Shown here in pieces: positions 1-64,000 of a stretch of 64,000 nt of DNA. The notes under the pieces are model-generated. The model made no database searches and was not told where the DNA came from. It was given only the letters and a program-made list of their open reading frames with translations. The stretch's first letter is position 1; each line of letters begins with the position of its first letter. Origin of the DNA: Mesorhizobium metallidurans STM 2683 (GTDB taxonomy: Bacteria > Pseudomonadota > Alphaproteobacteria > Rhizobiales > Rhizobiaceae). The DNA lies in assembly GCF_000350085.1 (NCBI RefSeq), contig NZ_CAUM01000134.1, forward strand, positions 124,001 to 188,000, given 5' to 3'. The position numbers and the translations under genes were made by a program.

Positions 1-387
1 AAGATGCTCGTCGCCGCACGCCGCAAGGCCCGCCGCGCAGGCCTCGACATTCCGTTTCGCCATGCCGATGCGGCAGAACTGCCGTTCGAGGACGGCGGTT
101 TCGACGTCGTCATGATCACGACTGTGCTGCACATGGTGCCGGAAAGCAGGCGCCGCCCTTGCTTGAGCGAAGCCGGACGCATCCTGCGACCTGGCGGCCG
201 GCTATTGCTGATCGACTACGCCGGCAATCCCGACGAGCGCAAGCATCTATCGGCGAAACACGGCCGGCACGGCCAATTCGACCTGCACAACCTGCATGGG
301 CCACTGGCAGAGGCAGGTTTCAAGCATATCGAAGGCGGACCGCTCGAATGGCTCAGCCTACATTTCCTCCGCGCGACCAGAGCGTAG
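1..387 (+). CDS. SAM-dependent methyltransferase, C-terminal part (cut by window edge)
   Basis: This is the C-terminal part of a class I methyltransferase. The frame is open to the left edge, so the true start and the glycine-rich SAM-binding loop lie outside the window, and the ATG at 4 is probably internal. The visible part has the acidic-loop segment ADAAELPFEDGGFDVV and the LRPGGRLLLID strand typical of the methyltransferase_11 fold, and it ends at a TAG at 385-387. The substrate cannot be told from the fragment. About 55 bases separate it from the converging MFS remnant. Confidence 0.75.
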   Translation, partial: KMLVAARRKARRAGLDIPFRHADAAELPFEDGGFDVVMITTVLHMVPESRRRPCLSEAGRILRPGGRLLLIDYAGNPDERKHLSAKHGRHGQFDLHNLHGPLAEAGFKHIEGGPLEWLSLHFLRATRA

Positions 388-442
388 GCCTCATGGAACG
401 GAACTTGGGCGGGGCGGAAGCTCGTGAATAGACCCGATACAC

Positions 443-813
443 TCACGCCGCCGCCAAAGATCGCCGCGCCTTCCACATCAGAAGCCCGATCGCCACCAGA
501 TTCACCAGGTTCCAGGCGATGCCGTTCATGAACGCGGCCGCATAGGAGCCGGTGAGGTCATAGATCCAGCCCGACATCCAGCCGCCGACCGCCATGCCGA
601 AGATGGTCGCCATCATGACGATGCCGACGCGCTGGCCGGCCTCCCTGCCGCGCGATCGACGCCGAATTCGGCCTGCACGGCGGGCAGCACGACGACCACC
701 GCCCACATGCCGACACCGCCGATGGTCGCCAAGAGCATCGAGATGGCGAGCCGCATCCAGGCGTAGGCGATGTCGATGCCGGGGCTGCTTGCCTGGCTGG
801 CGGTTGTCGTCAA
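443..813 (-). pseudogene. MFS transporter remnant with internal deletion
   Basis: Two pieces of one MFS protein lie end to end in different frames. The N-terminal piece starts at a TTG at 811-813, preceded by an AGGAAA ribosome site, and has the first membrane helix (AISMLLATIGGVGMWAVVVV) and VQAEFGVD. At about 640-660 the reading passes into another frame that has only the last helices (GWMSGWIYDLTGSYAAAFMNG, then a final hydrophobic stretch) before the TGA at 443-445. Together they give about 120 residues against about 400 for a normal MFS protein. Roughly two thirds of the gene is missing, so it cannot work as a transporter. Confidence 0.7.
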
Positions 814-991
814 GGCGTTTCCTGTCCGCGTCTTTCTAGAAATCGACCGGTTCTTTCGCCACAATCGGCGCATTCGTGGCGCTGGGCAGCGCCACATCGG
901 GCAATTCCGTGGCTCCAGGGATTTGAAGCGGCAATGGAACAGTGGCCATCGTCCGGAGTTCTCCATGAACTCACCATGGAGGGAGTTTGCC

Positions 992-1279
992 ATGACCGCG
1001 AAACGAAAATGGTCGGCCGACGTGACCGAGCACAGCGATGCCATGGATCTCGAAGAGCACGTCTTCGAATCCCATGACGCCAGGAAGATCGCAGCCTCGC
1101 TGAAGCGCTCGGCCGAACATAGCGACCGGCGCAAGGCCGAGCCGTTCCAGTCTGCCATGTCGATGCTGAATTTCTACATCAACCGCGCCGGCAAGAACCT
1201 GCCGGCCGGGCAAAAGAAAGTGCTGGAGGACGCAAAAGACGAACTGCGCGTCGCCTTCGGACGCCCGAAAGAAGACTAG
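992..1279 (+). CDS. DUF3175 family protein
   Basis: This 95-residue soluble protein is highly charged, with the conserved core DLEEHVFESHDARKIAASLK followed by LNFYINRAGKNLP. The pattern matches the DUF3175 family, small proteins of unknown function common in rhizobia. It has no signal peptide or membrane segment. The start at 992 is chosen because GGAGGGAGTTTGCC lies just upstream; an in-frame upstream extension to 770 has no ribosome site and looks non-coding. Many Arg and Lys residues suggest nucleic-acid or polyanion contact, but that is a guess. Confidence 0.75.
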   Translation: MTAKRKWSADVTEHSDAMDLEEHVFESHDARKIAASLKRSAEHSDRRKAEPFQSAMSMLNFYINRAGKNLPAGQKKVLEDAKDELRVAFGRPKED

Positions 1280-1288
1280 AAGATCGAG

Positions 1289-2065
1289 CTATCTCGACCT
1301 GATGACGACGTCGGTATTGGCCAGCAGCTTGCGCACGGCATTGCGCGCCGCATCCGGTCGCTGCAGGCGGATGTTCTTCTCAATCGCCTCATGCAGCTTT
1401 TGCGCATGCTGCAAATCGTCCAGTTCCCGCGTCGTATAGGCGAACAGATGATCGAACGCGGATTCGATCAGCACCCCGAGCGGCACCAGAAGATCGTTGC
1501 CCGACGCCCTCAGGATGGCCAGATGAAATCGCGTGTCGGCGCGTGTGCGCTCCTGCAGGGTCGCCGCCTCGCCCATCTCCCGGCAGGCCTGGCTGATTTC
1601 GGCCATCTGCTCGTCGCTGCGCCGCATGGCGGCGAAGGCGCTTGCCTCCGGCTCGATGATGTGACGGAATTCCTGCACGGTTTTCAGGAAGACCTCGCGG
1701 TCGGGCGATGTTGCGTACCAGGCGAGCACGTCACGGTCGAGCAGGTTCCAGCGTTCCTTCGGTTCGACCCAGCTGCCGATCTTGGGGCGCGATGCCAGCA
1801 GGCTTTTCGCCATCAGCATCTTGATCGCCTCGCGCACCGCCGAGCGGCTGACATCGAAGGTCTCCGACCATTTGGCTTCGTTGGGCAGGATGGTTCCCGG
1901 CGGATAGTCGCCGCGCACGATCCTCAAGCCGATCTCGTTGGCCAGCGAGGCATGTACGCTCGACCCGGGAATGCGGGCCGCATCGGCCCGGCGAACGGCG
2001 GCCGGACGTTCAGCGGGCGCCGCACCGGCCAATTTTTTTTCCTTGTTCGGCTTTGCGTCCCGCAT
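1289..2065 (-). CDS. FadR-family GntR transcriptional regulator (copy 1)
   Basis: This 258-residue repressor-type regulator has a winged helix-turn-helix at about residues 35-100 (recognition region VSRSAVREAIKMLMAKSLL). An all-helical FCD ligand domain covers about 115-250, with candidate metal ligands in DTRFHLAIL and LHEAIEKN. FCD domains usually bind small carboxylates or sugar acids. Its DNA-binding domain is nearly identical to that of the regulator at 4209-4991, so both should read the same operators. Candidate operators are at 3085-3099 and 6478-6557. It is co-directional with and just downstream of the epimerase gene at 2157. Confidence 0.9.
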   Translation of the reverse strand: MRDAKPNKEKKLAGAAPAERPAAVRRADAARIPGSSVHASLANEIGLRIVRGDYPPGTILPNEAKWSETFDVSRSAVREAIKMLMAKSLLASRPKIGSWVEPKERWNLLDRDVLAWYATSPDREVFLKTVQEFRHIIEPEASAFAAMRRSDEQMAEISQACREMGEAATLQERTRADTRFHLAILRASGNDLLVPLGVLIESAFDHLFAYTTRELDDLQHAQKLHEAIEKNIRLQRPDAARNAVRKLLANTDVVIRSR

Positions 2066-2156
2066 CTGTCCCAGAAAGTCCGGATTTCAAAGCCTGTCAA
2101 GCACAGGACCGCAAAGCCTGCTTCTGTGCACAGATCAGCCCGGGATCATCACGTGA

Positions 2157-3053
2157 TCAGGCCTTCTTGACATATTGCCGCCAGCTATGCTCAGGCCGGA
2201 AGCCTAGCACATCCCTCGCCTTGCGGTTGGAGAGCAGCGTCTCATATTCGCCGAGTTCAGCCTTGACCGGCACGTCGGGGTAAAACCGCTTCAGCAACTC
2301 GGCCGTCGGCAGATCGGACGAACAATCGTCATTGGCGGCATTGAACACCTGATAGCCAAGCCCGTCCTTTTCGATCGCCCGCAGCGTGATCTGGCCAAGG
2401 TCGCGCGCATCGATATAGCTCCAGGCGATGCGCTTGCGGAAACCCGGATCGGCGAACCATTTCGGAAACAGCTGGTATTCATGCGGCTCGATGACGTTGC
2501 CGATGCGCAAGGCGTAGATGTCGGTGCCGTTGCGTTGCGCAAAGGCGCGCGCCGTCTTTTCGTTGACGACTTTGGACAGCGCATAGCTGTCCATCGGATC
2601 GACGTCGTAGTCCTCGTCGAGCGGGAAATATTTGGGATCGCGTGGCTCGTTGGCGAACACCAGCCCGTAGGTCGTCTCGCTGGAGGCGATCACCACCTTT
2701 GGGATGCCGAGTTTCACCGCTGCCTCGATGACATTGTAGGTGCCGAGCGCATTGATGCGGAACACCTCGTTGTCGGTCGTGATCATGATGCGCGGGATGG
2801 CCGCGAAATGCACCACGGCATCGACCGGCTGCGCGCGCAGTGACGGATCGAATTCGTGCAGCCCCATATAGCTGGAGAATGCGTTGAACACCTGCCCGCT
2901 GCCGGTGATATCGGTGATCAGCGTGCGCACCTTGGGATTGTCGAGCGGCTTGGTGTCGATATTGAGCACCTGACAGCCATGCTCGACCAGATATTGCACG
3001 ACATGACGCCCGGCCTTGCCGCTGCCACCGGTGAACATGATCCGCTTCGTCAT
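2157..3053 (-). CDS. NAD(P)-dependent epimerase/dehydrogenase (extended SDR)
   Basis: This 298-residue Rossmann-fold protein belongs to the extended short-chain dehydrogenase group. The N-terminus has the cofactor loop FTGGSGKAG (about residues 7-15), an acidic residue at the end of beta-2 (NID, 31-33) that favours NAD, the catalytic serine region IASSETTYG (122-130), and the YxxxK pair Y157/K161 in YALSK. It probably oxidises or epimerises a sugar or sugar acid, but the substrate is unknown. ATG at 3053 is preferred to GTG at 3065 because GGAGAG lies 7 bases upstream. It is divergent from the dehydrogenase at 3172, with a FadR-type operator between them. Confidence 0.88.
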   Translation of the reverse strand: MTKRIMFTGGSGKAGRHVVQYLVEHGCQVLNIDTKPLDNPKVRTLITDITGSGQVFNAFSSYMGLHEFDPSLRAQPVDAVVHFAAIPRIMITTDNEVFRINALGTYNVIEAAVKLGIPKVVIASSETTYGLVFANEPRDPKYFPLDEDYDVDPMDSYALSKVVNEKTARAFAQRNGTDIYALRIGNVIEPHEYQLFPKWFADPGFRKRIAWSYIDARDLGQITLRAIEKDGLGYQVFNAANDDCSSDLPTAELLKRFYPDVPVKAELGEYETLLSNRKARDVLGFRPEHSWRQYVKKA

Positions 3054-3084
3054 TTTGCTCTCCACATCGCTTGGGAATTATGTG

Positions 3085-3099
3085 TATTGTCAGACAATA
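3085..3099. promoter_or_regulatory. FadR-type GntR operator between divergent genes
   Basis: The palindrome TATTGTCAGACAATA is perfect around its central A and fits the FadR-family consensus TNGTNNNACNA. It lies 31 bases upstream of the epimerase start at 3053 and 72 bases upstream of the dehydrogenase at 3172, where it could repress both. The closest regulators are the two near-identical FadR-type proteins at 1289 and 4209. The assignment rests on motif and position only. Confidence 0.65.
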
Positions 3100-3171
3100 T
3101 TGCATTCTGCAACCGCCTGCGGCAAGAACGGCGGCGCTATTGTCGATAATTTCCAGACAGGACAAAACGAC

Positions 3172-4110
3172 ATGACCACGACCGCCGCGAGCGAAAAAAT
3201 CGGCTTCATCGGCCTTGGCCTGATGGGGCATGGAATCGCCAAGAACATCGTCGACAAGGGCTATGCGCTGACGTTTCTCGGCCGTAAGAACCGCAAGCCT
3301 GCGGAAGACTTGGCTAGCCGCGGAGCCAAGGAAGCGGCCACCTCGCGCGATGTGGCGGCGGCATCCGATATCGTCTTCATCTGCGTCACCGGCTCGCGCG
3401 AGGTGGAAGCCATTGTCCGCGGATCCGGCGGCCTCAAGGACGGTTTGAAGAAGGGCTCTGTCGTCGTCGATTGTTCGACCTCCGATCCGGTTTCGACGAT
3501 GGCGCTCGCCGCCGAACTCAAGGCGCTCGGCGTCGACTATGTCGATGCCCCGCTCAGCCGCACGCCAAAGGAGGCCTGGGAAGGCACGCTCGACGCCATG
3601 GTCGGCGCCTCCGACGCGGTCTTTGCCCGGCTGAAACCGGTGCTCGATACCTGGGCCGGACGCATCGTCCATATCGGCGGCACCGGCGACGGCCACCGCA
3701 TGAAGCTGCTCAACAATTTCATTTCGCTCGGCTACGCGGCGATCTATTCCGAGGCGCTGGCGCTGGCCGAGAAGGTCGGCATCTCGCCGCCGCGTTTCGA
3801 CAGCGTCATCCGCAACGGCCGCATGGATTGCGGCTTCTACCAGACCTTCATGCGCTGGACGCTGGAGGGCGACCGCGACGCCCATAAATTCACCATCGCC
3901 AATGCCTTCAAGGACCTCACCTATCTCGAATCGATGGCGGGTGCGGCCGGCATCGCCAACCCGCTCGGCAATGCCACCAAGAACGCCTTCGCCGGCGCCT
4001 TCGCCGCCGGCCCCGCCGATCAATATGTGCCGATGCTGGCAACGCATGTCGCCAAGGTCAACGGCGTCGACCTGATGCCGACCAAGGACGGGAAAAAGCA
4101 GACGATCTGA
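3172..4110 (+). CDS. NAD(P)-dependent beta-hydroxyacid dehydrogenase (HIBADH/GarR family)
   Basis: This 312-residue protein starts at ATG 3172 (CAGACAGGACAAAACGAC upstream); the longer frame to 3016 runs back through the promoter. The N-terminal Rossmann motif is GFIGLGLMGHGIAKN. The substrate loop DAPLSRTPKEAWEGTLDAM replaces the usual DAPVSGG, and the catalytic-lysine segment is MKLLNNF. Relatives reduce tartronate semialdehyde or oxidise 3-hydroxyisobutyrate or sugar-acid intermediates. The altered loop makes the substrate uncertain. It is divergent from the epimerase and probably works in the same sugar-acid pathway. Confidence 0.88.
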   Translation: MTTTAASEKIGFIGLGLMGHGIAKNIVDKGYALTFLGRKNRKPAEDLASRGAKEAATSRDVAAASDIVFICVTGSREVEAIVRGSGGLKDGLKKGSVVVDCSTSDPVSTMALAAELKALGVDYVDAPLSRTPKEAWEGTLDAMVGASDAVFARLKPVLDTWAGRIVHIGGTGDGHRMKLLNNFISLGYAAIYSEALALAEKVGISPPRFDSVIRNGRMDCGFYQTFMRWTLEGDRDAHKFTIANAFKDLTYLESMAGAAGIANPLGNATKNAFAGAFAAGPADQYVPMLATHVAKVNGVDLMPTKDGKKQTI

Positions 4111-4208
4111 GCGCGACCGGCCGACATCGGGATTCCACCTGATTCATCCCATGAGGATCGAGCTCTACCTTATTGTTCCAAGTGCGATTTCTCGTGCTTA
4201 GGGGGCGT

Positions 4209-4991
4209 TTATCGCCGTGATCGCCCAATGACGTCATCGGTGTTGGCAAGCAGTCTGTGCACCGCATTGCGGGCGGCGCCCGGCCGCCTCAGGCGGATGT
4301 TCTTCTCGATCGCCTCGTGCAGGGACTGAGCCCGTCGCTGGTCGCTGTGCTCGCGGGTGACGAAGACGAACAGGTGGTCGAGCGCCGATTCGATCAGCAC
4401 GCCGAGCGGCACCAGCAGGTCGTTGCCCGACGCCCTCAGGATGGCCAGATGGAAGCGCGTATCGGCTCGGGTGCGCTCCTGCAGCGTTGCCGCATCGCCC
4501 ATCTCCCGGCAGGCCTGGCTGATCTCGGCCATCTGCTCGTCGCTGCGTCGCGTGGCAGCGAAGGCACTGGCTTCCGGTTCGATGATATGACGAAATTCCT
4601 GCACGGTGCGCAGGAACGCCTCGCGGTCGGGTGCGGTCGCATACCAGGCGAGCACGTCACGGTCGAGCAGGTTCCAGCGCTCCTTCGGCTCGACCCAGCT
4701 GCCGATCTTGGGGCGCGATGCCAACAGGCTTTTGGCCATCAGCATCTTGATCGCCTCGCGCACTGCCGAGCGGCTGACGTTGAAGGTTTCCGACCATTTG
4801 GCTTCGTTGGGCAGGATGGCCCCGGGGGGATAGTCGCCGCGCACGATCCGAAGACCGATCTCGCTTGCCAGCGAGGCATGGACGCTCGATCCGGGAAAAT
4901 GTGCCGCGTCGGCGCGCCGAAAGGTAGCCGGGGCTCTGACAGCCGCCTCGGCCTTGGCGGGTCGTTTCCTTGATTTTGCGTCGTCCGGCAT
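4209..4991 (-). CDS. FadR-family GntR transcriptional regulator (copy 2)
   Basis: This 260-residue paralogue of the regulator at 1289-2065 matches it almost residue for residue from the SSVHASLA segment through the FCD domain. The main differences are in the first 35 residues and near LFVFVTREHSDQRRAQS, against LFAYTTRELDDLQHAQK in copy 1. The start at 4991 (ATG) gives a length like that of copy 1; the open frame continues to 5150 without a better ribosome site. It lies downstream of and convergent to the dehydrogenase at 3172, and next to the sugar-binding gene at 5211. The pair probably arose by local duplication. Confidence 0.9.
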   Translation of the reverse strand: MPDDAKSRKRPAKAEAAVRAPATFRRADAAHFPGSSVHASLASEIGLRIVRGDYPPGAILPNEAKWSETFNVSRSAVREAIKMLMAKSLLASRPKIGSWVEPKERWNLLDRDVLAWYATAPDREAFLRTVQEFRHIIEPEASAFAATRRSDEQMAEISQACREMGDAATLQERTRADTRFHLAILRASGNDLLVPLGVLIESALDHLFVFVTREHSDQRRAQSLHEAIEKNIRLRRPGAARNAVHRLLANTDDVIGRSRR

Positions 4992-5167
4992 CCACGTTCC
5001 AATGCGTCGGCTGTCTGTCGCGGGCAATTGTCGGGAGTTCAGATTCCTTGCCGAATGGCCCTTCGCCGAAATGCGAACTATGGGCGCGTCGAAACCGGGG
5101 CATTCCGTCCCAGGCGCGCTGCTTCGTCCCTTGTCATGAACCGGATACATTCCATGATCCGGGGTGG

Positions 5168-5200
5168 CGGGGCGCCCGCTCTACAGCTTCCGGCGCCCCG
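5168..5200 (-). other. Stem-loop just downstream of a binding-protein gene
   Basis: CGGGGCGCC (5168-5176) and GGCGCCCCG (5192-5200) form a perfect 9-bp stem with a 15-base loop, 11 bases past the stop of the binding-protein gene. No T-run follows on the minus strand, so it is a weak intrinsic terminator at best. It may instead stabilise the 3' end of the mRNA. Confidence 0.5.
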
Positions 5201-5210
5201 AAATTGCGGC

Positions 5211-6200
5211 CTACTTCTGGATGCAGGTGTCGACCGTGTCCTTGGTGCATTCGTCGAGGCCGGTGAACACCGGATCGGCAACGGTCTTGCCTTCGATCAG
5301 GTCGATCATCACCGACGGCGCCTTGTAACCCATCTCGAACGGCCGCTGGCCGACGAGTGCGGTGACAAGGCCTTCACGGGCGATCGCCACCTCGTCGCCG
5401 ATCGTGTCGGCGGCGCCGATGACGAATTCGTTCTTGGCGATCTTGTCGGCCATCGGCTTGAACAGGTCGCGATAGGGCTGCGGCGCGCCAAACAGCGGCC
5501 AGCCGCCCATGATACCGAAGGCGTCGAGATCGGGGTTGGCGGCGAGGATATCGGTCATCGCCTGCACGCCCTTGGCGCCGTCGTCATTGGTGAACACCGG
5601 GCAGCCGGCGACTTCCGTCCAGCCGCCTTCGCCGGCGAGCGCCGCAAGGCCCTCCTTGCCGGAGAGCGCATCACGCATGCCCTGCGCACGGCGCAGGATG
5701 TTGTCGGCGGCAGGATTGCCCTCGATGGTGCAGATCTTGCCACCATTCGGCTTGCCCTTCTTGATGTACTCGCCGATCTTCTTGCCCATCAGATAGTTGT
5801 CGGTGCCGAGATAGGTCTTGCGCAGGCCGGCATCTTCCTTGGCGAGGTCGGCGTCGATGGTCATGATCGGGATCGACGGATTGGCGCTCTTGATCGTCTG
5901 CGCGATCAGCGGCGCGTTGGACGGCGAAATGGCCATCGCCACGGTATCGGACTTGCTCAGCATGTCGCCGACGATCTGCGCCTCGCCGGCCTCGTCGGAG
6001 GTCGAAGCCGGACCGGTGTAGAAGCACTCATACTCCGAGCTGGCATTTTCCTTGTTCCATTTCTGGCAACCCTGGTTGATGGCCTCGAAGAACGGATTGT
6101 CGAGACCCTTCACGACGATGACGAGCTGTTTCTTGGCCAAAGCCGGCCCGGCGCCGAGTGCCATGACGGCGGCAGCGGCGAGCAATAGTGATTTCCTCAT
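5211..6200 (-). CDS. Sugar ABC transporter substrate-binding protein (CUT2, RbsB-like)
   Basis: This 329-residue periplasmic protein has a signal peptide of about 22 residues ending in ALAKK. The mature part begins KQLVIVVKGLDNPFF, the classic first strand of the RbsB/Peripla_BP_4 fold, and later shows PIMTIDAD and FGIMGGWPLFG ligand-cleft segments. Four cysteines may form disulphides. The ATG at 6200 has GGGAGGACTGAC upstream. It is divergent from the cognate ATPase (6677) and permease (7493), sharing the 6201-6676 control region with three FadR-type operators. The ligand is probably a monosaccharide or sugar acid. Confidence 0.9.
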   Translation of the reverse strand: MRKSLLLAAAAVMALGAGPALAKKQLVIVVKGLDNPFFEAINQGCQKWNKENASSEYECFYTGPASTSDEAGEAQIVGDMLSKSDTVAMAISPSNAPLIAQTIKSANPSIPIMTIDADLAKEDAGLRKTYLGTDNYLMGKKIGEYIKKGKPNGGKICTIEGNPAADNILRRAQGMRDALSGKEGLAALAGEGGWTEVAGCPVFTNDDGAKGVQAMTDILAANPDLDAFGIMGGWPLFGAPQPYRDLFKPMADKIAKNEFVIGAADTIGDEVAIAREGLVTALVGQRPFEMGYKAPSVMIDLIEGKTVADPVFTGLDECTKDTVDTCIQK

Positions 6201-6477
6201 GTCAGTCCTCCCTTGAAAACAGACGGACACGGCGTGTCCGCCACACAGACCGACCGGATCAAGCAATGACAGAGGATCGTTGCACGAGCGCTCGTGTCGC
6301 CAAGCCAGGTCGATAAGCATTTCCAGATGCGGTCTCGAAGCCGCCCAACAAACACTGCTGTCGGCAGTCCCTCGACCGATAAGCCTCCGCCGACCCGCCC
6401 GGAAAACCGGCAACAGGGTCGGCATATTCTCCTCCGACGCTTAGCTAATATCGGCTCGCGGCCAACGTCAATCTCTA

Positions 6478-6557
6478 TTTGTCCTACAAAACTGATTTTT
6501 AAGGAGCCCTCCCCTCAATTCGTCGGACAATTGCCAGATCTTATTCGTCCGACAATT
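6478..6557. promoter_or_regulatory. Three FadR-type operators in a 476-base divergent control region
   Basis: The gene-free stretch 6201-6676 separates the binding-protein gene from the ATPase gene. It holds TTTGTCCTACAAA (6478-6490), ATTCGTCGGACAATT (6518-6532) and ATTCGTCCGACAATT (6543-6557), all fitting TNGTNNNACNA. The last two are near copies with centres about 25 bases apart, which suggests cooperative binding. They match the 3085-3099 operator in core bases. I saw no other clear element in the rest of this region. Confidence 0.65.
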
Positions 6558-6676
6558 GACGCCGGTGCGGGCATTCGCATAATGGACTTCAAAATCGCTG
6601 TCTCCGGGAGGAGCTGGGGAGAGCGGGGCCGCGGCGGAACCGCGGGCCGGAAAAGCACGGGGAGGCAAGAAGGCTG

Positions 6677-7420
6677 GTGGCGGTTCTCGAACTCACCAAT
6701 ATCTCGAAACATTTCGGCGCCATCCAGGCGGTCAACGACGTGTCGCTGTCGATCGAGCCCGGGCAGGTCGTCGGCCTGATGGGCGACAATGGCGCGGGCA
6801 AGTCGACCCTGGTCAAAATGATCGCCGGCAATTTCCGCCCGAGCCATGGCACGATGCAGATGGACGGCAAGGACCTGATCCTGCACAAGCCGGTCGAGGC
6901 GCGCCAGCATGGCATCGAGATCGTCCATCAGGACCTGGCGCTATGCAACAATCTGACGGCCGCAGCGAATGTCTATCTCGGCCGCGAGCTGCGCCGGGGC
7001 GTCGGGCCGTTTCGCATCCTCGACTATGCCGCCATGTACAAGCGCGCCGGCCAGATCTTTGCGGTGCTTAAGTCCGAAACCCGGCCGCGCGACCTCGTCA
7101 AGCAGATGTCGGGCGGCCAGCGGCAAGCGGTGGCGATCGCTCGCACCATGCTTTCCCAGGCCAAGATCGTCCTGATGGACGAGCCGACGGCGGCGATCTC
7201 GGTGCGGCAGGTGGCGGAGGTGCTGAATTTGATCCGCCATCTGCGCGACCAGGGTATATCAGTCGTGCTGATCAGTCACCGCATGCCCGACGTCTTTGAC
7301 GTTGCCGACCGCGTCATCGTCATGCGGCGCGGCCGCAAGGTCGCCGACAAGACGATCGCATCGAGTTCGCCCGAGGAGGTCACGGGCCTGATCACCGGCG
7401 CCATCGAGCAGGTATCATGA
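6677..7420 (+). CDS. Sugar ABC transporter ATP-binding protein (single-domain, FrcA-like)
   Basis: This 247-residue ATPase has one ABC domain, unlike the double-domain RbsA. It starts at GTG 6677 after GGGGAGGCAAG. Motifs in order are Walker A GDNGAGKST, Q-loop IVHQDLAL, signature MSGGQRQAVAIART, Walker B VLMDEPTAA and H-loop ISHR. Single-domain CUT2 ATPases of this kind (FrcA of the rhizobial fructose system) act as homodimers. It is followed by its permease at 7493 and divergent from the binding protein at 5211-6200. Confidence 0.9.
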   Translation: MAVLELTNISKHFGAIQAVNDVSLSIEPGQVVGLMGDNGAGKSTLVKMIAGNFRPSHGTMQMDGKDLILHKPVEARQHGIEIVHQDLALCNNLTAAANVYLGRELRRGVGPFRILDYAAMYKRAGQIFAVLKSETRPRDLVKQMSGGQRQAVAIARTMLSQAKIVLMDEPTAAISVRQVAEVLNLIRHLRDQGISVVLISHRMPDVFDVADRVIVMRRGRKVADKTIASSSPEEVTGLITGAIEQVS

Positions 7421-7492
7421 AAGTGGTCCGGAATTTCGAAGCTTTGAATTCGCCGTGCTGACGCGCTTCGCCACCGGCATGAGAGGTCGATA

Positions 7493-8491
7493 ATGGCAGC
7501 CACCCTTGACCAGACGATTGCACAGAAACAGCACACCTTGCTGTCCAGGGTGTTCGCCACCCAGACCTTCTGGGTGGTGATTGCGGTCATCCTCGCCTGC
7601 CTGTTCCTGTCGTTTGCCACCGATTCCTTCGCTACGCCGAAGAACCTTTACAACATCACCCGCAACATCACCTTCGTTGCCATCGTCGCGCTCGGCATGA
7701 CCTTCGTCATCATCACCGGCGGTATCGACCTGTCGGTCGGCTCGGTGCTTTGCCTGTGTTCGATGATATTGGCCGTCACCATGCATGCCGGCTACTCGAT
7801 CGAGATCGGCATTGCCGCCGCGATCGCGACGGCGCTGATCGTCGGCGCCTTCAACGGAGTTCTGATCGCCTATCTTGGCTTTCCGCCCTTCGTGGTGACG
7901 CTCGGTATGCTGTCGATCGCGCGCAGCCTCGCCATGGTCGCCTCCAACAACACCGTCGTCTTCCAGTTCGGACCGGACCACGACAAGCTTCTGGCGCTGG
8001 GCGGCGGAGCCTGGCTGTTCGGCATCGCCAATCCGGTGCTCTATATGATCCTGCTGGCGCTCATCACCGGCTTCGTCCTGCGCTGGACGAAATTCGGCCG
8101 GCACATCTTCGCCATCGGCGGCAATGAGCATGCGGCGACGCTGACCGGCGTTCCGGTGCGCCAGATCAAGGTCGCGGTCTACATGATCTCGGCGCTGGCC
8201 GCCGGCATTGCCGGCATCATCCAGACCGGCTGGCTGGGCGCCGTCACCACCAATCTCGGCAACGGCATGGAGCTTCAGGTGATCGCCGCCACCGTCATCG
8301 GTGGCGCCAACCTGGCCGGCGGCGTCGGCACCGCCTTCGGCGCCATCGTCGGCGCGGCGCTGATCGAGGTGATCCGCAACAGCCTCGGCCTGCTCGGCAT
8401 CAATGCCTTCTGGCAAGGCGTGTTCATTGGTGGCGCGATTCTGCTGGCTGTCCTGTTCGACCGGATACGCAACTTCAGGCGCAGCGACTAA
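7493..8491 (+). CDS. Sugar ABC transporter permease (CUT2)
   Basis: This 332-residue membrane protein has about nine or ten hydrophobic segments. It carries the family signature GGIDLSVGSV (about residues 77-86) and the later loop VIGGANLAGGVGT, both typical of RbsC/FrcC permeases, which dimerise across the inner membrane. The ATG at 7493 follows AGAGGTCGATA. It is separated by 72 bases from the ATPase gene and almost certainly co-transcribed with it. It completes the importer formed with 5211-6200 and 6677-7420. Confidence 0.9.
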   Translation: MAATLDQTIAQKQHTLLSRVFATQTFWVVIAVILACLFLSFATDSFATPKNLYNITRNITFVAIVALGMTFVIITGGIDLSVGSVLCLCSMILAVTMHAGYSIEIGIAAAIATALIVGAFNGVLIAYLGFPPFVVTLGMLSIARSLAMVASNNTVVFQFGPDHDKLLALGGGAWLFGIANPVLYMILLALITGFVLRWTKFGRHIFAIGGNEHAATLTGVPVRQIKVAVYMISALAAGIAGIIQTGWLGAVTTNLGNGMELQVIAATVIGGANLAGGVGTAFGAIVGAALIEVIRNSLGLLGINAFWQGVFIGGAILLAVLFDRIRNFRRSD

Positions 8492-8661
8492 GGCCACCAG
8501 CGCTATTCGTTCTCTTTCCTATCGCTCAGTCTGAAAAACAGCGGCTCGGGGTTCTATGGCGGGCGCGGATGCGCGCATGCGCCTTGACGCAGGCCCGAAC
8601 TGGGCAGCAATATCCCCACTGCAGGCGAAGGGAGGCCAGTCGTCTGCGGGAGGATATACCC

Positions 8662-9489
8662 ATGACGGAAGCGATCAGGCTCTACTGGGGCCGGTTCGGA
8701 CATGTTTCTGTCCTGAACGTCGCCAGCGACTTCGTCACCCATGCCCATGTCGAGGCGCATATCATCATCTGGCTGGAAGGCACGGCCGGCGAGATGACCA
8801 TTGGCCGTGAGACGGTGCGGCTTGGTCCAGGCACCGCTGCCGGCATCAATTCCTTCCAGCCGCACAGCCACGCTCTGTCGCGCGACGGCACGCCCGGTCT
8901 GTTCCTGGCCTTCTACATCGATCCGGACTGGGCCCGCCGGCGCCGCGACCTGCCGTCGTCGGCACCGCTGTTTTCGACCCCGGCGATCACGCTCGAGCCC
9001 TGGCTGCACCAGGCGGCAGCTAACCTGCTCGACCATTTGAGCGACAATGAGAGCATCGACGACATCGCCAATTACGAGATCGAGCGCTTCATCGACAGCG
9101 TGCTCGATGCCGCCGACGCTTCGGCGCCGCAAGCGGTGCGCGCCCGCGTCAATACCATGCAGGACTTCCGTGTCCGCAAGGCGATCCAGTTGATGAAGGC
9201 CAATGTTTGCGAGCGCATCTGCTTCGACGATGTGGCGCGCAGTGTCGGCCTGTCGCGGCCGCATTTCTTCGCGCTGTTCAAGGAGCAGACCAATCTGACG
9301 CCCAACGTCTACTGGAACACGCTGCGCATGGAAGAAGCGGTGCGACAGCTGCAGTGGTCGCAAGAGCCGTTGATCTCGGTCGCCTGCAATCTCGGCTTCA
9401 CCACGCAGGGCAATTTCTCGCGCTTCTTCCGCGACCATGTCGGCGTTCCGCCGACACTCTATCGCGAGGCGGCGCGAGCGATAGCCTGA
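8662..9489 (+). CDS. AraC-family transcriptional regulator
   Basis: This 275-residue regulator has an N-terminal cupin-like sensing domain (about residues 1-130, with the His-rich THAHVEAHIIIWLEG) and a C-terminal double helix-turn-helix (about 175-272; DDVARSVGLSRPHFFALFK and the second helix at LGFTTQGNFSRFFRDHVGV). The start at 8662 is set by GGGAGGATATACCC. It lies directly upstream of the molybdenum-hydroxylase cluster on the same strand, so it is the likely activator of that cluster. The ligand is unknown. Confidence 0.9.
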   Translation: MTEAIRLYWGRFGHVSVLNVASDFVTHAHVEAHIIIWLEGTAGEMTIGRETVRLGPGTAAGINSFQPHSHALSRDGTPGLFLAFYIDPDWARRRRDLPSSAPLFSTPAITLEPWLHQAAANLLDHLSDNESIDDIANYEIERFIDSVLDAADASAPQAVRARVNTMQDFRVRKAIQLMKANVCERICFDDVARSVGLSRPHFFALFKEQTNLTPNVYWNTLRMEEAVRQLQWSQEPLISVACNLGFTTQGNFSRFFRDHVGVPPTLYREAARAIA

Positions 9490-9601
9490 ACCGCGTGGTT
9501 CATTTTCAGACTCCTTGATAGGTGCTCAAGACGCATTGATAAGCGCTGCCGAGCACACTGCCCTACCCTCCCAAGCATCTGATTTGCAAGGGAACATCCA
9601 T

Positions 9602-10045
9602 ATGGCGAAAGTCACCATCTCCAGCGTCATCGACGCACCGGTCGAAAAGGTATGGGCGCGCATACGCGACTTCAACGGCCTGCCGGGCTGGCATCCGCGC
9701 ATGGTCGAAAGCCATATCGAGGACGGCAAGGATGCCGGCACGATCGGCTGCGTGCGCAATTTCCAGCTCGCCAGCGGCGCTCGCATCCGGGAGAAGCTGC
9801 TCGATTTCTCCGATGACAATTTCCTGGTCAGCTATTCCATACTGGAGACGCCGCAGCCGCTGACCAATCACAAGGCAACGCTGCAATTGCGGCGGGTGAC
9901 CGATGGCGACCGCACCTACGCCGAATGGACCGCAAGCTTCGACGCAGCCCCCGAGGAAGCCGATAAGCTGGCCGAAGGCATGGGCGCCAACGTCTTCCAG
10001 GGCGGCTTCAATGCCCTGAAGAGCCACTTCGCCGGTCAAAGTTGA
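9602..10045 (+). CDS. SRPBCC (START-like) family protein
   Basis: This 147-residue protein has the helix-grip fold pattern: N-terminal SSVIDAPVEKVWARIRDFN, then GLPGWHP, a set of beta strands, and a long C-terminal helix. The family binds hydrophobic ligands. The related CoxG/MxaD proteins sit beside molybdenum hydroxylase or methanol dehydrogenase genes and may help with substrate or membrane association. The start at 9602 is preferred to the upstream 9515, which lacks a ribosome site. The FAD-subunit gene follows 30 bases downstream, which supports a role with the hydroxylase. Confidence 0.85.
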   Translation: MAKVTISSVIDAPVEKVWARIRDFNGLPGWHPRMVESHIEDGKDAGTIGCVRNFQLASGARIREKLLDFSDDNFLVSYSILETPQPLTNHKATLQLRRVTDGDRTYAEWTASFDAAPEEADKLAEGMGANVFQGGFNALKSHFAGQS

Positions 10046-10075
10046 ATTGAACTGGGCTGAAACAAGGAGCGTGCC

Positions 10076-10897
10076 ATGGCGCTTGCCCTCCAGACTTTCT
10101 CGACGGTGAAGGATGCCGATGCGGCGCTGAAGGCGGACGGCGCCCGCTATCTCGGCGGCGGCACGCTGGTCGTTCGCGCCACCAATGAAGGCGACGTGTC
10201 GCTCTTAAGCTTCGTGCGCTCGACCGAGCCGTCCCTGTCGACCATAGCCGTCTCCGGCGGCAAGATCCGTCTTGGCGCCTCGGTGACCATGGCGGCGATC
10301 GCCCGCCATCCGGATCTCAGCACCCTGTCTCCCGCCGCGCGCGCCGTCGGCGGCCCGGCGATCCGCAACATGGCGACCGTCGGCGGCAATCTGTTCGCAC
10401 CGGCGCCCTATGGCGATTTCACCGTCGCGCTGCTGGCGCTCGACGCGACGGTCAGCACGGATGGCGGTGATCAGCCACTCGAAACATTCCTGGCCAAACG
10501 GGACGACAGCCGCGCCATCGTTACCTCGGTTGATTTCACGTTGCCGAAAGGCGGCGGTTTTTGCTTCCTGAAGGTCTCGCGGGTCAAGCCCAAGGGCGTC
10601 TCGGTGCTGAGCATAGCCGCGGTGCTGGAACAAGCGGCGGACGGCACTGTGTCCACGGCACGCATCGCGCTTGGCTGCATGGCCGACCGGCCGATGCGCG
10701 CCAAGGCGGCCGAGAAGGCGCTGCTCGGCAGAAGGCTGACCAAGGATGGTATCGCGCCGGCGCTGGCCGCCGTGGGTGAAGGCACCTCGCCCATCACCGA
10801 TCCGATCGCCAGCGCCTGGTATCGCGCGCAAGTCCTGCCGGTCCATCTCGGTCGGCTGCTGCTTGGCCAGGTCGCGGGCATGGAAACAAAAGCTTAA
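10076..10897 (+). CDS. Molybdenum hydroxylase FAD-binding (medium) subunit
   Basis: This 273-residue subunit resembles CoxM and the xanthine-dehydrogenase family medium chains. It has both FAD contacts, YLGGGTLVVR (about residues 25-34) and ATVGGNLFAPAPYGD, and the C-terminal CO-dehydrogenase flavoprotein domain. It passes electrons from the 2Fe-2S subunit to an acceptor. A strong GGAG-type site (AAGGAGCGTGCC) precedes the ATG. It is first in the run of FAD, Fe-S, Mo-L and Mo-M genes. Confidence 0.9.
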   Translation: MALALQTFSTVKDADAALKADGARYLGGGTLVVRATNEGDVSLLSFVRSTEPSLSTIAVSGGKIRLGASVTMAAIARHPDLSTLSPAARAVGGPAIRNMATVGGNLFAPAPYGDFTVALLALDATVSTDGGDQPLETFLAKRDDSRAIVTSVDFTLPKGGGFCFLKVSRVKPKGVSVLSIAAVLEQAADGTVSTARIALGCMADRPMRAKAAEKALLGRRLTKDGIAPALAAVGEGTSPITDPIASAWYRAQVLPVHLGRLLLGQVAGMETKA

Positions 10898-10949
10898 GCC
10901 CGTTGGGCGCGCGCGTCTGTCCTTTGGGGCAGACGCGCAAGGAGGAACG

Positions 10950-11432
10950 ATGGCAAAGGTCCCGGTTCAATTCACCCTCAACGGAGCGGAAAAGGCCGAA
11001 TTCGTCGACAGCGGCACGACGCTGCTTCATGCCTTGCGCGACAAGATCGGCGACACCTCGCCGAAAGGCGGCTGCCACCAGGGCACCTGCGGCGCCTGCT
11101 CGGTCATCATCGACGGCGAACTCCGGCTCTCCTGCCTGACGCTGGCCGAGACCTGCAACGGCGCTACCATCACCACGACTTCGGGGCTTTCGGAAGGCGG
11201 CGTTCTGCATCCGCTGCAGCGCGCCTTCCTCGATGCCTTCGCCACCCAATGCGGCTTCTGCACGCCGGGCATGATCATGGCGGCCAGAGTGCTGCTCGAC
11301 CATACGCCCAACCCCAGCCGCGACGAGGTGGTCGAGGCGCTGTCGGGCAACATCTGCCGCTGCACCGGCTACGAGCCGATCATCCAGGCGGTGCTGACCG
11401 CCGCGCGATCGAACTCGCAGCACGCGGCTTGA
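10950..11432 (+). CDS. Molybdenum hydroxylase 2Fe-2S (small) subunit
   Basis: This 160-residue electron-transfer subunit has the plant-ferredoxin cluster motif CHQGTCGACSVI with the distal cysteine in LSCLT, and the second all-helical cluster motif CGFCTPGM with NICRCTGYEPI. Both [2Fe-2S] centres of the xanthine-oxidase family are intact. The start at 10950 follows AAGGAGGAACG, the best ribosome site in this operon. It connects the Mo centre with the FAD subunit and is cytoplasmic, with no signal peptide. Confidence 0.93.
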   Translation: MAKVPVQFTLNGAEKAEFVDSGTTLLHALRDKIGDTSPKGGCHQGTCGACSVIIDGELRLSCLTLAETCNGATITTTSGLSEGGVLHPLQRAFLDAFATQCGFCTPGMIMAARVLLDHTPNPSRDEVVEALSGNICRCTGYEPIIQAVLTAARSNSQHAA

Positions 11433-11443
11433 GGGGAGCAAAG

Positions 11444-12811
11444 ATGGAACTGCGCAAGAATTATTTCGCCGACCAGCGCAAGGACGATCTGCACGAGATC
11501 GGCCAGCCCCGGCCGCGCTCGGATTCGCCCGGCCACGTCACCGGCAAGACCGCCTATTTCGCCGACCGCAATTTTCCCGGCATGCTGCACCTGAAGATGG
11601 TGCGCAGCCCGCACCACCATGCCCGCATCCGTTCGATCGACACGTCCGAGGCCGAGAAGCATCCGGGCGTGGTGAAAATCCTGACGGCCAAGGACGTGCC
11701 GCACAATGTCTACACCATCCTGATCCTGATCCAGATCGGGCCGGAAGACGAGACGGTGCTGGCCGACGGCAAGGTGCGCTGGAAGGGTGAGGCCGTGGTG
11801 GCGGTGCTTGCCGAGAGCGAGCGTGCCGCTCAGGAAGCCGCCGCCAAGGTCAAGGTCGACTACGAGGTGCTGCCGGCCGTCTTCGACATGGAGGAGGCGC
11901 TGAAGCCCGGCGCGCCCATCGTCAACGAATATCACGGCCAGAACCATTATCTCTACGACAGCGGCGAGTGCCGCAAGGTGCGCTTCGGCGATGTCGAGGC
12001 GGGCTTCGCCAGCGCCGATCACGTGCTGGAACAGAGCTACCAGTCCTCGCCGATCGAACATGCACCGACCGAAACGACCGGCTGTGTCGTGGCGCCCGAA
12101 GGCAATGACCGCTTCACATGCTACACCAACACGCAGGCGATGTTCTTCACCCTCGACAACACTTCGATCATCCTGCAGATGCCGGGCAGCAAGCTGCATT
12201 TCGTCGGCGGCACCGTCGGTGGCGGCTTTGGCGGCAAGGTCGACGTCATCGTCGAGCCGATCGCTATCCTCGGCGCCAAGCTCACCGGACGACCGGTCTG
12301 TTTCGTCTACAGCCGCGAGGAAGAGATGCAGATATCGTCACCCCGCGCGGCCGAAAAGGTCGTCATCAAGGATGGCGTCATGAAGGATGGCCGCATCGTC
12401 GCGCGAAAAGTCACCGGATACACCGATGCCGGCGCCTATTCACGTCACTCGCCCTATGGTGCGCAGAAGGGCGCGGGGCACTATCCCGGCCCCTATACGA
12501 TCCCTAATGTCTGGATCGACACCTACTGCGTCTACACCAACCGTACCCCCTCCTCCGCCATGCGCGGCTTTGGCGTTACCATCGGCGATTTCGCGCTGGA
12601 GGTGCAGATGGACAAGCTCGCCCGGCTGATCGGCTTGGACCCGCTCGAATTCCGCTTCATCAACGCCTATCGCGACGGCGACATGAAGGCGCATCGCCAA
12701 CCGACCGAGGGCGCCGCGCTCATCGAGTGCATGCAGGAAGCCTCGCGCGCGGCCAACTGGCCGGTGGCGGAAAAATATCTGGCGATGTCCTCCTACGCGA
12801 AGGGAGCTTGA
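11444..12811 (+). CDS. Molybdenum hydroxylase Mo subunit, N-terminal half (NdhL-like)
   Basis: This 455-residue protein covers the a/b-hammerhead domain and the first molybdopterin-binding domain of a xanthine-dehydrogenase-type large subunit. It has the Mo-pterin loop GGTVGGGFGGKVD and the arginine loop SSAMRGFGV. It stops where the family normally runs on to about 780 residues, and the missing part is encoded by the next gene one base later. The arginine loop differs from the AYxCSFR loop of true CO dehydrogenase, so an organic substrate such as an N-heterocycle, aldehyde or aromatic CoA ester is more likely. Confidence 0.88.
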   Translation: MELRKNYFADQRKDDLHEIGQPRPRSDSPGHVTGKTAYFADRNFPGMLHLKMVRSPHHHARIRSIDTSEAEKHPGVVKILTAKDVPHNVYTILILIQIGPEDETVLADGKVRWKGEAVVAVLAESERAAQEAAAKVKVDYEVLPAVFDMEEALKPGAPIVNEYHGQNHYLYDSGECRKVRFGDVEAGFASADHVLEQSYQSSPIEHAPTETTGCVVAPEGNDRFTCYTNTQAMFFTLDNTSIILQMPGSKLHFVGGTVGGGFGGKVDVIVEPIAILGAKLTGRPVCFVYSREEEMQISSPRAAEKVVIKDGVMKDGRIVARKVTGYTDAGAYSRHSPYGAQKGAGHYPGPYTIPNVWIDTYCVYTNRTPSSAMRGFGVTIGDFALEVQMDKLARLIGLDPLEFRFINAYRDGDMKAHRQPTEGAALIECMQEASRAANWPVAEKYLAMSSYAKGA

Positions 12812-12812
12812 G

Positions 12813-13817
12813 ATGGCGATCAGGCGCGGACGCGGCGTCGCCGCGATCAACTATCCGACCGGCATGAATCTCGGCGGCGATCCCACCCAGGCGCTGGTGC
12901 ATTCGACGCCGACCGGCAACTTCATGGTCACGCTGTCATCAGTCGATCTCGGCCAGGGCATGAAGCAGATCATGGCGCAGATTTGCGCCGAGACGATTGG
13001 CGTGCCGACCGACCGTGTCGTCGTCGACACCGCCGATACCGACACCGGCCCGCACTGCATGGGCACCTTCGCCTCGCGCGGCACGCATCGCGCCGGCAAC
13101 GCGGTCATTCAGGCGGCCAGGGAAGCTCGCCAGGTGATGCTGGAAGTGGCGGCCGAGGAGCTGGAAGTGAACGCTTCCGATCTCGAGACGGACGGCGAGG
13201 GCAACATCCTGGTCAAGGGCGCGCCGCAGAAATCGATCTCGATCTTCGATGTCGCGCTGTCGGCGCACTTCAAGCGCGGCCGCTCGATTTCCGGCCGCGG
13301 CATGTTCCTGATCCCGCGCTCCTATCCCGAGAAGGAGACTGGCGCGATGAAGCCGTCGACCTGCTACGCCCATGCCTGCACGGTGGCCGAGGTCGAGGTC
13401 GATGACGAGACCGGCGAAGTCACGGTGCTGACGGTGAAGAACATCTTCGAGATCGGTCGCGCGCTGAACCCGAAGATGGTCGAGCAGCAGTTGGTCGGCG
13501 GTTCCTGGATGGGCATCAGCCACGCGCTCTACGAGACGACCGAGCCCTATTACCCAAACCGCGACCATGGCGGCACCGACTTCAACCAGTATCTGATGCC
13601 GGGTCCCGGCGACCTCGCCCAGACCGAGATCATCGTGCTGGAGCGGCCGTCGGCCGATGGCCCTTACGGCGCCAAGGGACCGGGTGAGATGTGCGCCAAC
13701 CCGCAGATTCCCGCCGTGGCGAACGCCGTCTTCGACGCCGTCGGCGTGCGCATCGACACGCTGCCGATCACGCCGGAGCGCATCTTGCGGGCGCTGAAAG
13801 CGGAAACCCCAAACTGA
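12813..13817 (+). CDS. Molybdenum hydroxylase Mo subunit, C-terminal half (NdhM-like)
   Basis: This 334-residue protein is the second molybdopterin-binding domain. It has the pterin contacts VDLGQGMKQIMAQICAE and TFASRGTHRAGNAV and the catalytic glutamate loop GAKGPGEMC. Its ATG is one base after the preceding TGA and has its own ribosome site (AAGGGAG, 7 bases upstream), which suggests a real split with translational coupling, not a broken gene. The clostridial nicotinate dehydrogenase NdhL/NdhM has the same division. Both halves keep all expected motifs. Confidence 0.88.
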   Translation: MAIRRGRGVAAINYPTGMNLGGDPTQALVHSTPTGNFMVTLSSVDLGQGMKQIMAQICAETIGVPTDRVVVDTADTDTGPHCMGTFASRGTHRAGNAVIQAAREARQVMLEVAAEELEVNASDLETDGEGNILVKGAPQKSISIFDVALSAHFKRGRSISGRGMFLIPRSYPEKETGAMKPSTCYAHACTVAEVEVDDETGEVTVLTVKNIFEIGRALNPKMVEQQLVGGSWMGISHALYETTEPYYPNRDHGGTDFNQYLMPGPGDLAQTEIIVLERPSADGPYGAKGPGEMCANPQIPAVANAVFDAVGVRIDTLPITPERILRALKAETPN

Positions 13818-14708
13818 GTGCTGGAGATGTCGAAGCCAAGCGCCGAGATATCAGCAGCCTCGCCGGAGGCGGTGGCGGAGCGTCTTGCCGCTTCGCGCTA
13901 TCTGGCCGACGAAAGCCTGGCGACCGCGATCTTCCTGGCGATCAGGCTGGGCAAGCCGCTGCTGCTCGAAGGCGCGCCGGGCGTCGGCAAGACCGAGGCG
14001 GCGAAGGCGATCGCCGAATTGCTCGGCCGTGAGCTGGTGCGGCTGCAATGCTACGAGGGCATCGACGCCGCGCATGCGCTCTACGAATGGAACTATCAGC
14101 GCCAGTTGCTGGCCATCCGTCATGCCGGCGAGCATGAGATCGACATCTACGACGACCGCTTCCTGATCGCGCGGCCGCTGCTGCAGGTGCTCAATGCGCC
14201 GGAAGAGCGCGTGCTGCTGGTCGACGAAATCGACCGCTCCGACCATGAGTTCGAAGCATTGCTGCTGGAATTCCTCTCTGATTTCCAGATCAGCATTCCA
14301 GAGAGAGGCACTATTCGCGCGACTGCACAGCCGATCGTCATCCTGACCTCCAACCGCACCCGCGAACTGGCTGAGGCACTGCGCCGGCGCTGCGTCTACC
14401 ACTGGATCACCTATCCCGACGCCGGGCGCGAGGCCGAGATCATCATGCTGCGCGCTGGCGACGTTGCGGAAGTGACGGCGCGCGCCGTGGCGGCAGCCGT
14501 GCAGAGCATCCGCGCCCGTCCGCTGGCCAAGCCGCCCGGCATCGCCGAAGCGGTCGAATGGGCGAATGCCGCCACCATTCTCGAAAAAGGTGGCAGCCCG
14601 TGGCCGGAGGCTTTTCGCCGCGCCATCGGCGTGCTGATCAAGGACGAGGAAGACCTCTCCTATATCGCGCCGGAGCTTGGCCGCATCGTCGAGGAGGCTC
14701 TGGCGTGA
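13818..14708 (+). CDS. MoxR/CoxD-type AAA+ ATPase
   Basis: This 296-residue AAA+ protein has Walker A GAPGVGKTEAAKAI, Walker B VLLVDEIDRSDHE, sensor 1 LTSNRTREL and a C-terminal lid. MoxR and CoxD proteins work with a VWA partner to mature or activate metalloenzymes; in CO dehydrogenase CoxD is needed for the CuMo centre. The GTG at 13818 immediately follows the stop of the Mo-M gene; an ATG at 13827 is the alternative start. The partner VWA gene is at 14935, separated by a repeat element. Confidence 0.88.
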   Translation: MLEMSKPSAEISAASPEAVAERLAASRYLADESLATAIFLAIRLGKPLLLEGAPGVGKTEAAKAIAELLGRELVRLQCYEGIDAAHALYEWNYQRQLLAIRHAGEHEIDIYDDRFLIARPLLQVLNAPEERVLLVDEIDRSDHEFEALLLEFLSDFQISIPERGTIRATAQPIVILTSNRTRELAEALRRRCVYHWITYPDAGREAEIIMLRAGDVAEVTARAVAAAVQSIRARPLAKPPGIAEAVEWANAATILEKGGSPWPEAFRRAIGVLIKDEEDLSYIAPELGRIVEEALA

Positions 14709-14770
14709 TGCGCGACCGAAACGCGCTAGCGCGATACCCTAGGGCTAGTGCGCGCCGCTGGCGGGACAGC

Positions 14771-14928
14771 GCCCCCCTCTGTCCTACCGGACATCTCCCC
14801 CTCAAGGGGGGAGATCAGACGTCACGCCGGCTTTCGCCAATCTTCAACATTGCAGAATTGAGCGGAGCGCCCAAGCTGCCAATCTCCCCCCTTGAGGGGG
14901 AGATGTCCGGCAGGACAGAGGGGGGCGC
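14771..14928. repeat. Intergenic inverted-repeat element (RIME-like)
   Basis: The 226 bases between the MoxR and VWA genes hold a long imperfect inverted repeat. The left arm is about 14771-14815 (GCCCCCCTCTGTCCTACCGG onward) and the right arm about 14882-14928 (ends CAGGACAGAGGGGGGCGC). Each arm also has a small internal palindrome, CTCCCCCTCAAGGGGGGAG. A unique spacer of about 66 bases lies between. There is no coding capacity. Such elements resemble rhizobial intergenic mosaic elements. It splits an otherwise tight operon and could form a strong hairpin in the mRNA. Confidence 0.75.
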
Positions 14929-14934
14929 GAAGGA

Positions 14935-16071
14935 ATGATGCGTGCGGAGAACTTGCCCCGTGCGACCACGCCGTTCCTCGGCTTCGCCCGCCTGCTGCGC
15001 CGCCACGCCTTTGCCGTCGCGCCAGAGCAAGTCTCTGGCTTCATGCAGGCTGTAACGCTGCTCGGGCCACGCTCCATGGCCGACATCCGCGAAGCAGCGC
15101 TCGCCACGCTGGCGCCGACGCCCGACCGCCGCGACGAATTCGAGGCGCATTTCCAGAGCTATTTCTACGGCAACACATCTGCCATGGTCGAAGGCGAGGC
15201 GGATGAGGAAACCCGCATCAAGGATGATAGCGGCGCCAACGACGAGCAGATCGCAGCCGAGCAGCAGGAAGAAGGTGGCGAACTGTCCTCGGCCATGGAG
15301 CAGTTGAGCGCCCGCGAATTCCGGCGCGACAACGACAGGCTGACCGCCTTCCGCCGCAAACTGGCATCCGCCTTGCCTGCGCGCCGCTCGTTCCGCACGG
15401 TCCGCACCCATTCGCGCGGCAAGCTCGACCTGCGCCGCTCGCTGCGCGAAATCGTCAGCGCTGATGGCGACGTCCCCGCGCCGTTTCTGCGCCGTCGCCG
15501 GACCGTGCCGCGCAAAATGTTGCTGCTGATCGATGTCTCCGGCTCGATGAAGCTGCATACGTCGGATTACCTCAGGCTGGCGCATGCCGCCGTGCAAGGC
15601 GCGGACCGCGCCGAGGTCTTCACCTTCGGCACAAGACTGACCCGCATCACCGGGGCGTTGCGCATTCGCGACTGCAACCAGGCGCTGGCACGCGCCGCCG
15701 CACAGGTCGACGACTGGGACGGCGGCACCCGCATGGGTCCGACACTGCTCGCCTTCCTCTCGGTGCCGCGCTTTTCCGCTTTCGCCCGGGGTGCAGCGGT
15801 CGTCATCCTGTCGGACGCGCTGGAGCGCGGCGACCATGCCGAGTTGCAGACCGCAATGCGCCGGCTGAGCGCGCGCGCCTACCGCTTGTCTCTGGCGACG
15901 CCGCTGGCCGGCGATCCGCGCTTCCGCCCGGCAACGGCAGCACTCAGCGCCATCCTGCCGGTGCTCGACGATTTGGTGGACGGCTCGTCGGTGAAAAACC
16001 TCACCGATTTCATCCTGTCGCTTGCCCGCCCTGCTCCGACGGCCGAGGCAATATGGAAAAGGGTTTCATGA
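14935..16071 (+). CDS. VWA domain protein (CoxE-like)
   Basis: This 378-residue protein has an N-terminal helical region (about 1-170) and a C-terminal von Willebrand A domain. The MIDAS metal site DVSGSMKL and the supporting GGTRMGPTL are intact, as in CoxE, the partner of CoxD. The middle is acidic (GEADEETRIKDDSGANDEQ), probably a flexible linker. Two ATG codons at 14935 and 14938 follow GCGAAGGA. Together with the MoxR protein it is the likely maturation factor for the Mo hydroxylase. Its stop overlaps the amidohydrolase start. Confidence 0.88.
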   Translation: MMRAENLPRATTPFLGFARLLRRHAFAVAPEQVSGFMQAVTLLGPRSMADIREAALATLAPTPDRRDEFEAHFQSYFYGNTSAMVEGEADEETRIKDDSGANDEQIAAEQQEEGGELSSAMEQLSAREFRRDNDRLTAFRRKLASALPARRSFRTVRTHSRGKLDLRRSLREIVSADGDVPAPFLRRRRTVPRKMLLLIDVSGSMKLHTSDYLRLAHAAVQGADRAEVFTFGTRLTRITGALRIRDCNQALARAAAQVDDWDGGTRMGPTLLAFLSVPRFSAFARGAAVVILSDALERGDHAELQTAMRRLSARAYRLSLATPLAGDPRFRPATAALSAILPVLDDLVDGSSVKNLTDFILSLARPAPTAEAIWKRVS

Positions 16072-16958
16072 TGCAGAAGGCGATCGACGCTCATTTCCAC
16101 ATCTGGCGCCAAAAGGACCAGCCCTGGCTGATCGGCCCGATGGTGCCGCGCATCTTCGGCCCGTACGAGCCGATCCGGCGCGACTATCCGATCGAGGAGT
16201 TCCTCGCCGACCAGCGCAACTCGGACGTCGAGAAAGCGATCTACGTCCAGACCAACTGGGCCAAGGAGGACTTCGAGAAGGAAGTCGCCTTCCTGCAGAA
16301 GACCGCCGAGGAGACCGGCTGGCCACATGCCATCGTCGGCTATGCCGACATGACCGTGGACGACGTGCGTCCCCAGATCGACCGCTTGAAAAAATATCCG
16401 CTGCTGCGCGGCGTGCGCATGCAGCTGCACTGGCATGAGGCCCCGGCCTTTCGCTTCGCCGCCTCGGCCGATCAGGTCATCGACCCGAAAGTGCGCGCCA
16501 ATGTCGCCCGGCTGAAGGACTATGGCCTGTCCTTCGACCTGCAACTCTTTCCCGCCCAGATGAAGGACGGGCTGACGCTGGTCGGCGAAAACCCCGACAC
16601 CAATTTCATCCTCACCCATGCCGGCATGCTGACCGGCATGGAGCCTGAGACCACGCAGGCCTGGAAGGCCGGCCTGCGCACTTTGTCCGCGGCACCCAAC
16701 TTCTACGCCAAGCTGTCCGGCCTCGGCACGTTCATCCACCGCAACGACCCGGCGCTGATCGCCTATATCGTCGACAATGCGATCGACATTCTGGGCAGCG
16801 ACCAGCTGATGTTCGGCTCGAACTTCCCGATCGAGAAACTGTGGACCAGCCACGCCGAACTGATCAAGGTGCACCGGGAGGCGGTGGCCAAGCATGGCGC
16901 GGCGGCCGAAGCGGATATTTTCTGGAACACGGCGGAGAAGGTTTACAAGCCTGCCTAG
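16068..16958 (+). CDS. Amidohydrolase-2 family metal-dependent hydrolase
   Basis: This 296-residue TIM-barrel protein starts at the ATG that overlaps the TGA of the VWA gene by four bases (AAAAGGG upstream). It has the N-terminal metal motif DAHFHIW, the mid-barrel TNWAKEDFEKE and MQLHWHE strands, LTHAGM and the C-terminal FGSNFPIEKL. These are features of the amidohydrolase-2 family, which hydrolyses lactones or decarboxylates ring-cleavage acids. Translational coupling suggests it acts on the product of the Mo hydroxylase. Confidence 0.87.
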   Translation: MMQKAIDAHFHIWRQKDQPWLIGPMVPRIFGPYEPIRRDYPIEEFLADQRNSDVEKAIYVQTNWAKEDFEKEVAFLQKTAEETGWPHAIVGYADMTVDDVRPQIDRLKKYPLLRGVRMQLHWHEAPAFRFAASADQVIDPKVRANVARLKDYGLSFDLQLFPAQMKDGLTLVGENPDTNFILTHAGMLTGMEPETTQAWKAGLRTLSAAPNFYAKLSGLGTFIHRNDPALIAYIVDNAIDILGSDQLMFGSNFPIEKLWTSHAELIKVHREAVAKHGAAAEADIFWNTAEKVYKPA

Positions 16959-16968
16959 CGGCTGCGCC

Positions 16969-17376
16969 CTACTTCAACTCGAACTGCGGATCGACCGGAA
17001 TCTGCATCGCCGTGACCATCTGATTGGTCTGCCCGGCCAGTCCGATGATCGACACCAGCTCGCCATGCTGCGCGTCGGTCATGCCCTTGGCGCGGGCTGC
17101 CGCAGTGTGCGAATGGACGCAGTAGGTGCAGCCATTGGCGGTCGAAACGGCGATGTAGATCATCTCCTTGGTCAACGGGTCGATGGCGCTCTCGGTGACC
17201 ATCACCGCCTTGAGCTGTTCCCAGACCCGCTTCAACGAAGCCGGATCATTGGCCAGCCCGCGCCAGAAATTGTTGACGAAATCGGATTTGCGCGTCGCGC
17301 GGATGTCGTCGAACACGGCCTTCACGGCAGGGATTTTTTCCACCTCGGCGTCGGTCAGAAGTTTCGTTGTGGCCAT
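16969..17376 (-). CDS. Carboxymuconolactone decarboxylase / AhpD-like protein
   Basis: This 135-residue helical protein has the redox-type motif NGCTYCVHSHTAAA (CxxC followed by His), typical of AhpD-like alkylhydroperoxidases in the carboxymuconolactone decarboxylase family. The ATG at 17376 follows AACGAAAGGAAACGCC; the longer frame to 17574 runs into a repeat element and is not used. It converges with the amidohydrolase gene ten bases away. It may protect against peroxides made by the hydroxylase, but this is inferred from position alone. Confidence 0.87.
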   Translation of the reverse strand: MATTKLLTDAEVEKIPAVKAVFDDIRATRKSDFVNNFWRGLANDPASLKRVWEQLKAVMVTESAIDPLTKEMIYIAVSTANGCTYCVHSHTAAARAKGMTDAQHGELVSIIGLAGQTNQMVTAMQIPVDPQFELK

Positions 17377-17490
17377 GGCGTTTCCTTTCGTTGAATCAGG
17401 TTTTGAGCAAAGGCGGCTAACCGGTTCGGCCGATTCAGTTTCTACCGCGAAGTAGCGTAGAATCGTGAAGGTTGGCCGAAGCACCTCAGC

Positions 17491-17674
17491 GTCGTCATCC
17501 CAGGGCGGAGCAGCCGCGAAGCGGCGTCGCGAAGACCCTGGGATCCATGCCGTGACCTCTCGCGAGGAGTGCAACGGAGCAGAATTCCGGACCGCCGCAA
17601 CGCTTGGAAGTCACGGCATGGATCCTGGGGTCTGCGCCGCGTCGCTTCGCTCCTTGCTTCGCCCCAGGATGACG
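17491..17674. repeat. Intergenic inverted-repeat element
   Basis: The 372 gene-free bases 17377-17749 are mostly a long imperfect inverted repeat. The left arm is about 17491-17557 (starts GTCGTCATCCCAGGGCGGAG, contains GGGATCCATGCCGTGAC) and the right arm about 17608-17674 (contains GTCACGGCATGGATCC, ends CCCCAGGATGACGA). The arms bracket about 50 bases. No transposase is encoded. Long open frames on both strands across it come only from its composition. It is probably a non-autonomous rhizobial palindromic element. Confidence 0.75.
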
Positions 17675-17749
17675 AAGCGGTGGACGTTTCTGCCAATCTC
17701 CAAAGCATGCGCCAACGACCACCGGACATGTCGACCCTCTACGCCATAC

Positions 17750-19246
17750 CTAGTGCACGGCTGCGTACATGATTTTCTCCTCCGTCGCCTCAGCCGGCGA
17801 GAATTCCTCGACGATACGGCCCTGCCGGCAGACCAGGATGCGGTCGGACAGGTTCATGATCTCCGGCAGATAGGACGAGATGACGACGACGGCGAGGCCC
17901 TCGTCGGCCAACCCGTTGATGATCTGGTGGATTTCGGCGATTGCGCCGACATCGACGCCACGCGTCGGCTCGTCGAAGATGACGATGCGCGGCTTCTGCA
18001 CCAGCCCCTTGCCGATCACCACCTTCTGCTGGTTGCCGCCGGAAAGCTCGACCACGCGGGCATTGTCGTTGATCGCCTTGATGTTCAGTGTCTTCGTCCA
18101 CTTCGCCGAGAGCGCCCGCACCTCCTGCGCGTTGATCACCCACGCCTTTTCACGTCCTGCCGCCAGCACCCCGCCGAACAGGTTCTCGGCGATGCCCATC
18201 GTCTCGAAAATGCCTTCGCTCTTGCGGTCCTCCGTGACATAGACGATGCCGTCCGCCACCGCCTCGCTGGGCACGAGATAGCGCACCGGCTTATCGTCCA
18301 GCTCGATCGTGCCGCCGCGCAGGAAGTCGCGCTTGTAGATGCCGGAGACGATCTTGAAGGTTTCGGTGCGGCCGGAGCCGATCAGCCCGAAGACGCCGGT
18401 GATCTGGCCCTCGAAGATCGAGAAGGAGGTGTTGCGCACGACATTGCTCATCGAAATGTCCTGCACCGACAGCACTTTCTTGCCGGCCTTGCGCAACTTC
18501 GTTTCGTCGCGCTGGCGGTAAATCTGCCCCGACAGCGTGCGCCCGACCATGGCGGCGACGATCCTGTCGCGGTCGAAAGCGGAGGTGTCGTCGGTGATCA
18601 CCAGTTCGCCGTCGCGCAGTATGGTGATACGGTCGGCGATCAACAGTGCCTCTTCCAGCGCGTGGCTGATGAAGACGATCGACACGCCCCTCGCTTTGAG
18701 CCGGCGGATCAGCGCGAAGAAGTGCCGCTTCTCCTCCGGCGTCAGCGTCGCGGTCGGCTCGTCGAAGATGATGATCTCGGCATTGTGGTGGACGGCGCGC
18801 GCGATCTCGACCATTTGCCGCTTGGCCGCGCCCAGCGTCGCCACCATGGCGTTGGGGTCGACGGGAAAGTTCAGCGACTGCAGGAACTGCTGCGCCGAGA
18901 TGTAGGTGCCGCGCAGCCGGTTGAGGAAGCTTTCCGTGCCGAGATAGAGGTTCTGCGCCACCGTCATCGACGGCACCAGGCTGGTCTCCTGGAACACCAT
19001 GGCGATGCCGGCTTCAAGCGCGGCATGCGGCGAGGCATAGGCGATTTCCACACCCTTGTGGAACATCTTGCCAGAGGTGGCGTCGACGACACCGGCGATG
19101 ATCTTGGTCAGTGTCGATTTTCCCGCACCGTTCTCGCCGAGCAGCGCGTGGATTTCGCCCTTGCGCAACTCGAAACTTACATTCTTCACCGCGGGCACCC
19201 CGCGATAAGTCTTCGTGACGTTCTCCAGGCGAATGATCGGCTCCAT
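17750..19246 (-). CDS. Sugar ABC transporter ATP-binding protein, two ABC domains (RbsA-like)
   Basis: This 498-residue protein has two fused ATPase domains. Domain 1 has Walker A GENGAGKST, a degenerate signature LGAAKRQMVEIARA and Walker B IIFDEPTATL. Domain 2 has the changed Walker A region GLIGSGRTETFK usual in this family, a normal signature LSGGNQQKVVIGKG and Walker B VIFDEPTRGVD. The asymmetry between halves is normal for RbsA-type proteins. The ATG at 19246 shares its last base with the stop of the propeller gene. It is the last gene of the operon that starts at 24573. Confidence 0.92.
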   Translation of the reverse strand: MEPIIRLENVTKTYRGVPAVKNVSFELRKGEIHALLGENGAGKSTLTKIIAGVVDATSGKMFHKGVEIAYASPHAALEAGIAMVFQETSLVPSMTVAQNLYLGTESFLNRLRGTYISAQQFLQSLNFPVDPNAMVATLGAAKRQMVEIARAVHHNAEIIIFDEPTATLTPEEKRHFFALIRRLKARGVSIVFISHALEEALLIADRITILRDGELVITDDTSAFDRDRIVAAMVGRTLSGQIYRQRDETKLRKAGKKVLSVQDISMSNVVRNTSFSIFEGQITGVFGLIGSGRTETFKIVSGIYKRDFLRGGTIELDDKPVRYLVPSEAVADGIVYVTEDRKSEGIFETMGIAENLFGGVLAAGREKAWVINAQEVRALSAKWTKTLNIKAINDNARVVELSGGNQQKVVIGKGLVQKPRIVIFDEPTRGVDVGAIAEIHQIINGLADEGLAVVVISSYLPEIMNLSDRILVCRQGRIVEEFSPAEATEEKIMYAAVH

Positions 19247-20301
19247 CAGAAGCCTCCCGGCGCAAGGTCGATGGCCAGTACGCAGTCGCCGCCTCGGGAG
19301 GCGATGAACAGATGCCCGTCCTTTTCCGCCACACTGGTGATGCCGTGGCGCGTGCCGTTGGCGCGGCTGTGCAGGCTGAATTGCGGCCGCATGTTCCGGT
19401 CGAGCTTGACCACCAGTCCGTAGGAGCGGCTGGGCGACCATGGCTTGTGGATGCCCATGGTGCGGATGCCGCCGCATTGCAGCGGCTCGAGGAAACTGCG
19501 GTTGGAGGCCAGTGCCGGCGCGATCCAGAATTCGGGCGGCACCTCGGCGATCATATCGTCGCGATAATGCGTTTCCTGCAGCACGAATTCGATCAGCCGG
19601 TTGCGCGGCGCAAACAGCGTCAGCCAGCCGCCGCCGTCCGCGGAAGGCGACAGCCGGGAGGGATAACCGGGCAGATGCGCCAGCACCGTCGAGCCGCTGC
19701 CGGTCGTGCCATCGAAGCGGAGGATCTGATGGCGCCAGCTTTCGCTGACCAGCACATCCCTGCCGACCGGATGCAACCCATAGGGGAAGGCGATGTCGCC
19801 AGCGAGCTTGCGGAAGTCGCTGCCTTGGGGTTCGCGTTTCCACAACGAACCGGAGGCGCCCTTCTTCATCAGGTCCGCCGCCCACTGTGCCGGCGCATGG
19901 TCGGCCGAGCCGTTGGCCAGCCATAGCGTTCCGTCCGCCGCATAGGCGAGCGCCGTGATGCAGCGGATTTCGGCGGGAAGCACTGTCTCCTTGCCGGCGA
20001 TCAGCAACTTGCCGCTTTCGAGGCCGACCGTAAGATCGCCGGAAGACGACACAGCGAGCGCGGTGACGGGAGACGGGAATGTCTCGACCACGGCAGGCTC
20101 GGCACCTCCGGCAATCGCAAAGACGCCATTGCCGCTCGAGGTCAGCAGGCGGTCGCCCGTGGCGGCCAGATTGTCGGGCTCGATCAATACGGAAAAGACT
20201 GGGGCATCGTCCAGAACCGTGTTCGGCCGAAAGGCGCCGTCGAGCGGCGGGATGGTCACCGCCTTGCCGCGAAAGATGTCGAGGATCGGATCGAGTATCA
20301 T
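19246..20301 (-). CDS. Strictosidine-synthase/SMP-30-like beta-propeller protein
   Basis: This 351-residue protein starts at the ATG overlapping the TGA of the preceding gene (ATGA). It has repeated propeller-blade patterns (NLAATGDRLLTSSGNGVF, FPYGLHPVGRDVLVSESWRH, LPGYPSRLSPSADGGGW) and ends in HGITSVAEKDGHLFIASRGG. These resemble the SMP-30/strictosidine synthase superfamily, which includes lactonases and esterases. Blade repeats are clear but the usual Asp/Asn/Glu metal set is less obvious than in its fused neighbour, so activity is unproven. No signal peptide is seen, so it should be cytoplasmic. Confidence 0.78.
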   Translation of the reverse strand: MILDPILDIFRGKAVTIPPLDGAFRPNTVLDDAPVFSVLIEPDNLAATGDRLLTSSGNGVFAIAGGAEPAVVETFPSPVTALAVSSSGDLTVGLESGKLLIAGKETVLPAEIRCITALAYAADGTLWLANGSADHAPAQWAADLMKKGASGSLWKREPQGSDFRKLAGDIAFPYGLHPVGRDVLVSESWRHQILRFDGTTGSGSTVLAHLPGYPSRLSPSADGGGWLTLFAPRNRLIEFVLQETHYRDDMIAEVPPEFWIAPALASNRSFLEPLQCGGIRTMGIHKPWSPSRSYGLVVKLDRNMRPQFSLHSRANGTRHGITSVAEKDGHLFIASRGGDCVLAIDLAPGGF

Positions 20302-22421
20302 GATCTCGTCCCCCAGTAGGAGGCCGGGCTGGTCCAGTTCGGATCGGCGCCAGGGATCCTGTAGCGACCGATGCGGTTGTTGAGGATGCCGCCGACGAAC
20401 AGATAGCCCTTGTGCTCCCGCATCGAGGTGACCATCGGATGTGCGTCGCCGGAAAGGTCGCCCATCGCCTCGACGATGCCGCCCGTCTCGTTGAACTTCA
20501 CCACACCGCCGGTGTTGATGTTGGGAAACAGCCACTCGTCCTGCGGCAGGCGGCGGGTCATGCGCTTGCGCATGTCGGGATGGCGTAGCGACAGATCGAA
20601 GCTCGGCGTGCGCATGCCGAGCCAGGCCATCCAGTAATTGCCGTCGGAGGCGCGGTTGATGTTGTCGGGGTAACCCGGCATGTCGCGGATGACGCATTCG
20701 GCGGTGCCTGCCTTCGGCCCTTCCAGCCAGTAGCGATGCACGCGGCAGGCCCAGCTTTCGGCGAAGAACAGCGACTTGCCGTCATGCGCCATGCACACGC
20801 CGTTGGTGTAGCGGTAACCGTCGAGCAACGTCTTCGTCGAACCGTCCTTCGGATCGTAGACGAGCAGCCGCCCGGTGGCGCGGTTCTCGATCGAATCCAG
20901 CGCCCAGTCATGGGCGTCGTAGCGCTTGGTCGAGTCGGTGAAGTAGATGCGCCCGTCCGGCGCGATGTCGCAATCGTTGGGGTCGCGCAGCCGCGCATCG
21001 TCGACGACCGAGGTCCAGGAGCGCGACGTCTCCGCCGACAGCCTCCTGACCTCGCGCTGCGGCGACACCGAATAGAGCCCCATGGCGCCGACACACGAAA
21101 TCAGATTACCGGATTTGTCAAAGGCCAGGCCCAGCGGAAAGCCGCCAATATGGGCAAAGACCTCCGAGCGGATGTAGTCCGGCGCGAAGAAGCGGACGAT
21201 CTCGCCATGGCGGGTGCCGCAATAGAGATGGTCGTCGCGGTCGAGGATGACGTCTTCCGGACCCTCCAGTTCGCCAAGTCCGATGTGGTCCGCGGCCGAC
21301 AGCCGGTTGTCGAGTTCGTAAGGCGTGCCGGAGCCGGACGCTGCCGACTGCGTCGCACCCATCTTCAGATAGACCGGCGCGACATAGACCTCGTTCAGTA
21401 CCTTGTCGCGGTTCTTCAGCCAGCGAATGTCGATGGTGACGGCCACGGCCAGCATGATGCCCAGCACCATCTGGTTGGTGCCGGTGCCGTAGCCCATGCG
21501 GATCAGCCCGTTGGTCATGGTCAGCACGATGATCGCGCCCATCAGCCCCTTGACCACCGAGCCGCGGCCACCACCCAGGCTGACGCCGCCGACGACCGCC
21601 GCCGTCAGCGCCATGATCTCCAGGTTGAGGCCGGTCCCCGGCCCTGCCCCGCTCAGCCGGCAAGCGATGAGAAAGCCTCCAAGCGAAGCGCAGAAGCCGG
21701 AGAACACATAGGTCATGAACACGGTGCGGCGCACGCGGATGCCGGCATTGTGCGCTGATCGCCTGGAGCCGCCGACCGCCAGTACATGCCAGCCGGGCCG
21801 TGAACGCGTCAGCGCGACATGGGTGACGATGGCCAGGATGATCGCCGCCCACACCGCAACGGAAAGACCCCAGAAGGTACCGTCGCCGATGAAATCCAGC
21901 ACGTCCGATGTGGCGCTGGAAAGCTGCACGTCGGCGGCATAGGTGGTGACCAGTATGTCAAACAGCGCCCGCCCGAAGATGAAGGTGACCAGCGTCGTCA
22001 GGAAGGCGCGCAGCCTGAAATAGCCTATGAGGTAGCCATTGATCGCCCCGAACAACAACCCGGTGGCGATCGACGCGGCCAGCGCCAGCCACACCGACTG
22101 TTCGAGAATGAAGAAGACATAGACGGCGGAAAAGCAGGAGAGTGCGAAGATCGAGCCGACCGAAAGGTCGATGCCGCCGCCCAGCATGACCACGGTCATG
22201 CCGGTGACGAGCAGCGAGAATTCACCGAGCTGGCGGGTCGAATCCTGCAGCGCCGTCAGCTTGAAGAAGCCCGGAATGAGCGAGCCGAACACGCCGAGCG
22301 TCGCCACCAGCGCCAGGAACGGAATGGCGTTGTCGGTCCAGCGCTTGGTCAGGATCTCACCGACGACATGGTCGGGCACGAGATTGTAGCGCCAGGACTG
22401 AAGGCGTTCGCGAAAGGACAT
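20298..22421 (-). CDS. ABC sugar permease fused to SMP-30/strictosidine-synthase-like domain
   Basis: This 707-residue protein is about twice the length of a normal CUT2 permease. Residues 1 to about 350 are the permease, with eight or more hydrophobic segments, GGGIDLSVGS near residue 82, and VVGGVSLGGGRGS. After a polar linker (about 350-375), residues 376-700 form a propeller with LEGPEDV, DPNDCDIAPDGRIYFTD, YTNGVCMAHDG and MPGYPDNINRA, which carry the Glu/Asn/Asn/Asp pattern of metal-binding SMP-30-like enzymes. No stop or frame change occurs at the junction. CUT2 permease C-termini face the cytoplasm, so the enzyme would sit at the exit of the channel. Confidence 0.85.
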   Translation of the reverse strand: MSFRERLQSWRYNLVPDHVVGEILTKRWTDNAIPFLALVATLGVFGSLIPGFFKLTALQDSTRQLGEFSLLVTGMTVVMLGGGIDLSVGSIFALSCFSAVYVFFILEQSVWLALAASIATGLLFGAINGYLIGYFRLRAFLTTLVTFIFGRALFDILVTTYAADVQLSSATSDVLDFIGDGTFWGLSVAVWAAIILAIVTHVALTRSRPGWHVLAVGGSRRSAHNAGIRVRRTVFMTYVFSGFCASLGGFLIACRLSGAGPGTGLNLEIMALTAAVVGGVSLGGGRGSVVKGLMGAIIVLTMTNGLIRMGYGTGTNQMVLGIMLAVAVTIDIRWLKNRDKVLNEVYVAPVYLKMGATQSAASGSGTPYELDNRLSAADHIGLGELEGPEDVILDRDDHLYCGTRHGEIVRFFAPDYIRSEVFAHIGGFPLGLAFDKSGNLISCVGAMGLYSVSPQREVRRLSAETSRSWTSVVDDARLRDPNDCDIAPDGRIYFTDSTKRYDAHDWALDSIENRATGRLLVYDPKDGSTKTLLDGYRYTNGVCMAHDGKSLFFAESWACRVHRYWLEGPKAGTAECVIRDMPGYPDNINRASDGNYWMAWLGMRTPSFDLSLRHPDMRKRMTRRLPQDEWLFPNINTGGVVKFNETGGIVEAMGDLSGDAHPMVTSMREHKGYLFVGGILNNRIGRYRIPGADPNWTSPASYWGTRS

Positions 22422-22449
22422 CGGGCCACTGCCGTGATTGCATGAGGAG

Positions 22450-22481
22450 ACGAGGTGGCTGGATTGTTCCCGCCACCTCGT
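22450..22481 (-). other. Stem-loop between binding-protein and permease genes
   Basis: ACGAGGTGGC (22450-22459) pairs perfectly with GCCACCTCGT (22472-22481), a 10-bp stem with a 12-base loop, between the binding-protein stop (22506) and the permease start (22421). No T-run follows. It probably protects the upstream mRNA or partly terminates, so that more binding protein than permease is made. Confidence 0.55.
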
Positions 22482-22505
22482 TGAGGCTTGTCTTGGACCG
22501 GCGAT

Positions 22506-23528
22506 TTACTTCGCCGTTTCGGCCTGCAGCGCCTTCAGGTCCCAACAGCTGTCAGGCTTGAGATCGGCTTTGGTCGTCGCCTTCTCCAGCGTGTAGATAT
22601 AGGTCTTCGACGTGCCGGCCGGCTGACCGCTCTGCAGCAGGAACTTGATGATGGCGTTCATGTCGCCCGACTGACGGGCAAGGTCGGTCATGACAACCGC
22701 GCCATAGGTGCCGTCCTGCAGCTTGTCGCAGTCGGCGGTCTTCTCGCCGCCGCCGGTGGTGACCAGAAACACCTTACCCTCGAGCTTGGCGTCGCGGATA
22801 GCGGCGGCCGCGCCGGTGGCATCGCCGTCCCAGAAGTCGATGATGGCGCAGATATCGGGGTTCTGCTGCAGCATCGTCGTCGTCACATTGCGCGAGGTCG
22901 TCGCATCCCAGTTGGAATCCGGCTTGGCCACGACCTTGAAGTCGGGGTTCTTCTCCAGCACCTTCATGATGCCGGCATACTGGTAAAGGCTCGACGAATT
23001 GGCCTGGTCGCCCTGCACCAGCCCGAGCTTCTTCGAGGAATTCGGACCGCAGCCCTTGATCGCAGCTTCGGCCTCGAGTTGGCCGAGCCGATCCCAGTCG
23101 CTGCCGACAAAGGCGTCGGCCGGGAAATTGGCCGGATTGTCGACCAGCAGCACGTAGGTGCCGGCGGCCTGCGCCTTCTTCATCAGCTTTGCATAGGAGT
23201 TGAGATCGGGCGAATGGATGATCAGCACGTCCGGCCTGGTGTCCGACGAGATCGCGTCGGTGATCGCCTGCGCGCCGGCGTCGACCACCCAGTTCGGATC
23301 GCGCGTTTCGAAGGTGCCGCCCCAGGCTTCGACCTCCTTCTTCAGGAAATGCGTCCAACCCTGTGCCAGGTCGAAGCCCATCGCCATCGGGATAAGCATG
23401 ACACGCTTGCCCTTGAGCGCCTGCGAATAGGCGGCGGGACCCGGATCCTCGGCGGCGAAGGAAGGTGCCGAGAAGACTGAGACAGCGAATACTGCCGCCG
23501 CAGCCATAAATGTCCTGATGATTTTCAT
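22506..23528 (-). CDS. Sugar ABC transporter substrate-binding protein (CUT2)
   Basis: This 340-residue secreted protein has a signal peptide ending near PSFAAED. The first strand of the mature fold is KGKRVMLIPMAMGFDLAQGW. Ligand-site segments include PDVLIIHSPDL, VDNPANFP and ICAIIDFWDGDATGA. It is an atypical, divergent member of the RbsB-like fold; the cleft has several aromatic and acidic residues. It lies between two permease genes in one operon. The ligand may be the substrate or product of the two propeller enzymes downstream, for example a lactone or sugar ester. Confidence 0.88.
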   Translation of the reverse strand: MKIIRTFMAAAAVFAVSVFSAPSFAAEDPGPAAYSQALKGKRVMLIPMAMGFDLAQGWTHFLKKEVEAWGGTFETRDPNWVVDAGAQAITDAISSDTRPDVLIIHSPDLNSYAKLMKKAQAAGTYVLLVDNPANFPADAFVGSDWDRLGQLEAEAAIKGCGPNSSKKLGLVQGDQANSSSLYQYAGIMKVLEKNPDFKVVAKPDSNWDATTSRNVTTTMLQQNPDICAIIDFWDGDATGAAAAIRDAKLEGKVFLVTTGGGEKTADCDKLQDGTYGAVVMTDLARQSGDMNAIIKFLLQSGQPAGTSKTYIYTLEKATTKADLKPDSCWDLKALQAETAK

Positions 23529-23586
23529 GTCACATCCTCTGGTTGGTCGTGGTTGTCAGCGGCCGGCCCAACCGTCCGCGTTTGGT

Positions 23587-24573
23587 TTAGATGTCGCCTT
23601 GCTGGGCAGTCTGCTCGTCGCGCGGATTGATGAAACCGTCGACGATGATCGCTCCCAGCAGGATCGCCGCCTTGATCAGGTTCTGGTAGAGCAGCGGAAT
23701 GTCGATGATGGTCATGGCGTTGAGCAGGATGCCGATCAGCGCGGCGCCGACCAGCACATTGCGAACCCCGCCCCGTCCGCCGGACAGCCCGATGCCGCCG
23801 ATCACCGCCACCAGCACGATGTCGTAGAGCAGCGTGGAGTTGACGATGCGGGTGTTGATCGAATGCAGGCTGGCCGCGGTCAGCAGGCCGGCGATCAGGG
23901 CAACGAACGCCGAAAGCACGTAGCGCAGCACCAGCATCGGGCGCACCGGAATGCCGATGTTGCGCGCGGCGACCGGGTTGTCGCCGGCGAAATAGATGTA
24001 GCGGCCCCATTTGGTGAAGCGCAGGAACAGGAAGAAGACGAAGGCCAGCCCGGCGAAGATGAAGACCTCGACCGGGATGTCGAGGAAGCGCAGGCCGCCC
24101 AGAAGCTCGACCCAATGTCCCTGAGGCACCGGTACGGCGTCCTGCGAGATCAACTGCGAGCGTACATAGCCGAAGACGAAGGAGCCGGTGGCGAGCGTGA
24201 CGAAGATCGCCGGAACGTCGGCATAGGCGACGAGAAAGCCGTTCAGGAGTCCGATGGCGAGAACGCCGGCGAGCACATAGGCGAAGGCCAGCCCGTCTGG
24301 CGTTCCCGAATTCAGCAACTGCAGATACCAGGCGACCGACATCGCCATAATCGCCACGGCGGACAGGTCGATGCCCCTGCCGATGATGACGATAGCCATG
24401 CCGAGCGCCAGGATGCCCAGCACCGACACCGAGCGCACGATGGCGACGAGATTGTTCGGGTCGATGAACCCCGGCAGGCCGATCGCGGCGGCGGCGAACA
24501 GCACGACCGCAATGGCAAAAACAATGCCTTCCTGGTTCAGGCTCCTCCAGTTCGGCCAGCCGATTGCATTCAT
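23587..24573 (-). CDS. Sugar ABC transporter permease (CUT2), first gene of operon
   Basis: This 328-residue membrane protein has about nine hydrophobic segments and the family loop IGRGIDLSAVAIM, in which Ala replaces the usual Val-Gly after LS, and IGGIGLSGGRGGVRN. It is the conventional partner of the fused permease at 20298, so the channel is probably a heterodimer. The start at 24573 (MNAIGW) is chosen because it begins just before the first membrane segment; the upstream extension to 24627 is Arg/His-rich and unlikely. It heads the five-gene operon. Confidence 0.87.
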   Translation of the reverse strand: MNAIGWPNWRSLNQEGIVFAIAVVLFAAAAIGLPGFIDPNNLVAIVRSVSVLGILALGMAIVIIGRGIDLSAVAIMAMSVAWYLQLLNSGTPDGLAFAYVLAGVLAIGLLNGFLVAYADVPAIFVTLATGSFVFGYVRSQLISQDAVPVPQGHWVELLGGLRFLDIPVEVFIFAGLAFVFFLFLRFTKWGRYIYFAGDNPVAARNIGIPVRPMLVLRYVLSAFVALIAGLLTAASLHSINTRIVNSTLLYDIVLVAVIGGIGLSGGRGGVRNVLVGAALIGILLNAMTIIDIPLLYQNLIKAAILLGAIIVDGFINPRDEQTAQQGDI

Positions 24574-24637
24574 TGCCCGGTGTCGCTCTCGCCCAAGATG
24601 GCTACGCCCTGCTCCCTCTGCGGCCATCCGAAACGAA

Positions 24638-24666
24638 AGCTAATCGGCTCAAGACCAATTCGTCAA
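24638..24666 (-). promoter_or_regulatory. Possible sigma-70-type promoter for the 24573 operon
   Basis: On the minus strand TTGACG (24661-24666) is followed, after 17 bases, by TTAGCT (24638-24643), about 65 bases upstream of the permease start. The -35 is good and the -10 is weak. The surrounding gene-free stretch 24574-24863 also has an inverted repeat AACTGC-N10-GCAGTT (24750-24771) that may be an operator or a stem-loop. No regulator gene is adjacent. Confidence 0.3.
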
Positions 24667-24863
24667 ATGAATCCGCGTTCAGAATCCCGGCTGGCGATGA
24701 TATTCGGCGAGTGGACATACCGATTGCCGAAGCTGGTGCAATACACAGAAACTGCTGCACTTTTGGCAGTTCGTTGCGCTGGCGGAGCCATCGGCGAAAC
24801 ATCGGCTCCAAGACGAAAGGAGCAGGCGGAATTTATCTCTGCAAATGGCGAAAAATCGCGATA

Positions 24864-26297
24864 TCAATTCCGCGGGGAATGACCCGAAACCTCGGCGCCC
24901 GCAGTCGCCGGCAATGCCAGGAAACGCAAGGCCGCCACCAGCCCGACGGCGCCGATCGCCAGGAAGGCGATGCGGAAATCGACGAGGCCGAGCGCCGGCC
25001 CGCCCCTGGCGATCTGCGACAGGTTGAGCAGCGCCGCCGCCACCGCCACGCCGAACAGCATCGCCACCTGCTGCAGCATGCTGGACAAGGTCGCGGCCGA
25101 ACTGCGCTGCGCTGCGGACACGTCGGCGAAGGCCAGCGTGTTGAGCGCGGTGAACTGCATCGAGCGCGACAGCCCGGCAATCAGCATCAGCGCCACCACC
25201 AGCGCTTGCGGCGTCTGCGGCGAGATCGCCGCGCAGGCCATGATCGACAGCGACGCGATCACCCCGTTGACGATCAGCACCGGACGGAAGCCGAAGCGTC
25301 TAAGCGTCGGCGTCGTCACCGCCTTCATGCCGAGATTGCCAAGGAAATAGGCCAGGATCATCATGCCGGCATCGACCGGGCTCAGCCCGAAGCCGACCTG
25401 GAACAGCAGCGGCAACAGAAACGGCGTGGCGTTGATGGCGACCCGGAAAATCGTGCCGGCTGTCAGCGTCGATATAGCGAAAGTCTGCACCTTGAACGCT
25501 GTGAGGTCGAGCAGCGGATTTTTTGCACGCGCGAGATGCCGCACGGCCAGCCAGCCAACGAGCATGCCTGCGGCAAGCAGCGCCACGGTCGGCAAGGCAC
25601 CGTCCTCCGGATGTGCGATGCGTTCGAGGCCGTAAAGCAGGCAAGCAAGCCCAACCGAGGTCAAGAAGAAGCCCGGCCAGTCGAGCGGCCTGGTTTCGGT
25701 ATCACGGTCGCCGGGAATGAAGCGGGCGACCAGCGCCAGCCCGGCTACGCCAAGCGGGATGTTGATGAAGAAATTCCAGTGCCAGGACAGATAGGTGGTG
25801 ATGAAGCCGCCAAGCACTGGCCCGATCACTGGCGCAAACAGCGCCGGCCATGTGATCAGCGCCGTGGCGTTGAGCAGCTCGGACTTCGGTGCGTTGCGCA
25901 GCACCAGGATACGGCCGACCGGCGTCATCAGCGCGCTGCCCAAGCCTTGCACAGCACGCGCGACGACGAACTGGGTCAGATCCTGCGAGACGCCGCAGGC
26001 GATCGAGGCCAGGGTGAACAGGGCGATGGCAATGAGGAAGACGTTGCGCGCGCCAAAACGGTCGGCGAGCCAGCCGGACAGCGGCACGAACACCGCCATG
26101 GTCAGCATATAGACGGTGATGCCGATGCTCATCGCCACTGCCGGCACACCGAAGGAGTGGCCCATCTGCGGCAGCGATGTCGAGATGATCGTCGAATCCA
26201 GGAGCTGCATGAAGAACGCAACCGCGACGATCAGCGCCACGCGGCGCGCCTGTGTCGCGCTTTCAGGCAAGGCTTCGTTCTCGGGAATGGCGGTCAT
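24864..26297 (-). CDS. MFS drug/H+ antiporter, 14-TMS DHA2 (EmrB/QacA) type
   Basis: This 477-residue inner-membrane pump has about 13-14 hydrophobic helices. Family marks are LDSTIISTSLPQMGHSFG in helix 1, the motif A loop GWLADRFGARNVF and the motif C-like region LFAPVIGPVLGGFITTYLSW. Proteins of this group export drugs or metabolites in exchange for protons. The start at 26297 (MTAIPENEALP) is preferred; the frame runs on to 26414 but the extra residues are unlike the family and lie in the promoter region. It is divergent from the cyclodeaminase-like gene at 26478. Confidence 0.88.
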   Translation of the reverse strand: MTAIPENEALPESATQARRVALIVAVAFFMQLLDSTIISTSLPQMGHSFGVPAVAMSIGITVYMLTMAVFVPLSGWLADRFGARNVFLIAIALFTLASIACGVSQDLTQFVVARAVQGLGSALMTPVGRILVLRNAPKSELLNATALITWPALFAPVIGPVLGGFITTYLSWHWNFFINIPLGVAGLALVARFIPGDRDTETRPLDWPGFFLTSVGLACLLYGLERIAHPEDGALPTVALLAAGMLVGWLAVRHLARAKNPLLDLTAFKVQTFAISTLTAGTIFRVAINATPFLLPLLFQVGFGLSPVDAGMMILAYFLGNLGMKAVTTPTLRRFGFRPVLIVNGVIASLSIMACAAISPQTPQALVVALMLIAGLSRSMQFTALNTLAFADVSAAQRSSAATLSSMLQQVAMLFGVAVAAALLNLSQIARGGPALGLVDFRIAFLAIGAVGLVAALRFLALPATAGAEVSGHSPRN

Positions 26298-26477
26298 GAA
26301 CGGAACTGTACGAAATCTTCCCGCGCCACTGGGAACCAACAAATTGTCCGGCAAAACGATAATGCAACGGTTTGAACAGCATTTGGGCGGCGCCGTCCAG
26401 AGATGGACCAACAAACTTTCGTGTCGCGTCGCGGCCTGTTATGGGATGGCCGGGGCCTCCTTGGAAACCGCGCACGC

Positions 26478-27479
26478 ATGAAGCCAATCTACATCGACTA
26501 TCTCAACGCCCTCGACATCGAAGCCCTCGCAATGACCGATGCCGAGATCATCGATGCGGTCGAGGCCGGCCTGGTGGCGCAGGGCAACGGCCAGACGGTG
26601 ATCGAACCGCGCGTCCATCTTGAGCCGGACCCGTCCTTCCACGGCCATTTCAACGTTCTGCGCGGCTACGTTGCGCCGCTCGATGCGGCCGGCGTCAAGA
26701 TCGTTGGCGACTATGTCGACAACTATTTGCACGGCCTGCCTTCGGAATTCGGCATCCTCAACCTGTTCGATCCGCGCACCGGCACGCCACGCGCCGTACT
26801 CGACGCCACCGTCATCACCGACATGCGCACCGGCGCCGTCACCGCCATCGGCGCGAAACATCTGGCGAAAAAGACCTCGAAGGTGCTGGGCCATATCGGC
26901 GCGCGCGGCACCGCCTACTGGAACGTGCGCCTGCTTGACCATCTCTTCGACTTCGACGAGATCCGCGTCCATTCGCGCCGGCCGGAAAGCCGCGACGGCT
27001 TTGCCGCGAAGCTTGCCGCCGACCTTGGCAAGAAGGTCACGGCGGTTGCCGACTGGAAAAGCTGCGTCGAGGGCGCCGACATCGTCGTCGAGGCCTCGCG
27101 ACTGCCAGAGCCGCAGCCGCTGCTTAAGACCGAATGGATCAAGCCCGGCGCGCTGGTGGTGCCCTATGGCACGATGAGCGCGGTGGAGCTGTCGCTGACC
27201 GACATCATGCAGAAGATCGTCGTCGACGACTGGGGCCAGTGCAAGGGCGGCAAGTTCGGCTCGCTGCGCGCCCATGTCGAGACCGGACGGCTGAGCGAAC
27301 AGACGCTGCACGCCGAGCTTGGCCAGATCGCCGCCGGCCTCAAGACCGGGCGCCAAAGCGACGACGAGACCATCCTGTTCTGGCATCGCGGCCTGTCGCT
27401 GTCCGATATCGCGCTGGGCAAGGCGATGCTGGCTAAGGCGCAGACGCAAGGCATCGGCCAGAGGCTGCGCTTCGCATGA
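26478..27479 (+). CDS. Ornithine cyclodeaminase / mu-crystallin family protein
   Basis: This 333-residue NAD(P)-dependent enzyme has the two-domain fold of the family, with the N-terminal substrate part GHFNVLRGYVAPLDAAGVKIV and the Rossmann region LGHIGARGTAYWNVRLL. Relatives deaminate ornithine to proline, reduce delta1-pyrroline-2-carboxylate, or make N-alkyl amino acids. The usual GxGxxA dinucleotide loop is changed to GHIGARGTA. The start at 26478 is the first ATG that fits the family length. Its TGA overlaps the ATG of the ammonia-lyase-like gene by four bases, so the two act together. Confidence 0.85.
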   Translation: MKPIYIDYLNALDIEALAMTDAEIIDAVEAGLVAQGNGQTVIEPRVHLEPDPSFHGHFNVLRGYVAPLDAAGVKIVGDYVDNYLHGLPSEFGILNLFDPRTGTPRAVLDATVITDMRTGAVTAIGAKHLAKKTSKVLGHIGARGTAYWNVRLLDHLFDFDEIRVHSRRPESRDGFAAKLAADLGKKVTAVADWKSCVEGADIVVEASRLPEPQPLLKTEWIKPGALVVPYGTMSAVELSLTDIMQKIVVDDWGQCKGGKFGSLRAHVETGRLSEQTLHAELGQIAAGLKTGRQSDDETILFWHRGLSLSDIALGKAMLAKAQTQGIGQRLRFA

Positions 27480-28956
27480 GCGCGCTCGTCCTGGCGGGCG
27501 CCGGTGTCAGCATCGAGGATGTCGCGTCGGTTGCCCGCGACGCCCGGAAGGTGGATGTCGCACCCGATGTCATGGAGCGGCTCGACAGAGCGCGAAAAAC
27601 CCTCGACCAGGCTGCCGCATCCGGGCAGCAAATCTACGGCCTCAACACCGGGCTCGGCGCCAATCTTGGCACCACGGTGGAGGACGACGCCAGCGCCTTC
27701 CAGCGCCAGCTCCTGGAGGGGCGCAGCGGCGCGGTCGGCGAAACGCTGCCGGTTGAGACTGTGCGGTCAACGATGTTTGCTCGGGCAGCGATGCTGTCGG
27801 CCGGCGGCTCAGGCCTGTCGCCTGCCATTTATGTCGCGCTGGTCCAGGCGCTCAATGCCGGCGTCCATCCGGTGATGCCGTCGCTCGGCTCGATCGGCGC
27901 CGGCGATCTGGTGCTGATGACAGCTCTTGCCCGCTTGCTGATCGGCGAAGGCGAAGCCGAATACCAGGGCCGGCGCATGCCTGCCGCCAAGCGCTGATGA
28001 TGGCGCGGCTGGTGCCCGTAAGCCTCGCGCCCAAGGACGGGCTGTCGCTGATCAACGCCTCGGCTGTCTCCACCGGCAGCGGCGCGCTGGCAGTGGCCGA
28101 CGTACTATCCGCCCTCGCGCAGCAACAGCAGGCCGGCGCGCTGACCATGGAAGCCCTCCGCGCCAACCGAACGATCCTCGATCCGCGCCTGCAGGCGGCA
28201 AGACCTGCCGCCGGCCACCAACAAGCCGCGAAAGGCTTGCGCGATCTTCTGGCCAGCGACGAAAAGCAGACGCCGACGACCTTGCAGGACCCGCTATCGA
28301 TTCGCTGTATGCCGTCGATCCACGGCGCGCTGATCGAGGCGATCGGTCAGGCAAAGTGTGCCGTCGAGATCGAGCTCAACGCCGCCGCCGACAATCCGCT
28401 GGTGCTGGGCGACGACGGCATGGTGTTGTCGACCGGCAATTTCCACACCGCGTCGCTGGCGCTCGCCTTCGAGACGCTCGGCCTCGCCATCGCACAATGT
28501 GCGGCGGCCTCGGCCGCCCGTTTCATCCAGCTCACCGGATCAACCCGCAACGGCCTGCCCAAATATCTGTCGCCGGTCGGCGGCGCCTCGGCCGGCTTCG
28601 TGCCCTTGCAAAAGACGGTGGCGGCGATCCTCGCCAGCATCCGCCACAAGGCCAATCCGGTGATGCTCGACTTCCTGCCCGTCTCGGAAGGCGTCGAGGA
28701 TCATGCCACGCAGACGCCGCTGGCCGTCTCGAAATGCGCCGAGATGATCGTGCTGTGGCGGCGGCTGATCGCGTTCGAGCTGATGGCGGCCGCGCAGGCG
28801 GTCGACCTGCGCGAAGGCCTGACGCTGGCGCCAGCGACAGGTGTGATCCATGCAGCTGTGCGCGCGCACGTATCAAGCCTTAGGGAAGACAGACCGCTCG
28901 GAGCGGATGCCGAACCGCTTTACGCCGCGCTCGCCAGCGGCGCCTGGCGGGCGTAG
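27476..28956 (+). pseudogene. Histidine/aromatic ammonia-lyase-like gene broken by a one-base deletion
   Basis: Two frames together encode one protein of about 490 residues of the HAL/PAL family. The first frame (27476-27997) has the catalytic-tyrosine segment YGLNTGLGAN (Y54). It ends MPAAKR then TGA. The second frame continues at once with LMMARLVPVSLAPKDGLSLINA. Adding one base between 27988 and 27989 turns GCCGCCAAGCGCTG into GCCGCCGAAGCGCTG and restores AEAL and the full frame. The lyase triad Ala-Ser-Gly that forms the MIO group is not present: residues 138-145 read GSIGAGDL. The gene may be a new pseudogene, or the shift may be a sequencing error. Confidence 0.8.
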
Positions 28957-28993
28957 CAGCGGCCGACGAGGCAAAACCAACGCTGCGGCGCGC

Positions 28994-29794
28994 TCAGGCC
29001 GCGCCGACCTTCTTCATGAACAGGCTGAGTTCGTTGGGGTCCATGTGCACGATGTGCCTGTCTTCCGGGTAGGCGCCGCTGTTGACGTCGGCGACGTATT
29101 CCGAGAAGGCGGCGACGCGTTCCGCCTGCAGGCGGTCATATTCGGCGGCGAAATTGCGATAGACCTTCGAATGGCGGGGCATGTGGTCGCGGTTCTGGCC
29201 GAGTATGTCGTCGGCGAACAGATACTGCGCGTCGCAGCCGGTGCCCGCCCCCATCGACAGCATGATCAGCGAGGTGCGTTCCGAGATTGCCTTTGCCACC
29301 TCGACCGGCACCACTTCGATCTCGGCGCCGACAGCCCCGGCGGCCTCCAGCTGCTTGACCGCCTCGAAGACCTGCATGGCGGTGTCGGCGGTCTTGCCGA
29401 CGGCCTTGAAGCCGCCGGTCCAGGTGGCGCGCGACGGGATCAGGCCGACATGGCCGATCACCGGAATGGCATCGTCCGCCATCCGCTTGATCGTGGCGTA
29501 GCCGGCGCTGCAATAGACGGCATCGGCGCCGGCCTTGTAGAGCCGGAACGCCCAGCGCACGAAATCGTCGGCGGTGCCGATCTCGTAGAAATTGTCGCCC
29601 GGCATGGTGAACAGGCTGGGTGCGGCATCGCGGTATTGTGGGTTGAGCACCAACTCCGGCGGCACCGAGACGATATCGACGCCGGCCCGCTCGGCCGCCT
29701 CGGCCTCGTCCATCGTCAGCACGCGCAGCATCGTCAATTGCCGCTTGCCCTTCATGGCGCGCAGGTCAGCGATAGTGGGTCTTTTCCGGCTCAT
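28994..29794 (-). CDS. PanB-like protein (ketopantoate hydroxymethyltransferase superfamily)
   Basis: This 266-residue TIM barrel aligns along its length with PanB: AGADAVYCSAG, VIGHVGLIPS and VVPVEVAKAI are recognisable, and the C-terminal Glu-containing strand is kept. However, the metal-binding Asp segment (VGDSLG in PanB) reads VSVPPELV, the second Asp segment (LLADLPF) reads LFTMPGDNF, and the Lys/Glu pair (VKIEGG) reads VYCSAG. True ketopantoate synthesis is therefore unlikely. No panC is nearby. It lies last in the 14-gene array, 34 bases after the MocE-like gene, and probably has a catabolic C-C lyase or aldolase role. Confidence 0.75.
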   Translation of the reverse strand: MSRKRPTIADLRAMKGKRQLTMLRVLTMDEAEAAERAGVDIVSVPPELVLNPQYRDAAPSLFTMPGDNFYEIGTADDFVRWAFRLYKAGADAVYCSAGYATIKRMADDAIPVIGHVGLIPSRATWTGGFKAVGKTADTAMQVFEAVKQLEAAGAVGAEIEVVPVEVAKAISERTSLIMLSMGAGTGCDAQYLFADDILGQNRDHMPRHSKVYRNFAAEYDRLQAERVAAFSEYVADVNSGAYPEDRHIVHMDPNELSLFMKKVGAA

Positions 29795-29828
29795 CGATTT
29801 TATCCCCTTGTGATTGCTGTGCAGTGGC

Positions 29829-30143
29829 TCAGCCGATCTGGATCAGCACCTTACCGGCCTCGACCTTCACCGGGTAAGTCACGAGATTGACGCAGACGGG
29901 AGCCCCCTTGGCCTGGCCGGTCTTGTAGTTGAAGCGGCCATTGTGCTTCGGGCATTCGATGATGTCGTCCATGACCAGCCCGTCGGCCAGATGCGCCTTC
30001 TCATGGGTGCAAAACCCGTCCGTGGCGAAGAACTCGTCATCCGGCGAACGATAGACCGCGAAGGTGCGGCCGCCGTGGTCGAAGCGGATGACGTCCTCTT
30101 CCTCGATATCGTCCACAGCGCAAGCCTCCACCCAATCGGCCAT
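29829..30143 (-). CDS. Rieske-type [2Fe-2S] ferredoxin (MocE-like)
   Basis: This 104-residue ferredoxin has both halves of the Rieske cluster site, CTHEKAHLADG and CPKHNGRFNYKTG (CxH and CxxH). It closely fits the MocE-type ferredoxin that gives electrons to the MocD oxygenase in rhizopine breakdown and to similar non-heme oxygenases. It has no signal peptide. The ATG at 30143 follows CAGGAGATAG. It lies 32 bases downstream of the desaturase-like gene. No reductase of the MocF type is found in the window. Confidence 0.9.
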   Translation of the reverse strand: MADWVEACAVDDIEEEDVIRFDHGGRTFAVYRSPDDEFFATDGFCTHEKAHLADGLVMDDIIECPKHNGRFNYKTGQAKGAPVCVNLVTYPVKVEAGKVLIQIG

Positions 30144-30175
30144 CTCTATCTCCTGAAATCCCTGGTCCGCGCAAC

Positions 30176-31264
30176 TTATTCCGCGGCCGCCGACATGTTC
30201 ACCTCGTGGAACTCGCCACGATAGGGCCGCGCCGTCGGCGGCAGCTCGCGCTTGAGGAAATAGTCCTCATATCTGAGCTGCTTCAGCAAGACCGGCCAGA
30301 CCTCGCGATAGGCATGCCAGATCGAAGGGTTCGGCAGGGGCAGATCGTGCTTGATCAGCTCATGCAGCCTGGGCAGCGCGTGATAGGGCACCATCGGGAA
30401 CATGTGATGCTCAACGTGATAGTTCATGTTCCAGTAGATGAACCGGCTGATTGGATTCATGTATACGGTGCGGGTGTTGAGTCGGTGGTCGACGACATTG
30501 TCGGCGAGACCAATGTGCTGCAGCAAACCGGTCATCACCATGTGCCAGCTGCCGTAGAGGCGCGGCAGACCGATCAGCACAAGCGGCAGGAACGACCATG
30601 TATAGAGGGCGAGTGCTATCGTCGCGACGTAGATGGCGACATGCCAGCGCGCGGCGGTGACGACCTTCGGCAGTTCCATCTCCGGAATGAAGCTCCTCTC
30701 GTCGGGCGAGATCTTGCCGAACGCGTTGCGCACCAATGTCGGCAGCGAATAGCGGAAATCGAGGATGCCGGTGAAGGCAAGTGCTGCGCGCAACAGGTCC
30801 GGCGGCCGCATCACCGCGATCTCGGCATCGCGCCCGACGATGATCGTGTCTGTGTGGTGGCGGGCGTGGCTCCAGCGCCATGTCACCGGGTTCCGCATCA
30901 GCATGAAGCTGGCGATCTGGTAGACCACATCGTTCATCCAGCGCGTACGGAAGGCCGTGCCATGGCCGCATTCGTGCCAGCGCGAGTCGCTGGAGGAACC
31001 GTAAAGCACGCCGTAGACGAAGAAGAACGGCACGCACCACCAGTTGCCCCAGAACCAGATGCCGCCGGCGGCCGAGCCCAGGATGGCGACAATCCAGATG
31101 ATCGTATCGCGGATCGCCGGACCGTCCGATCGCTGCATCAATTCCTTCATCGCCTTGCGGGAGACGTCGGTGTGATACCATTCGGCCGAGGCCAACCCGG
31201 TTTCGATTGCCCTGCGCGTGCTTTCGCCGACCAGGCTGTAGTCGCGCTTCATCCTGTCAGCCAT
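30176..31264 (-). CDS. Membrane di-iron fatty-acid desaturase/oxygenase (MocD-like)
   Basis: This 362-residue membrane enzyme has the three histidine boxes of the membrane di-iron family: HECGH, HARHH and HVEHH. Hydrophobic segments at about residues 50-90 and 190-230 would anchor it. The pairing with a Rieske ferredoxin matches MocD/MocE, the pair that demethylates methyl-scyllo-inosamine in rhizopine users. That substrate is not demonstrated here. The ATG at 31264 follows TTTGGAGGCCACA; an extension to 31312 lacks support. It is likely to be co-transcribed with the DUF4432 gene 84 bases upstream. Confidence 0.87.
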   Translation of the reverse strand: MADRMKRDYSLVGESTRRAIETGLASAEWYHTDVSRKAMKELMQRSDGPAIRDTIIWIVAILGSAAGGIWFWGNWWCVPFFFVYGVLYGSSSDSRWHECGHGTAFRTRWMNDVVYQIASFMLMRNPVTWRWSHARHHTDTIIVGRDAEIAVMRPPDLLRAALAFTGILDFRYSLPTLVRNAFGKISPDERSFIPEMELPKVVTAARWHVAIYVATIALALYTWSFLPLVLIGLPRLYGSWHMVMTGLLQHIGLADNVVDHRLNTRTVYMNPISRFIYWNMNYHVEHHMFPMVPYHALPRLHELIKHDLPLPNPSIWHAYREVWPVLLKQLRYEDYFLKRELPPTARPYRGEFHEVNMSAAAE

Positions 31265-31348
31265 TGTGGCCTCCAAATCCTGATGGCCGCGAGCCCTCCC
31301 CGCTCCGGCCAACCTCGAAACTGGTGTTTTGCATCGCCCTCGTCACCA

Positions 31349-32530
31349 TCATGACCTGCCTGCGAGAACCGGAAATTTGCCTGACGGCTGCGGATAGTCC
31401 TGCTGCGGCTGCCTGGCAATGCCGGCGATCCGGCGCTCCGCCGCGGCAATCTCGTCGGCGCCATCGAGAACGCGGAACACCGCATCGTAGGAGCGGCTCT
31501 CGCCGTGCTCCAGCCAGATCATCTCGCCGCGTTCGCGGGCGGCCAGATTGCCAAGCACATGATGCGTCGAGGGCTCTATGCCAAGCGCATACTGCCCCGC
31601 TTGGAAATTCTGCCATTCATAGGCACAAGGCAACTGGTCCTTGCGGGTGACGACTTCAAGGCCGAGGCCGAGGCGGTCGTTCACCACCGCCACCGGCACC
31701 TCACCCTTGGCGTCGGCGCCGAGCTCATGCTGCCAGACCTGCTCCTGGAAACCCAGTTGCGGCGCCGGCATTGTGCGGTAGCCGACCTTCTGCGCCTCGT
31801 AGCGCTCACCGGCGTGTCCTGCCCACACAACATCCCGGATCGGCGCCAGATAGCGTGAACCCTCGTCGAGCACGGGATGGCTGACATTGATGTGGTAGAA
31901 ATACATATGCGGCGTGCGGTTGAAGCCGTGATTGACGACACGGTCCGACAGCCGGATCTCATTGCCGCCGACATCCGCCTCGATCCGGCGCAGCAGGTGC
32001 AAATCCTCGCCGAACACCGTCGACTGCTGGACGACGGCTTCGGCCCACAGTACGCAGCGGTCGCCGTCCCAGGCCTCGCCATAGCCGGTCAGCCGCGCCG
32101 GAATGGTGCTGATGCGGCCATGCAGCGAATGGCGCACCGTCTTCTTCGGCGGATAGTTGTAGCTGTCGGCAGGCACCTCGTTCATGAACAGGATGTGGTC
32201 GAGGCCGCAAGTGAGCAGCAGGCCGGAAAACGACCGCGCCCAGGCCAGGCCCTCCTCGCCCTCATACTCGTGCAGGCCGGGATGGCGAAAGCCGCTCGGC
32301 GAATGCCAGCCGATCGCCTGGCCCCTGAAGTCGCAATCGGCGATGTCGAGCGCCCGGTCGACGAGTGCCGTGAAGCGCAATCCCGAGCCGGTGCGAAATT
32401 CGAGCATGCGGATGCCGCGCTCGACGCCGTCGCCAAGCGTCATCAGCCGCACGCCGGCGAATTGCGACAGCATGCCGGACCGCTCCGAAACCTGCCGGCG
32501 CGACAGCGTCTTGCCGTAAAGCTCTACCAT
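31349..32530 (-). CDS. DUF4432 family protein (aldose-epimerase-like fold)
   Basis: This 393-residue protein has a galactose-mutarotase-like pattern: early ALVDRALDIADCDFRG, LLLTCGLDH, then NRTPHMYFYHINVSHPVLDEG and a late HVLGNLAARERGEMIWLEHGE. DUF4432 proteins are found with sugar or polyol catabolic genes and are presumed to be anomer or ring isomerases. It lies between the CUT2 ATPase gene (28 bases) and the MocD-like gene. It has no signal peptide and should act in the cytoplasm on the imported sugar. Confidence 0.82.
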   Translation of the reverse strand: MVELYGKTLSRRQVSERSGMLSQFAGVRLMTLGDGVERGIRMLEFRTGSGLRFTALVDRALDIADCDFRGQAIGWHSPSGFRHPGLHEYEGEEGLAWARSFSGLLLTCGLDHILFMNEVPADSYNYPPKKTVRHSLHGRISTIPARLTGYGEAWDGDRCVLWAEAVVQQSTVFGEDLHLLRRIEADVGGNEIRLSDRVVNHGFNRTPHMYFYHINVSHPVLDEGSRYLAPIRDVVWAGHAGERYEAQKVGYRTMPAPQLGFQEQVWQHELGADAKGEVPVAVVNDRLGLGLEVVTRKDQLPCAYEWQNFQAGQYALGIEPSTHHVLGNLAARERGEMIWLEHGESRSYDAVFRVLDGADEIAAAERRIAGIARQPQQDYPQPSGKFPVLAGRS

Positions 32531-32557
32531 GCGACGGCCATCACTTAGTTCCCGCCT

Positions 32558-33340
32558 TCATTTTGCCCGAGCCTCTCGCAGCAGGGCCGACATGTCGGCG
32601 CCGGTGATGATGCTTTCCACGGTCAAGAGGTCGGTGTCGGCGACGGTCTGCTCGGCGACGATCTCGCCGCGCCGCATCACGATGATGCGGTCGGCGACCT
32701 GGAAGACATGGTGAATATTGTGGGTGATCAGCAGCACCGAATGGCCGGCATCGCGCACCTCCTTGACGAAGCGCAGCACGCCATGCGTTTCCTCGACGCC
32801 GAGATTGTTGGTCGGCTCGTCGAGGATGATCACCTTGGCGGCGAACTGCATTGCCCGCGAAATGGCGATCGACTGGCGCTCGCCGCCCGAAAGCGTGCTG
32901 ACCAGCGCATCGGCATCGAGTTTTTTCGAAATGCCGACGCGCTTCAGAAGCGCCGATGCGGCATCGCGCAGCTTGGCGAGGTCGAGCGGCGCGAACACGC
33001 CCAGCCATTTCAGATTGACCGGCTCGCGGCCGAGAAACAGATTGCGCGCGATGCTGAGATCCGGCGCCAGCGAAGTGTCCTGGTGGATGGTCTCGATGCC
33101 GAGGTCCATCGCGTCGCGCGTCGAACGGATCGACACCTTCTGTCCCCGCACATAGATCTCGCCTCTGTCGACGGGAAACACACCGGAGATCGCCTTGATC
33201 AGCGTGGATTTGCCGGCGCCATTGTCGCCGAGCAAGGCCACCACCTCGCCTTCGCCAAGCGTGAAGGACGCGTTCTTCAGCGCACGCACGCTGCCAAAGG
33301 ACTTTTGCAGATTTTGCAGCCTGAGCACTTCCTGCGCCAT
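32558..33340 (-). CDS. Sugar ABC transporter ATP-binding protein (single-domain, FrcA-like)
   Basis: This 260-residue ATPase has one ABC domain: Walker A GDNGAGKST, Q-loop TIHQDTSL, signature LSGGERQSIAISRA, Walker B VIILDEPTNNLG and H-loop ITHN. The ATG at 33340 follows AGAGGTTGAAG and is preferred to the TTG at 33346. It starts two bases after the stop of the permease gene, so the two are coupled. It belongs to the importer formed with 33343-34362 and 34409-35350, inside the long minus-strand array. Confidence 0.9.
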   Translation of the reverse strand: MAQEVLRLQNLQKSFGSVRALKNASFTLGEGEVVALLGDNGAGKSTLIKAISGVFPVDRGEIYVRGQKVSIRSTRDAMDLGIETIHQDTSLAPDLSIARNLFLGREPVNLKWLGVFAPLDLAKLRDAASALLKRVGISKKLDADALVSTLSGGERQSIAISRAMQFAAKVIILDEPTNNLGVEETHGVLRFVKEVRDAGHSVLLITHNIHHVFQVADRIIVMRRGEIVAEQTVADTDLLTVESIITGADMSALLREARAK

Positions 33341-33342
33341 CT

Positions 33343-34362
33343 TCAACCTCTTGCGGCGTTTTTCTGCAGCAAAGCGTGCAGGATGAGCATGGCGAGGATG
33401 ATGACGCCGACGAAGATGTTATAGGCAAGCCCGGGCACGCCGATCAGCACGATGCCGTTGCGGATGGCGCGCAGCATCAGCGCGCCGACGATGGTGCCCA
33501 GGATGGTGCCTCGCCCGCCGGTCAGCGCCGTGCCGCCGACCACCACCATGGCGATCACTTCGAGCTCGTAGCCGGTGCCGGCCACCGGCGAGGCAGCCGA
33601 GATGCGGAAGGCGCTGATCATGCCGGCCAGACCCGCCAGCACCGAGGTCAGGATGAACAGCCAGATCTTGACCGCATCGGCAGGCACGCCGCGCGCCACC
33701 GCCGCGTTGCGATTGGAGCCGATGGCGCTGATCCAGTTGCCGAGCTTGGCGTAGCGCAGGATGTAGATGGCCAGCAGCGACAGGCCGACGAACCACCACA
33801 GCGAGGTGTAGAAGCGGAACGAACCGATGTTGAAACTGCCGGCGAGCAGCGTCACGAAGAAGCCGGGCTGGTCCCAGGATTTCAGCGGAAACCCTTGAGT
33901 GATGTAGAGCGCGGCGCCTCGCACGACGAGCAGCATCGACAGCGTGACGAGGAAGGAAGAAATACCGATCTTGGTGACGATCAGCCCGTTGATGGCCCCT
34001 ATCGCCACGCACAGGATGAGCCCGGCGAGCAGCGCCACGCCGATGCTGGCCTCGCCATTCTGCACCAGCAGCATGACCACAACCGGCGCCAGGCCGAAAA
34101 CGGCGCCGACCGACAGATCGAATTCGCCCGCCGTGAGAAGCAGCGTCATCCCGAGCGCGATGATGCCGAGTTCCGGCAGGAACGCCATCATGTTGGAGAT
34201 GTTGAGCGGCGACAGGAAATTGGCGTCGGCGACGGCGAACACCGTCAGCAGCACGATGAGGATGATGAGCGAGGAGAATTGCGGCGAGCGGATCAGGCTC
34301 GACCCGCGCTTGGCTCCGGGCATTTCCTCTTCAGCGGCAATTGTCATGACTGCTTGAACCAT
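33343..34362 (-). CDS. Sugar ABC transporter permease (CUT2)
   Basis: This 339-residue membrane protein has about nine hydrophobic helices, the family loop LTAGEFDLSVGAVFG (GEFDLSVG in place of GGIDLSVG), and VVGGTALTGGRGT near the end. The replacement of Gly-Ile by Glu-Phe is seen in some CUT2 permeases. The ATG at 34362 or the one at 34347 may be used; neither has a strong ribosome site. A stem-loop separates it from the binding-protein gene. Confidence 0.9.
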   Translation of the reverse strand: MVQAVMTIAAEEEMPGAKRGSSLIRSPQFSSLIILIVLLTVFAVADANFLSPLNISNMMAFLPELGIIALGMTLLLTAGEFDLSVGAVFGLAPVVVMLLVQNGEASIGVALLAGLILCVAIGAINGLIVTKIGISSFLVTLSMLLVVRGAALYITQGFPLKSWDQPGFFVTLLAGSFNIGSFRFYTSLWWFVGLSLLAIYILRYAKLGNWISAIGSNRNAAVARGVPADAVKIWLFILTSVLAGLAGMISAFRISAASPVAGTGYELEVIAMVVVGGTALTGGRGTILGTIVGALMLRAIRNGIVLIGVPGLAYNIFVGVIILAMLILHALLQKNAARG

Positions 34363-34372
34363 ACTTCAGAGT

Positions 34373-34400
34373 GACACCCGCCGCCTGCGCGGCGGGCGTC
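34373..34400 (-). other. Stem-loop between binding-protein and permease genes
   Basis: On the minus strand GACGCCCGCCG (34390-34400) pairs with CGGCGGGTGTC (34373-34383), an 11-bp stem with one G-U pair and a short loop. It begins eight bases after the binding-protein stop and ends eleven bases before the permease start. It fits a processing or attenuation hairpin that favours binding-protein mRNA. Confidence 0.6.
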
Positions 34401-34408
34401 AGCTTCAA

Positions 34409-35350
34409 TCACTTGTTGTAGAGTTTCAGGATCGGTTCGACGCTTGTCGCGTCGTAGAGGCTGAACGTCTGTATGTCGTAACCGATCGGTTCACCCGATG
34501 CGGCGAGCCCGAGCAGCGCCACCGGCATGAAGCCTTGCGCCGACGGGAACTGCCAGGCGGCCGCGTTGACGAAGCCGGCCTTGACGGCTTCCGCGGTTTC
34601 CTTGGAGTTGCCCCAGCCGACCACGGGGATCTTGCCGGCAGGCACGCCGGCGCCGTCGAACACGCGCTTGACGCTGGCCGCCACGGAATCGCCTAGCGCA
34701 ATGATCGCCGGCGGATTGTTGGCCACTATATAGTCGGTCATCTTGGCGATGATGCCGGCCGGATCGGTGCCGCAATCGACGACGTCGTATTTGATGCCGA
34801 GCGGATCGAACACGCTGGCGATGCCTTCGGTCTCGAGCTGCTGATAGCTGGCTCCCGGCACTTCGACCGGCAGGAACACCTTGTCGCCCTGCTTCACCAT
34901 CTTGTGGTCGACCAGATATTTGGCCCAGATAACGCCGGCCTCCTTGAGGTCAGCGCCGACATAGGCCTGCCGCCCGGTCGCCGGATCGTCGGTGTTGAAG
35001 AACACGATCGGGATGCCGGCAGCCTTGGCCGCCTTGACTTCTTCCGTCCACAGGCCGGGCTGCGCCGAAGTGGTGGCGATGCCATCGGGCTTGGCCGCAA
35101 GAGCCGAATTGAAGGCCTCCTTCTGCGCCGCCATGTCGCCACCACTGAAGGAGATCTTGCAGGTCACCTTGAGCTGGTCGCAGGCCTTGGTCGCACCGGC
35201 ATTCCAGTCCAGCCAGAACGCATCCGACGGGCCGCCATGCGACAGCAGATAGAATGTCTTCTGGCCGTCCTGTGCGAATGCCGGCGAACCCAACCCTATG
35301 CCTGCAAACAAAGTCGCGGCAGCCGCCAGTTTCAATCCGACTTTCAACAT
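34409..35350 (-). CDS. Sugar ABC transporter substrate-binding protein (CUT2)
   Basis: This 313-residue secreted protein starts at ATG 35350 after AATGGAGGAAACGAA and has a signal peptide ending SPAFAQD. The mature part begins KTFYLLSHGGPSDAFWLDWN, followed by cleft segments ISFSGGDMAAQ, GIPIVFFNTDDP and AIIALGDSVAA. The fold is RbsB-like. Relatives bind polyols or pentoses. It follows the isomerase gene by 69 bases. Its import partners are 33343 and 32558. Confidence 0.9.
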   Translation of the reverse strand: MLKVGLKLAAAATLFAGIGLGSPAFAQDGQKTFYLLSHGGPSDAFWLDWNAGATKACDQLKVTCKISFSGGDMAAQKEAFNSALAAKPDGIATTSAQPGLWTEEVKAAKAAGIPIVFFNTDDPATGRQAYVGADLKEAGVIWAKYLVDHKMVKQGDKVFLPVEVPGASYQQLETEGIASVFDPLGIKYDVVDCGTDPAGIIAKMTDYIVANNPPAIIALGDSVAASVKRVFDGAGVPAGKIPVVGWGNSKETAEAVKAGFVNAAAWQFPSAQGFMPVALLGLAASGEPIGYDIQTFSLYDATSVEPILKLYNK

Positions 35351-35419
35351 TTCGTTTCCTCCATTGTTGTGTACTTCGGGCCAAAAGCGTCGCCGCAAAG
35401 CGGCGACGCAGAACTCCTG

Positions 35420-36334
35420 TCAAAGGCCGTTGGCGCGGAACTTGCCGTCGAGGAATTTCTTGGCGCGCGGCACGTCGTCTTCCGAAAGATGCTCGATGAT
35501 GACCGGGATGTTCGGGTGCTTCTCGGCGAGCCGCTGGAGATAGAGGTCGTAATTCAGCGAACCAAGACCGGGCGCCGGCAACTCAATCTCGCCGACGCCA
35601 CGGAAAGTATGGCTCTCCAGCGCGTCCTCGTCGCCAATGTCGGCATGCTTTTCCGACTTGTCGCCACCCGAACGCTTGACGTCCTTGGCGTGGGCGATCT
35701 TGATCTTGTCGGTCAGCGTGTCGAACACCTGGTTCAGGATCTGGTCCATCCTGTCGATGTTGTGTGTCTCGAAATAGTTGGTCGGGTCCATCAACAGACC
35801 GAGACCGGGATGGTCGACCTGTGCGAACATCTTCACCGTCTCCTCGACCGAGCCGACGACATTGTTGACATAGGTTTCGAGCAGGAACACCGCGCCGTGG
35901 TCATAGGCCGTCTGCGCAAGGTCGGCGATCACCTTGCGGCATTCCTCGAAGCCTTCCTCGGTCTTGTTCTTGGGGTGGTGCACCCAGTCGGATTCGGTGT
36001 TGTAGGTGCCGGTTTCCGAGATCACGTAAGGCGAGCCGAAATGACGGGCGTTGCGGATGATCTCCTTGAGATAGCCGACGCGCTTCTCGCGCTCTGCCTT
36101 GTCGGGGTGGATGATGTTGGTGTAGCCCGACACGCAGCACACCGGCAGATTGTGGTCGCGGAAGACGTCGCGAACTTGTCTCGCCTTGTCCTTGGTGATC
36201 TGCCCAGCGGACAGGTCAACGTCCTTGAAGTGTAAATCGAGCTGCACCGTGTTGAAATCGAGCGCGCGGATCTTTTCCGCGGTTTCCTTGAGGCCGTACG
36301 GGAAATAGCCCGTGAAGATACCTGCCTGCATCAT
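35420..36334 (-). CDS. Sugar phosphate isomerase/epimerase-like TIM-barrel protein
   Basis: This 304-residue xylose-isomerase-like barrel has the strands MQAGIFTGYFPYG, NTVQLDLHF, ISETGTYN, VFLLETYVNN (likely metal-binding Glu), GLGLLMDPTNYF (Asp), IKIAHAKDVK (His) and VIIEHLSEDD (Glu). This is the four-ligand pattern of the family that includes inosose dehydratase, MocC-like and tagatose-epimerase-like enzymes. The ATG at 36334 follows GGGAGG. It lies just downstream of the Gfo/Idh dehydrogenase, a usual pairing in inositol-type and sugar oxidation pathways. Confidence 0.88.
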   Translation of the reverse strand: MMQAGIFTGYFPYGLKETAEKIRALDFNTVQLDLHFKDVDLSAGQITKDKARQVRDVFRDHNLPVCCVSGYTNIIHPDKAEREKRVGYLKEIIRNARHFGSPYVISETGTYNTESDWVHHPKNKTEEGFEECRKVIADLAQTAYDHGAVFLLETYVNNVVGSVEETVKMFAQVDHPGLGLLMDPTNYFETHNIDRMDQILNQVFDTLTDKIKIAHAKDVKRSGGDKSEKHADIGDEDALESHTFRGVGEIELPAPGLGSLNYDLYLQRLAEKHPNIPVIIEHLSEDDVPRAKKFLDGKFRANGL

Positions 36335-36376
36335 GATGTGAATTCCTCCCTGTAAGCGATTCGAGTTGCTGGTGAT

Positions 36377-37465
36377 TCAGGTGATCGAGATTTCGGAAAG
36401 CCTGACCGTGCGGCCCTTCTCTATCGAACGGTAGCCCGCTTCGATCAGCGCCATGGTCTTGACATTGTCGGCGACGGAGAGCGCCGGCGGCTCACCCGTC
36501 TTCACCGCGTGCTGGAGTTGTTCCATGACGCCGATAAAGGCATGCGGGAACCACATCGTGTCCCAGCTCGGCGTCACCCATTTCCCGTCCGTTGTCTCGG
36601 TCGAGGCATAGGTCAGCGTCGAAGCGGAGCCTGTCGGCCAGCCGATCGTGCCCTTGGCGACTCCCTTCGTGCCATCAACACGCCAGTTGATGTGCTGGTC
36701 GTCCTTGTAGCCGTCCCGGCGCGGACCCGACCAGACATCCTCCAGCGACACGGCAAGCACGCCTGACGGGAACCGCATCGTCGACACGGTGATGCCGTCG
36801 GAGTGGTCGAACTTCGTACGCGGATCCTTGCGGGTCAGCGTGGTGATTTCGTCCGGATCGCCAAACAGGAAGCGCAGCACGTCAAGATGGTGCACGCTCA
36901 TATTGGCCAGCGTCAGCCGGTCGTAGTCCTCGAGGAAGGTCTGCCAATGCGGGATCGCATGCATGTCGATCTGCGCGAAGACGATGTCACCCAGCGCACC
37001 GCTGTCCATGATCTGTTTCAGCACGCGCATCGACTGGTCGTAGCGCATGTTCTGGTTGACCGAGAGGATCTTGCCGGCCTTGGCCGCCTCGTCGCGCAGC
37101 TCGATCGCGTCCTTGAGCGACAGCGCCAGCGGCTTCTGCGCCAGGATCGCCTTGATGTGCTTCTGCTTCAGCGCATGGCGGATCAGCGCCGGTTGCTGGT
37201 CCGGCGGGAAGGCCAGGTCGATGATCTCGACATTTTTGTCCTCGATCAATTGCTCGGGCGTGTCATGGACGGTCGGGATGCCCCAGCGCTTCGCCACCTT
37301 TTCGGCGCTGGCCTTGGTGCGCGAGGCGATTGCCACCACCGGAAAGCCAGCCTCCTTGTAGGCAGCCAGATGACACTCAGCCATGATCATGCCGGCGCCG
37401 ACGCAGCCGATCCTGTACTCCTTCGTGCGGACCTTCACGTCCGGCTCGAAACCTTTGCTCACCAT
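36377..37465 (-). CDS. Gfo/Idh/MocA-family oxidoreductase
   Basis: This 362-residue NAD(P)-dependent dehydrogenase has the Rossmann loop IGCVGAGMIMAECHLAAY and the active-site lysine segment AILAQKPLAL (EKP is more usual; here QKP). The segment MSVHHLDVLRFLFGD carries a conserved C-terminal-domain His. The ATG at 37465 follows CGGGAGGAACAC. The frame continues to 37504 and overlaps the ATPase gene, but that part lacks a ribosome site. Family members oxidise inositols, inosamines or sugars. It pairs with the isomerase downstream. Confidence 0.9.
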   Translation of the reverse strand: MVSKGFEPDVKVRTKEYRIGCVGAGMIMAECHLAAYKEAGFPVVAIASRTKASAEKVAKRWGIPTVHDTPEQLIEDKNVEIIDLAFPPDQQPALIRHALKQKHIKAILAQKPLALSLKDAIELRDEAAKAGKILSVNQNMRYDQSMRVLKQIMDSGALGDIVFAQIDMHAIPHWQTFLEDYDRLTLANMSVHHLDVLRFLFGDPDEITTLTRKDPRTKFDHSDGITVSTMRFPSGVLAVSLEDVWSGPRRDGYKDDQHINWRVDGTKGVAKGTIGWPTGSASTLTYASTETTDGKWVTPSWDTMWFPHAFIGVMEQLQHAVKTGEPPALSVADNVKTMALIEAGYRSIEKGRTVRLSEISIT

Positions 37466-37500
37466 GTGTTCCTCCCGAAGCTCGTTCCTTGCGGCCGCCG

Positions 37501-38577
37501 TCATCGTGCCAGCGCTCCCCCGCCTTGGCCGAAATAATGCACTCTGGCCGGCTCGCAGGATATCGCCACCATCGCGTCCGGTCTGATGTCAGGCTGGCCA
37601 CGCAGCAGCGCCCTCAGGCGTGCCTGCCCGGCGGCGAGCGTCACCACGGTGTAGCCGCCAAGCGGCTCGACCTCGAACACCCGCGCCGGGCGGCCCGCAC
37701 CCGCAACCGCGCGTCCATCGTCCGACCAGGGTCGGACCTTGATGTCCTCGGGCCTCAGCCCGATCTCCACGGCATCGGCCGGAGCGGCCTTGTCGGCGAT
37801 TCGGATCGTGCCGTCCGCCGCCTCGACGCCACCCTCACCTCGCACCGAAGCCAAGATATTCATCATCGGCGAACCGAGCATGCGCGCCACGTAGGTACTG
37901 GCAGGCCGGTCATAGATCTCGGCCGGCGCGCCGATCTGCCTGATCCTGCCGTTCTCCAGTATGGCGATGCGATCGGCGACCGACATCGCTTCCTCCTGGT
38001 CATGCGTGACGTAGACCAGCGTCTTGCCGAGCTCGCGCTGGATGCGCTTCAGCTCGACGCGCGTCTCCTCGCGCAGCCTGGCGTCGAGCGCCGAAATCGG
38101 ATCATCCATCAGATAGGCAGCCGGGTCGCGCACCAGCGCACGCGCGATTGCCACGCGCTGTCGCTCGCCGCCCGAAAGCTGCGCCGGCGGCTTATGCAAT
38201 ATATGGCCGATATGCAGCTTTGCCGCGACATCGGCGACGCGCTTTTCGATCTCGGCCTCGGCGATCCTGCGTTCGACCAAGGGAAAGCGCACATTCTCCA
38301 GCGCGCTCATATGCGGGAACAGCGCCAGGTTCTGGAACACCATGGCGACGTTGCGCTCGGCCGGCGACACCGCATTGACCGGTCTGCCGCCGATCAGGAT
38401 CTCGCCCGTATCAGGAACCTCCAGCCCGAGTATCAGGCGCAGCAGCGTCGACTTGCCGGACAGCGGCGGTCCGAAGAAGCAGAAGAACTCATTGTCGTTG
38501 ACGGTGAACGAGGCATCGTCGACGGCGAGCGTGCTGCCATAGCGTTTCGTCACATTGCTGAAGACGATGTTGGCCAT
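37501..38577 (-). CDS. CUT1 ABC transporter ATP-binding protein A (Walker B Glu replaced by Asp)
   Basis: This 358-residue MalK/UgpC-type ATPase has Walker A GPPLSGKST (residues 36-44), Q82, a canonical signature [15 protein letters not shown] (134-148), Walker B YLMDDPISALDA and H192, then a TOBE-type C-terminal domain. In Walker B the catalytic Glu is replaced by Asp (D159). It is followed on the operon by the Gfo/Idh gene and preceded by a second ATPase gene with the opposite defect. Together they appear to be a heterodimer with one degenerate site. Confidence 0.9.
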   Translation of the reverse strand: MANIVFSNVTKRYGSTLAVDDASFTVNDNEFFCFFGPPLSGKSTLLRLILGLEVPDTGEILIGGRPVNAVSPAERNVAMVFQNLALFPHMSALENVRFPLVERRIAEAEIEKRVADVAAKLHIGHILHKPPAQLSGGERQRVAIARALVRDPAAYLMDDPISALDARLREETRVELKRIQRELGKTLVYVTHDQEEAMSVADRIAILENGRIRQIGAPAEIYDRPASTYVARMLGSPMMNILASVRGEGGVEAADGTIRIADKAAPADAVEIGLRPEDIKVRPWSDDGRAVAGAGRPARVFEVEPLGGYTVVTLAAGQARLRALLRGQPDIRPDAMVAISCEPARVHYFGQGGGALAR

Positions 38578-38580
38578 GTC

Positions 38581-39672
38581 TCAACCCGTTCTCAAGGCAA
38601 GGCCGGTGGCAGCGTCGAACACCCGCACGGACGCCTCGGCCGGCGCGACGATTGCTGTCTGTCCGATCGCCAGCCCGACATCATTGTCGAACACCGCCTT
38701 CACCGCGGTCTCGCCCTGGCCGAGATGGACGATGGTGCGCGCGCCGATGCGCTCGACGAAAGTCACTGGCAAGGAAAGACCCTGGCCGCGTTTGACCAGC
38801 GCCGCCTGTTCCGGACGGAAGCCGTAAAGCACATCGCCCTGCGCGCCCCGCACGGCAGCAGCGATTTCGACCGGCAGCGGCGGTGTGGCGCCAAGCGGGC
38901 CAAGGTCGACAACCAGGCCACGATCGCTTTCCGCTGGCTTGCCCTTGAGCAGGTTCATGCCCGGCGACCCGATGAAGCGCGCGACGAAGACATTGGCCGG
39001 ATTGTTGTAGACCTCGAGCGGCGTGCCGACCTGCTGCAGCACACCATGGTCCATCACCGCGATGCGGTCGGCCATGGTCATGGCTTCAAGCTGGTCGTGG
39101 GTGACATAGACCATGGTCTGCTTGAACTGGCGCTGCAACTGCTTCAATTCGGTCCGCATGACGGCCCGGAAGGCCGCGTCGACATTCGATAGCGGCTCGT
39201 CCAGCAGGAAGATCGCCGGCTCCATGATCGCCGAACGGCCGATCGCCACGCGCTGCAAGATGTTGACCGACAGCCGGTCGGCCTTGCGGTCGAGCAATGG
39301 CGTCAGTTGCAGCATTTCGGCAATGGCGCCGACGCGGCGGTCGATCTCGGCTTTCGCGGCGCCTCGCATCCTCGGGCCATAGGCGAGGTTCTGGCGCACC
39401 GTCATATGGGTGAAGATCGCATAGTTCTGGAAGACGAAGCCGACGCCGCGCCGCCCCATCGGCACGCCTTCCATGTCGCGCTGGCCAAACAGGATCTTGC
39501 CACTGGTCGGCTCTTCCATGCCGGCGATCATGTTCATCGTCGTCGACTTGCCGCAGCCAGACGGCCCCAGCAGCGCCATGAACTCGCCATCGGCGATGGC
39601 CAGATCCATCGTCTTCAGCGCGGTGAAGTCGCCGAATTTCTTGACCAGGTTCTGCAGATGGATGGCGCTCAT
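38581..39672 (-). CDS. CUT1 ABC transporter ATP-binding protein B (degenerate signature)
   Basis: This 363-residue MalK/UgpC-type ATPase has a canonical Walker A GPSGCGKST (36-44), Walker B FLLDEPLSNVDA with the catalytic Glu E159, and H192. The ABC signature, normally LSGGQ, is LSVNILQRVAIGRSA (134-148); the two glycines are gone. A TOBE region follows. It lies three bases upstream of ATPase A and overlaps the permease gene by four bases. Two-ATPase CUT1 importers are known in rhizobia, for example GlpS/GlpT for glycerol. Confidence 0.9.
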   Translation of the reverse strand: MSAIHLQNLVKKFGDFTALKTMDLAIADGEFMALLGPSGCGKSTTMNMIAGMEEPTSGKILFGQRDMEGVPMGRRGVGFVFQNYAIFTHMTVRQNLAYGPRMRGAAKAEIDRRVGAIAEMLQLTPLLDRKADRLSVNILQRVAIGRSAIMEPAIFLLDEPLSNVDAAFRAVMRTELKQLQRQFKQTMVYVTHDQLEAMTMADRIAVMDHGVLQQVGTPLEVYNNPANVFVARFIGSPGMNLLKGKPAESDRGLVVDLGPLGATPPLPVEIAAAVRGAQGDVLYGFRPEQAALVKRGQGLSLPVTFVERIGARTIVHLGQGETAVKAVFDNDVGLAIGQTAIVAPAEASVRVFDAATGLALRTG

Positions 39673-40628
39673 GCCAGCACCTCCCGTGCCCGGGCCATGC
39701 GCTTCATCGCAAAGACAGCGGCAATGGACAGCACGATCAATATGGCCAGCGCGATCGCCGCGACATAGCCCCAGATCAGGTCCTGCGTGGTAAGCTTATA
39801 GATGTAGACGGAGATCGTCTCGGTGGCGACGCCGGGGCCACCGCCGGTCATGATGTAGAGCGTGTCGAAGATCTTGAAATTCTCGATCACCCTTATCGCC
39901 AGCGCGATGATGATGATCGTCTTCATCTTCGGCAGCACGATGGTGACGAAGCGCTGCCAGGGATTGGCGCCGAGCAGCGTCGCTGCCTTGATCTGGTCCT
40001 CGGGCACGCCGACCAGGCCGGCAAGCAGGATGAGGAACATCAATGGCGTCCATTGCCAGATGTCGGCGACCATCACCGCGATCAGCGCCAGCGTCGGGTC
40101 GGACAGCCAGGCGATGGTGACCGGCATGCCCGATATCGCCGACAAAAGGTCGTTCACCGGACCGCCCGACTGGAACAGCATGAAGAACATGTAGCCGGCC
40201 ACAGCCGGCACGACCATCATCGGCATAAGCAGGATCGAGTAGAAGATGCGCTTTCCCGGAAACTCGTCGGCAAACAGCGTCGCCAGCGCCAGCCCGAGCA
40301 GGAACTCGACGGGCACGCAGACAATCATGACGATGGCCGTGCGCTTCAGCGCGCTCCAGAAGCGCGCATCGACGGCAAGGTCGGTGTAATTGGCGAAATT
40401 GTTCCACATCGACCAGGCATTCCACCAGCCGGTGCCCGAAAGCGGCGACCAGTCGGTCAGGCTGATGTAGAGCTGCATTAGCAGCGGGAAGACGGCGATG
40501 AACAGCACCAGTATCTGCGCCGGCAGCGTCAGCCGGAAGCCGAGCTTTGCGCCTTCGTCCCGCAAGGCCGGCTTTGCCTGGACGGTCTTCATCACGTCCT
40601 CCGAAATCGTCGCGGTCACCGCGCTCAT
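39669..40628 (-). CDS. CUT1 ABC transporter permease (MalF/UgpA-like)
   Basis: This 319-residue inner-membrane protein has about six helices after a cytoplasmic N-terminus of about 35 residues. It has the EAA-type coupling loop [20 protein letters not shown] that contacts the ATPases. The start at 40628 overlaps the stop of the other permease gene by four bases (ATGA). The long frame that continues to 41072 is an antisense-like shadow of that gene. It forms a heterodimeric channel with 40625-41485. Confidence 0.9.
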
Positions 40629-41485
40629 TGCTTGAGCGCCCCGAAAGTCAGACCGCGCACCAGATGGCGCTGGATGGCGATGCCCATGATGACCGGCGGC
40701 ACCGCGGCGATGAGGCCCAGTGCTGCCTTGGCGCCATAGAGCTGCCCGGTCATGGAGGAGGACAGCGAGGCCATGTAGACCGGGATCGTCACCCATTCGC
40801 GCGTCGTCAGCAGCAGCGCGATCAGATAGTCCGACCAGTTGAGGATGAAGACGAAAAGTGCCGCACTTGCCAGCGGTGCACGCATCATCGGCAGCGTGAT
40901 GCGGGTGAAGACGCGCCATCGCGAACAGCCTTCGACCAGTGCCGCCTCCTCGATCTCGCGCGGCATGTCGTCGAAGAAGGTCTTCATCAGCCAGAAGGCG
41001 AAGGGCAGCGTGACGATGCCGTAGATCAGCGACAGCCCCCACCAGCTGTCGGTGAAATTGAGGAAGGCCCACATGATCATGACCGGGATCATCACCGCCA
41101 TCGGCGGAAACAGGCGAAGCTGGATCAGCGCCAGCGGCAGGTTCTGGCCCGAGCCGAAGCGCGACAGCCCATAGGCGGCTGCCGTGCCGGCCGACATGGC
41201 GATCGCCGTTCCGAACACCGCCGACAACAGCGACGAGACGATCGGCTTCATCGCGGTGCGGTCGAGCGCGACAATGAGGTTGTTGGTCGATTCACCGAAG
41301 ACGAAGCGGAAATTGCTGAGCGTCGGGTTCTTCGGCCACCAGGTCAGCTCGGCGCCGGTCGCCGACCATTCCGCGATCGGCTTGAACGCCATCGACACCA
41401 TCCACAGGATCGGCACCAGCGTCACCGCCATGGCCGCGAAGATCGCGGCATAACGGAATATCTCGAAGGGAATTGAACGCTTCAT
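40625..41485 (-). CDS. CUT1 ABC transporter permease (MalG/UgpE-like)
   Basis: This 286-residue inner-membrane protein has about six hydrophobic segments and the coupling loop [21 protein letters not shown]. The ATG at 41485 precedes [15 protein letters not shown], a normal start for this group; the frame to 41545 goes through a stem-loop and is not used. It lies between the binding-protein gene and the other permease gene. Confidence 0.9.
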
Positions 41486-41513
41486 CTTGCAGCTTTGCTG
41501 GTACCATCGTTGC

Positions 41514-41543
41514 GGAGGGGAAGAGCAATCACTCCTCCCCTCC
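41514..41543 (-). other. Stem-loop between binding-protein and permease genes
   Basis: On the minus strand GGAGGGGAGGAG (41532-41543) pairs with CTCTTCCCCTCC (41514-41525), a 12-bp stem with one G-U pair and a six-base loop. It lies between the binding-protein stop (41565) and the permease start (41485). There is no T-run. It may raise the yield of binding protein relative to the membrane parts. Confidence 0.6.
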
Positions 41544-41564
41544 ATTGCGATCCCGGGAGGAGGA

Positions 41565-43178
41565 TCAGCTGATCGGGTCGAGTACGGTCGGCCATGCCTC
41601 CTTGTTGGTCTTGATGGCTTCGAGGAGCTTGTCCTCGCCGGTGCGCCGGGCGATCTTCTTCCATTCCGCTTCGGTGTCGGCCATCGCCTGCTCGGCGGTC
41701 TTGGCCTTGGTCAGTGCCGCGACGAGGTTTTCGTCGAGCGCATTGTGGAAGGCGGTGGCGCCGGGATAGTTGATGGTCGGCACGGTGCGGGCGACCGTCT
41801 CGCGCACCACGTCCATGTGGTAGGCGTGGTAGGTCTGGCGGACCAGCGGGTCGGAAAAGTCCGACAGCCGGAACGGATCGAAATAGCCGCCCGGATTGGC
41901 CGTCATCCAGGCATAGATGCGGCTCGATCCCAGCCACTGCAGGAAGAGGTAGCAGGCCTCAGGATGCTTGGCCTGCGAGGACACCGAAGCCGACAGATTG
42001 AGCCACAGCACCGAGCGGCTGATCAGCTTGCCGTCGATCTCGCGGCCGGGCGGCAGCATCGAGCCGATCTTGCCGGTGACTTGGGAATCCTTATTGCCGG
42101 CATTGTCGAGGAATTTCGGCAGGTTGGAGAAGGCGCAGGTCATGGCCGCACCGCCCTTGGCGAAATTGCCATACTGCTCCGGCCAGCCCCACGAGATCGC
42201 ATCCGGCGAATGATGGACCAGCGACTCGACATATTCCGTCGTGGCCGCGATGCCCTGTTCCGAATTGATCAGCGGCTTGCCGCTATCATCGAACAGGAAC
42301 TGGTTGGGCGAGGCCATCGAGACGTAGCGCTGATACCAGTTGGTATAGCCCCAGCCCTGGTTGCGCAGATCGGTCGAGCCGAACAGGCCCTTGTCCGGAC
42401 GCTGGAAGAAGGCCGCGATGTCGCCATGCTGCTTCCAGGTCTTCGGCGGCGCAAGCTCGTAGCCATATTTGTCCTTGAAGGCCTTCTTCTCGGCCTCGTC
42501 GCCGAACAAATCGGTGCGGTAGACCCAGGTCTGGAAATCGCCGTCCAGCGACACGCCATAGGTCGAGCCGCGATACTGGTTGAGCAGCGAGACGCCCTTG
42601 GCGCCGTTGACATAGCCGCGCTCGGGATCGTCCCATTCCGGCTTGTGCTGGGCGACGAAGTCGTCGAGCTTGAGGATGCCGCCGGTTTCGGCAAGATCGC
42701 CGAGGCGGTTCCACTCGACGGCGTAGATGTCATAGGCCCCACCCTTGGTGGAGATGTCCTGCATCGTCTTGGTGAATTCCTGGCCGTTCGGCACGCCGAC
42801 GATCTCTAGCGGAATGCCGGTTTCCTTTTCCCACAGATCCTTGATCGATGGCGCGCCGGCTGGGAACGGCTGCGTCAGCTGGCCGATCGAGCCGTCGGAC
42901 AGGCCGAGCACGATCTTGGCCGGCGCCTTGCCGGCTCCCTTCATCGCCTTGACCGCCTCGATAGCGCGGCCTTCCGGCGTGTCCGGGCCATACTGATAAC
43001 GCTCCGAGCCGTCGAAGCCCGTCGGGCCACCGATCATGCCGGGCGCCAGCGCATCGGCGGCATAGGCGCGGCCTGGACGGATGAATTGCGGGGCAATACC
43101 TGCCGCGACCACGAACACGGCCGCCTTTCCACCGGACGCCAGCAAACGGCGCCGCGACATGCGGATCAAATTTGACAT
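41565..43178 (-). CDS. CUT1 ABC transporter substrate-binding protein with Tat-type leader
   Basis: This 537-residue solute-binding protein is longer than a typical 420-residue CUT1 binding protein. Its N-terminus, [20 protein letters not shown], has a twin-arginine motif, which points to export in a folded state. The mature part has the family patterns [31 protein letters not shown] and [18 protein letters not shown]. The ATG at 43178 follows CAGGGAGGACTTCC. Large binding proteins of this type bind glycerol-like polyols or oligosaccharides. It is the first gene of the array and is divergent from the LacI gene. Confidence 0.88.
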
Positions 43179-43226
43179 TGGAAGTCCTCCCTCAGGGCCC
43201 TGTTCCTCCACGGCCCTTATGATGGA

Positions 43227-43255
43227 TATTGACGGCAGGATAGGAAGCCTGTCAA
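43227..43255 (-). promoter_or_regulatory. Sigma-70-type promoter of the 43178 array
   Basis: On the minus strand TTGACA (43250-43255) is followed after exactly 17 bases by TCAATA (43227-43232), 49 bases upstream of the binding-protein start. The -35 is perfect and the -10 matches at three to four positions. It lies in the 355-base gene-free region 43179-43533 shared with the LacI gene. I could not pick out a clear LacI operator there. Confidence 0.55.
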
Positions 43256-43533
43256 CATCATAAATAATCAAAACACGTCACAACATCGCAAATGAGGGAG
43301 AAGATGCAGTCCACCAAGGTTGTCGCATCGCGCCCATTGCTTGAATTTGAGGGAATTCAGCACCGATCTCGCCCTTTCCCGCGCTGCCCGGCTATTTGGT
43401 TTAGCCCGGCGGCTTGCGCATCGGCCAAGGCCGGTTACATCATTTCCCATCAGAATCGCTGCCGGCGACGAGCCGTTCTCCGGGTTCGATCGAAATTTGC
43501 GCGATTTTGATGCTGGCAATGAGGTAGTCGACT

Positions 43534-44565
43534 GTGCGGTCCACCCTGACAGACATAGCCCGCGAAGCTGGCGTTTCCGCCGCCACGGTCGACCGTGTGC
43601 TGAACAACCGCCCCGGCGTCCGGGCGCGCACACGCGAAATCGTGCTCGAAATGGCGCAGCGGCTTGGCTACATCGCCGAGAATTCGAACAGCCCGACCCA
43701 GCGCCCCACCTTGCCCGGCGCTGTTATCCGGCTCGACTTCGCCCTGCCCGCCGGCACCAACTCCTTCATCAAGATGCTGCACCGGCATATCGAGGCGCAG
43801 GCGCAGGCGCGACCCGATCTCGATGTTCGCGTCGCCACGATCGAAGGCTTCAATCCGGACCGGCTAGCCCGGCTGCTGCACGATCTGCATGGCCAGACGC
43901 AAGGTGTCGGCGTCATCGCGCTCGACCATCCGACAGTCCGCGAGGCAATCCGCTCGCTATCGGCCAGCGGGGTCAAGGTCGTCACCATCGCCTCCGACAT
44001 CCTGCATGTGCCGAGGGTCGCCTATATCGGCATCGACAATCGCGCCGCCGGCCGGCTCGCCGGCTACCTGCTCAACCGCTTCATGGGCGCCGGACGGCCG
44101 GGCAAGGTCGCGCTGTTCGCCGGCTCGCTGTCCTATCGCGGCCATGAGGAGCGCGAGATGGGCTTCCGCCATATCCTGACGGAGGAATCACCCAATCTGG
44201 AGATCGTCGAGATGCGCGAAATGCTCGACGACCGGGAGAAGGCCTATTCCGAGGCCTCCGCCTTGCTGGACCGGCATCCGGATCTGGCCGCGATCTACAA
44301 TGTGGGCGCCGGCAACACCGGCATCGCCAGGGCGCTCAAGGAGCGCGGCCGCGCGCTGTCGACGGTCTTCCTCGGCCATGAGGTGACGGAAGGTACCAAG
44401 GACCTTCTGCTCGACGGCACGCTCGATGCGGTCATCGACCAGAACCCGCGCGTCGAGGCGCGCGAGGCGCTCAACATCCTGAGCCATGCGGTCAGGGGCT
44501 TGCCCTACGAATTGCACCAGCCGCGGCTGCAGGTGATCTTCAGGGAAAGCATTCCGGAGATCTGA
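43534..44565 (+). CDS. LacI-family transcriptional regulator
   Basis: This 343-residue repressor has the N-terminal helix-turn-helix and hinge TLTDIAREAGVSAATVDRVL and NNRPGVRARTREIV. The periplasmic-binding-like ligand domain follows, with GVIALDHPTVREAI, KVVTIASDI, YIGIDNRAAGRLAG and AIYNVGAGNTGIA. It starts at GTG 43534 after GAGGTAGTCGACT. It is divergent from the 43178 array, so that array is its probable target. The domain is closest to the group of LacI proteins that sense polyols or inositol-type sugars, but this is only an impression. Confidence 0.9.
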   Translation: MRSTLTDIAREAGVSAATVDRVLNNRPGVRARTREIVLEMAQRLGYIAENSNSPTQRPTLPGAVIRLDFALPAGTNSFIKMLHRHIEAQAQARPDLDVRVATIEGFNPDRLARLLHDLHGQTQGVGVIALDHPTVREAIRSLSASGVKVVTIASDILHVPRVAYIGIDNRAAGRLAGYLLNRFMGAGRPGKVALFAGSLSYRGHEEREMGFRHILTEESPNLEIVEMREMLDDREKAYSEASALLDRHPDLAAIYNVGAGNTGIARALKERGRALSTVFLGHEVTEGTKDLLLDGTLDAVIDQNPRVEAREALNILSHAVRGLPYELHQPRLQVIFRESIPEI

Positions 44566-44582
44566 CCCAACTCTCCGGAACG

Positions 44583-44613
44583 AAAAAGAGCCATGCCAAT
44601 GGGCACGGCCCTC
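44583..44613 (-). terminator. Rho-independent terminator of the 49435-44628 operon
   Basis: On the minus strand GAGGGCCGTGCC (44602-44613) pairs imperfectly with GGCATGGCTC (44588-44597) and is followed by TTTTT (44583-44587). It lies 15 bases past the stop of the binding-protein gene, the last gene of the operon, and between convergent genes. It could also act as a weaker terminator for the LacI gene. Confidence 0.7.
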
Positions 44614-44627
44614 GATTGCGCGAAACG

Positions 44628-45647
44628 CTATTGAACGGCAGCGACTTCCGTATAGGCGGCATCGACAAAGCTCTTATCGACCCATTTGCCATAGTCGATT
44701 GAGCCCTTCAAAAGCCCCGCGCCGGCCATGAACTTTTCTTCGTCCTTGAGCGCGGCGATCGCGTCGTCGGTGAGTTTGGGATCCTGGTAGAACAGGCCTT
44801 GGCTGTAGGTCTTGCGGACGGATTTCTCCGAAGACTTGGTCGCCTCGACAAAGGTCTTAATCGTCTCGTCGGGATGGGCGTCGGCCCAGCGCGCAATCTC
44901 GATATCGACCTTCAGCAGCCGCCTGACTAGGTCAGGATATTTCGTCGCGAAGGCGCCATTGACCGAGATGACATTCGGCACGTTCCATTCCGGATGCGAG
45001 CCGGTGTCATAGAGCACACGGGCCTCGCCGGTATCGACAAGCTTGGCCGCCGTCGAGTCGGTCTCGACGATGGCGGCGATATCGCCGCGCAGCAGCGCCG
45101 GGCCCGACGCCTCGAAGGGCAGATTCAGCCCTTCGACATCGGCCGTCGTCAGGCCGACGCTGTTCAGCGCCTTGCTGAAATTCGAATGCCGCACCGTGCC
45201 GGTGAGATAGGCGACCTTTTTGCCCCTCAGATCCTGCAGCGTCTTCAGCGGCGAGTCGGCCTTGACGACGATGTAGGAGCCGCCAGACTTCACATAGCTC
45301 GACAGGCCGATCAGCTTGACGTCGGCGCCGGAAGCAGCGACGCGCAGGGCCGGATTGTTGCCGGTGTAGGTGAACTCGATCGCCCCGGTCGCCAGCGCGG
45401 TGGTCGCCTCGGAGCCGCCGTTGAAGGTCACCAGGTCGACCTTGATGCCGTCCTTGGCGAATTCCTTCTCCCACCAGCCATCCTGCTGGGCGAGGATGAA
45501 TTTGAGATGGCCAGGTGCTGTGCTGCCGATGCGGATGACGTCGGGCTTGTCCTGAGCAAAGGCCGGCACGCCGCCGAGCCCGACGACCACGGCGATGGCG
45601 CCTTGCAAGAGCAACCTGCGAATTGCATCGAACCGTATCTTTGGCAT
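44628..45647 (-). CDS. NitT/TauT-family ABC transporter substrate-binding protein
   Basis: This 339-residue secreted protein has a signal peptide ending VPAFAQD and the SsuA-like pattern IRIGSTAPGHLKFILAQQ, DLVTFNGGSEATTALATG, then YTGNNPALRVAASGADV and NLPFEASGPALLRGDI. SsuA and TauA proteins bind alkanesulfonates, taurine or related anions. The start at 45647 follows AAGGAAATTTCAG. In this operon the binding protein comes last, after ATPase and permease, the reverse of the usual order. The presence of AprBA-like genes upstream suggests a sulfur-containing ligand. Confidence 0.88.
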   Translation of the reverse strand: MPKIRFDAIRRLLLQGAIAVVVGLGGVPAFAQDKPDVIRIGSTAPGHLKFILAQQDGWWEKEFAKDGIKVDLVTFNGGSEATTALATGAIEFTYTGNNPALRVAASGADVKLIGLSSYVKSGGSYIVVKADSPLKTLQDLRGKKVAYLTGTVRHSNFSKALNSVGLTTADVEGLNLPFEASGPALLRGDIAAIVETDSTAAKLVDTGEARVLYDTGSHPEWNVPNVISVNGAFATKYPDLVRRLLKVDIEIARWADAHPDETIKTFVEATKSSEKSVRKTYSQGLFYQDPKLTDDAIAALKDEEKFMAGAGLLKGSIDYGKWVDKSFVDAAYTEVAAVQ

Positions 45648-45700
45648 CTGAAATTTCCTTCCTGATAGCACGATTGGCCTGATTGGGATGAATGGCCGGC

Positions 45701-46612
45701 TTAAATGAGTGAGCTCTCGGACTGGCCCTTCCAGGCGGTTGCCCAGCGCTCGAACCAGACGAGCAGATAGTTGACGACGAGGCCGATGACGGTGAGCGTC
45801 AGGATGCCGGCATACATGTCAGCCGTTTCCATCATCAGTTGTGAGTTCTGGATGAGGAAGCCGAGCCCGGACTTGGCGGCCAGCATCTCGGCGCCGATCA
45901 CCGCGAACAGCGAGGATTTCACCCCGAGCCGCGCACCTGCGACGATCGAGGGAATGCTGGCCGGCAGGATGATTTTGCGGAACAGGTCGAAGTCGGACGT
46001 GCCCATCGAACGTGCCGCCTTGATCAGCAGCGGATCGACCGACTTGACGCCGCTGATCGTGTTGACCAATAGGAAGAACACCGAGGAATAGAAGGTGATC
46101 GCCACCTTCGATTCCTCGCCGATGCCGAGCAGCAGGATGAACACCGGGAGCAGCGCGAATTGCGAGGTGTTGCGTAGCGTCTGCACCAGGAGGTCGGAGA
46201 CCTTTTCGAACAGCGAATAGCGCCCCATCAACAGGCCGAGCGGGATGGCCACCACCACGCCGAGCGCGAAACCGATCGCCGCGCGTTGCAGGCTGATGCC
46301 GACATGCTCGACCAGCACGCCCGAGGCGAGCAGCTCCCACCAGGCGACGAGCACTTCGCTCAGTGGCGGAAAGAAGATGCGGTTCAGCCAACCGAGCCGC
46401 GGCGCGATCTCCCAGGTGAGGAAGAACAGGCCGAGCAAAGGCAGGCCGTAGACGAAGGTGCCGAAGCTGGCTCCTCGCCTGCTGGGCTTTGCGCGCGGGG
46501 CGGCGGCTCGGGCCTTGATTGCCGGGACCCTGGCGGCAGCCACCGCTTCACCGGCTCCGGCAAACGGATGAAAGCCGCCGGCCGGGCCAAACTTTTCGGT
46601 CAGATAGGCCAT
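45701..46612 (-). CDS. NitT/TauT-family ABC transporter permease (SsuC-like)
   Basis: This 303-residue protein has an unusually long, Ala/Arg-rich cytoplasmic N-terminus of about 55 residues, then about six helices. The coupling loop is KAARSMGTSDFDLFRKIILP. The sequence GLPLLGLFFLTWEIAPRLG starts the first helix. The ATG at 46612 (MAYLTEKFGPAGG) lies eleven bases after the ATPase stop. It forms the homodimeric channel of the importer. Confidence 0.9.
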   Translation of the reverse strand: MAYLTEKFGPAGGFHPFAGAGEAVAAARVPAIKARAAAPRAKPSRRGASFGTFVYGLPLLGLFFLTWEIAPRLGWLNRIFFPPLSEVLVAWWELLASGVLVEHVGISLQRAAIGFALGVVVAIPLGLLMGRYSLFEKVSDLLVQTLRNTSQFALLPVFILLLGIGEESKVAITFYSSVFFLLVNTISGVKSVDPLLIKAARSMGTSDFDLFRKIILPASIPSIVAGARLGVKSSLFAVIGAEMLAAKSGLGFLIQNSQLMMETADMYAGILTLTVIGLVVNYLLVWFERWATAWKGQSESSLI

Positions 46613-46623
46613 GCCAAAACTCC

Positions 46624-47460
46624 TCAGTGGCTGAACGCCGGCGACAGCGTCCAGTCTTTCTGTGCCTTGTTGACTTCGTCGCGCAGCACGTCCCAGACGC
46701 GGGCGCGGTGATTGTTGAAGGCATCGCTGGCGCGGATGTCGCCTTCGCGCGGCCGCGGCAGGTCGATATCGATGATCTCCTTCACCGTGCCCGGACGCGC
46801 GGTCATCACCACCACCCGGTCGGCCAGGAAGATCGCCTCGTCGATCGAATGGGTGACGAAGATCACCGTCGTCTTGATTTCGCCCCAGATCCTGAGCAGT
46901 TCGCCCTGAAGGAGCTCGCGCGTCTGCTGGTCGAGCGCGGCGAACGGCTCGTCCATCAACAGCACTTCCGGATTGCTGGCCAGCGCCCGGGCGATCGCCA
47001 CGCGCTGCTGCATGCCGCCGGAGAGCTGGTTGGGAAAGCGGTCCTCGAAACCGGCAAGGCCGAACAGCGACAGAAGATGGCGAGCCGTGGCGGTGCGCTC
47101 CGATTTGGCGACGCCGCGCACTTCCTGCGCATATTCGATATTGGCCAGCGCCGTGCGCCAGGGAAACAGCGCATATTGCTGGAAGACATAGCCGGTCTTG
47201 GGATCGGGCTTGCTGATCCGCCTGCCGTCAAGCTGGACGCCGCCGCTGGTCGCCTGCGTCAGCCCGCCAATGATGTCGAGCAGCACCGACTTGCCCGATC
47301 CGCTCGGCCCGACCAGCGTGATGAACTCGCCCTTGCGGATGGCGAGGTAGACGCCGTCAAGCACGGTGACGCGGTCGGTCGCCTCGCCATCGACGGTGAC
47401 GAACTGTCCCGGCTTGAGCTGGAAGGTCTTCTTGATGTCGTTGACGACAATGCGGTCCAT
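46624..47460 (-). CDS. NitT/TauT-family ABC transporter ATP-binding protein (SsuB-like)
   Basis: This 278-residue ATPase has Walker [14 protein letters not shown]-loop [13 protein letters not shown], signature [15 protein letters not shown], Walker [13 protein letters not shown] and H-loop [13 protein letters not shown]. All are canonical for SsuB/TauB/NrtD. The ATG at 47460 follows GGAGACTGGC. It lies 17 bases downstream of the ferredoxin gene in a tightly packed operon. Confidence 0.92.
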
Positions 47461-47477
47461 GCCAGTCTCCGATCGCT

Positions 47478-47804
47478 TTATTGCGCCACGCGGATGCGGT
47501 GCGTCGGGTCGAACTCAGAGCCCCCGGCCTTGCCGCGCTTCCAGCCGAGCGCACGGGCATAGCCGCCGAACAGATGACGCGCTTCGACTTCAGCCTCGCT
47601 GATGCCGGTCGGCCCTTCGGCAACTTCGGCCACGTAGAGCGCGTCGGTCGGGCAATAGATCTCGCAGAGGAAGCAGGTCTGGCAGTCTTCCTGGCGCGCG
47701 ATTACCGGCGCGCCGTCCTTGGTCGCGTCGAAGACGTTGGCCGGGCATACCTTGACGCAGATGTCGCATTCGATGCAGCGCGTGGCCGAGACGATCTCGA
47801 TCAT
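47478..47804 (-). CDS. 4Fe-4S ferredoxin-type protein (AprB-like)
   Basis: This 108-residue protein has two complete [4Fe-4S] motifs, CIECDICVKVCP and CQTCFLCEIYCP. The ATG at 47804 overlaps the stop of the flavoprotein gene by four bases. The pairing and the layout resemble AprB with AprA, the two subunits of adenylylsulfate reductase. A role in reductive or oxidative handling of the imported sulfur compound is a guess. The frame that continues to 48053 overlaps the flavoprotein and is not used. Confidence 0.88.
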   Translation of the reverse strand: MIEIVSATRCIECDICVKVCPANVFDATKDGAPVIARQEDCQTCFLCEIYCPTDALYVAEVAEGPTGISEAEVEARHLFGGYARALGWKRGKAGGSEFDPTHRIRVAQ

Positions 47805-49435
47805 GACGCCAACTCCGCCAGCCGCTCGGACGCTCCGGCAATGCGAAAGTCGTCGACGCCGTTGATCACCAGCCGGTGCGCCAGGGACAGTTTCTTGCCC
47901 GGCAGATCGGTGCGGCGATGCATGCCGCGGCTCTCGCTGCGATGAAGTGCTGCCGCCACCGACCAGCGCCCGGCGGCGGCAATCGACGCGGCCTCGCGCG
48001 TACGGATCCGCTCCAACCCCTCGCCCTGCAGATGGTCGCGGACATCGCGCCACACGCTCTCCAGCCGCTCACCACTTTTTTCTAGGCCAGCGCCACTGCG
48101 GAAGAAATTCTTGTCCAGCGGTGTTACCTCATCACGCACGGCCTCGATGATCTCGGTTGCCGCGATGTCGGCGCGCGGCGAAGCCGCCGGGCGCAGGCCG
48201 GCCTGGCCGAGCGGCCGGACCTCATTGCGGAACGCCTTGCCGCCGCGGCGCCTAGCATGGGTCGAGGCGCCCTTGCCGGCCCACCAGCCGCTGGCCAGCG
48301 CCCAGGACGAATTGACGGCGCCGCCGCCCGAAACCGCGCCGGTCATGATCTCGCGGCTGGCGGCATCGCCGGCAACGTAGAGGCCGGGCACGCCGGTGGC
48401 GCAGTCGTCGGAGACGATGTCGATGCCGCCAGTGCCGCGCACCGTGCCTTCCGCGCGCAGCGTGATGCGGAACAAATCGCTGAAGGGGTCGATGCCGGCG
48501 CGGTCATAGGGCACGAAGCAGTTCGGCTGGCCCTGGCGCAGCCAGCCTTGCAGCGCCGGTTCGGCCTGGTCGAGCCGCGCATAGACCGGACCCTCGATCA
48601 GCGCCCGCGCCACTTCCTCCTCGCGGTCGCCGATGCCGTTGCGCAGCGGTTCGCCGGTCGGTCCGAGGATCGCGGATCCGTCTTCGCGGTGGAACGAGGC
48701 CCAGCGAAACGGCAGGCCTTTGTTCAGCGACGAGCCATGGGGCGCCAGCGTGTATTTGCCGGTGAATTCCATGCCTGACAGGGTGGCGCCGGCTTCCGCC
48801 GCCATCAGATAGCCATCGCCGGTCAGCCCGGCCGAGCCGAGGATGCGCTCGCGGAAGGCACAGCCGCCGGTTGCCAGCACCACCGCCTTGGCGTCGACCC
48901 GCCAGTCATGCTCGACCTGTCGACCAACGCCGGCGGCACCGACGACCGCGTCGCCGTCCGACAGGAGTTCGAGCGCCGGGTGATGGTCGAGCACGGTGAC
49001 GCCGGCCAGCAACACCCTGCGGCGCATGAAACGCATGTAATCCGGTCCGCGCAGATTGGCGATGTAGAGCCGCTCGTCATCCTCGCTCGGAAACGGATAG
49101 CCCCATTCGGAAAGTTTCAGGAGATTGCGGTAAGCGGTGTCGACGCAGCGCAGCATCCAGCGCTGGTCGGCAAGTTCGCCGGTGCGTTGCCAGCGCCGCT
49201 CGACCACAGTGTGCCTGTTGTCGCCCGGCGGCACGCACCAGGTGCCGGTATTCGACGGCGCGGTGGCGCCGCTGGTGCCGAGGTAACCCTTGTCGGCCAG
49301 CACCACGGTCGCGCCGCTTTCAGCCGCGGCGACCGCCCCCCAGGCGGCCGACGGACCGCCACCCAGCACCAGCACATCGGCGGCGAGATGAAGCCCTTCT
49401 GGAGCGGATCGGACGGCTGTGGCAGTCTTCGGCAT
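47801..49435 (-). CDS. FAD-dependent oxidoreductase (fumarate reductase / AprA-like flavoprotein)
   Basis: This 544-residue cytoplasmic flavoprotein has the dinucleotide loop VLVLGGGPSAAWGAVAAAES, the FAD segment YLGTSGATAPSNTGTW, ATGGCAFRERILG and the C-terminal GLYVAGDAASREIMTGAVSG with a helical tail. These belong to the succinate dehydrogenase/fumarate reductase flavoprotein group, which includes AprA. The start at 49435 (MPKTATAV) is preferred to the GTG at 49441. It is coupled by four bases to the ferredoxin. It heads the operon that ends in the importer. Confidence 0.85.
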   Translation of the reverse strand: MPKTATAVRSAPEGLHLAADVLVLGGGPSAAWGAVAAAESGATVVLADKGYLGTSGATAPSNTGTWCVPPGDNRHTVVERRWQRTGELADQRWMLRCVDTAYRNLLKLSEWGYPFPSEDDERLYIANLRGPDYMRFMRRRVLLAGVTVLDHHPALELLSDGDAVVGAAGVGRQVEHDWRVDAKAVVLATGGCAFRERILGSAGLTGDGYLMAAEAGATLSGMEFTGKYTLAPHGSSLNKGLPFRWASFHREDGSAILGPTGEPLRNGIGDREEEVARALIEGPVYARLDQAEPALQGWLRQGQPNCFVPYDRAGIDPFSDLFRITLRAEGTVRGTGGIDIVSDDCATGVPGLYVAGDAASREIMTGAVSGGGAVNSSWALASGWWAGKGASTHARRRGGKAFRNEVRPLGQAGLRPAASPRADIAATEIIEAVRDEVTPLDKNFFRSGAGLEKSGERLESVWRDVRDHLQGEGLERIRTREAASIAAAGRWSVAAALHRSESRGMHRRTDLPGKKLSLAHRLVINGVDDFRIAGASERLAELAS

Positions 49436-49486
49436 GATCACTCGCGGAAAGGGAATTGGCGGTCGGCTAAAGGCGGCAGGTTCGGC

Positions 49487-50074
49487 TCAGGCCGCCCTGG
49501 AAAACCACACCGGCTCGTTGCCGGCGCTCCATTTGATATTGCAGCCGATCGACGGCACCTGCTTGGCAGCCGGCGTTTCGCCCCTCAGCACCGTGTCGAC
49601 CGCGACGCGCAGATCGGCACCCGTCACCGGCTTGCCGTTGCCCGGCCGCGCATCGTCGAACTGGCCGTGATAGGCGAGCCGCCGGTCGGCGCCGAACAGG
49701 AAGAAATCGGGCGTGCAGGCCGCGCCATAGGCTTTCGCCGTCTGCTGCGAAGCGTCCTTGAGATAGGGGAAGGCATAGCCGAACTTTTCCGCCTCCTCGC
49801 CGATCCTGGCCAGCGTCTCCTCGGAATGCGCCTCATGGTCGTTGGCGTTGATCGCCACCACTTGCAGGCCCTTGTCGGCACGATCCCTGGCGAAGGCAGC
49901 GAACGCCTCGCGGATCAAAACGACGAACGGGCAACGATTGGAGATAAAGGCGACGAGCAACGCCGGCTTGGCATCGAAATCGGCCAGCCTGTGCAGCACG
50001 CCCTGCGAGTCGGGCAACAGGAAATCGGCGGCCTTGGTGCCGAGGTCGATCGGATTGGATTCGGTTTTCGGCAT
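49487..50074 (-). CDS. Thioredoxin/peroxiredoxin-family protein
   Basis: This 195-residue AhpC/TSA-like protein has DFLLPDSQGVLHRLADF, a single-cysteine active-site segment SNRCPFVVLIREAFA, and a conserved C-terminal cysteine in PSIGCNIKWSAG that could be the resolving partner. The group is soluble and reduces peroxides or disulphides. The ATG at 50074 follows AAAGGGAGCGCATCG; the frame to 50125 lacks support. It is 51 bases upstream of the AprA-like gene and may protect the Fe-S pair. Confidence 0.85.
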   Translation of the reverse strand: MPKTESNPIDLGTKAADFLLPDSQGVLHRLADFDAKPALLVAFISNRCPFVVLIREAFAAFARDRADKGLQVVAINANDHEAHSEETLARIGEEAEKFGYAFPYLKDASQQTAKAYGAACTPDFFLFGADRRLAYHGQFDDARPGNGKPVTGADLRVAVDTVLRGETPAAKQVPSIGCNIKWSAGNEPVWFSRAA

Positions 50075-50366
50075 CGATGCGCTCCCTTTGTGCCTTGGTT
50101 CTCGCAATCCAGCCACAAACGTCAACGCGTTCGCAGTTAGTCTATGAATTTAGTAGAATTATAGGCTGAAGGAGCCGTTCGCGGTCAAGTTGGCAGGATA
50201 GAATATCGTGCCAATGTTTGGACCAGCCCGGCAACTTTGTTCGGCTGGCGAGCGTCCCGAAGAAAACGACGCGGCGGACCGCCATAGGTCGCGATGGCCA
50301 ACGGCTCGACATTTTTTGCCAAGCGGCCCTTACGGCGCAAAGGCCGACAGACCCGCCGAAATCGGC

Positions 50367-51314
50367 CTAATCTGCGTCCGCCACCTCTGGATAAAGCGCC
50401 TGCGCAAGGTCGCGGATCGCATCGGCGGTACGCGGGCCAAAGCCAATCATATAGGCGCCGTCGAGCACGATCAGCGCCTTGTTCTCCGCCGCCGGCGTAG
50501 CGCTCAGCGCGCGTGTGCCGAACACTTGCTCGGCGGTCGGCCCGCCCTTGTCGTCGCTCATCATCAAAATGACATCGGGCGCCATTTCGATCAACTTCTC
50601 CTCCGATGCCGGCTTGTAGCCTTTCACGACATCCATCGGATTGATGCCGCCGGCATAACGAATGATCGCATCGACCGCCGTGCCAGCGCCGGCCGCGCTC
50701 AGCCGCACCAGGCCGTGGAAGAACACCACCTTCTTGCGGCGCTCCGATGCAATTTTCGACGCGAGATCGGTGGCCGCTTGAAAGGCGGCGAGCACCTCGG
50801 CGGAGACCACCCTGCCCTTGTCCTCGCGTCCGAGCGACGCGGCGATCAGAGTGATCTTGCGCTCGATGCCTTGCTGGCTGTTGTCCTCGGGGACGAAGAC
50901 GATCGGGATCGCCAGTGACTTCAGCACCTCGACGGCTTCGGGCGGCCCACTGTCCTCGGCCGCCAGGATCAGATCGGGGCGCAGCCCGGCCAACCCTTCG
51001 ACCGAAAGCTGGCGGCGATAGCCGACATTGGGTTTTTGCATGACGGATGGTGGATATTTGCTGCCGCGATCGACGCCGATGATCCGCTCGCCGGCGCCAA
51101 GCGCATGCACGATCTCGGTGACATCGGAGCCAAGCGTCAGGATTCTCGTCGCCGGCCCCGGCGTGACGATGCGCCCCAGCGCATCCACCACTGTCTCGGC
51201 GGCCAGCGCCTTGAAGCCGCAGGAAGGCGCCAGGACGGACATTGCCAGAATGAGCACCATCGCGATCCTGCCCGGTCGAAACCAGTGGACCCACCTGCCC
51301 TCGCTGCCGACCAT
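50367..51314 (-). CDS. hmuT: Heme ABC transporter substrate-binding protein (HmuT-like)
   Basis: This 315-residue periplasmic protein has a hydrophobic leader (AMVLILAMSVLAPSC) and the heme-binding-protein pattern DALGRIVTPGPATRILTLGS, GVDRGSKYPPSV (probable heme-ligand tyrosine), LRPDLILAAEDSGPP and GGINPMDVVKGYKPAS. These fit HmuT/ShuT. The ATG at 51314 is preferred to TTG 51347. No permease or ATPase gene (HmuU/V) lies beside it, so it is an orphan here. The 292-base stretch 50075-50366 downstream holds no gene that I can support. The TonB receptor is divergent. Confidence 0.82.
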   Translation of the reverse strand: MVGSEGRWVHWFRPGRIAMVLILAMSVLAPSCGFKALAAETVVDALGRIVTPGPATRILTLGSDVTEIVHALGAGERIIGVDRGSKYPPSVMQKPNVGYRRQLSVEGLAGLRPDLILAAEDSGPPEAVEVLKSLAIPIVFVPEDNSQQGIERKITLIAASLGREDKGRVVSAEVLAAFQAATDLASKIASERRKKVVFFHGLVRLSAAGAGTAVDAIIRYAGGINPMDVVKGYKPASEEKLIEMAPDVILMMSDDKGGPTAEQVFGTRALSATPAAENKALIVLDGAYMIGFGPRTADAIRDLAQALYPEVADAD

Positions 51315-51371
51315 GCCGTTCACTTCCGTCCAGGATGCCTTCGCCAATGGTGTGGCCTATAAATTTAAAGT

Positions 51372-51386
51372 TGACTCATGTCATCA
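51372..51386. promoter_or_regulatory. RirA-type iron-responsive box between divergent heme genes
   Basis: TGACTCATGTCATCA fits the TGA-N9-TCA pattern of rhizobial RirA/IRO boxes. It lies 58 bases upstream of the HmuT-like gene and 112 bases upstream of the TonB receptor, in an AT-rich stretch (TATAAATTTAAAG). It would repress both under iron-replete conditions. The pattern is short, so support is moderate. Confidence 0.55.
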
Positions 51387-51497
51387 TGTTTTAATATGTG
51401 ACCCATGCCCTGATCGATCGGTCGAGGGATTTCCATCATGCCAGCCAAGGCCGTTCAGCCACCGCCAGCAGTTGCTTTGCTTGGGGGCTGGGATCAC

Positions 51498-53618
51498 ATG
51501 AGAACGAATACGACCTTGATGGCGAGCACCGCGCTCGCCTTCGCGCTCGGCCTTTGCGCCGCACCGCAGGCCAACGCGCAGGAACAGGAAAAGAAGGGCG
51601 CCCTCGCCAAGACCGGCCGGCTGGCACCGGCCAACGCCGCACAGGATCAGCCGGCCACCATGCTCGATGTCATCACCATCTCGGCGACGATGATCAAGAC
51701 GGCGGTCATCGAATCGATGGCCGCCATCAGCGCCATCGATCAGGAAGAGCTCGACCGTATACAGCCCGACACCGCCGCCGACATTTTCCGCACCACGCCG
51801 GGCGTCGCCGCTTCGATGAACGGCGACGATCCGGCGACCGCCATCAACATTCGCGGACTGGAGCAGTATGGCCGCGTCGTCGTCACCCTCGACGGCGCCC
51901 GTCAGGATTACTGGCGTGTCGGCCATGGTTCGGGATCGTTTTATGTCGAGCCCGACCTGATCAAGGAAGCCACCGTCATTCGCGGCCCGGTGTCCAACGC
52001 CTATGGTTCGGGCGGCATCGGCGGCGTCGTCTCCTTCGAGACCAAGGATGCCGGCGACTTCCTCAAGCCGGAGGAGCGCTGGGCGCTGAGCGAGAAGCTC
52101 GGCTACGAGGACAATGGCGACGGCTTCACCACCAGCACCACCGGCGCCTATCGCTTCAGCGACGACGCCGACATCATCGGCAACCTCATCTACCGCGACC
52201 GCGACAGCTACACCGACGGCAATGGCGACATCGTGCCCTGGACCGGTGAGCGGATGACCAGCGGCTACATGAAGACGACGCTGCGGCCGGCCGACGGCCA
52301 CGAGCTGAAGCTTGGCGCCATCCTGCAGCGCTACAACGACCAGATCACCGGCTCGAGCGGCTCGATCTCGCCGACGCTCAGCCGCTACGATACCAACACC
52401 ACCAACCAGACCTATACGGCAGCCTACACCTGGAAGCCTGACGACAATGCGCTGATCGACTTCAGCGCCAATGCCTACCACAACCGCACGCGCGCCGAGC
52501 AGACGCAGGTCTGGCCGACGTCCGCGATCGGCAACTTCCGCTACTACGACGTCGCTACGACCGGCTTCAACGTCAAGAACTCCTCACGCTTCGACGCCTG
52601 GGAGATGGCCCACACGCTCACCTACGGGCTCGACTACTACTATCTGGAGGCCTCGTCGGAAGCCGCGCATTTCGGCGCCGGCGAGCAGCAAGGCTATGGC
52701 GGCTTCCTGCAATGGCAGGGCGATTATGAGAACTGGCTGCAGCTCATTGCCGCCATGCGTTATGACGGCTACCAGCTCGACGGCGAAACAAAGACCGTAC
52801 CCCCGGAGAAAGCCTCGATGTCGGGTGACCGCTGGTCGCCGCGCCTCACCGTCGGCGTGACTCCGCTCGAAGGTTTCCAGATCTACGGCACCTATTCCGA
52901 AGGCTACCGGGCGCCGGGTCTGCAAGATGTCTATCGCGGCGGCGGTGCGCATGGCTCCGGCGACGCCTATCTCCCCAACCTGCTCCTTCAACCAGAGACG
53001 GCGAAGAACTGGGAAGCCGGCATCAACGTGAAGTACGATGATGTGCTGACGGCGGGTGACCGGCTGCGCGCCAAGCTCAACGTCTTTCACACCGACGTGG
53101 AGGACTACATCGAAGTCGACCTGCGCACTGGAATACCGCGCACCGCGATCAACATCGGTGACGCGCGCCTGAAGGGTGTCGAAGCCGAAATGGTCTATGA
53201 CTATGGCTGGGGCTTCGTGAACCTTGCAGGCGCGCTAATCGACGCTAAGATCGTCAGCGGCGTCTACTCCGGTCAGGCGCTCAACAACACGCCGCTCGAC
53301 CGCTTCTCGGCGACCGTCGGCTTCCGGATGCTCGAAGACCAGCTCACCGTCGGCGCGCAATATCTGAGCATCGGCAAGATCACCCGGACAAGCCGCACCA
53401 ATCCAAACGCCGTGCCGGTGGTCAATGACGGCTTCGACCTCGTCAATGTCTTCGCCAACTGGCGCATCAACGACCACGCCAAGCTCGATTTCGCCGTCGA
53501 TAACGTCTTTGACACCGCCTACACCGACCCGCAAAGCGCATGGTCGACGTCGGCGGCAACGGAACAGGGCAAGGGCCGCACCTTCAAACTGGCGCTGACT
53601 GGCAGAATCGGAGGTTGA
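51498..53618 (+). CDS. TonB-dependent outer-membrane heme/hemoprotein receptor
   Basis: This 706-residue outer-membrane protein has a signal peptide ending ANAQEQ, a TonB-box-like DVITIS, an N-terminal plug (about residues 55-185, with IRGLEQYGRVVVTLDGARQ and VIRGPVSNAYGSGGIGG) and a C-terminal 22-strand barrel. The heme-receptor boxes are present in altered form: YRAPGLQDVY for FRAP and LPNLLLQPE for NPNL. The start at 51498 follows GGGGGCTGGGA. The siderophore-interacting-protein gene follows two bases after its stop. Confidence 0.9.
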   Translation: MRTNTTLMASTALAFALGLCAAPQANAQEQEKKGALAKTGRLAPANAAQDQPATMLDVITISATMIKTAVIESMAAISAIDQEELDRIQPDTAADIFRTTPGVAASMNGDDPATAINIRGLEQYGRVVVTLDGARQDYWRVGHGSGSFYVEPDLIKEATVIRGPVSNAYGSGGIGGVVSFETKDAGDFLKPEERWALSEKLGYEDNGDGFTTSTTGAYRFSDDADIIGNLIYRDRDSYTDGNGDIVPWTGERMTSGYMKTTLRPADGHELKLGAILQRYNDQITGSSGSISPTLSRYDTNTTNQTYTAAYTWKPDDNALIDFSANAYHNRTRAEQTQVWPTSAIGNFRYYDVATTGFNVKNSSRFDAWEMAHTLTYGLDYYYLEASSEAAHFGAGEQQGYGGFLQWQGDYENWLQLIAAMRYDGYQLDGETKTVPPEKASMSGDRWSPRLTVGVTPLEGFQIYGTYSEGYRAPGLQDVYRGGGAHGSGDAYLPNLLLQPETAKNWEAGINVKYDDVLTAGDRLRAKLNVFHTDVEDYIEVDLRTGIPRTAINIGDARLKGVEAEMVYDYGWGFVNLAGALIDAKIVSGVYSGQALNNTPLDRFSATVGFRMLEDQLTVGAQYLSIGKITRTSRTNPNAVPVVNDGFDLVNVFANWRINDHAKLDFAVDNVFDTAYTDPQSAWSTSAATEQGKGRTFKLALTGRIGG

Positions 53619-53620
53619 GC

Positions 53621-54706
53621 GTGAGCGCAGCATTGGTGAGCGGACTGGCCTGCGAAGCGCGTCTGAACCTGCGCAACCTGCCGCTTTACATCGACCGCAT
53701 CAGCGACAGGCTGCGGAGCTTCGATGCCGATGCCTCGCAAGAGGGGCAGCGGATCGATTTCCGCTTCGCCTTCGGCGGCGCGTCTCTCGACATGGAGCGG
53801 CTGGTGATGCGAGCCAATGCCGCCGACCGCGACGGCCTTGCCCGCATCAAGGATCTGCTGGCCACCGCGGTCCAGGTCTATGCCAGGGAAGAAAATCCCG
53901 AGATCGTCTGGACCGGCGATCTCGCCGATGAGACCCGCCTCGCCCAGTATCGCGAGATGATCGTGACTGACGTTGGCGACCTCACCCCGCATATGCGCCG
54001 TATCCGCTTTGCCGGCGAGTATCTGGAGCGTTTCGCGAAATTCGGCGGCATGCACATCCGCATGCTGTTCCCGACCAGCGAAGTGCCCGATCCGCTCTGG
54101 CCCATGCTCGGCAGCAATGGTCTGCCGGTCTGGCCTTCGGATGACAGGCGTCCGGTGGCGCGCGTCTATACGATCCGCAAGCTCGACGTGGCCAACGGCT
54201 TCGTCGATGTCGACTTTCTCGTACATCTCGGCGAGAGCGTCGGCGCTGCCTGGGCCATGCAAGCGGCACCCGGCAAGAAAATCGGCATCATGGGGCCGGT
54301 AGGCCGTCCGGTGCGGCCGGCATCATGGTATGTGCTGGGTGCCGACGAAACCGGCCTGCCGGCGCTGGCACGGCTGTTGGAGACGCTGCCCGCAGGGACC
54401 AAGGGCGTGGCCTTCGTCGAGATCGGCGACGATGGCGAACGACAGGAGATCGACAACGCCACTGGCATCGAGCTGCACTGGCTGACACGGGACGGCATTG
54501 CGGCCGGCGCCGACGAGCGGCTGGCGGATGCTGTCCGGTCCGTGGAATGGCCGCAGGCTGGCTCGGCCTTCGGCTGGTTCGCGGCGGAAGCAGCAGCGGC
54601 CAGGATCGTTCGCGAACACTGGCGCGGCACGCTCGGGCTCGGCCGCGACCAGACGCTGGCCGCGGCCTATTGGCGCCGTGGCGCTGCTGGACTGATGGCC
54701 GGCTAG
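53621..54706 (+). CDS. Siderophore-interacting protein with N-terminal DUF2218 domain
   Basis: This 361-residue protein starts at GTG 53621, preceded by CGGAGGTTGAGC. Residues 1-95 look like DUF2218 (LRSFDADASQEGQRIDFRF), and the rest is a ferredoxin-reductase-like SIP module with RVYTIRKLDVANG (FAD motif RxYT), WYVLGADETGLPALARLL and the C-terminal GWFAAEAAAARIVREHWRGT. SIP proteins are NAD(P)H-linked ferric-siderophore or ferric-iron reductases. The two-base gap to the receptor gene shows co-transcription. Here it may reduce iron from, or help open, imported heme. Confidence 0.88.
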   Translation: MSAALVSGLACEARLNLRNLPLYIDRISDRLRSFDADASQEGQRIDFRFAFGGASLDMERLVMRANAADRDGLARIKDLLATAVQVYAREENPEIVWTGDLADETRLAQYREMIVTDVGDLTPHMRRIRFAGEYLERFAKFGGMHIRMLFPTSEVPDPLWPMLGSNGLPVWPSDDRRPVARVYTIRKLDVANGFVDVDFLVHLGESVGAAWAMQAAPGKKIGIMGPVGRPVRPASWYVLGADETGLPALARLLETLPAGTKGVAFVEIGDDGERQEIDNATGIELHWLTRDGIAAGADERLADAVRSVEWPQAGSAFGWFAAEAAAARIVREHWRGTLGLGRDQTLAAAYWRRGAAGLMAG

Positions 54707-54707
54707 A

Positions 54708-54750
54708 GCATGATCCCGAAAAGTTGCAGACTTTTCGGACAAGATCATGC
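54708..54750. repeat. Short rhizobial palindromic element
   Basis: GCATGATCCCGAAAAGT (54708-54724) and ACTTTTCGGACAAGATCATGC (54730-54750) form an imperfect inverted repeat. Near-identical copies are widespread in Mesorhizobium and relatives between genes. It lies between the converging SIP and AcnX genes and may act as a two-way terminator. It is also a good marker of the lineage. Confidence 0.75.
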
Positions 54751-54764
54751 GTAAAAACAAATAC

Positions 54765-55202
54765 TTAGGTCAGGCTGACCATCGCTTGCGCATCCTCATT
54801 AATGCCGATGGCGATCCGGTCGCCGGAGACAATGCCTGACGTGTCGCAGACGACCAGCGGCATGCTGATGCCGTAGAGGAATTCGGCGACGATGGCGCCG
54901 ACGGCAAGGATCGGGTCCGGCCGCTCCAGGATGACGCCGGCCGGCGCCGTGCCCTTGCGGATCGCCTCGGCAAGAACCGACGAGGACGACGACGAGCCCC
55001 GCCCGCTTGACATGATCAGGATCCGGCCGGCGACATTGCCGCCCAGCTCGGCAAGCGAATGATCGATGATGTCGCCCGTCTCGGCATCGACGCCGCCCCA
55101 GAAACTGAGCGCTTGCGACAGTACCAGCGCCGAGCCTTGCGCCTCGCCAACCAACTGAAAAATGCCGGTTCTGTCCAGGGTTCGCCTGTCCTGCCCGCTC
55201 AT
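54765..55202 (-). CDS. Aconitase X small (swivel) subunit
   Basis: This 145-residue protein is the DUF126 swivel domain of aconitase X. It has [20 protein letters not shown], the serine-rich loop [18 protein letters not shown] (GPGSSSGSS in most relatives) and [13 protein letters not shown]. The start at 55202 overlaps the stop of the large-subunit gene by four bases. Aconitase X enzymes are hydratases; known bacterial examples dehydrate cis-3-hydroxy-L-proline and an archaeal one dehydrates mevalonate 5-phosphate. It is the last gene of the operon. Confidence 0.87.
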
Positions 55203-56449
55203 CGCGTGCCTCGCACGACATGGCCGGCCGCGGCGGAGCGGACGCAATCCGCCATGTCGCCAAAGGCCACCGAGACGCCGATATTGCCGGGCGCGTAATG
55301 CGCCCATTTGCCGGAATTGGTCATCACCACGCCGTCAAGCCGCTCGATGATCGAAGTGACATAGGTGCAGGTGTCGGCGACCGATATAAGCCCGAACGCC
55401 TCCATGCCGGCCAGCGCCCCCTCATCCTGCAGGCGCGTCAGCGTCGCGCGACCGGTGTTGACGTAGATCGGAATGCCCCTGCCCGGCGCGACCTTGCGCA
55501 ACAATGGCAACAGCCGCATCCATTCGTCATGCGAGAAATGCGGCGTGCCCAGTGACACGGCCGCCAAAGGCGCGCCGTCCGGTACGCTCGATAGCCTGGC
55601 CAGCGCATTGTCGAGGTCGGCGCGCGTGATGCCAATTATCTCCTCTGGCGCCATGCCATGAAACGCCTCTTCGAGCGTGTTCGCTTCCGGCGTGATATCA
55701 ACCGCATGGAACAGCGCCACAGCCCCGGTCGTCGCCGCGGCGGCGCCCAGCGCTTTCAACTGATCCTCATCGCGCGGTCTAGGCAGGCCCGAGATCACCG
55801 GGATGCGATCGCCACTTGTTTGCCCGATGATCAGCCCGACGGCGACGAACAGGCTATCGCTCGGTTCCGCGTCAGAATCGATCAATTCGAACAGAACCCG
55901 GCCGCGCCGGTTTTCGCTCAAATGCAGGCCCCATGCGGGCGCACGTCCGGTCATCGCGCAGCACAGATCGATGAAATCGCCGTAACGGTTGGTCCGCGCC
56001 CCGATCACGGAATTGGCAAAGACGATGGCGTTGGATTCACCCCAGGCGATCTGTTCACCAAAACCGGGCCGGAACCGTGTCTGGTAGGGTGCACAGGTGA
56101 AAGTCGCCCGGCAGCCGAGTTCCAGATGCGCCTTCATCAGTCGCCGCGCCGGCGCCTCCTGCGACGGCGGCATCTTCACCAATCCGGGATGGATGAGATC
56201 GAAGGAGCCGACATTGAGCGTCGTCGGCACAAGCACGCGGCCACTGCCCTCGACCAGTCTTTCGACGAAATCGAGGCTGGCCTGACCGTGATAGAGACAG
56301 CCATCGATATGAGCACCGGCAATGTCGAGCAGTTTCGACGCGCCGACCGCCTTAGAAAACGCGACCAGTATCCTCATCGCGGCGGCTGTAGCCGGCCCCC
56401 GCGCGCCCCGCAGCATCGACTGGTCTCGCGCACTCAGTTCAAGCGTCAT
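55199..56449 (-). CDS. Aconitase X large (catalytic) subunit
   Basis: This 416-residue protein is the DUF521 catalytic part of aconitase X. Recognisable segments are [64 protein letters not shown] and [18 protein letters not shown]. Several cysteines (in CRATFTC, DLCCAM and DTCTYV) are candidates for iron-sulfur binding. The start at 56449 (MTLELS) is used; a GTG at 56470 is possible. It follows the importer ATPase by 76 bases on the same strand, so its substrate is probably what the importer brings in. Confidence 0.88.
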
Positions 56450-56525
56450 CGGCTGTTTCGCTTTCCGCACTCCGCCGATAAGCTCTCCCCGATTGCGGTC
56501 CGGCTGGCAAGTCCGGCAGCCTGAT

Positions 56526-57593
56526 CTAGCTCGCGGCGATCAGCACGGTGCTCTCCGGCGACCAGCGCAACACCACGTCTTGCCCCTCCGCCAGCCGCTC
56601 GATGCCGGTGTTCTGCACGATGACCTTGAGCGTCTGGCCGTCGCGTTCGACGAAATAGGTGCTGTTGTTGCCGGCGAAGATGCGCTTGGAGATCTGGCCC
56701 CGGAGCATGTTGCCATTGGCCCGGCCCGCGCTTCCGGCATCGGTGGCGATGCGGATGCGTTCGGGCCGCACGGCGCAGCTCGCCTTGGCGCCGGCTGCAA
56801 GCGTCGCGCCAGCCCCGGCGGCGATGGCCGTGCCGTCGGGCAGTCGGATGCCGGTGCCCGTGCTGTCACCGCGCAATATGTTGGCATCACCGAGGAAGGT
56901 GGCGGCGAACTCGCTCTTCGGGCTATCGTAGATCTCCTCCGGCGGCCCCTCCTGCACCAGCCTGCCGTCGCGCAAAATGCCGATGCGGTCGCTCATCGTC
57001 AGCGCCTCTTCCTGGTCGTGCGTGACGAAGATGGTGGTGATGCCGATCTCGCGCTGGATGCGTTTCAACTCGATCTGCATGTCGACGCGCAGCGCCTTGT
57101 CGAGCGCGCCCAATGGCTCGTCGAGCAAAAGCACGCGCGGCTTGGTGACGATGGCGCGGGCCAGCGCGACACGCTGGCGCTGGCCGCCGGAGAGCTGGTG
57201 CGGTCTCCGGCCACCGAGCTTGCCGAGTTGCACGAGCTCAAGCGCGCGCTTTACCTCGGCGGCAATCACCGCCTTGGCCTCGCCGCGCACCGACAGCCCG
57301 AAGGCGACATTGTCGGCGACGCTCATATTGGGAAACAGCGCATAGTTCTGGAACACCATGCCGATCCGCCGCTTCTCGACCGGCACCCGCTCGACGCTTT
57401 CGCCGCCAATCGCAATGCGGCCGGAGTCGGGAAAATCGAAACCGGCGATCTGGCGCAAGAGCGTGGTCTTGCCGCTGCCCGACGGCCCAAGCAGCGCGTA
57501 GAAACCGCCATCGGCAAAATCGATAGAGACGTCGTCCAGCGCCTTGTGCGCCCCGAAGCTGCGCGACACGTTCGATACCTGCACGCCGGCCAT
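56526..57593 (-). CDS. Polyamine-type ABC transporter ATP-binding protein (PotA-like)
   Basis: This 355-residue ATPase has Walker [13 protein letters not shown]-loop [12 protein letters not shown], signature [15 protein letters not shown], Walker [13 protein letters not shown] and H-loop [13 protein letters not shown], followed by a TOBE domain. The ATG at 57593 overlaps the stop of the permease gene by one base (TAATG). The frame that continues to 58049 is not real. It drives the importer formed with 57593, 58381 and 59316. Confidence 0.92.
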
Positions 57594-58381
57594 TATTTCT
57601 CTCCGCCGAATTTGAAGAACCGCGCCGTGAGCAGCATCAGCGCCATCGACACGACGATGATGATGGTCGAGACCGCGTTGATCTCGGGCGTAAAACCCTT
57701 GCGGATCGCCGCGTAGATTTCGACAGGCAGCGTCGTCTGGCCAGGCGTCGACAGGAAGTAGGAGACCACGAACTGGTCGAACGACACGGCAAAGGCGAAC
57801 AGCCCGCCGGCAATGACGCCCGGCATGATCCAGGGCAACGTCACGCGCCGCGTCACCTGCCATTGGTTGGCGCCGAGCGAGCGCGCCGCTTCTTCCAGTT
57901 CCGGTGCGAAGGTTTGCAACCGGGCCGAGACGACGACGATGACGTAGGGCAGCGCCAGGGCGACATGGCCGAGCAGGATGGCGAACAGGCCGCGGCCGAT
58001 ACCGACGCCGAAGAAGAAGATCAGCATCGCCGTGCCGGTGATCAGCCACGGAATGGCGATCGGCGGAAACAGCAGCGCCTGCAGGATTTTTTTTCCCCTG
58101 AACTCATAGCGGTAGAGCGCCAGCGACGCCGCCGAGCCGAGCACCACGCAGATGATGGTGGTGATGATCGCGATTTCGAGGCTGTTCCATGTCGCCGAGA
58201 TCAGCTGGTCGTTCTGCCACAGCGACGCGTACCACTCGGTCGTCCATTCGAACGGCAATTGGTAGAAGGGCGAGACGTTGAACGACATCAGCGCCATGAT
58301 GATGATGGGCAGATAGAGGAAGGCGAGCAGCAGCCAGATGTAGAGCCGGCCGAGCCTTTCGAGGATACGCGTCGTCGCCAT
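57593..58381 (-). CDS. Polyamine-type ABC transporter permease (PotC-like)
   Basis: This 262-residue membrane protein has about six helices and the coupling loop EEAARSLGANQWQVTRRVTLP. Its N-terminus, LGRLYIWLLLAFLYLPIIIM, starts the first helix, as in PotC. The ATG at 58381 overlaps the stop of the PotB-like gene by one base. Both ends are translationally coupled, which indicates a fixed complex. Confidence 0.92.
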   Translation of the reverse strand: MATTRILERLGRLYIWLLLAFLYLPIIIMALMSFNVSPFYQLPFEWTTEWYASLWQNDQLISATWNSLEIAIITTIICVVLGSAASLALYRYEFRGKKILQALLFPPIAIPWLITGTAMLIFFFGVGIGRGLFAILLGHVALALPYVIVVVSARLQTFAPELEEAARSLGANQWQVTRRVTLPWIMPGVIAGGLFAFAVSFDQFVVSYFLSTPGQTTLPVEIYAAIRKGFTPEINAVSTIIIVVSMALMLLTARFFKFGGEK

Positions 58382-59250
58382 CAGGCGGCCTTCCGCAACA
58401 CTGGTGCGGCCAACGCCAGGATGACCAGCACGACGGCCAGCAGAATGAAGGACAGAGCGGCACCCAGCGGCCAGTTGAAGACGGCAACGAACTGGTCCTC
58501 GATGACCGTGCCGTAAAAGGTGCCGGTGCGGCCGCCGAGAATACGCGGTTCCATGAAGGAGCCGACCACAGGCACGAAGATGAGTGCCGCACCCGCGACC
58601 AGCCCCGGCATCGAGAGCGGGATGATCACCCGTTTCAGCATTTGCAACCGCGAGGCGCCAAGCGAACGCCCGGCCTCGATCAGTGAATCGTCTATGGCCT
58701 GCAGCGTGAGATAACAGGTCAGCACCATATAGGGCACGTAGGAGTGCACCAGGCCGATGATCACAGCCGGATAGGAATACATCAGGTCGATGTTGATCTT
58801 GAACGGCAGTACGGCGTTGAGAGCGGTGTCGAGGATGCCGCCTTCGCGCAGCACCATCGCCCAGGAGAAGATGCGCACCAGCCCGTTCGACCAGAACGGC
58901 AGGATGACAAGCAGGAAGATCGCCTCACGGCTGCGCCCCTTCAGCACCTTGGCCAGCACATAGGCCGCGGGGTAGCCGATGACGATGCACCACAACGTCA
59001 CTTCGAGGCCCAGGCGCAGCGAGGCCCATAGCAGCCTCAGATAGAGGCTCTGCGAGAAGAAGGTCGCGTAATTGCCGAACGTAAATGCCCACGGCTTTCC
59101 CGACAGCGGCAGATCGGTCATGAAGGAGAAGAAGACCATGGCCGACAGCGGCAGGAAGATCGCCACCGTCAGCCAGAGATAGGCGGGGAGAAGCAGCGGC
59201 AAGGCCGATCTCAGCCCGCTGCGTGAAGCGGTCGCACCCTGTATCGCCAT
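58381..59250 (-). CDS. Polyamine-type ABC transporter permease (PotB-like)
   Basis: This 289-residue membrane protein has about six helices. The first is LPLLLPAYLWLTVAIFLPLS and the coupling loop is IEAGRSLGASRLQMLKRVIIP. It is the usual partner of the PotC-like permease. The ATG at 59250 is 27 bases below a perfect stem-loop (59278-59302). AGGAGGTATC lies just upstream as the ribosome site. Confidence 0.92.
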   Translation of the reverse strand: MAIQGATASRSGLRSALPLLLPAYLWLTVAIFLPLSAMVFFSFMTDLPLSGKPWAFTFGNYATFFSQSLYLRLLWASLRLGLEVTLWCIVIGYPAAYVLAKVLKGRSREAIFLLVILPFWSNGLVRIFSWAMVLREGGILDTALNAVLPFKINIDLMYSYPAVIIGLVHSYVPYMVLTCYLTLQAIDDSLIEAGRSLGASRLQMLKRVIIPLSMPGLVAGAALIFVPVVGSFMEPRILGGRTGTFYGTVIEDQFVAVFNWPLGAALSFILLAVVLVILALAAPVLRKAA

Positions 59251-59277
59251 GATACCTCCTCCCCAGGATCGGAAGAA

Positions 59278-59302
59278 TCAGCCGGCGGAAACCGCCGGCT
59301 GA
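59278..59302 (-). other. Stem-loop between binding-protein and permease genes
   Basis: TCAGCCGGCGG and CCGCCGGCTGA form a perfect 11-bp stem with a three-base loop, 13 bases past the binding-protein stop (59316). There is no T-run. It may favour the binding-protein part of the mRNA or cause partial termination before the membrane genes. Confidence 0.65.
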
Positions 59303-59315
59303 TCGGGACGTCAGC

Positions 59316-60371
59316 CTATTTCACGTCGACCTTGAGCTGCTGCCACAGCGCCAGATAGGCTTCGCGCTGGGCGTCGGTGATCGGCGCCTGGAACTGAATG
59401 CGCTTGGCGACATCGGGATCGCCCATCACCTTGCGGTTAAAGGCGTCCTCGGGAAGAGCTTCCACCGCCTTGGTGTTGGCTGACACCGGCGCGCCGACCT
59501 TGGTGACCCATTCGACATAGAATTTCGGATCGATCATGTAGTTGATGAAGGCTTCGGCCCCAGTGACGTTCTTGGAGCCGACCGGAATGGAAAAGGCGTC
59601 GAGCCAGGCGACAGCGCCTTCCTGCGGGATAACCAGCGAGACCGGCAGCTTGAAATGCGTCTTGGCGCGGTCGGCCGAGCCACTCCAATAGGTGCCGATG
59701 TCGATCTGGTTGGATGCGACCATCTGGTTCCAGTCGTTCTCCGAACTCCAGAATGTCTTGATCTGCGGCATCAGCGAGCTCAGCTTCGCCTTGACCGCTT
59801 CCATATCCTTGATGTCGTTGATGTTCTGGCCGGTGGCTATGGCGCCGAACTGGACCGCTTCGACAGCATCGTCACGAATGACCACGCGGCCCTTGTGCGC
59901 CTCGTTCCACATTTCGGTGATGCTGGTCGGCGGCTTGTCGAAAGATTTTTCGTTGATGGCGAGCGCCGTCAGGCCCCACACCCACGGCACGCCATAGACC
60001 TTGCCGTCATGATCGAGCATCGGCGAGCCTGCCTTGTCCGGACTGATGTCCGCATAGTTCGACAGCTTGGACGTATCGATCGGCTGGATCAGTTTTTCAG
60101 CCATCGCCTGGTCGTTAAAGGCAGCATTGATCATGACGACGTCGTAGAGGCCGGGATTGGTCCTGAGCTTGGTCAGCATTTCCTGTTCGGAATTGAAGAA
60201 GTCGTTGACGACCTTGTTGCCGGTCGCCTTTTCGAAGGCGGCGATCGCCCATGGCTCATCGGCGCCGTAGCCCTTCCAGTTGAGCACATGCACTTCGGCG
60301 GCACTGGCGGCCAGTACGGAGGTGAAGACGGCGGTCGCCGTCAGGAATGCAGTCAGTTTGGGCATGCGCAT
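59316..60371 (-). CDS. Polyamine-type ABC transporter substrate-binding protein (PotD-like)
   Basis: This 351-residue secreted protein has a signal peptide ending LAASAAE and the PotD-like first strand VHVLNWKGYGADEPWAIAAF. Cleft segments include VVMINAAFNDQAM, YGVPWVWGLTALAIN and GTYWSGSADRAK. The fold binds small cations, amino acids or sugars in different relatives. The ATG at 60371 follows AGAGAGGAACGAAC. The ligand is probably the source of the AcnX substrate, for example a hydroxyproline derivative. Confidence 0.9.
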   Translation of the reverse strand: MRMPKLTAFLTATAVFTSVLAASAAEVHVLNWKGYGADEPWAIAAFEKATGNKVVNDFFNSEQEMLTKLRTNPGLYDVVMINAAFNDQAMAEKLIQPIDTSKLSNYADISPDKAGSPMLDHDGKVYGVPWVWGLTALAINEKSFDKPPTSITEMWNEAHKGRVVIRDDAVEAVQFGAIATGQNINDIKDMEAVKAKLSSLMPQIKTFWSSENDWNQMVASNQIDIGTYWSGSADRAKTHFKLPVSLVIPQEGAVAWLDAFSIPVGSKNVTGAEAFINYMIDPKFYVEWVTKVGAPVSANTKAVEALPEDAFNRKVMGDPDVAKRIQFQAPITDAQREAYLALWQQLKVDVK

Positions 60372-60427
60372 GTTCGTTCCTCTCTTTTTGCTTGCCCGGT
60401 TCCCGGGCTTGTCAGGTTTTCAGGCAG

Positions 60428-61426
60428 TTAGGCATGGGCCTTCCGGTTCCGGCCGTCGGCCCCTGTCGACGGACCGGCGATGTGGCTCAGGAATGTCTTG
60501 ATTTCTGCGTCCGTCGGCGCCGAGGATCCGCCATGGCGAGTGACCGAGAGCGCCGCCGCCGCATTGGCGTAGCGCGCCGCCTCGAAGGCCGCCACGCCGC
60601 GCGACAGCGCGCCGACAAATGCGCCGATATGGGTGTCGCCGGCGCCATTGGTATCGATGGGGTCGACCTTGAAGCCAGCAACTGTCCGCGTGCCACCGCC
60701 GGCCAGCCGCACGAAACAGCCCTTTGCGCCGGCGCGGATGATGATGCCTTCAGCCTTCGGGCAATGGCTGGAAAGCAGACGGGCGGCGAGTGCCTCGACA
60801 TCGCCAGAGCCGGCGATCTCGACCGCTTCCGTCGTGTTGCAGCTCAGCCAGGTCGTGCGGGCAAGCACCCGGTCGAGAGTGGCACGCGGAATGTCCGCGA
60901 CGATCGGCGTCGGATCAAAGACGAAGGGAATATTCTCCGGTAGCGCCTCGATCCAGTCGCCCAGCGCATCGCGGCTGCCGGAATAGCTCAGCGTATAGCC
61001 AGAGGCGAACACCCAGTCGCCCGGCGCAACCCGGACCGGCGCCATCATGTCGAGGCTGAGCACGCTCTCGGCGCCGGGCCACGAGACGAAAGTGCGCTCG
61101 GCATCGCCGCTGATCATGGCGACGCAATTACCGCTGTCCATCACTGGTGATGCCGGCGTCAGTGCCGTGATGCCTTCGGCAGCCAAGGCAGCGCGCAGGA
61201 AATCGCCATTGGGTCCGGTACCGAGCTGGCCGCCGAAGACGACCTTCATGCCGGTGCGGCTGGCCGCGACCATCATGTTGAAGCCACCACCCGCGACTTG
61301 AGCAAAACTCGATGCGGTCTTCTCCGCGCCCGGTTCCGGCAAGGCATCGATGCGGTAGACATAGTCGACCACCGCGCTGCCGATATGGACGAGGCGCCCG
61401 CTCATGTCAGGCTGAGTTCCGCTCAT
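60428..61426 (-). CDS. PfkB-family carbohydrate/nucleoside kinase
   Basis: This 332-residue ribokinase-like enzyme has the N-terminal pattern HIGSAVVDYVYRID, the substrate loop VAGGGFNMMVAASRTG and the C-terminal catalytic motif PIDTNGAGDTHIGAFVGAL, which contains the general-base Asp and the anion hole. It phosphorylates a sugar or nucleoside. The ATG at 61426 overlaps the stop of the ADP-ribosylglycohydrolase-like gene by four bases, so its substrate is likely the sugar released by that enzyme. Confidence 0.9.
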   Translation of the reverse strand: MSGTQPDMSGRLVHIGSAVVDYVYRIDALPEPGAEKTASSFAQVAGGGFNMMVAASRTGMKVVFGGQLGTGPNGDFLRAALAAEGITALTPASPVMDSGNCVAMISGDAERTFVSWPGAESVLSLDMMAPVRVAPGDWVFASGYTLSYSGSRDALGDWIEALPENIPFVFDPTPIVADIPRATLDRVLARTTWLSCNTTEAVEIAGSGDVEALAARLLSSHCPKAEGIIIRAGAKGCFVRLAGGGTRTVAGFKVDPIDTNGAGDTHIGAFVGALSRGVAAFEAARYANAAAALSVTRHGGSSAPTDAEIKTFLSHIAGPSTGADGRNRKAHA

Positions 61427-62460
61427 GCCGCAGCATCCTTGCCAGAGCCGGCTTTTGCCGTGCGTGCCGCGACAAGATCAGTGGCCAGCGCATGCACCCG
61501 TTCTACGTTGAGGCCCTTCAGTCTGGCGATGTGCTGTTGCGGCAGCCGGGAAAAGCCCGTGCAGGCGCCGGCCATGCCGGCGGCAATGGCGCCGATCGTG
61601 TCGGTGTCGCCGCCGAGATTGGCGCTGATGATGGCGGCCTGCCAGGGATCGCCGCCGGCGATCTCCAGCACGGCGAAGGCAGCCGGAATCGATTCCTGGC
61701 TGGCGACGCCGGTGCCGACCAGATCGGTGATCAGCCGGATGCCGTCGGCGACAGTCCTGCCGCGAACGAGGCCCCTCGCCCAGTCGATGCGCGCAGCAAT
61801 GTCGCCGCCGGTGACCCAATGGCCGAGTGCCGCGCCACGCCTGGCTGCCATGACGGCATGGTCCAAAGCGGCGTGCCAGTCGCCGCCGGCAACGCCGTTG
61901 CTGACGGCGGCCGCAACTGCGGCGGCCGAGGCGATCGCAATCGAGGTGTTATGCGTGGCCCGGCAGGTTTCCGCAACCTTGGCGACCAAGGCGTCGAGCG
62001 GTTCCAGCGGCATCATGATCCCGACCGGGGCGATGCGCATGGCAGCGCCATTGGTATCGCCGCCGCTTCCCGCTTCTTCGGGGGGCACGCCATTGTTGAT
62101 GGCGTCGATGGCGCGCTTGGTCGACGGACCGAGCAGATCGTAGCTGCCACGCGCCTTGACGTCGCGCTCCCAGTCGAGCAGCGCATTGACCCAGCGCGTG
62201 TGGTCGAAACGATCGCCGGAAACAATCAGGATGCGGCCGAGCAGGAGCGCCTGTTCGGTGTCGTCGGTGATCGTGCCAGCCAGCAGCCCTTTCGATACCG
62301 GATGGTCGGCGACGGGCGCGACGAAACCCTCGACATGGCCGTAGAGCTCGGCGATGCGCGCGGGCGACAGGAGTTGTGTCGGCATGCCGAGCGCATCGCC
62401 CAGCGCGCCGCCGATGAGCGCGCCCATAGCCCGGTCGATCATCTCGGTCCTATCCATCAT
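61423..62460 (-). CDS. ADP-ribosylglycohydrolase (DraG/ARH) family protein
   Basis: This 345-residue protein has the metal-binding motifs of the family: GALGDALGMPTQLLSP, TITDDTEQALLLG and the late GGDTDTIGAIAAGMAGA. All magnesium ligands appear intact. Known members cleave N-glycosidic links to ribose. No dinitrogenase reductase or toxin is near, so protein de-ADP-ribosylation is unlikely; a catabolic N-glycosidase role, linked to the coupled PfkB kinase, is more likely. The ATG at 62460 is one base from the stop of the GntR gene. Confidence 0.88.
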   Translation of the reverse strand: MMDRTEMIDRAMGALIGGALGDALGMPTQLLSPARIAELYGHVEGFVAPVADHPVSKGLLAGTITDDTEQALLLGRILIVSGDRFDHTRWVNALLDWERDVKARGSYDLLGPSTKRAIDAINNGVPPEEAGSGGDTNGAAMRIAPVGIMMPLEPLDALVAKVAETCRATHNTSIAIASAAAVAAAVSNGVAGGDWHAALDHAVMAARRGAALGHWVTGGDIAARIDWARGLVRGRTVADGIRLITDLVGTGVASQESIPAAFAVLEIAGGDPWQAAIISANLGGDTDTIGAIAAGMAGACTGFSRLPQQHIARLKGLNVERVHALATDLVAARTAKAGSGKDAAA

Positions 62461-62461
62461 C

Positions 62462-63187
62462 TCAGAACTCCAGATGAAGGGCGAAATGCGCCGGGTTGAG
62501 CAGGCTGGTGACGAACTCGATGGCGCGGCCGTCGGCGGCGCGTGTCAGGCGTCGTGTGCGCAGGAACGGCATCCCTGGCGCGCAGTCGAGGATCGCCGCG
62601 TCCTCGGCGCTCAGCATCTCGATATCGACCCATTCTTCGCCGTGATCGGGAACAAGCTTCGCACCGCGCAGCGTCTGGTGCAGCGAGCCTTCGCGCAACC
62701 CGCGCAGCGGCACGTCCTCCAGCTCCGGCGACAACGGCAGACGGCTGCGCTCGATGGAGATGGCATGGCCGTCATCGGCATTGGTGCGCACCCGGTCGAC
62801 GGCGATGAAGAACGGACTGTCGACGCCGAGCCTGGCGGCGAGTTCGGCATCCTGCATGACTTCGAGCCTGAGCGTGCGCGTGTCGGCATTGGCGCCGGCA
62901 TTGGCCAGAGCGCGCGACCAGCCGACCGCGTCGTCGACCGGCATGCCGTCGAAAGTGACGAACGAGCCAATGCCGACCTTGGTCGTGATCAATCCGCGGC
63001 TCGACAATTCCTCGAGACCCTTGCGGATGGTGTTGCGGCTGACGGAGAAGCGCTGGACCAGCTCGTTCTCGCTCTGCAGGCGATCGCCAAAGCCGAGCAC
63101 GCCGGAGCGGATCTCATGTTCGAGAACAGTCGCGATCTGTTCGGGCTTGCCCGTTCCGGGAGATGACAGAGCCGCGCGGCGCGCCAT
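62462..63187 (-). CDS. GntR-family regulator with UTRA domain (HutC-like)
   Basis: This 241-residue regulator has an N-terminal winged helix (about residues 12-80; ENELVQRFSVSRNTIRKGLE) and a C-terminal UTRA ligand domain (about 95-235; FFIAVDRVRTNADDGHAISI). Proteins of this group sense metabolites of their own operon. It is the first gene of a probable nine-gene transcript running to 54765. A palindrome just upstream suggests self-control. Confidence 0.9.
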   Translation of the reverse strand: MARRAALSSPGTGKPEQIATVLEHEIRSGVLGFGDRLQSENELVQRFSVSRNTIRKGLEELSSRGLITTKVGIGSFVTFDGMPVDDAVGWSRALANAGANADTRTLRLEVMQDAELAARLGVDSPFFIAVDRVRTNADDGHAISIERSRLPLSPELEDVPLRGLREGSLHQTLRGAKLVPDHGEEWVDIEMLSAEDAAILDCAPGMPFLRTRRLTRAADGRAIEFVTSLLNPAHFALHLEF

Positions 63188-63196
63188 GGAATACCT

Positions 63197-63238
63197 GTTC
63201 AGTGAACCTGTATAGTCCTGTTCAATATCGCGCAGTAA
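63197..63238 (-). promoter_or_regulatory. Promoter and likely operator of the GntR/AcnX operon
   Basis: On the minus strand TTACTG (63233-63238) and TATACA (63209-63214) are 18 bases apart. Directly downstream is the perfect palindrome GTTCAGTGAAC (63197-63207), ten bases before the GntR start at 63187. A repressor bound there would block transcription, so self-regulation is expected. A second GTTCA half-site is at 63220-63224. Confidence 0.5.
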
Positions 63239-63297
63239 TGGCTATGTCAATGCCAGGACGGATGCACTTGTCGCCCGAAGCAGAAGTGCACCAACAC

Positions 63298-63328
63298 AAA
63301 AAAGCCCGCCACGCTTGCGTGGCGGGCT
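63298..63328 (-). terminator. Rho-independent terminator on the minus strand with no gene before it
   Basis: On the minus strand AGCCCGCCACGC (63317-63328) pairs perfectly with GCGTGGCGGGCT (63303-63314) and is followed by TTTTTT (63298-63303), a strong intrinsic terminator. The closest upstream region on that strand (63332-63601) has no gene, and the next gene is on the other strand. It may end a small RNA or shield the GntR promoter. The 414 bases 63188-63601 hold no supported coding gene. Confidence 0.7.
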
Positions 63329-63601
63329 CCAATAGGCTGCTGAATCGCGGAGATTCTGAAAACCGGGCGACTTCCGTACTTCCCCGCCGCCCGCTCGATT
63401 TCCAACGGATTGCTACGACTGCTGAAATGCCGGGAGTGGTTTCAGTTCCCGGCCGGGACGGCTATCGATGTTGCTTCTGATGCCTTTGTTACAGGCGCAC
63501 TGGGAGGTTCCTGGCCGGAATTTTATGGGAACCTTCATTACCCCCGAGCGGTTTCCACCACAGTCGCAATGCGGCGACAATCGAAAAAATGGAGACAAAC
63601 C

Positions 63602-63928
63602 ATGTTTACGAAAATCCTCGCAGCGTCCGTATTAGCCGCCGGCTTGGCCACTTCGGCCGTGGCCCAGAACGCCGACGGACCGGGCGGCGGCACTGCCGGG
63701 ACTGGCAGCGACAAAAGCGTCGTAGTCGACCCGGCTTATCCCGATCCTGCGGATCCTAACGCTGTCGACTTTGGGATCACCAACAGCATCGTCGGCGCGC
63801 CCGACAACTGGAATTCGAATGCTGATCAGAACTGTCCGGTGAACCCGCAAGGCGCACAACCCGACGCCTCGAACAGGGTTGCCGGCACGGCCTCACCGAC
63901 CGTCAATGACAACCATTGTGGCAAGTAA
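63602..63928 (+). CDS. Small secreted protein of unknown function
   Basis: This 108-residue protein has a clear signal peptide (MFTKILAASVLAAGLATSAV, cut after AQ). The mature part of about 86 residues is rich in Pro, Asp, Asn, Gly and Ala, has two cysteines (DQNCPVNPQG and DNHCGK, the latter at the extreme C-terminus) and almost no charged basic residues. I do not recognise a domain. The ATG at 63602 follows GGAGACAAACC. It is probably periplasmic, and the two cysteines may be disulphide-bonded. Confidence 0.8.
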   Translation: MFTKILAASVLAAGLATSAVAQNADGPGGGTAGTGSDKSVVVDPAYPDPADPNAVDFGITNSIVGAPDNWNSNADQNCPVNPQGAQPDASNRVAGTASPTVNDNHCGK

Positions 63929-63959
63929 CCGAATCAACTCAGAATTCCAGCAATTCACA

Positions 63960-64000
63960 TTGCTGCCGCGACACGGACCGAACTCCGTCCGCGGCAACAA
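63960..64000 (+). terminator. Long stem-loop downstream of the small secreted-protein gene, at the window end
   Basis: TTGCTGCCGCG (63960-63970) pairs with CGCGGCAACAA (63990-64000) with a bulge, and inner ACGGA pairs with TCCGT. It lies 31 bases past the stop of the 63602 gene. The following bases are outside the window, so a T-run cannot be checked. Confidence 0.5.

Follow-up and report, generated by a model that had tools for sequence, protein, structure and literature searches.

Importers of the MalFGK2 and UgpABCE type contain one kind of ATPase and hence two equal canonical ATP sites, MalK being a homodimer. Most work on asymmetric ATP sites has concerned exporters and CFTR. In heterodimeric exporters such as TAP1/TAP2 and TM287/288, a group that also includes BmrCD, the degenerate site combines the Walker motifs of one nucleotide-binding domain (NBD) with the signature of the other, and Glu-to-Asp and signature changes are common (PMC7756269, PMC12422388). 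Degenerate sites in exporters are well described; in human exporters, every degenerate site has signature changes, and Glu-to-Asp ranks second in frequency among the changes (PMC7756269). The degenerate site of TAP binds ATP without hydrolysis (PMC12422388). An importer architecture with one degenerate ATP site has been noted in RbsA and NupO of Bacillus subtilis, in which two NBDs are fused and the second Walker A lysine is among the losses (PMC11466899). DppDF, a Type I importer with two unlike ATPases, keeps functional motifs in both, with only DppF nucleotide bound in the structures (PMC12136057). Two unlike MalK-like ATPases, a solute-binding protein (SBP), and two permeases also make up GlpSTPQUV of Rhizobium leguminosarum (glpVSTPQ in Ruegeria; layout from PMC7912956). 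In the literature searched, mostly non-subscription and including the accessible parts of PMC7756565 and PMC3333776, asymmetric composite sites were not described for GlpS/GlpT or for another two-ATPase CUT1 importer.

Here, we analyze an operon from Mesorhizobium metallidurans STM 2683, found in a stretch of 64,000 nucleotides (NZ_CAUM01000134.1, positions 124,001 to 188,000; the window). Judged by sequence, the operon probably encodes a CUT1-type importer with two unlike ATPases that has one consensus and one degenerate ATP site and works like TAP (probability, about 0.77). A preliminary description of the window had considered such asymmetry not a usual description for a carbohydrate importer, which is to be corrected in view of RbsA and NupO (PMC11466899). 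Degenerate-site asymmetry is known from exporters and fused-NBD importers and, as far as the search reached, apparently new in two-chain CUT1 importers.

Operon layout and transporter class

The gene order on the minus strand is a family-1 SBP (41565..43271; SBP_bac_1, 82.6 bits), a MalG/UgpE-type permease (40625..41545; 306 amino acids [aa]), a MalF/UgpA-type permease (39669..40628; 319 aa from the ATG at 40628), ATPase B (38581..39672; 363 aa), ATPase A (37501..38577; 358 aa), a GFO/IDH/MocA oxidoreductase (36377..37504), and a xylose-isomerase-like TIM barrel whose annotated relatives are sugar phosphate isomerases/epimerases (35420..36334). One or more DUF4432 genes (Pfam) also lie within the operon. 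The likely start of the SBP is the ATG at 43178, which would give it a twin-arginine-like leader. The MalF/UgpA-type permease stop overlaps the ATPase B start (ATGA), the oxidoreductase start overlaps the ATPase A stop, and from the second permease through the oxidoreductase each stop codon overlaps or almost abuts the next start, so that the genes would form one translationally coupled operon. A LacI-family regulator is encoded divergently (43534..44565, plus strand), and LacI-family genes occupy the equivalent place in two related loci (L129 and L131). The neighboring genes suggest as the substrate a sugar or polyol that the GFO/IDH/MocA dehydrogenase and the isomerase would handle. The genome carrying the operon is 6.23 Mb. 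The preliminary description had placed the two ATPases correctly and had not stated that both are minus-strand open reading frames; no ABC protein was found in the plus-strand frame at 37501-39672.

Both permeases carry BPD_transp_1 (Pfam), one being of MalF type and the other of MalG type; their best NCBIfam models were GlcT/MalF/UgpA and GlcU/MalG/UgpE, all under their own cut-offs (the MalF/UgpA-type permease was scanned as shorter stretches of 283 and 305 aa). ATPase A matched ABC_tran, TOBE_2 (31.9; cut-off, 21), and OB_MalK (24.6, under the cut-off of 27), and ATPase B matched ABC_tran and OB_MalK (23.5, under the cut-off), with no TOBE match. UgpC was the best NCBIfam model for both ATPases (scores, 345 and 374, under the cut-off of 432), and their best solved-structure matches, which spanned almost the whole chain, were MalK-type sugar ATPases. 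By its predicted domains, the operon probably encodes a CUT1-type importer of an SBP, two permeases, and two unlike MalK-type ATPases, with the regulatory-domain models near or under their cut-offs. It shares its permease, SBP, and ATPase families and its residue numbering with MalFGK2 and UgpABCE. Whereas TAP and TM287/288 are exporters with transmembrane domain and NBD in one chain, and RbsA and NupO have fused NBDs, the window system has separate BPD_transp_1 permeases, an SBP, and separate MalK-type chains. Identity with GlpSTPQUV was rejected: the window operon holds the GFO/IDH/MocA, TIM-barrel, and DUF4432 genes, and the same genome has a glp operon elsewhere (L214) with its own SBP (26% identity to the SBP of the window operon; 51 bits).

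Motif changes and their conservation

Residues are numbered as in Escherichia coli MalK (K42, Q82, D158, E159; PMC7658222). ATPase B has the Walker A motif GPSGCGKST, an intact Q-loop, an intact Walker B (DEP) with catalytic Glu159 (GAG; 39196..39198, minus strand), and an intact H-switch (His192), and its signature at residues 134 to 138 is degenerate (LSVNI; 39259..39273, minus strand). The D-loop region reads SNVDAA (39172..39189, minus strand), and the control residue Leu164 is replaced by Val in 91/98 B sequences. ATPase A has an intact signature (LSGGE; 38164..38178, minus strand) and His192, with Asp159 (GAT; 38101..38103, minus strand) in place of the catalytic Glu in a Walker B reading LMDDP, and with Leu in place of Gly39 in its Walker A motif (GPPLSGKST; 38446..38472, minus strand). 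This direct read-out bore out the signature and Walker B motifs given in the preliminary description, whose list of defects was incomplete: it missed Gly39Leu, which falls in the same site.

Each ATP site of a head-to-tail dimer is formed by the Walker motifs of one subunit and the signature of the other, so that Gly39Leu and Glu159Asp of A share one site with Gly136Val, Gly137Asn, and Ile138 of B. The other composite site, made of the B Walker motifs and the A signature, is canonical, and the window family deviates there at one (Q138E, giving LSGGE) of 24 positions. A lost B signature and a changed A Walker B residue in one composite site, with the other site canonical, are the features of degenerate-site ABC proteins. 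The D-loop acts in trans. Among positions in residues 1 to 244 conserved at 97% or more in control ATPases, the departures were A39, A159, B136, B137, B164, and B46; with the D-loop (B164) counted as in trans, five of these six lie in the A-Walker/B-signature site, and B46 is a conservative Leu-to-Met change behind Walker A. These positions were defined on 87 MalK-type ATPases, 10 of which were other tandem-pair members or misfiled A sequences.

A scan of one genome per species (84,980 species) returned 183 relatives of B; the analysis covered the best 80 (73 to 95% identity). They came from Mesorhizobium, which supplied the closest loci, and from Chelativorans, Kaistia, Rhizobium, Shinella, Rubellimicrobium, Cypionkella, and other genera. 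All 80 loci had LSVNI and LLDEP in B and, on the same strand, LSGGE and LMDDP in A, which agrees with the earlier claim that both defects fall in one predicted composite site and leave the other canonical; at L060, the A reading frame lacked a readable Walker A. A and B genes were side by side at every window-family locus read. In profile searches, the window family scored above 500 bits and other ATPases at most 412 among the matches listed. The family was present in 11/121 genomes of the family rank and 6/385 drawn from the class, the window's own genome being included in both counts.

The 98 distinct B sequences carried LSVNI (n = 90) or LSVNE (n = 8) and none had an SGG signature; V136 and N137 were invariant, Ser135 was kept, and Glu159 was present in all 98. 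The 96 A sequences all kept LSGGE, Gln82, Asp158, and His192, and 95 kept Lys42, the exception presumably being the incomplete L060. Residue 159 was Asp in 90 and Glu in 6, with two more Glu159 sequences (L130 and L142) filed among the controls by the score cut-off. At the codon level, B Ile138 was always paired with A Asp159 in 96 loci, a count in which some genes appear twice, once from each of two collections, and which leaves out nine loci (eight LSVNE/Glu159 and one LSVNI/Asp159). Synonymous codons varied in these loci for B V136 (GTC 83, GTG 12, GTA 1), N137 (AAC 81, AAT 15), and I138 (ATC 61, ATA 25, ATT 10) and for A Asp159 (GAT 74, GAC 22), and A residue 39 was Leu through six codons, except for one Ser. 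The eight distant members (L118 to L122, L128, L130, and L179; 48 to 57% identity to B) had LSVNE in B and Glu159 in A.

In the control MalK-type ATPases, [LM]SGGQ and DEP were kept by 77/77. Controls had no ATPase neighbor on their own strand in the fetched stretch and were collected by similarity to B, not randomly; 21 of the 77 lay less than 800 bases from a stretch end, where a partner on that side would go unseen. Random occurrence of the defects in relatives was rejected on the basis of these controls; the scatter among single-ATPase relatives that the preliminary description had named as counterevidence was seen in 0/77.

Other tandem ATPase pairs and the order of events

At least four further tandem pairs of MalK-type ATPases occur in the same genome (C132, C182, C80, and C42; the labels C42, C132, C182, and "third family" were coined in the present analysis). 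Two of them keep catalytic motifs in both subunits (LSGGD/LSGGE and DEP in C132; LAGGD/LSGGE and DEP in C182), as do one R. leguminosarum and one Phyllobacterium orthologue. The presence of two ATPases is therefore not always accompanied by a dead site.

C80 is the glp operon (L214), with GlpR-, GlpD-, GlpS-, GlpT-, GlpV-, and GlpK-like genes as judged from protein starts. Its GlpT has the signature LTADQ with other motifs intact, and its GlpS has LSGGQ and DEP and has lost Gly39 and His192. Among the 46 Glp loci read, two represented the same gene pair, leaving 45 distinct pairs. In all 45, GlpT had lost the second signature glycine (Asp in 44, Ala in 1) and kept Glu159 and His192, and GlpS had lost His192 (Thr in 44, Ser in 1) and kept LSGG, Glu159, Lys42, and Gln82; Gly39 of GlpS was lost in 44. 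The damage therefore falls in one site in 45/45 GlpS/GlpT pairs, through residues other than those of the window family: His192 rather than Glu159, and an LTAD-type rather than an LSVN signature. The preliminary description had left it as a question whether GlpS/GlpT are asymmetric, and these pairs answer it positively. A Ruegeria pomeroyi mutant in a glpVSTPQ gene scored as a growth-screen hit for glycerol (PMC10130141), which indicates that a Glp-type importer works in vivo, the GlpS/GlpT motifs being known from genomes other than that strain.

The third family (L199; L209, Rhizobium; L210, Phaeobacter; L211, Alisedimentitalea; and L200, in part only) has B-type signatures LGASE, LGGSE, or MGGSQ and, in A-type subunits, Gln82 changed to Asp or Glu and His192 to Pro, again in one site. 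C42-type pairs (L134; L207, Sinorhizobium; and L208, Gemmobacter) have defects in both sites: the first ATPase has Asp159, His192 changed to Gln, and LSNGQ, and the second has Gln82 changed to Glu. We compared the two sites at 24 positions conserved in 22 single ATPases, a deviation being a position at which at most half of a group's rows keep the control residue. Deviations in the site of A-type Walker motifs and B-type signature versus the other site numbered 8 versus 1 in the window family, 13 versus 0 in Glp, and 10 versus 1 in the third family; the figures were 5 versus 2 in C132 and 4 versus 1 in C182. At 6 versus 6, the C42 type, one of four tandem families in which motifs are clearly lost, refutes a one-site rule for every degenerate pair and counts against a universal law. 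The pooled Fisher P value for the window, Glp, and third families was 3e-9 and serves as a guide only, since the three families were picked after inspection and neighboring positions of one motif cannot be treated as independent.

Trees were built without the trait columns by a quick search, with no bootstrap. The Asp159 A sequences formed a clade (8 of 14 rows; support, 99) nested in Glu159 members, and the LSVNI B sequences formed a clade (8 of 14 rows; support, 100) nested in LSVNE members, the split being identical in both subunits. Because the earlier-branching LSVNE members keep Glu159 in A, signature loss came first and the change to Asp later. Decay was thus stepwise, with the signature glycines lost first and, on a later branch, A Glu159 changing to Asp and B Glu138 to Ile. 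The reading of a shared site in the preliminary description gains support, with the correction that one of its two defects is older than the other. Within the window family, the changes to Asp159 and to Ile138 each fall on a single branch, and their joint occurrence therefore counts once rather than many times.

Window B and third-family B formed one group (support, 98), and GlpT stood on its own branch. All A-type subunits, namely GlpS, those of the window and third families, and the first ATPase of C42, fell on one side of a branch with a support of 84, which is not strong. In approximately unbiased (AU) tests, a common origin was not rejected for GlpT and the B subunits of the window and third families (P = 0.51) or, with C42 left out, for GlpS and the A subunits of these two families (P = 0.35). 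We suggest tentatively, at slightly less than even odds, that two-ATPase CUT1 importers form a separate class corresponding on the import side to TAP, in which an old MalK-like duplication produced one lineage with crippled Walker motifs (A) and another with a crippled signature (B) and in which the Glp, window, and third families inherited or re-evolved a one-active-site engine. A one-site division of labor may be ancestral to this class.

Proposed mechanism and its meaning

The same asymmetry recurs in relatives, including the rhizobial glycerol importer, and so looks built in rather than like damage. In the mechanism we propose, A and B would pair as an obligate heterodimer under the two permeases. 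The A-Walker/B-signature site, which retains Lys42, Gln82, Asp158, His192, and an aromatic side chain at position 13, would still bind ATP and act as a hinge, with slow or absent hydrolysis. By analogy with TAP (PMC12422388) and with degenerate sites as reviewed (PMC7756269), the A Walker site should bind ATP and hydrolyze it slowly, and hydrolysis at the single site of B Walker motifs and A signature should power each uptake cycle, here for import. Certain signature residues contact the gamma-phosphate. LSVN retains Ser135 and might support some catalysis.

A and B might instead be unpaired, each forming homodimers or partnering with other MalK-type ATPases of the cell. Exchange of MalK-type ATPases between CUT1 systems is known (PMC7658222), and 46 matches to B at E values up to 1e-50 occur in the same genome, yet we consider this arrangement unlikely: B2 would have no intact signature and A2 no catalytic Glu, each homodimer would hold two poor sites, and this pattern argues for an obligate heterodimer. 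A also adjoins B at 80/80 loci (the best 80 of 183) and at further family loci, with reading frames that overlap or abut.

It is rather less probable still that LSVNI is a working signature of unusual chemistry and that both sites hydrolyze ATP. Retention of Ser135 throughout the 98 B sequences would fit, as would the slow hydrolysis possible when Asp replaces Glu (PMC7756269); against it, both glycines are replaced, though all 77 controls keep them, and a similar sequence, LNVEQ, occupies a degenerate site of the yeast exporter Pdr5 (PMC7756269).

Least probable of all is neutral decay, in which a low need for ATPase activity let both subunits drift and the shared site is coincidental: Glu-to-Asp is conservative and has a single origin in the window family, and A residue 39 varies among members (Leu, Ser, Gly), but V136 and N137 of B are invariant while their codons vary, B Glu159 and A LSGGE are retained in every sequence, and the same site is affected in GlpS/GlpT and the third family.

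If CUT1-type importers with two unlike ATPases do work through one consensus and one degenerate site, they offer a MalFGK2-like family with stages, namely a near-canonical pair, a pair with the signature lost, and a pair with signature and Glu lost. GlpS/GlpT are widespread, with matches to GlpT at E values up to 1e-85 in 85/398 genomes drawn from the phylum, and growth on glycerol is an easy assay. Window-type importers would let one ask why a crippled site persists, how much ATP is spent per uptake cycle, and in what order a site decays.

Other two-ATPase families

The tandem ATPases of the C42 type (locus L134, 5295-7543) have orthologues in Sinorhizobium (L207) and Gemmobacter (L208). In this type, the first ATPase carries LSNGQ, LLDDP and VTQD, the second has Q-loop AFEG and D-loop GQLE, and both composite sites of the pair deviate. 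The genes next to the pair code for a kinase of the FGGY type, aldolases and a protein resembling glycerol-3-phosphate dehydrogenase.

A third two-ATPase family comprised L199 and loci from Rhizobium (L209), Phaeobacter (L210) and Alisedimentitalea (L211), with signatures LGASE/LGGSE/MGGSQ and partner ATPases devoid of the Q-loop Gln and the H-switch His. Because L209 adjoins glutamine synthetase, and L210 and L211 a betaine-type SBP gene, the substrate of this family may be other than sugar.

Aberrant Mesorhizobium locus

At Mesorhizobium locus L060 (7278-8240), the ATPase A reading frame has a shortened start and is missing Walker A, and the ATPase B match exceeds the usual length; the locus is possibly a frameshifted or rearranged copy.

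Neighboring genes and other transporters

Past the LacI regulator, the window holds a further minus-strand importer (44628-47460; NMT1-like SBP, BPD_transp_1 permease and ABC ATPase). An RbsB-like SBP, a BPD_transp_2 permease and an ABC ATPase (262 amino acids, single-domain, D-loop NNLG) are encoded at 32558-35398 (minus strand), flanked on one side by the TIM-barrel gene and on the other by a same-strand DUF4432 gene, which is followed by a fatty-acid desaturase gene (30176-31312, also minus strand). The annotated relatives L129 and L131 instead have an aldose-1-epimerase-family gene at the spot of this RbsB-like/BPD_transp_2 transporter, and thus one catabolic cluster in the window may be served by two sugar transporters.
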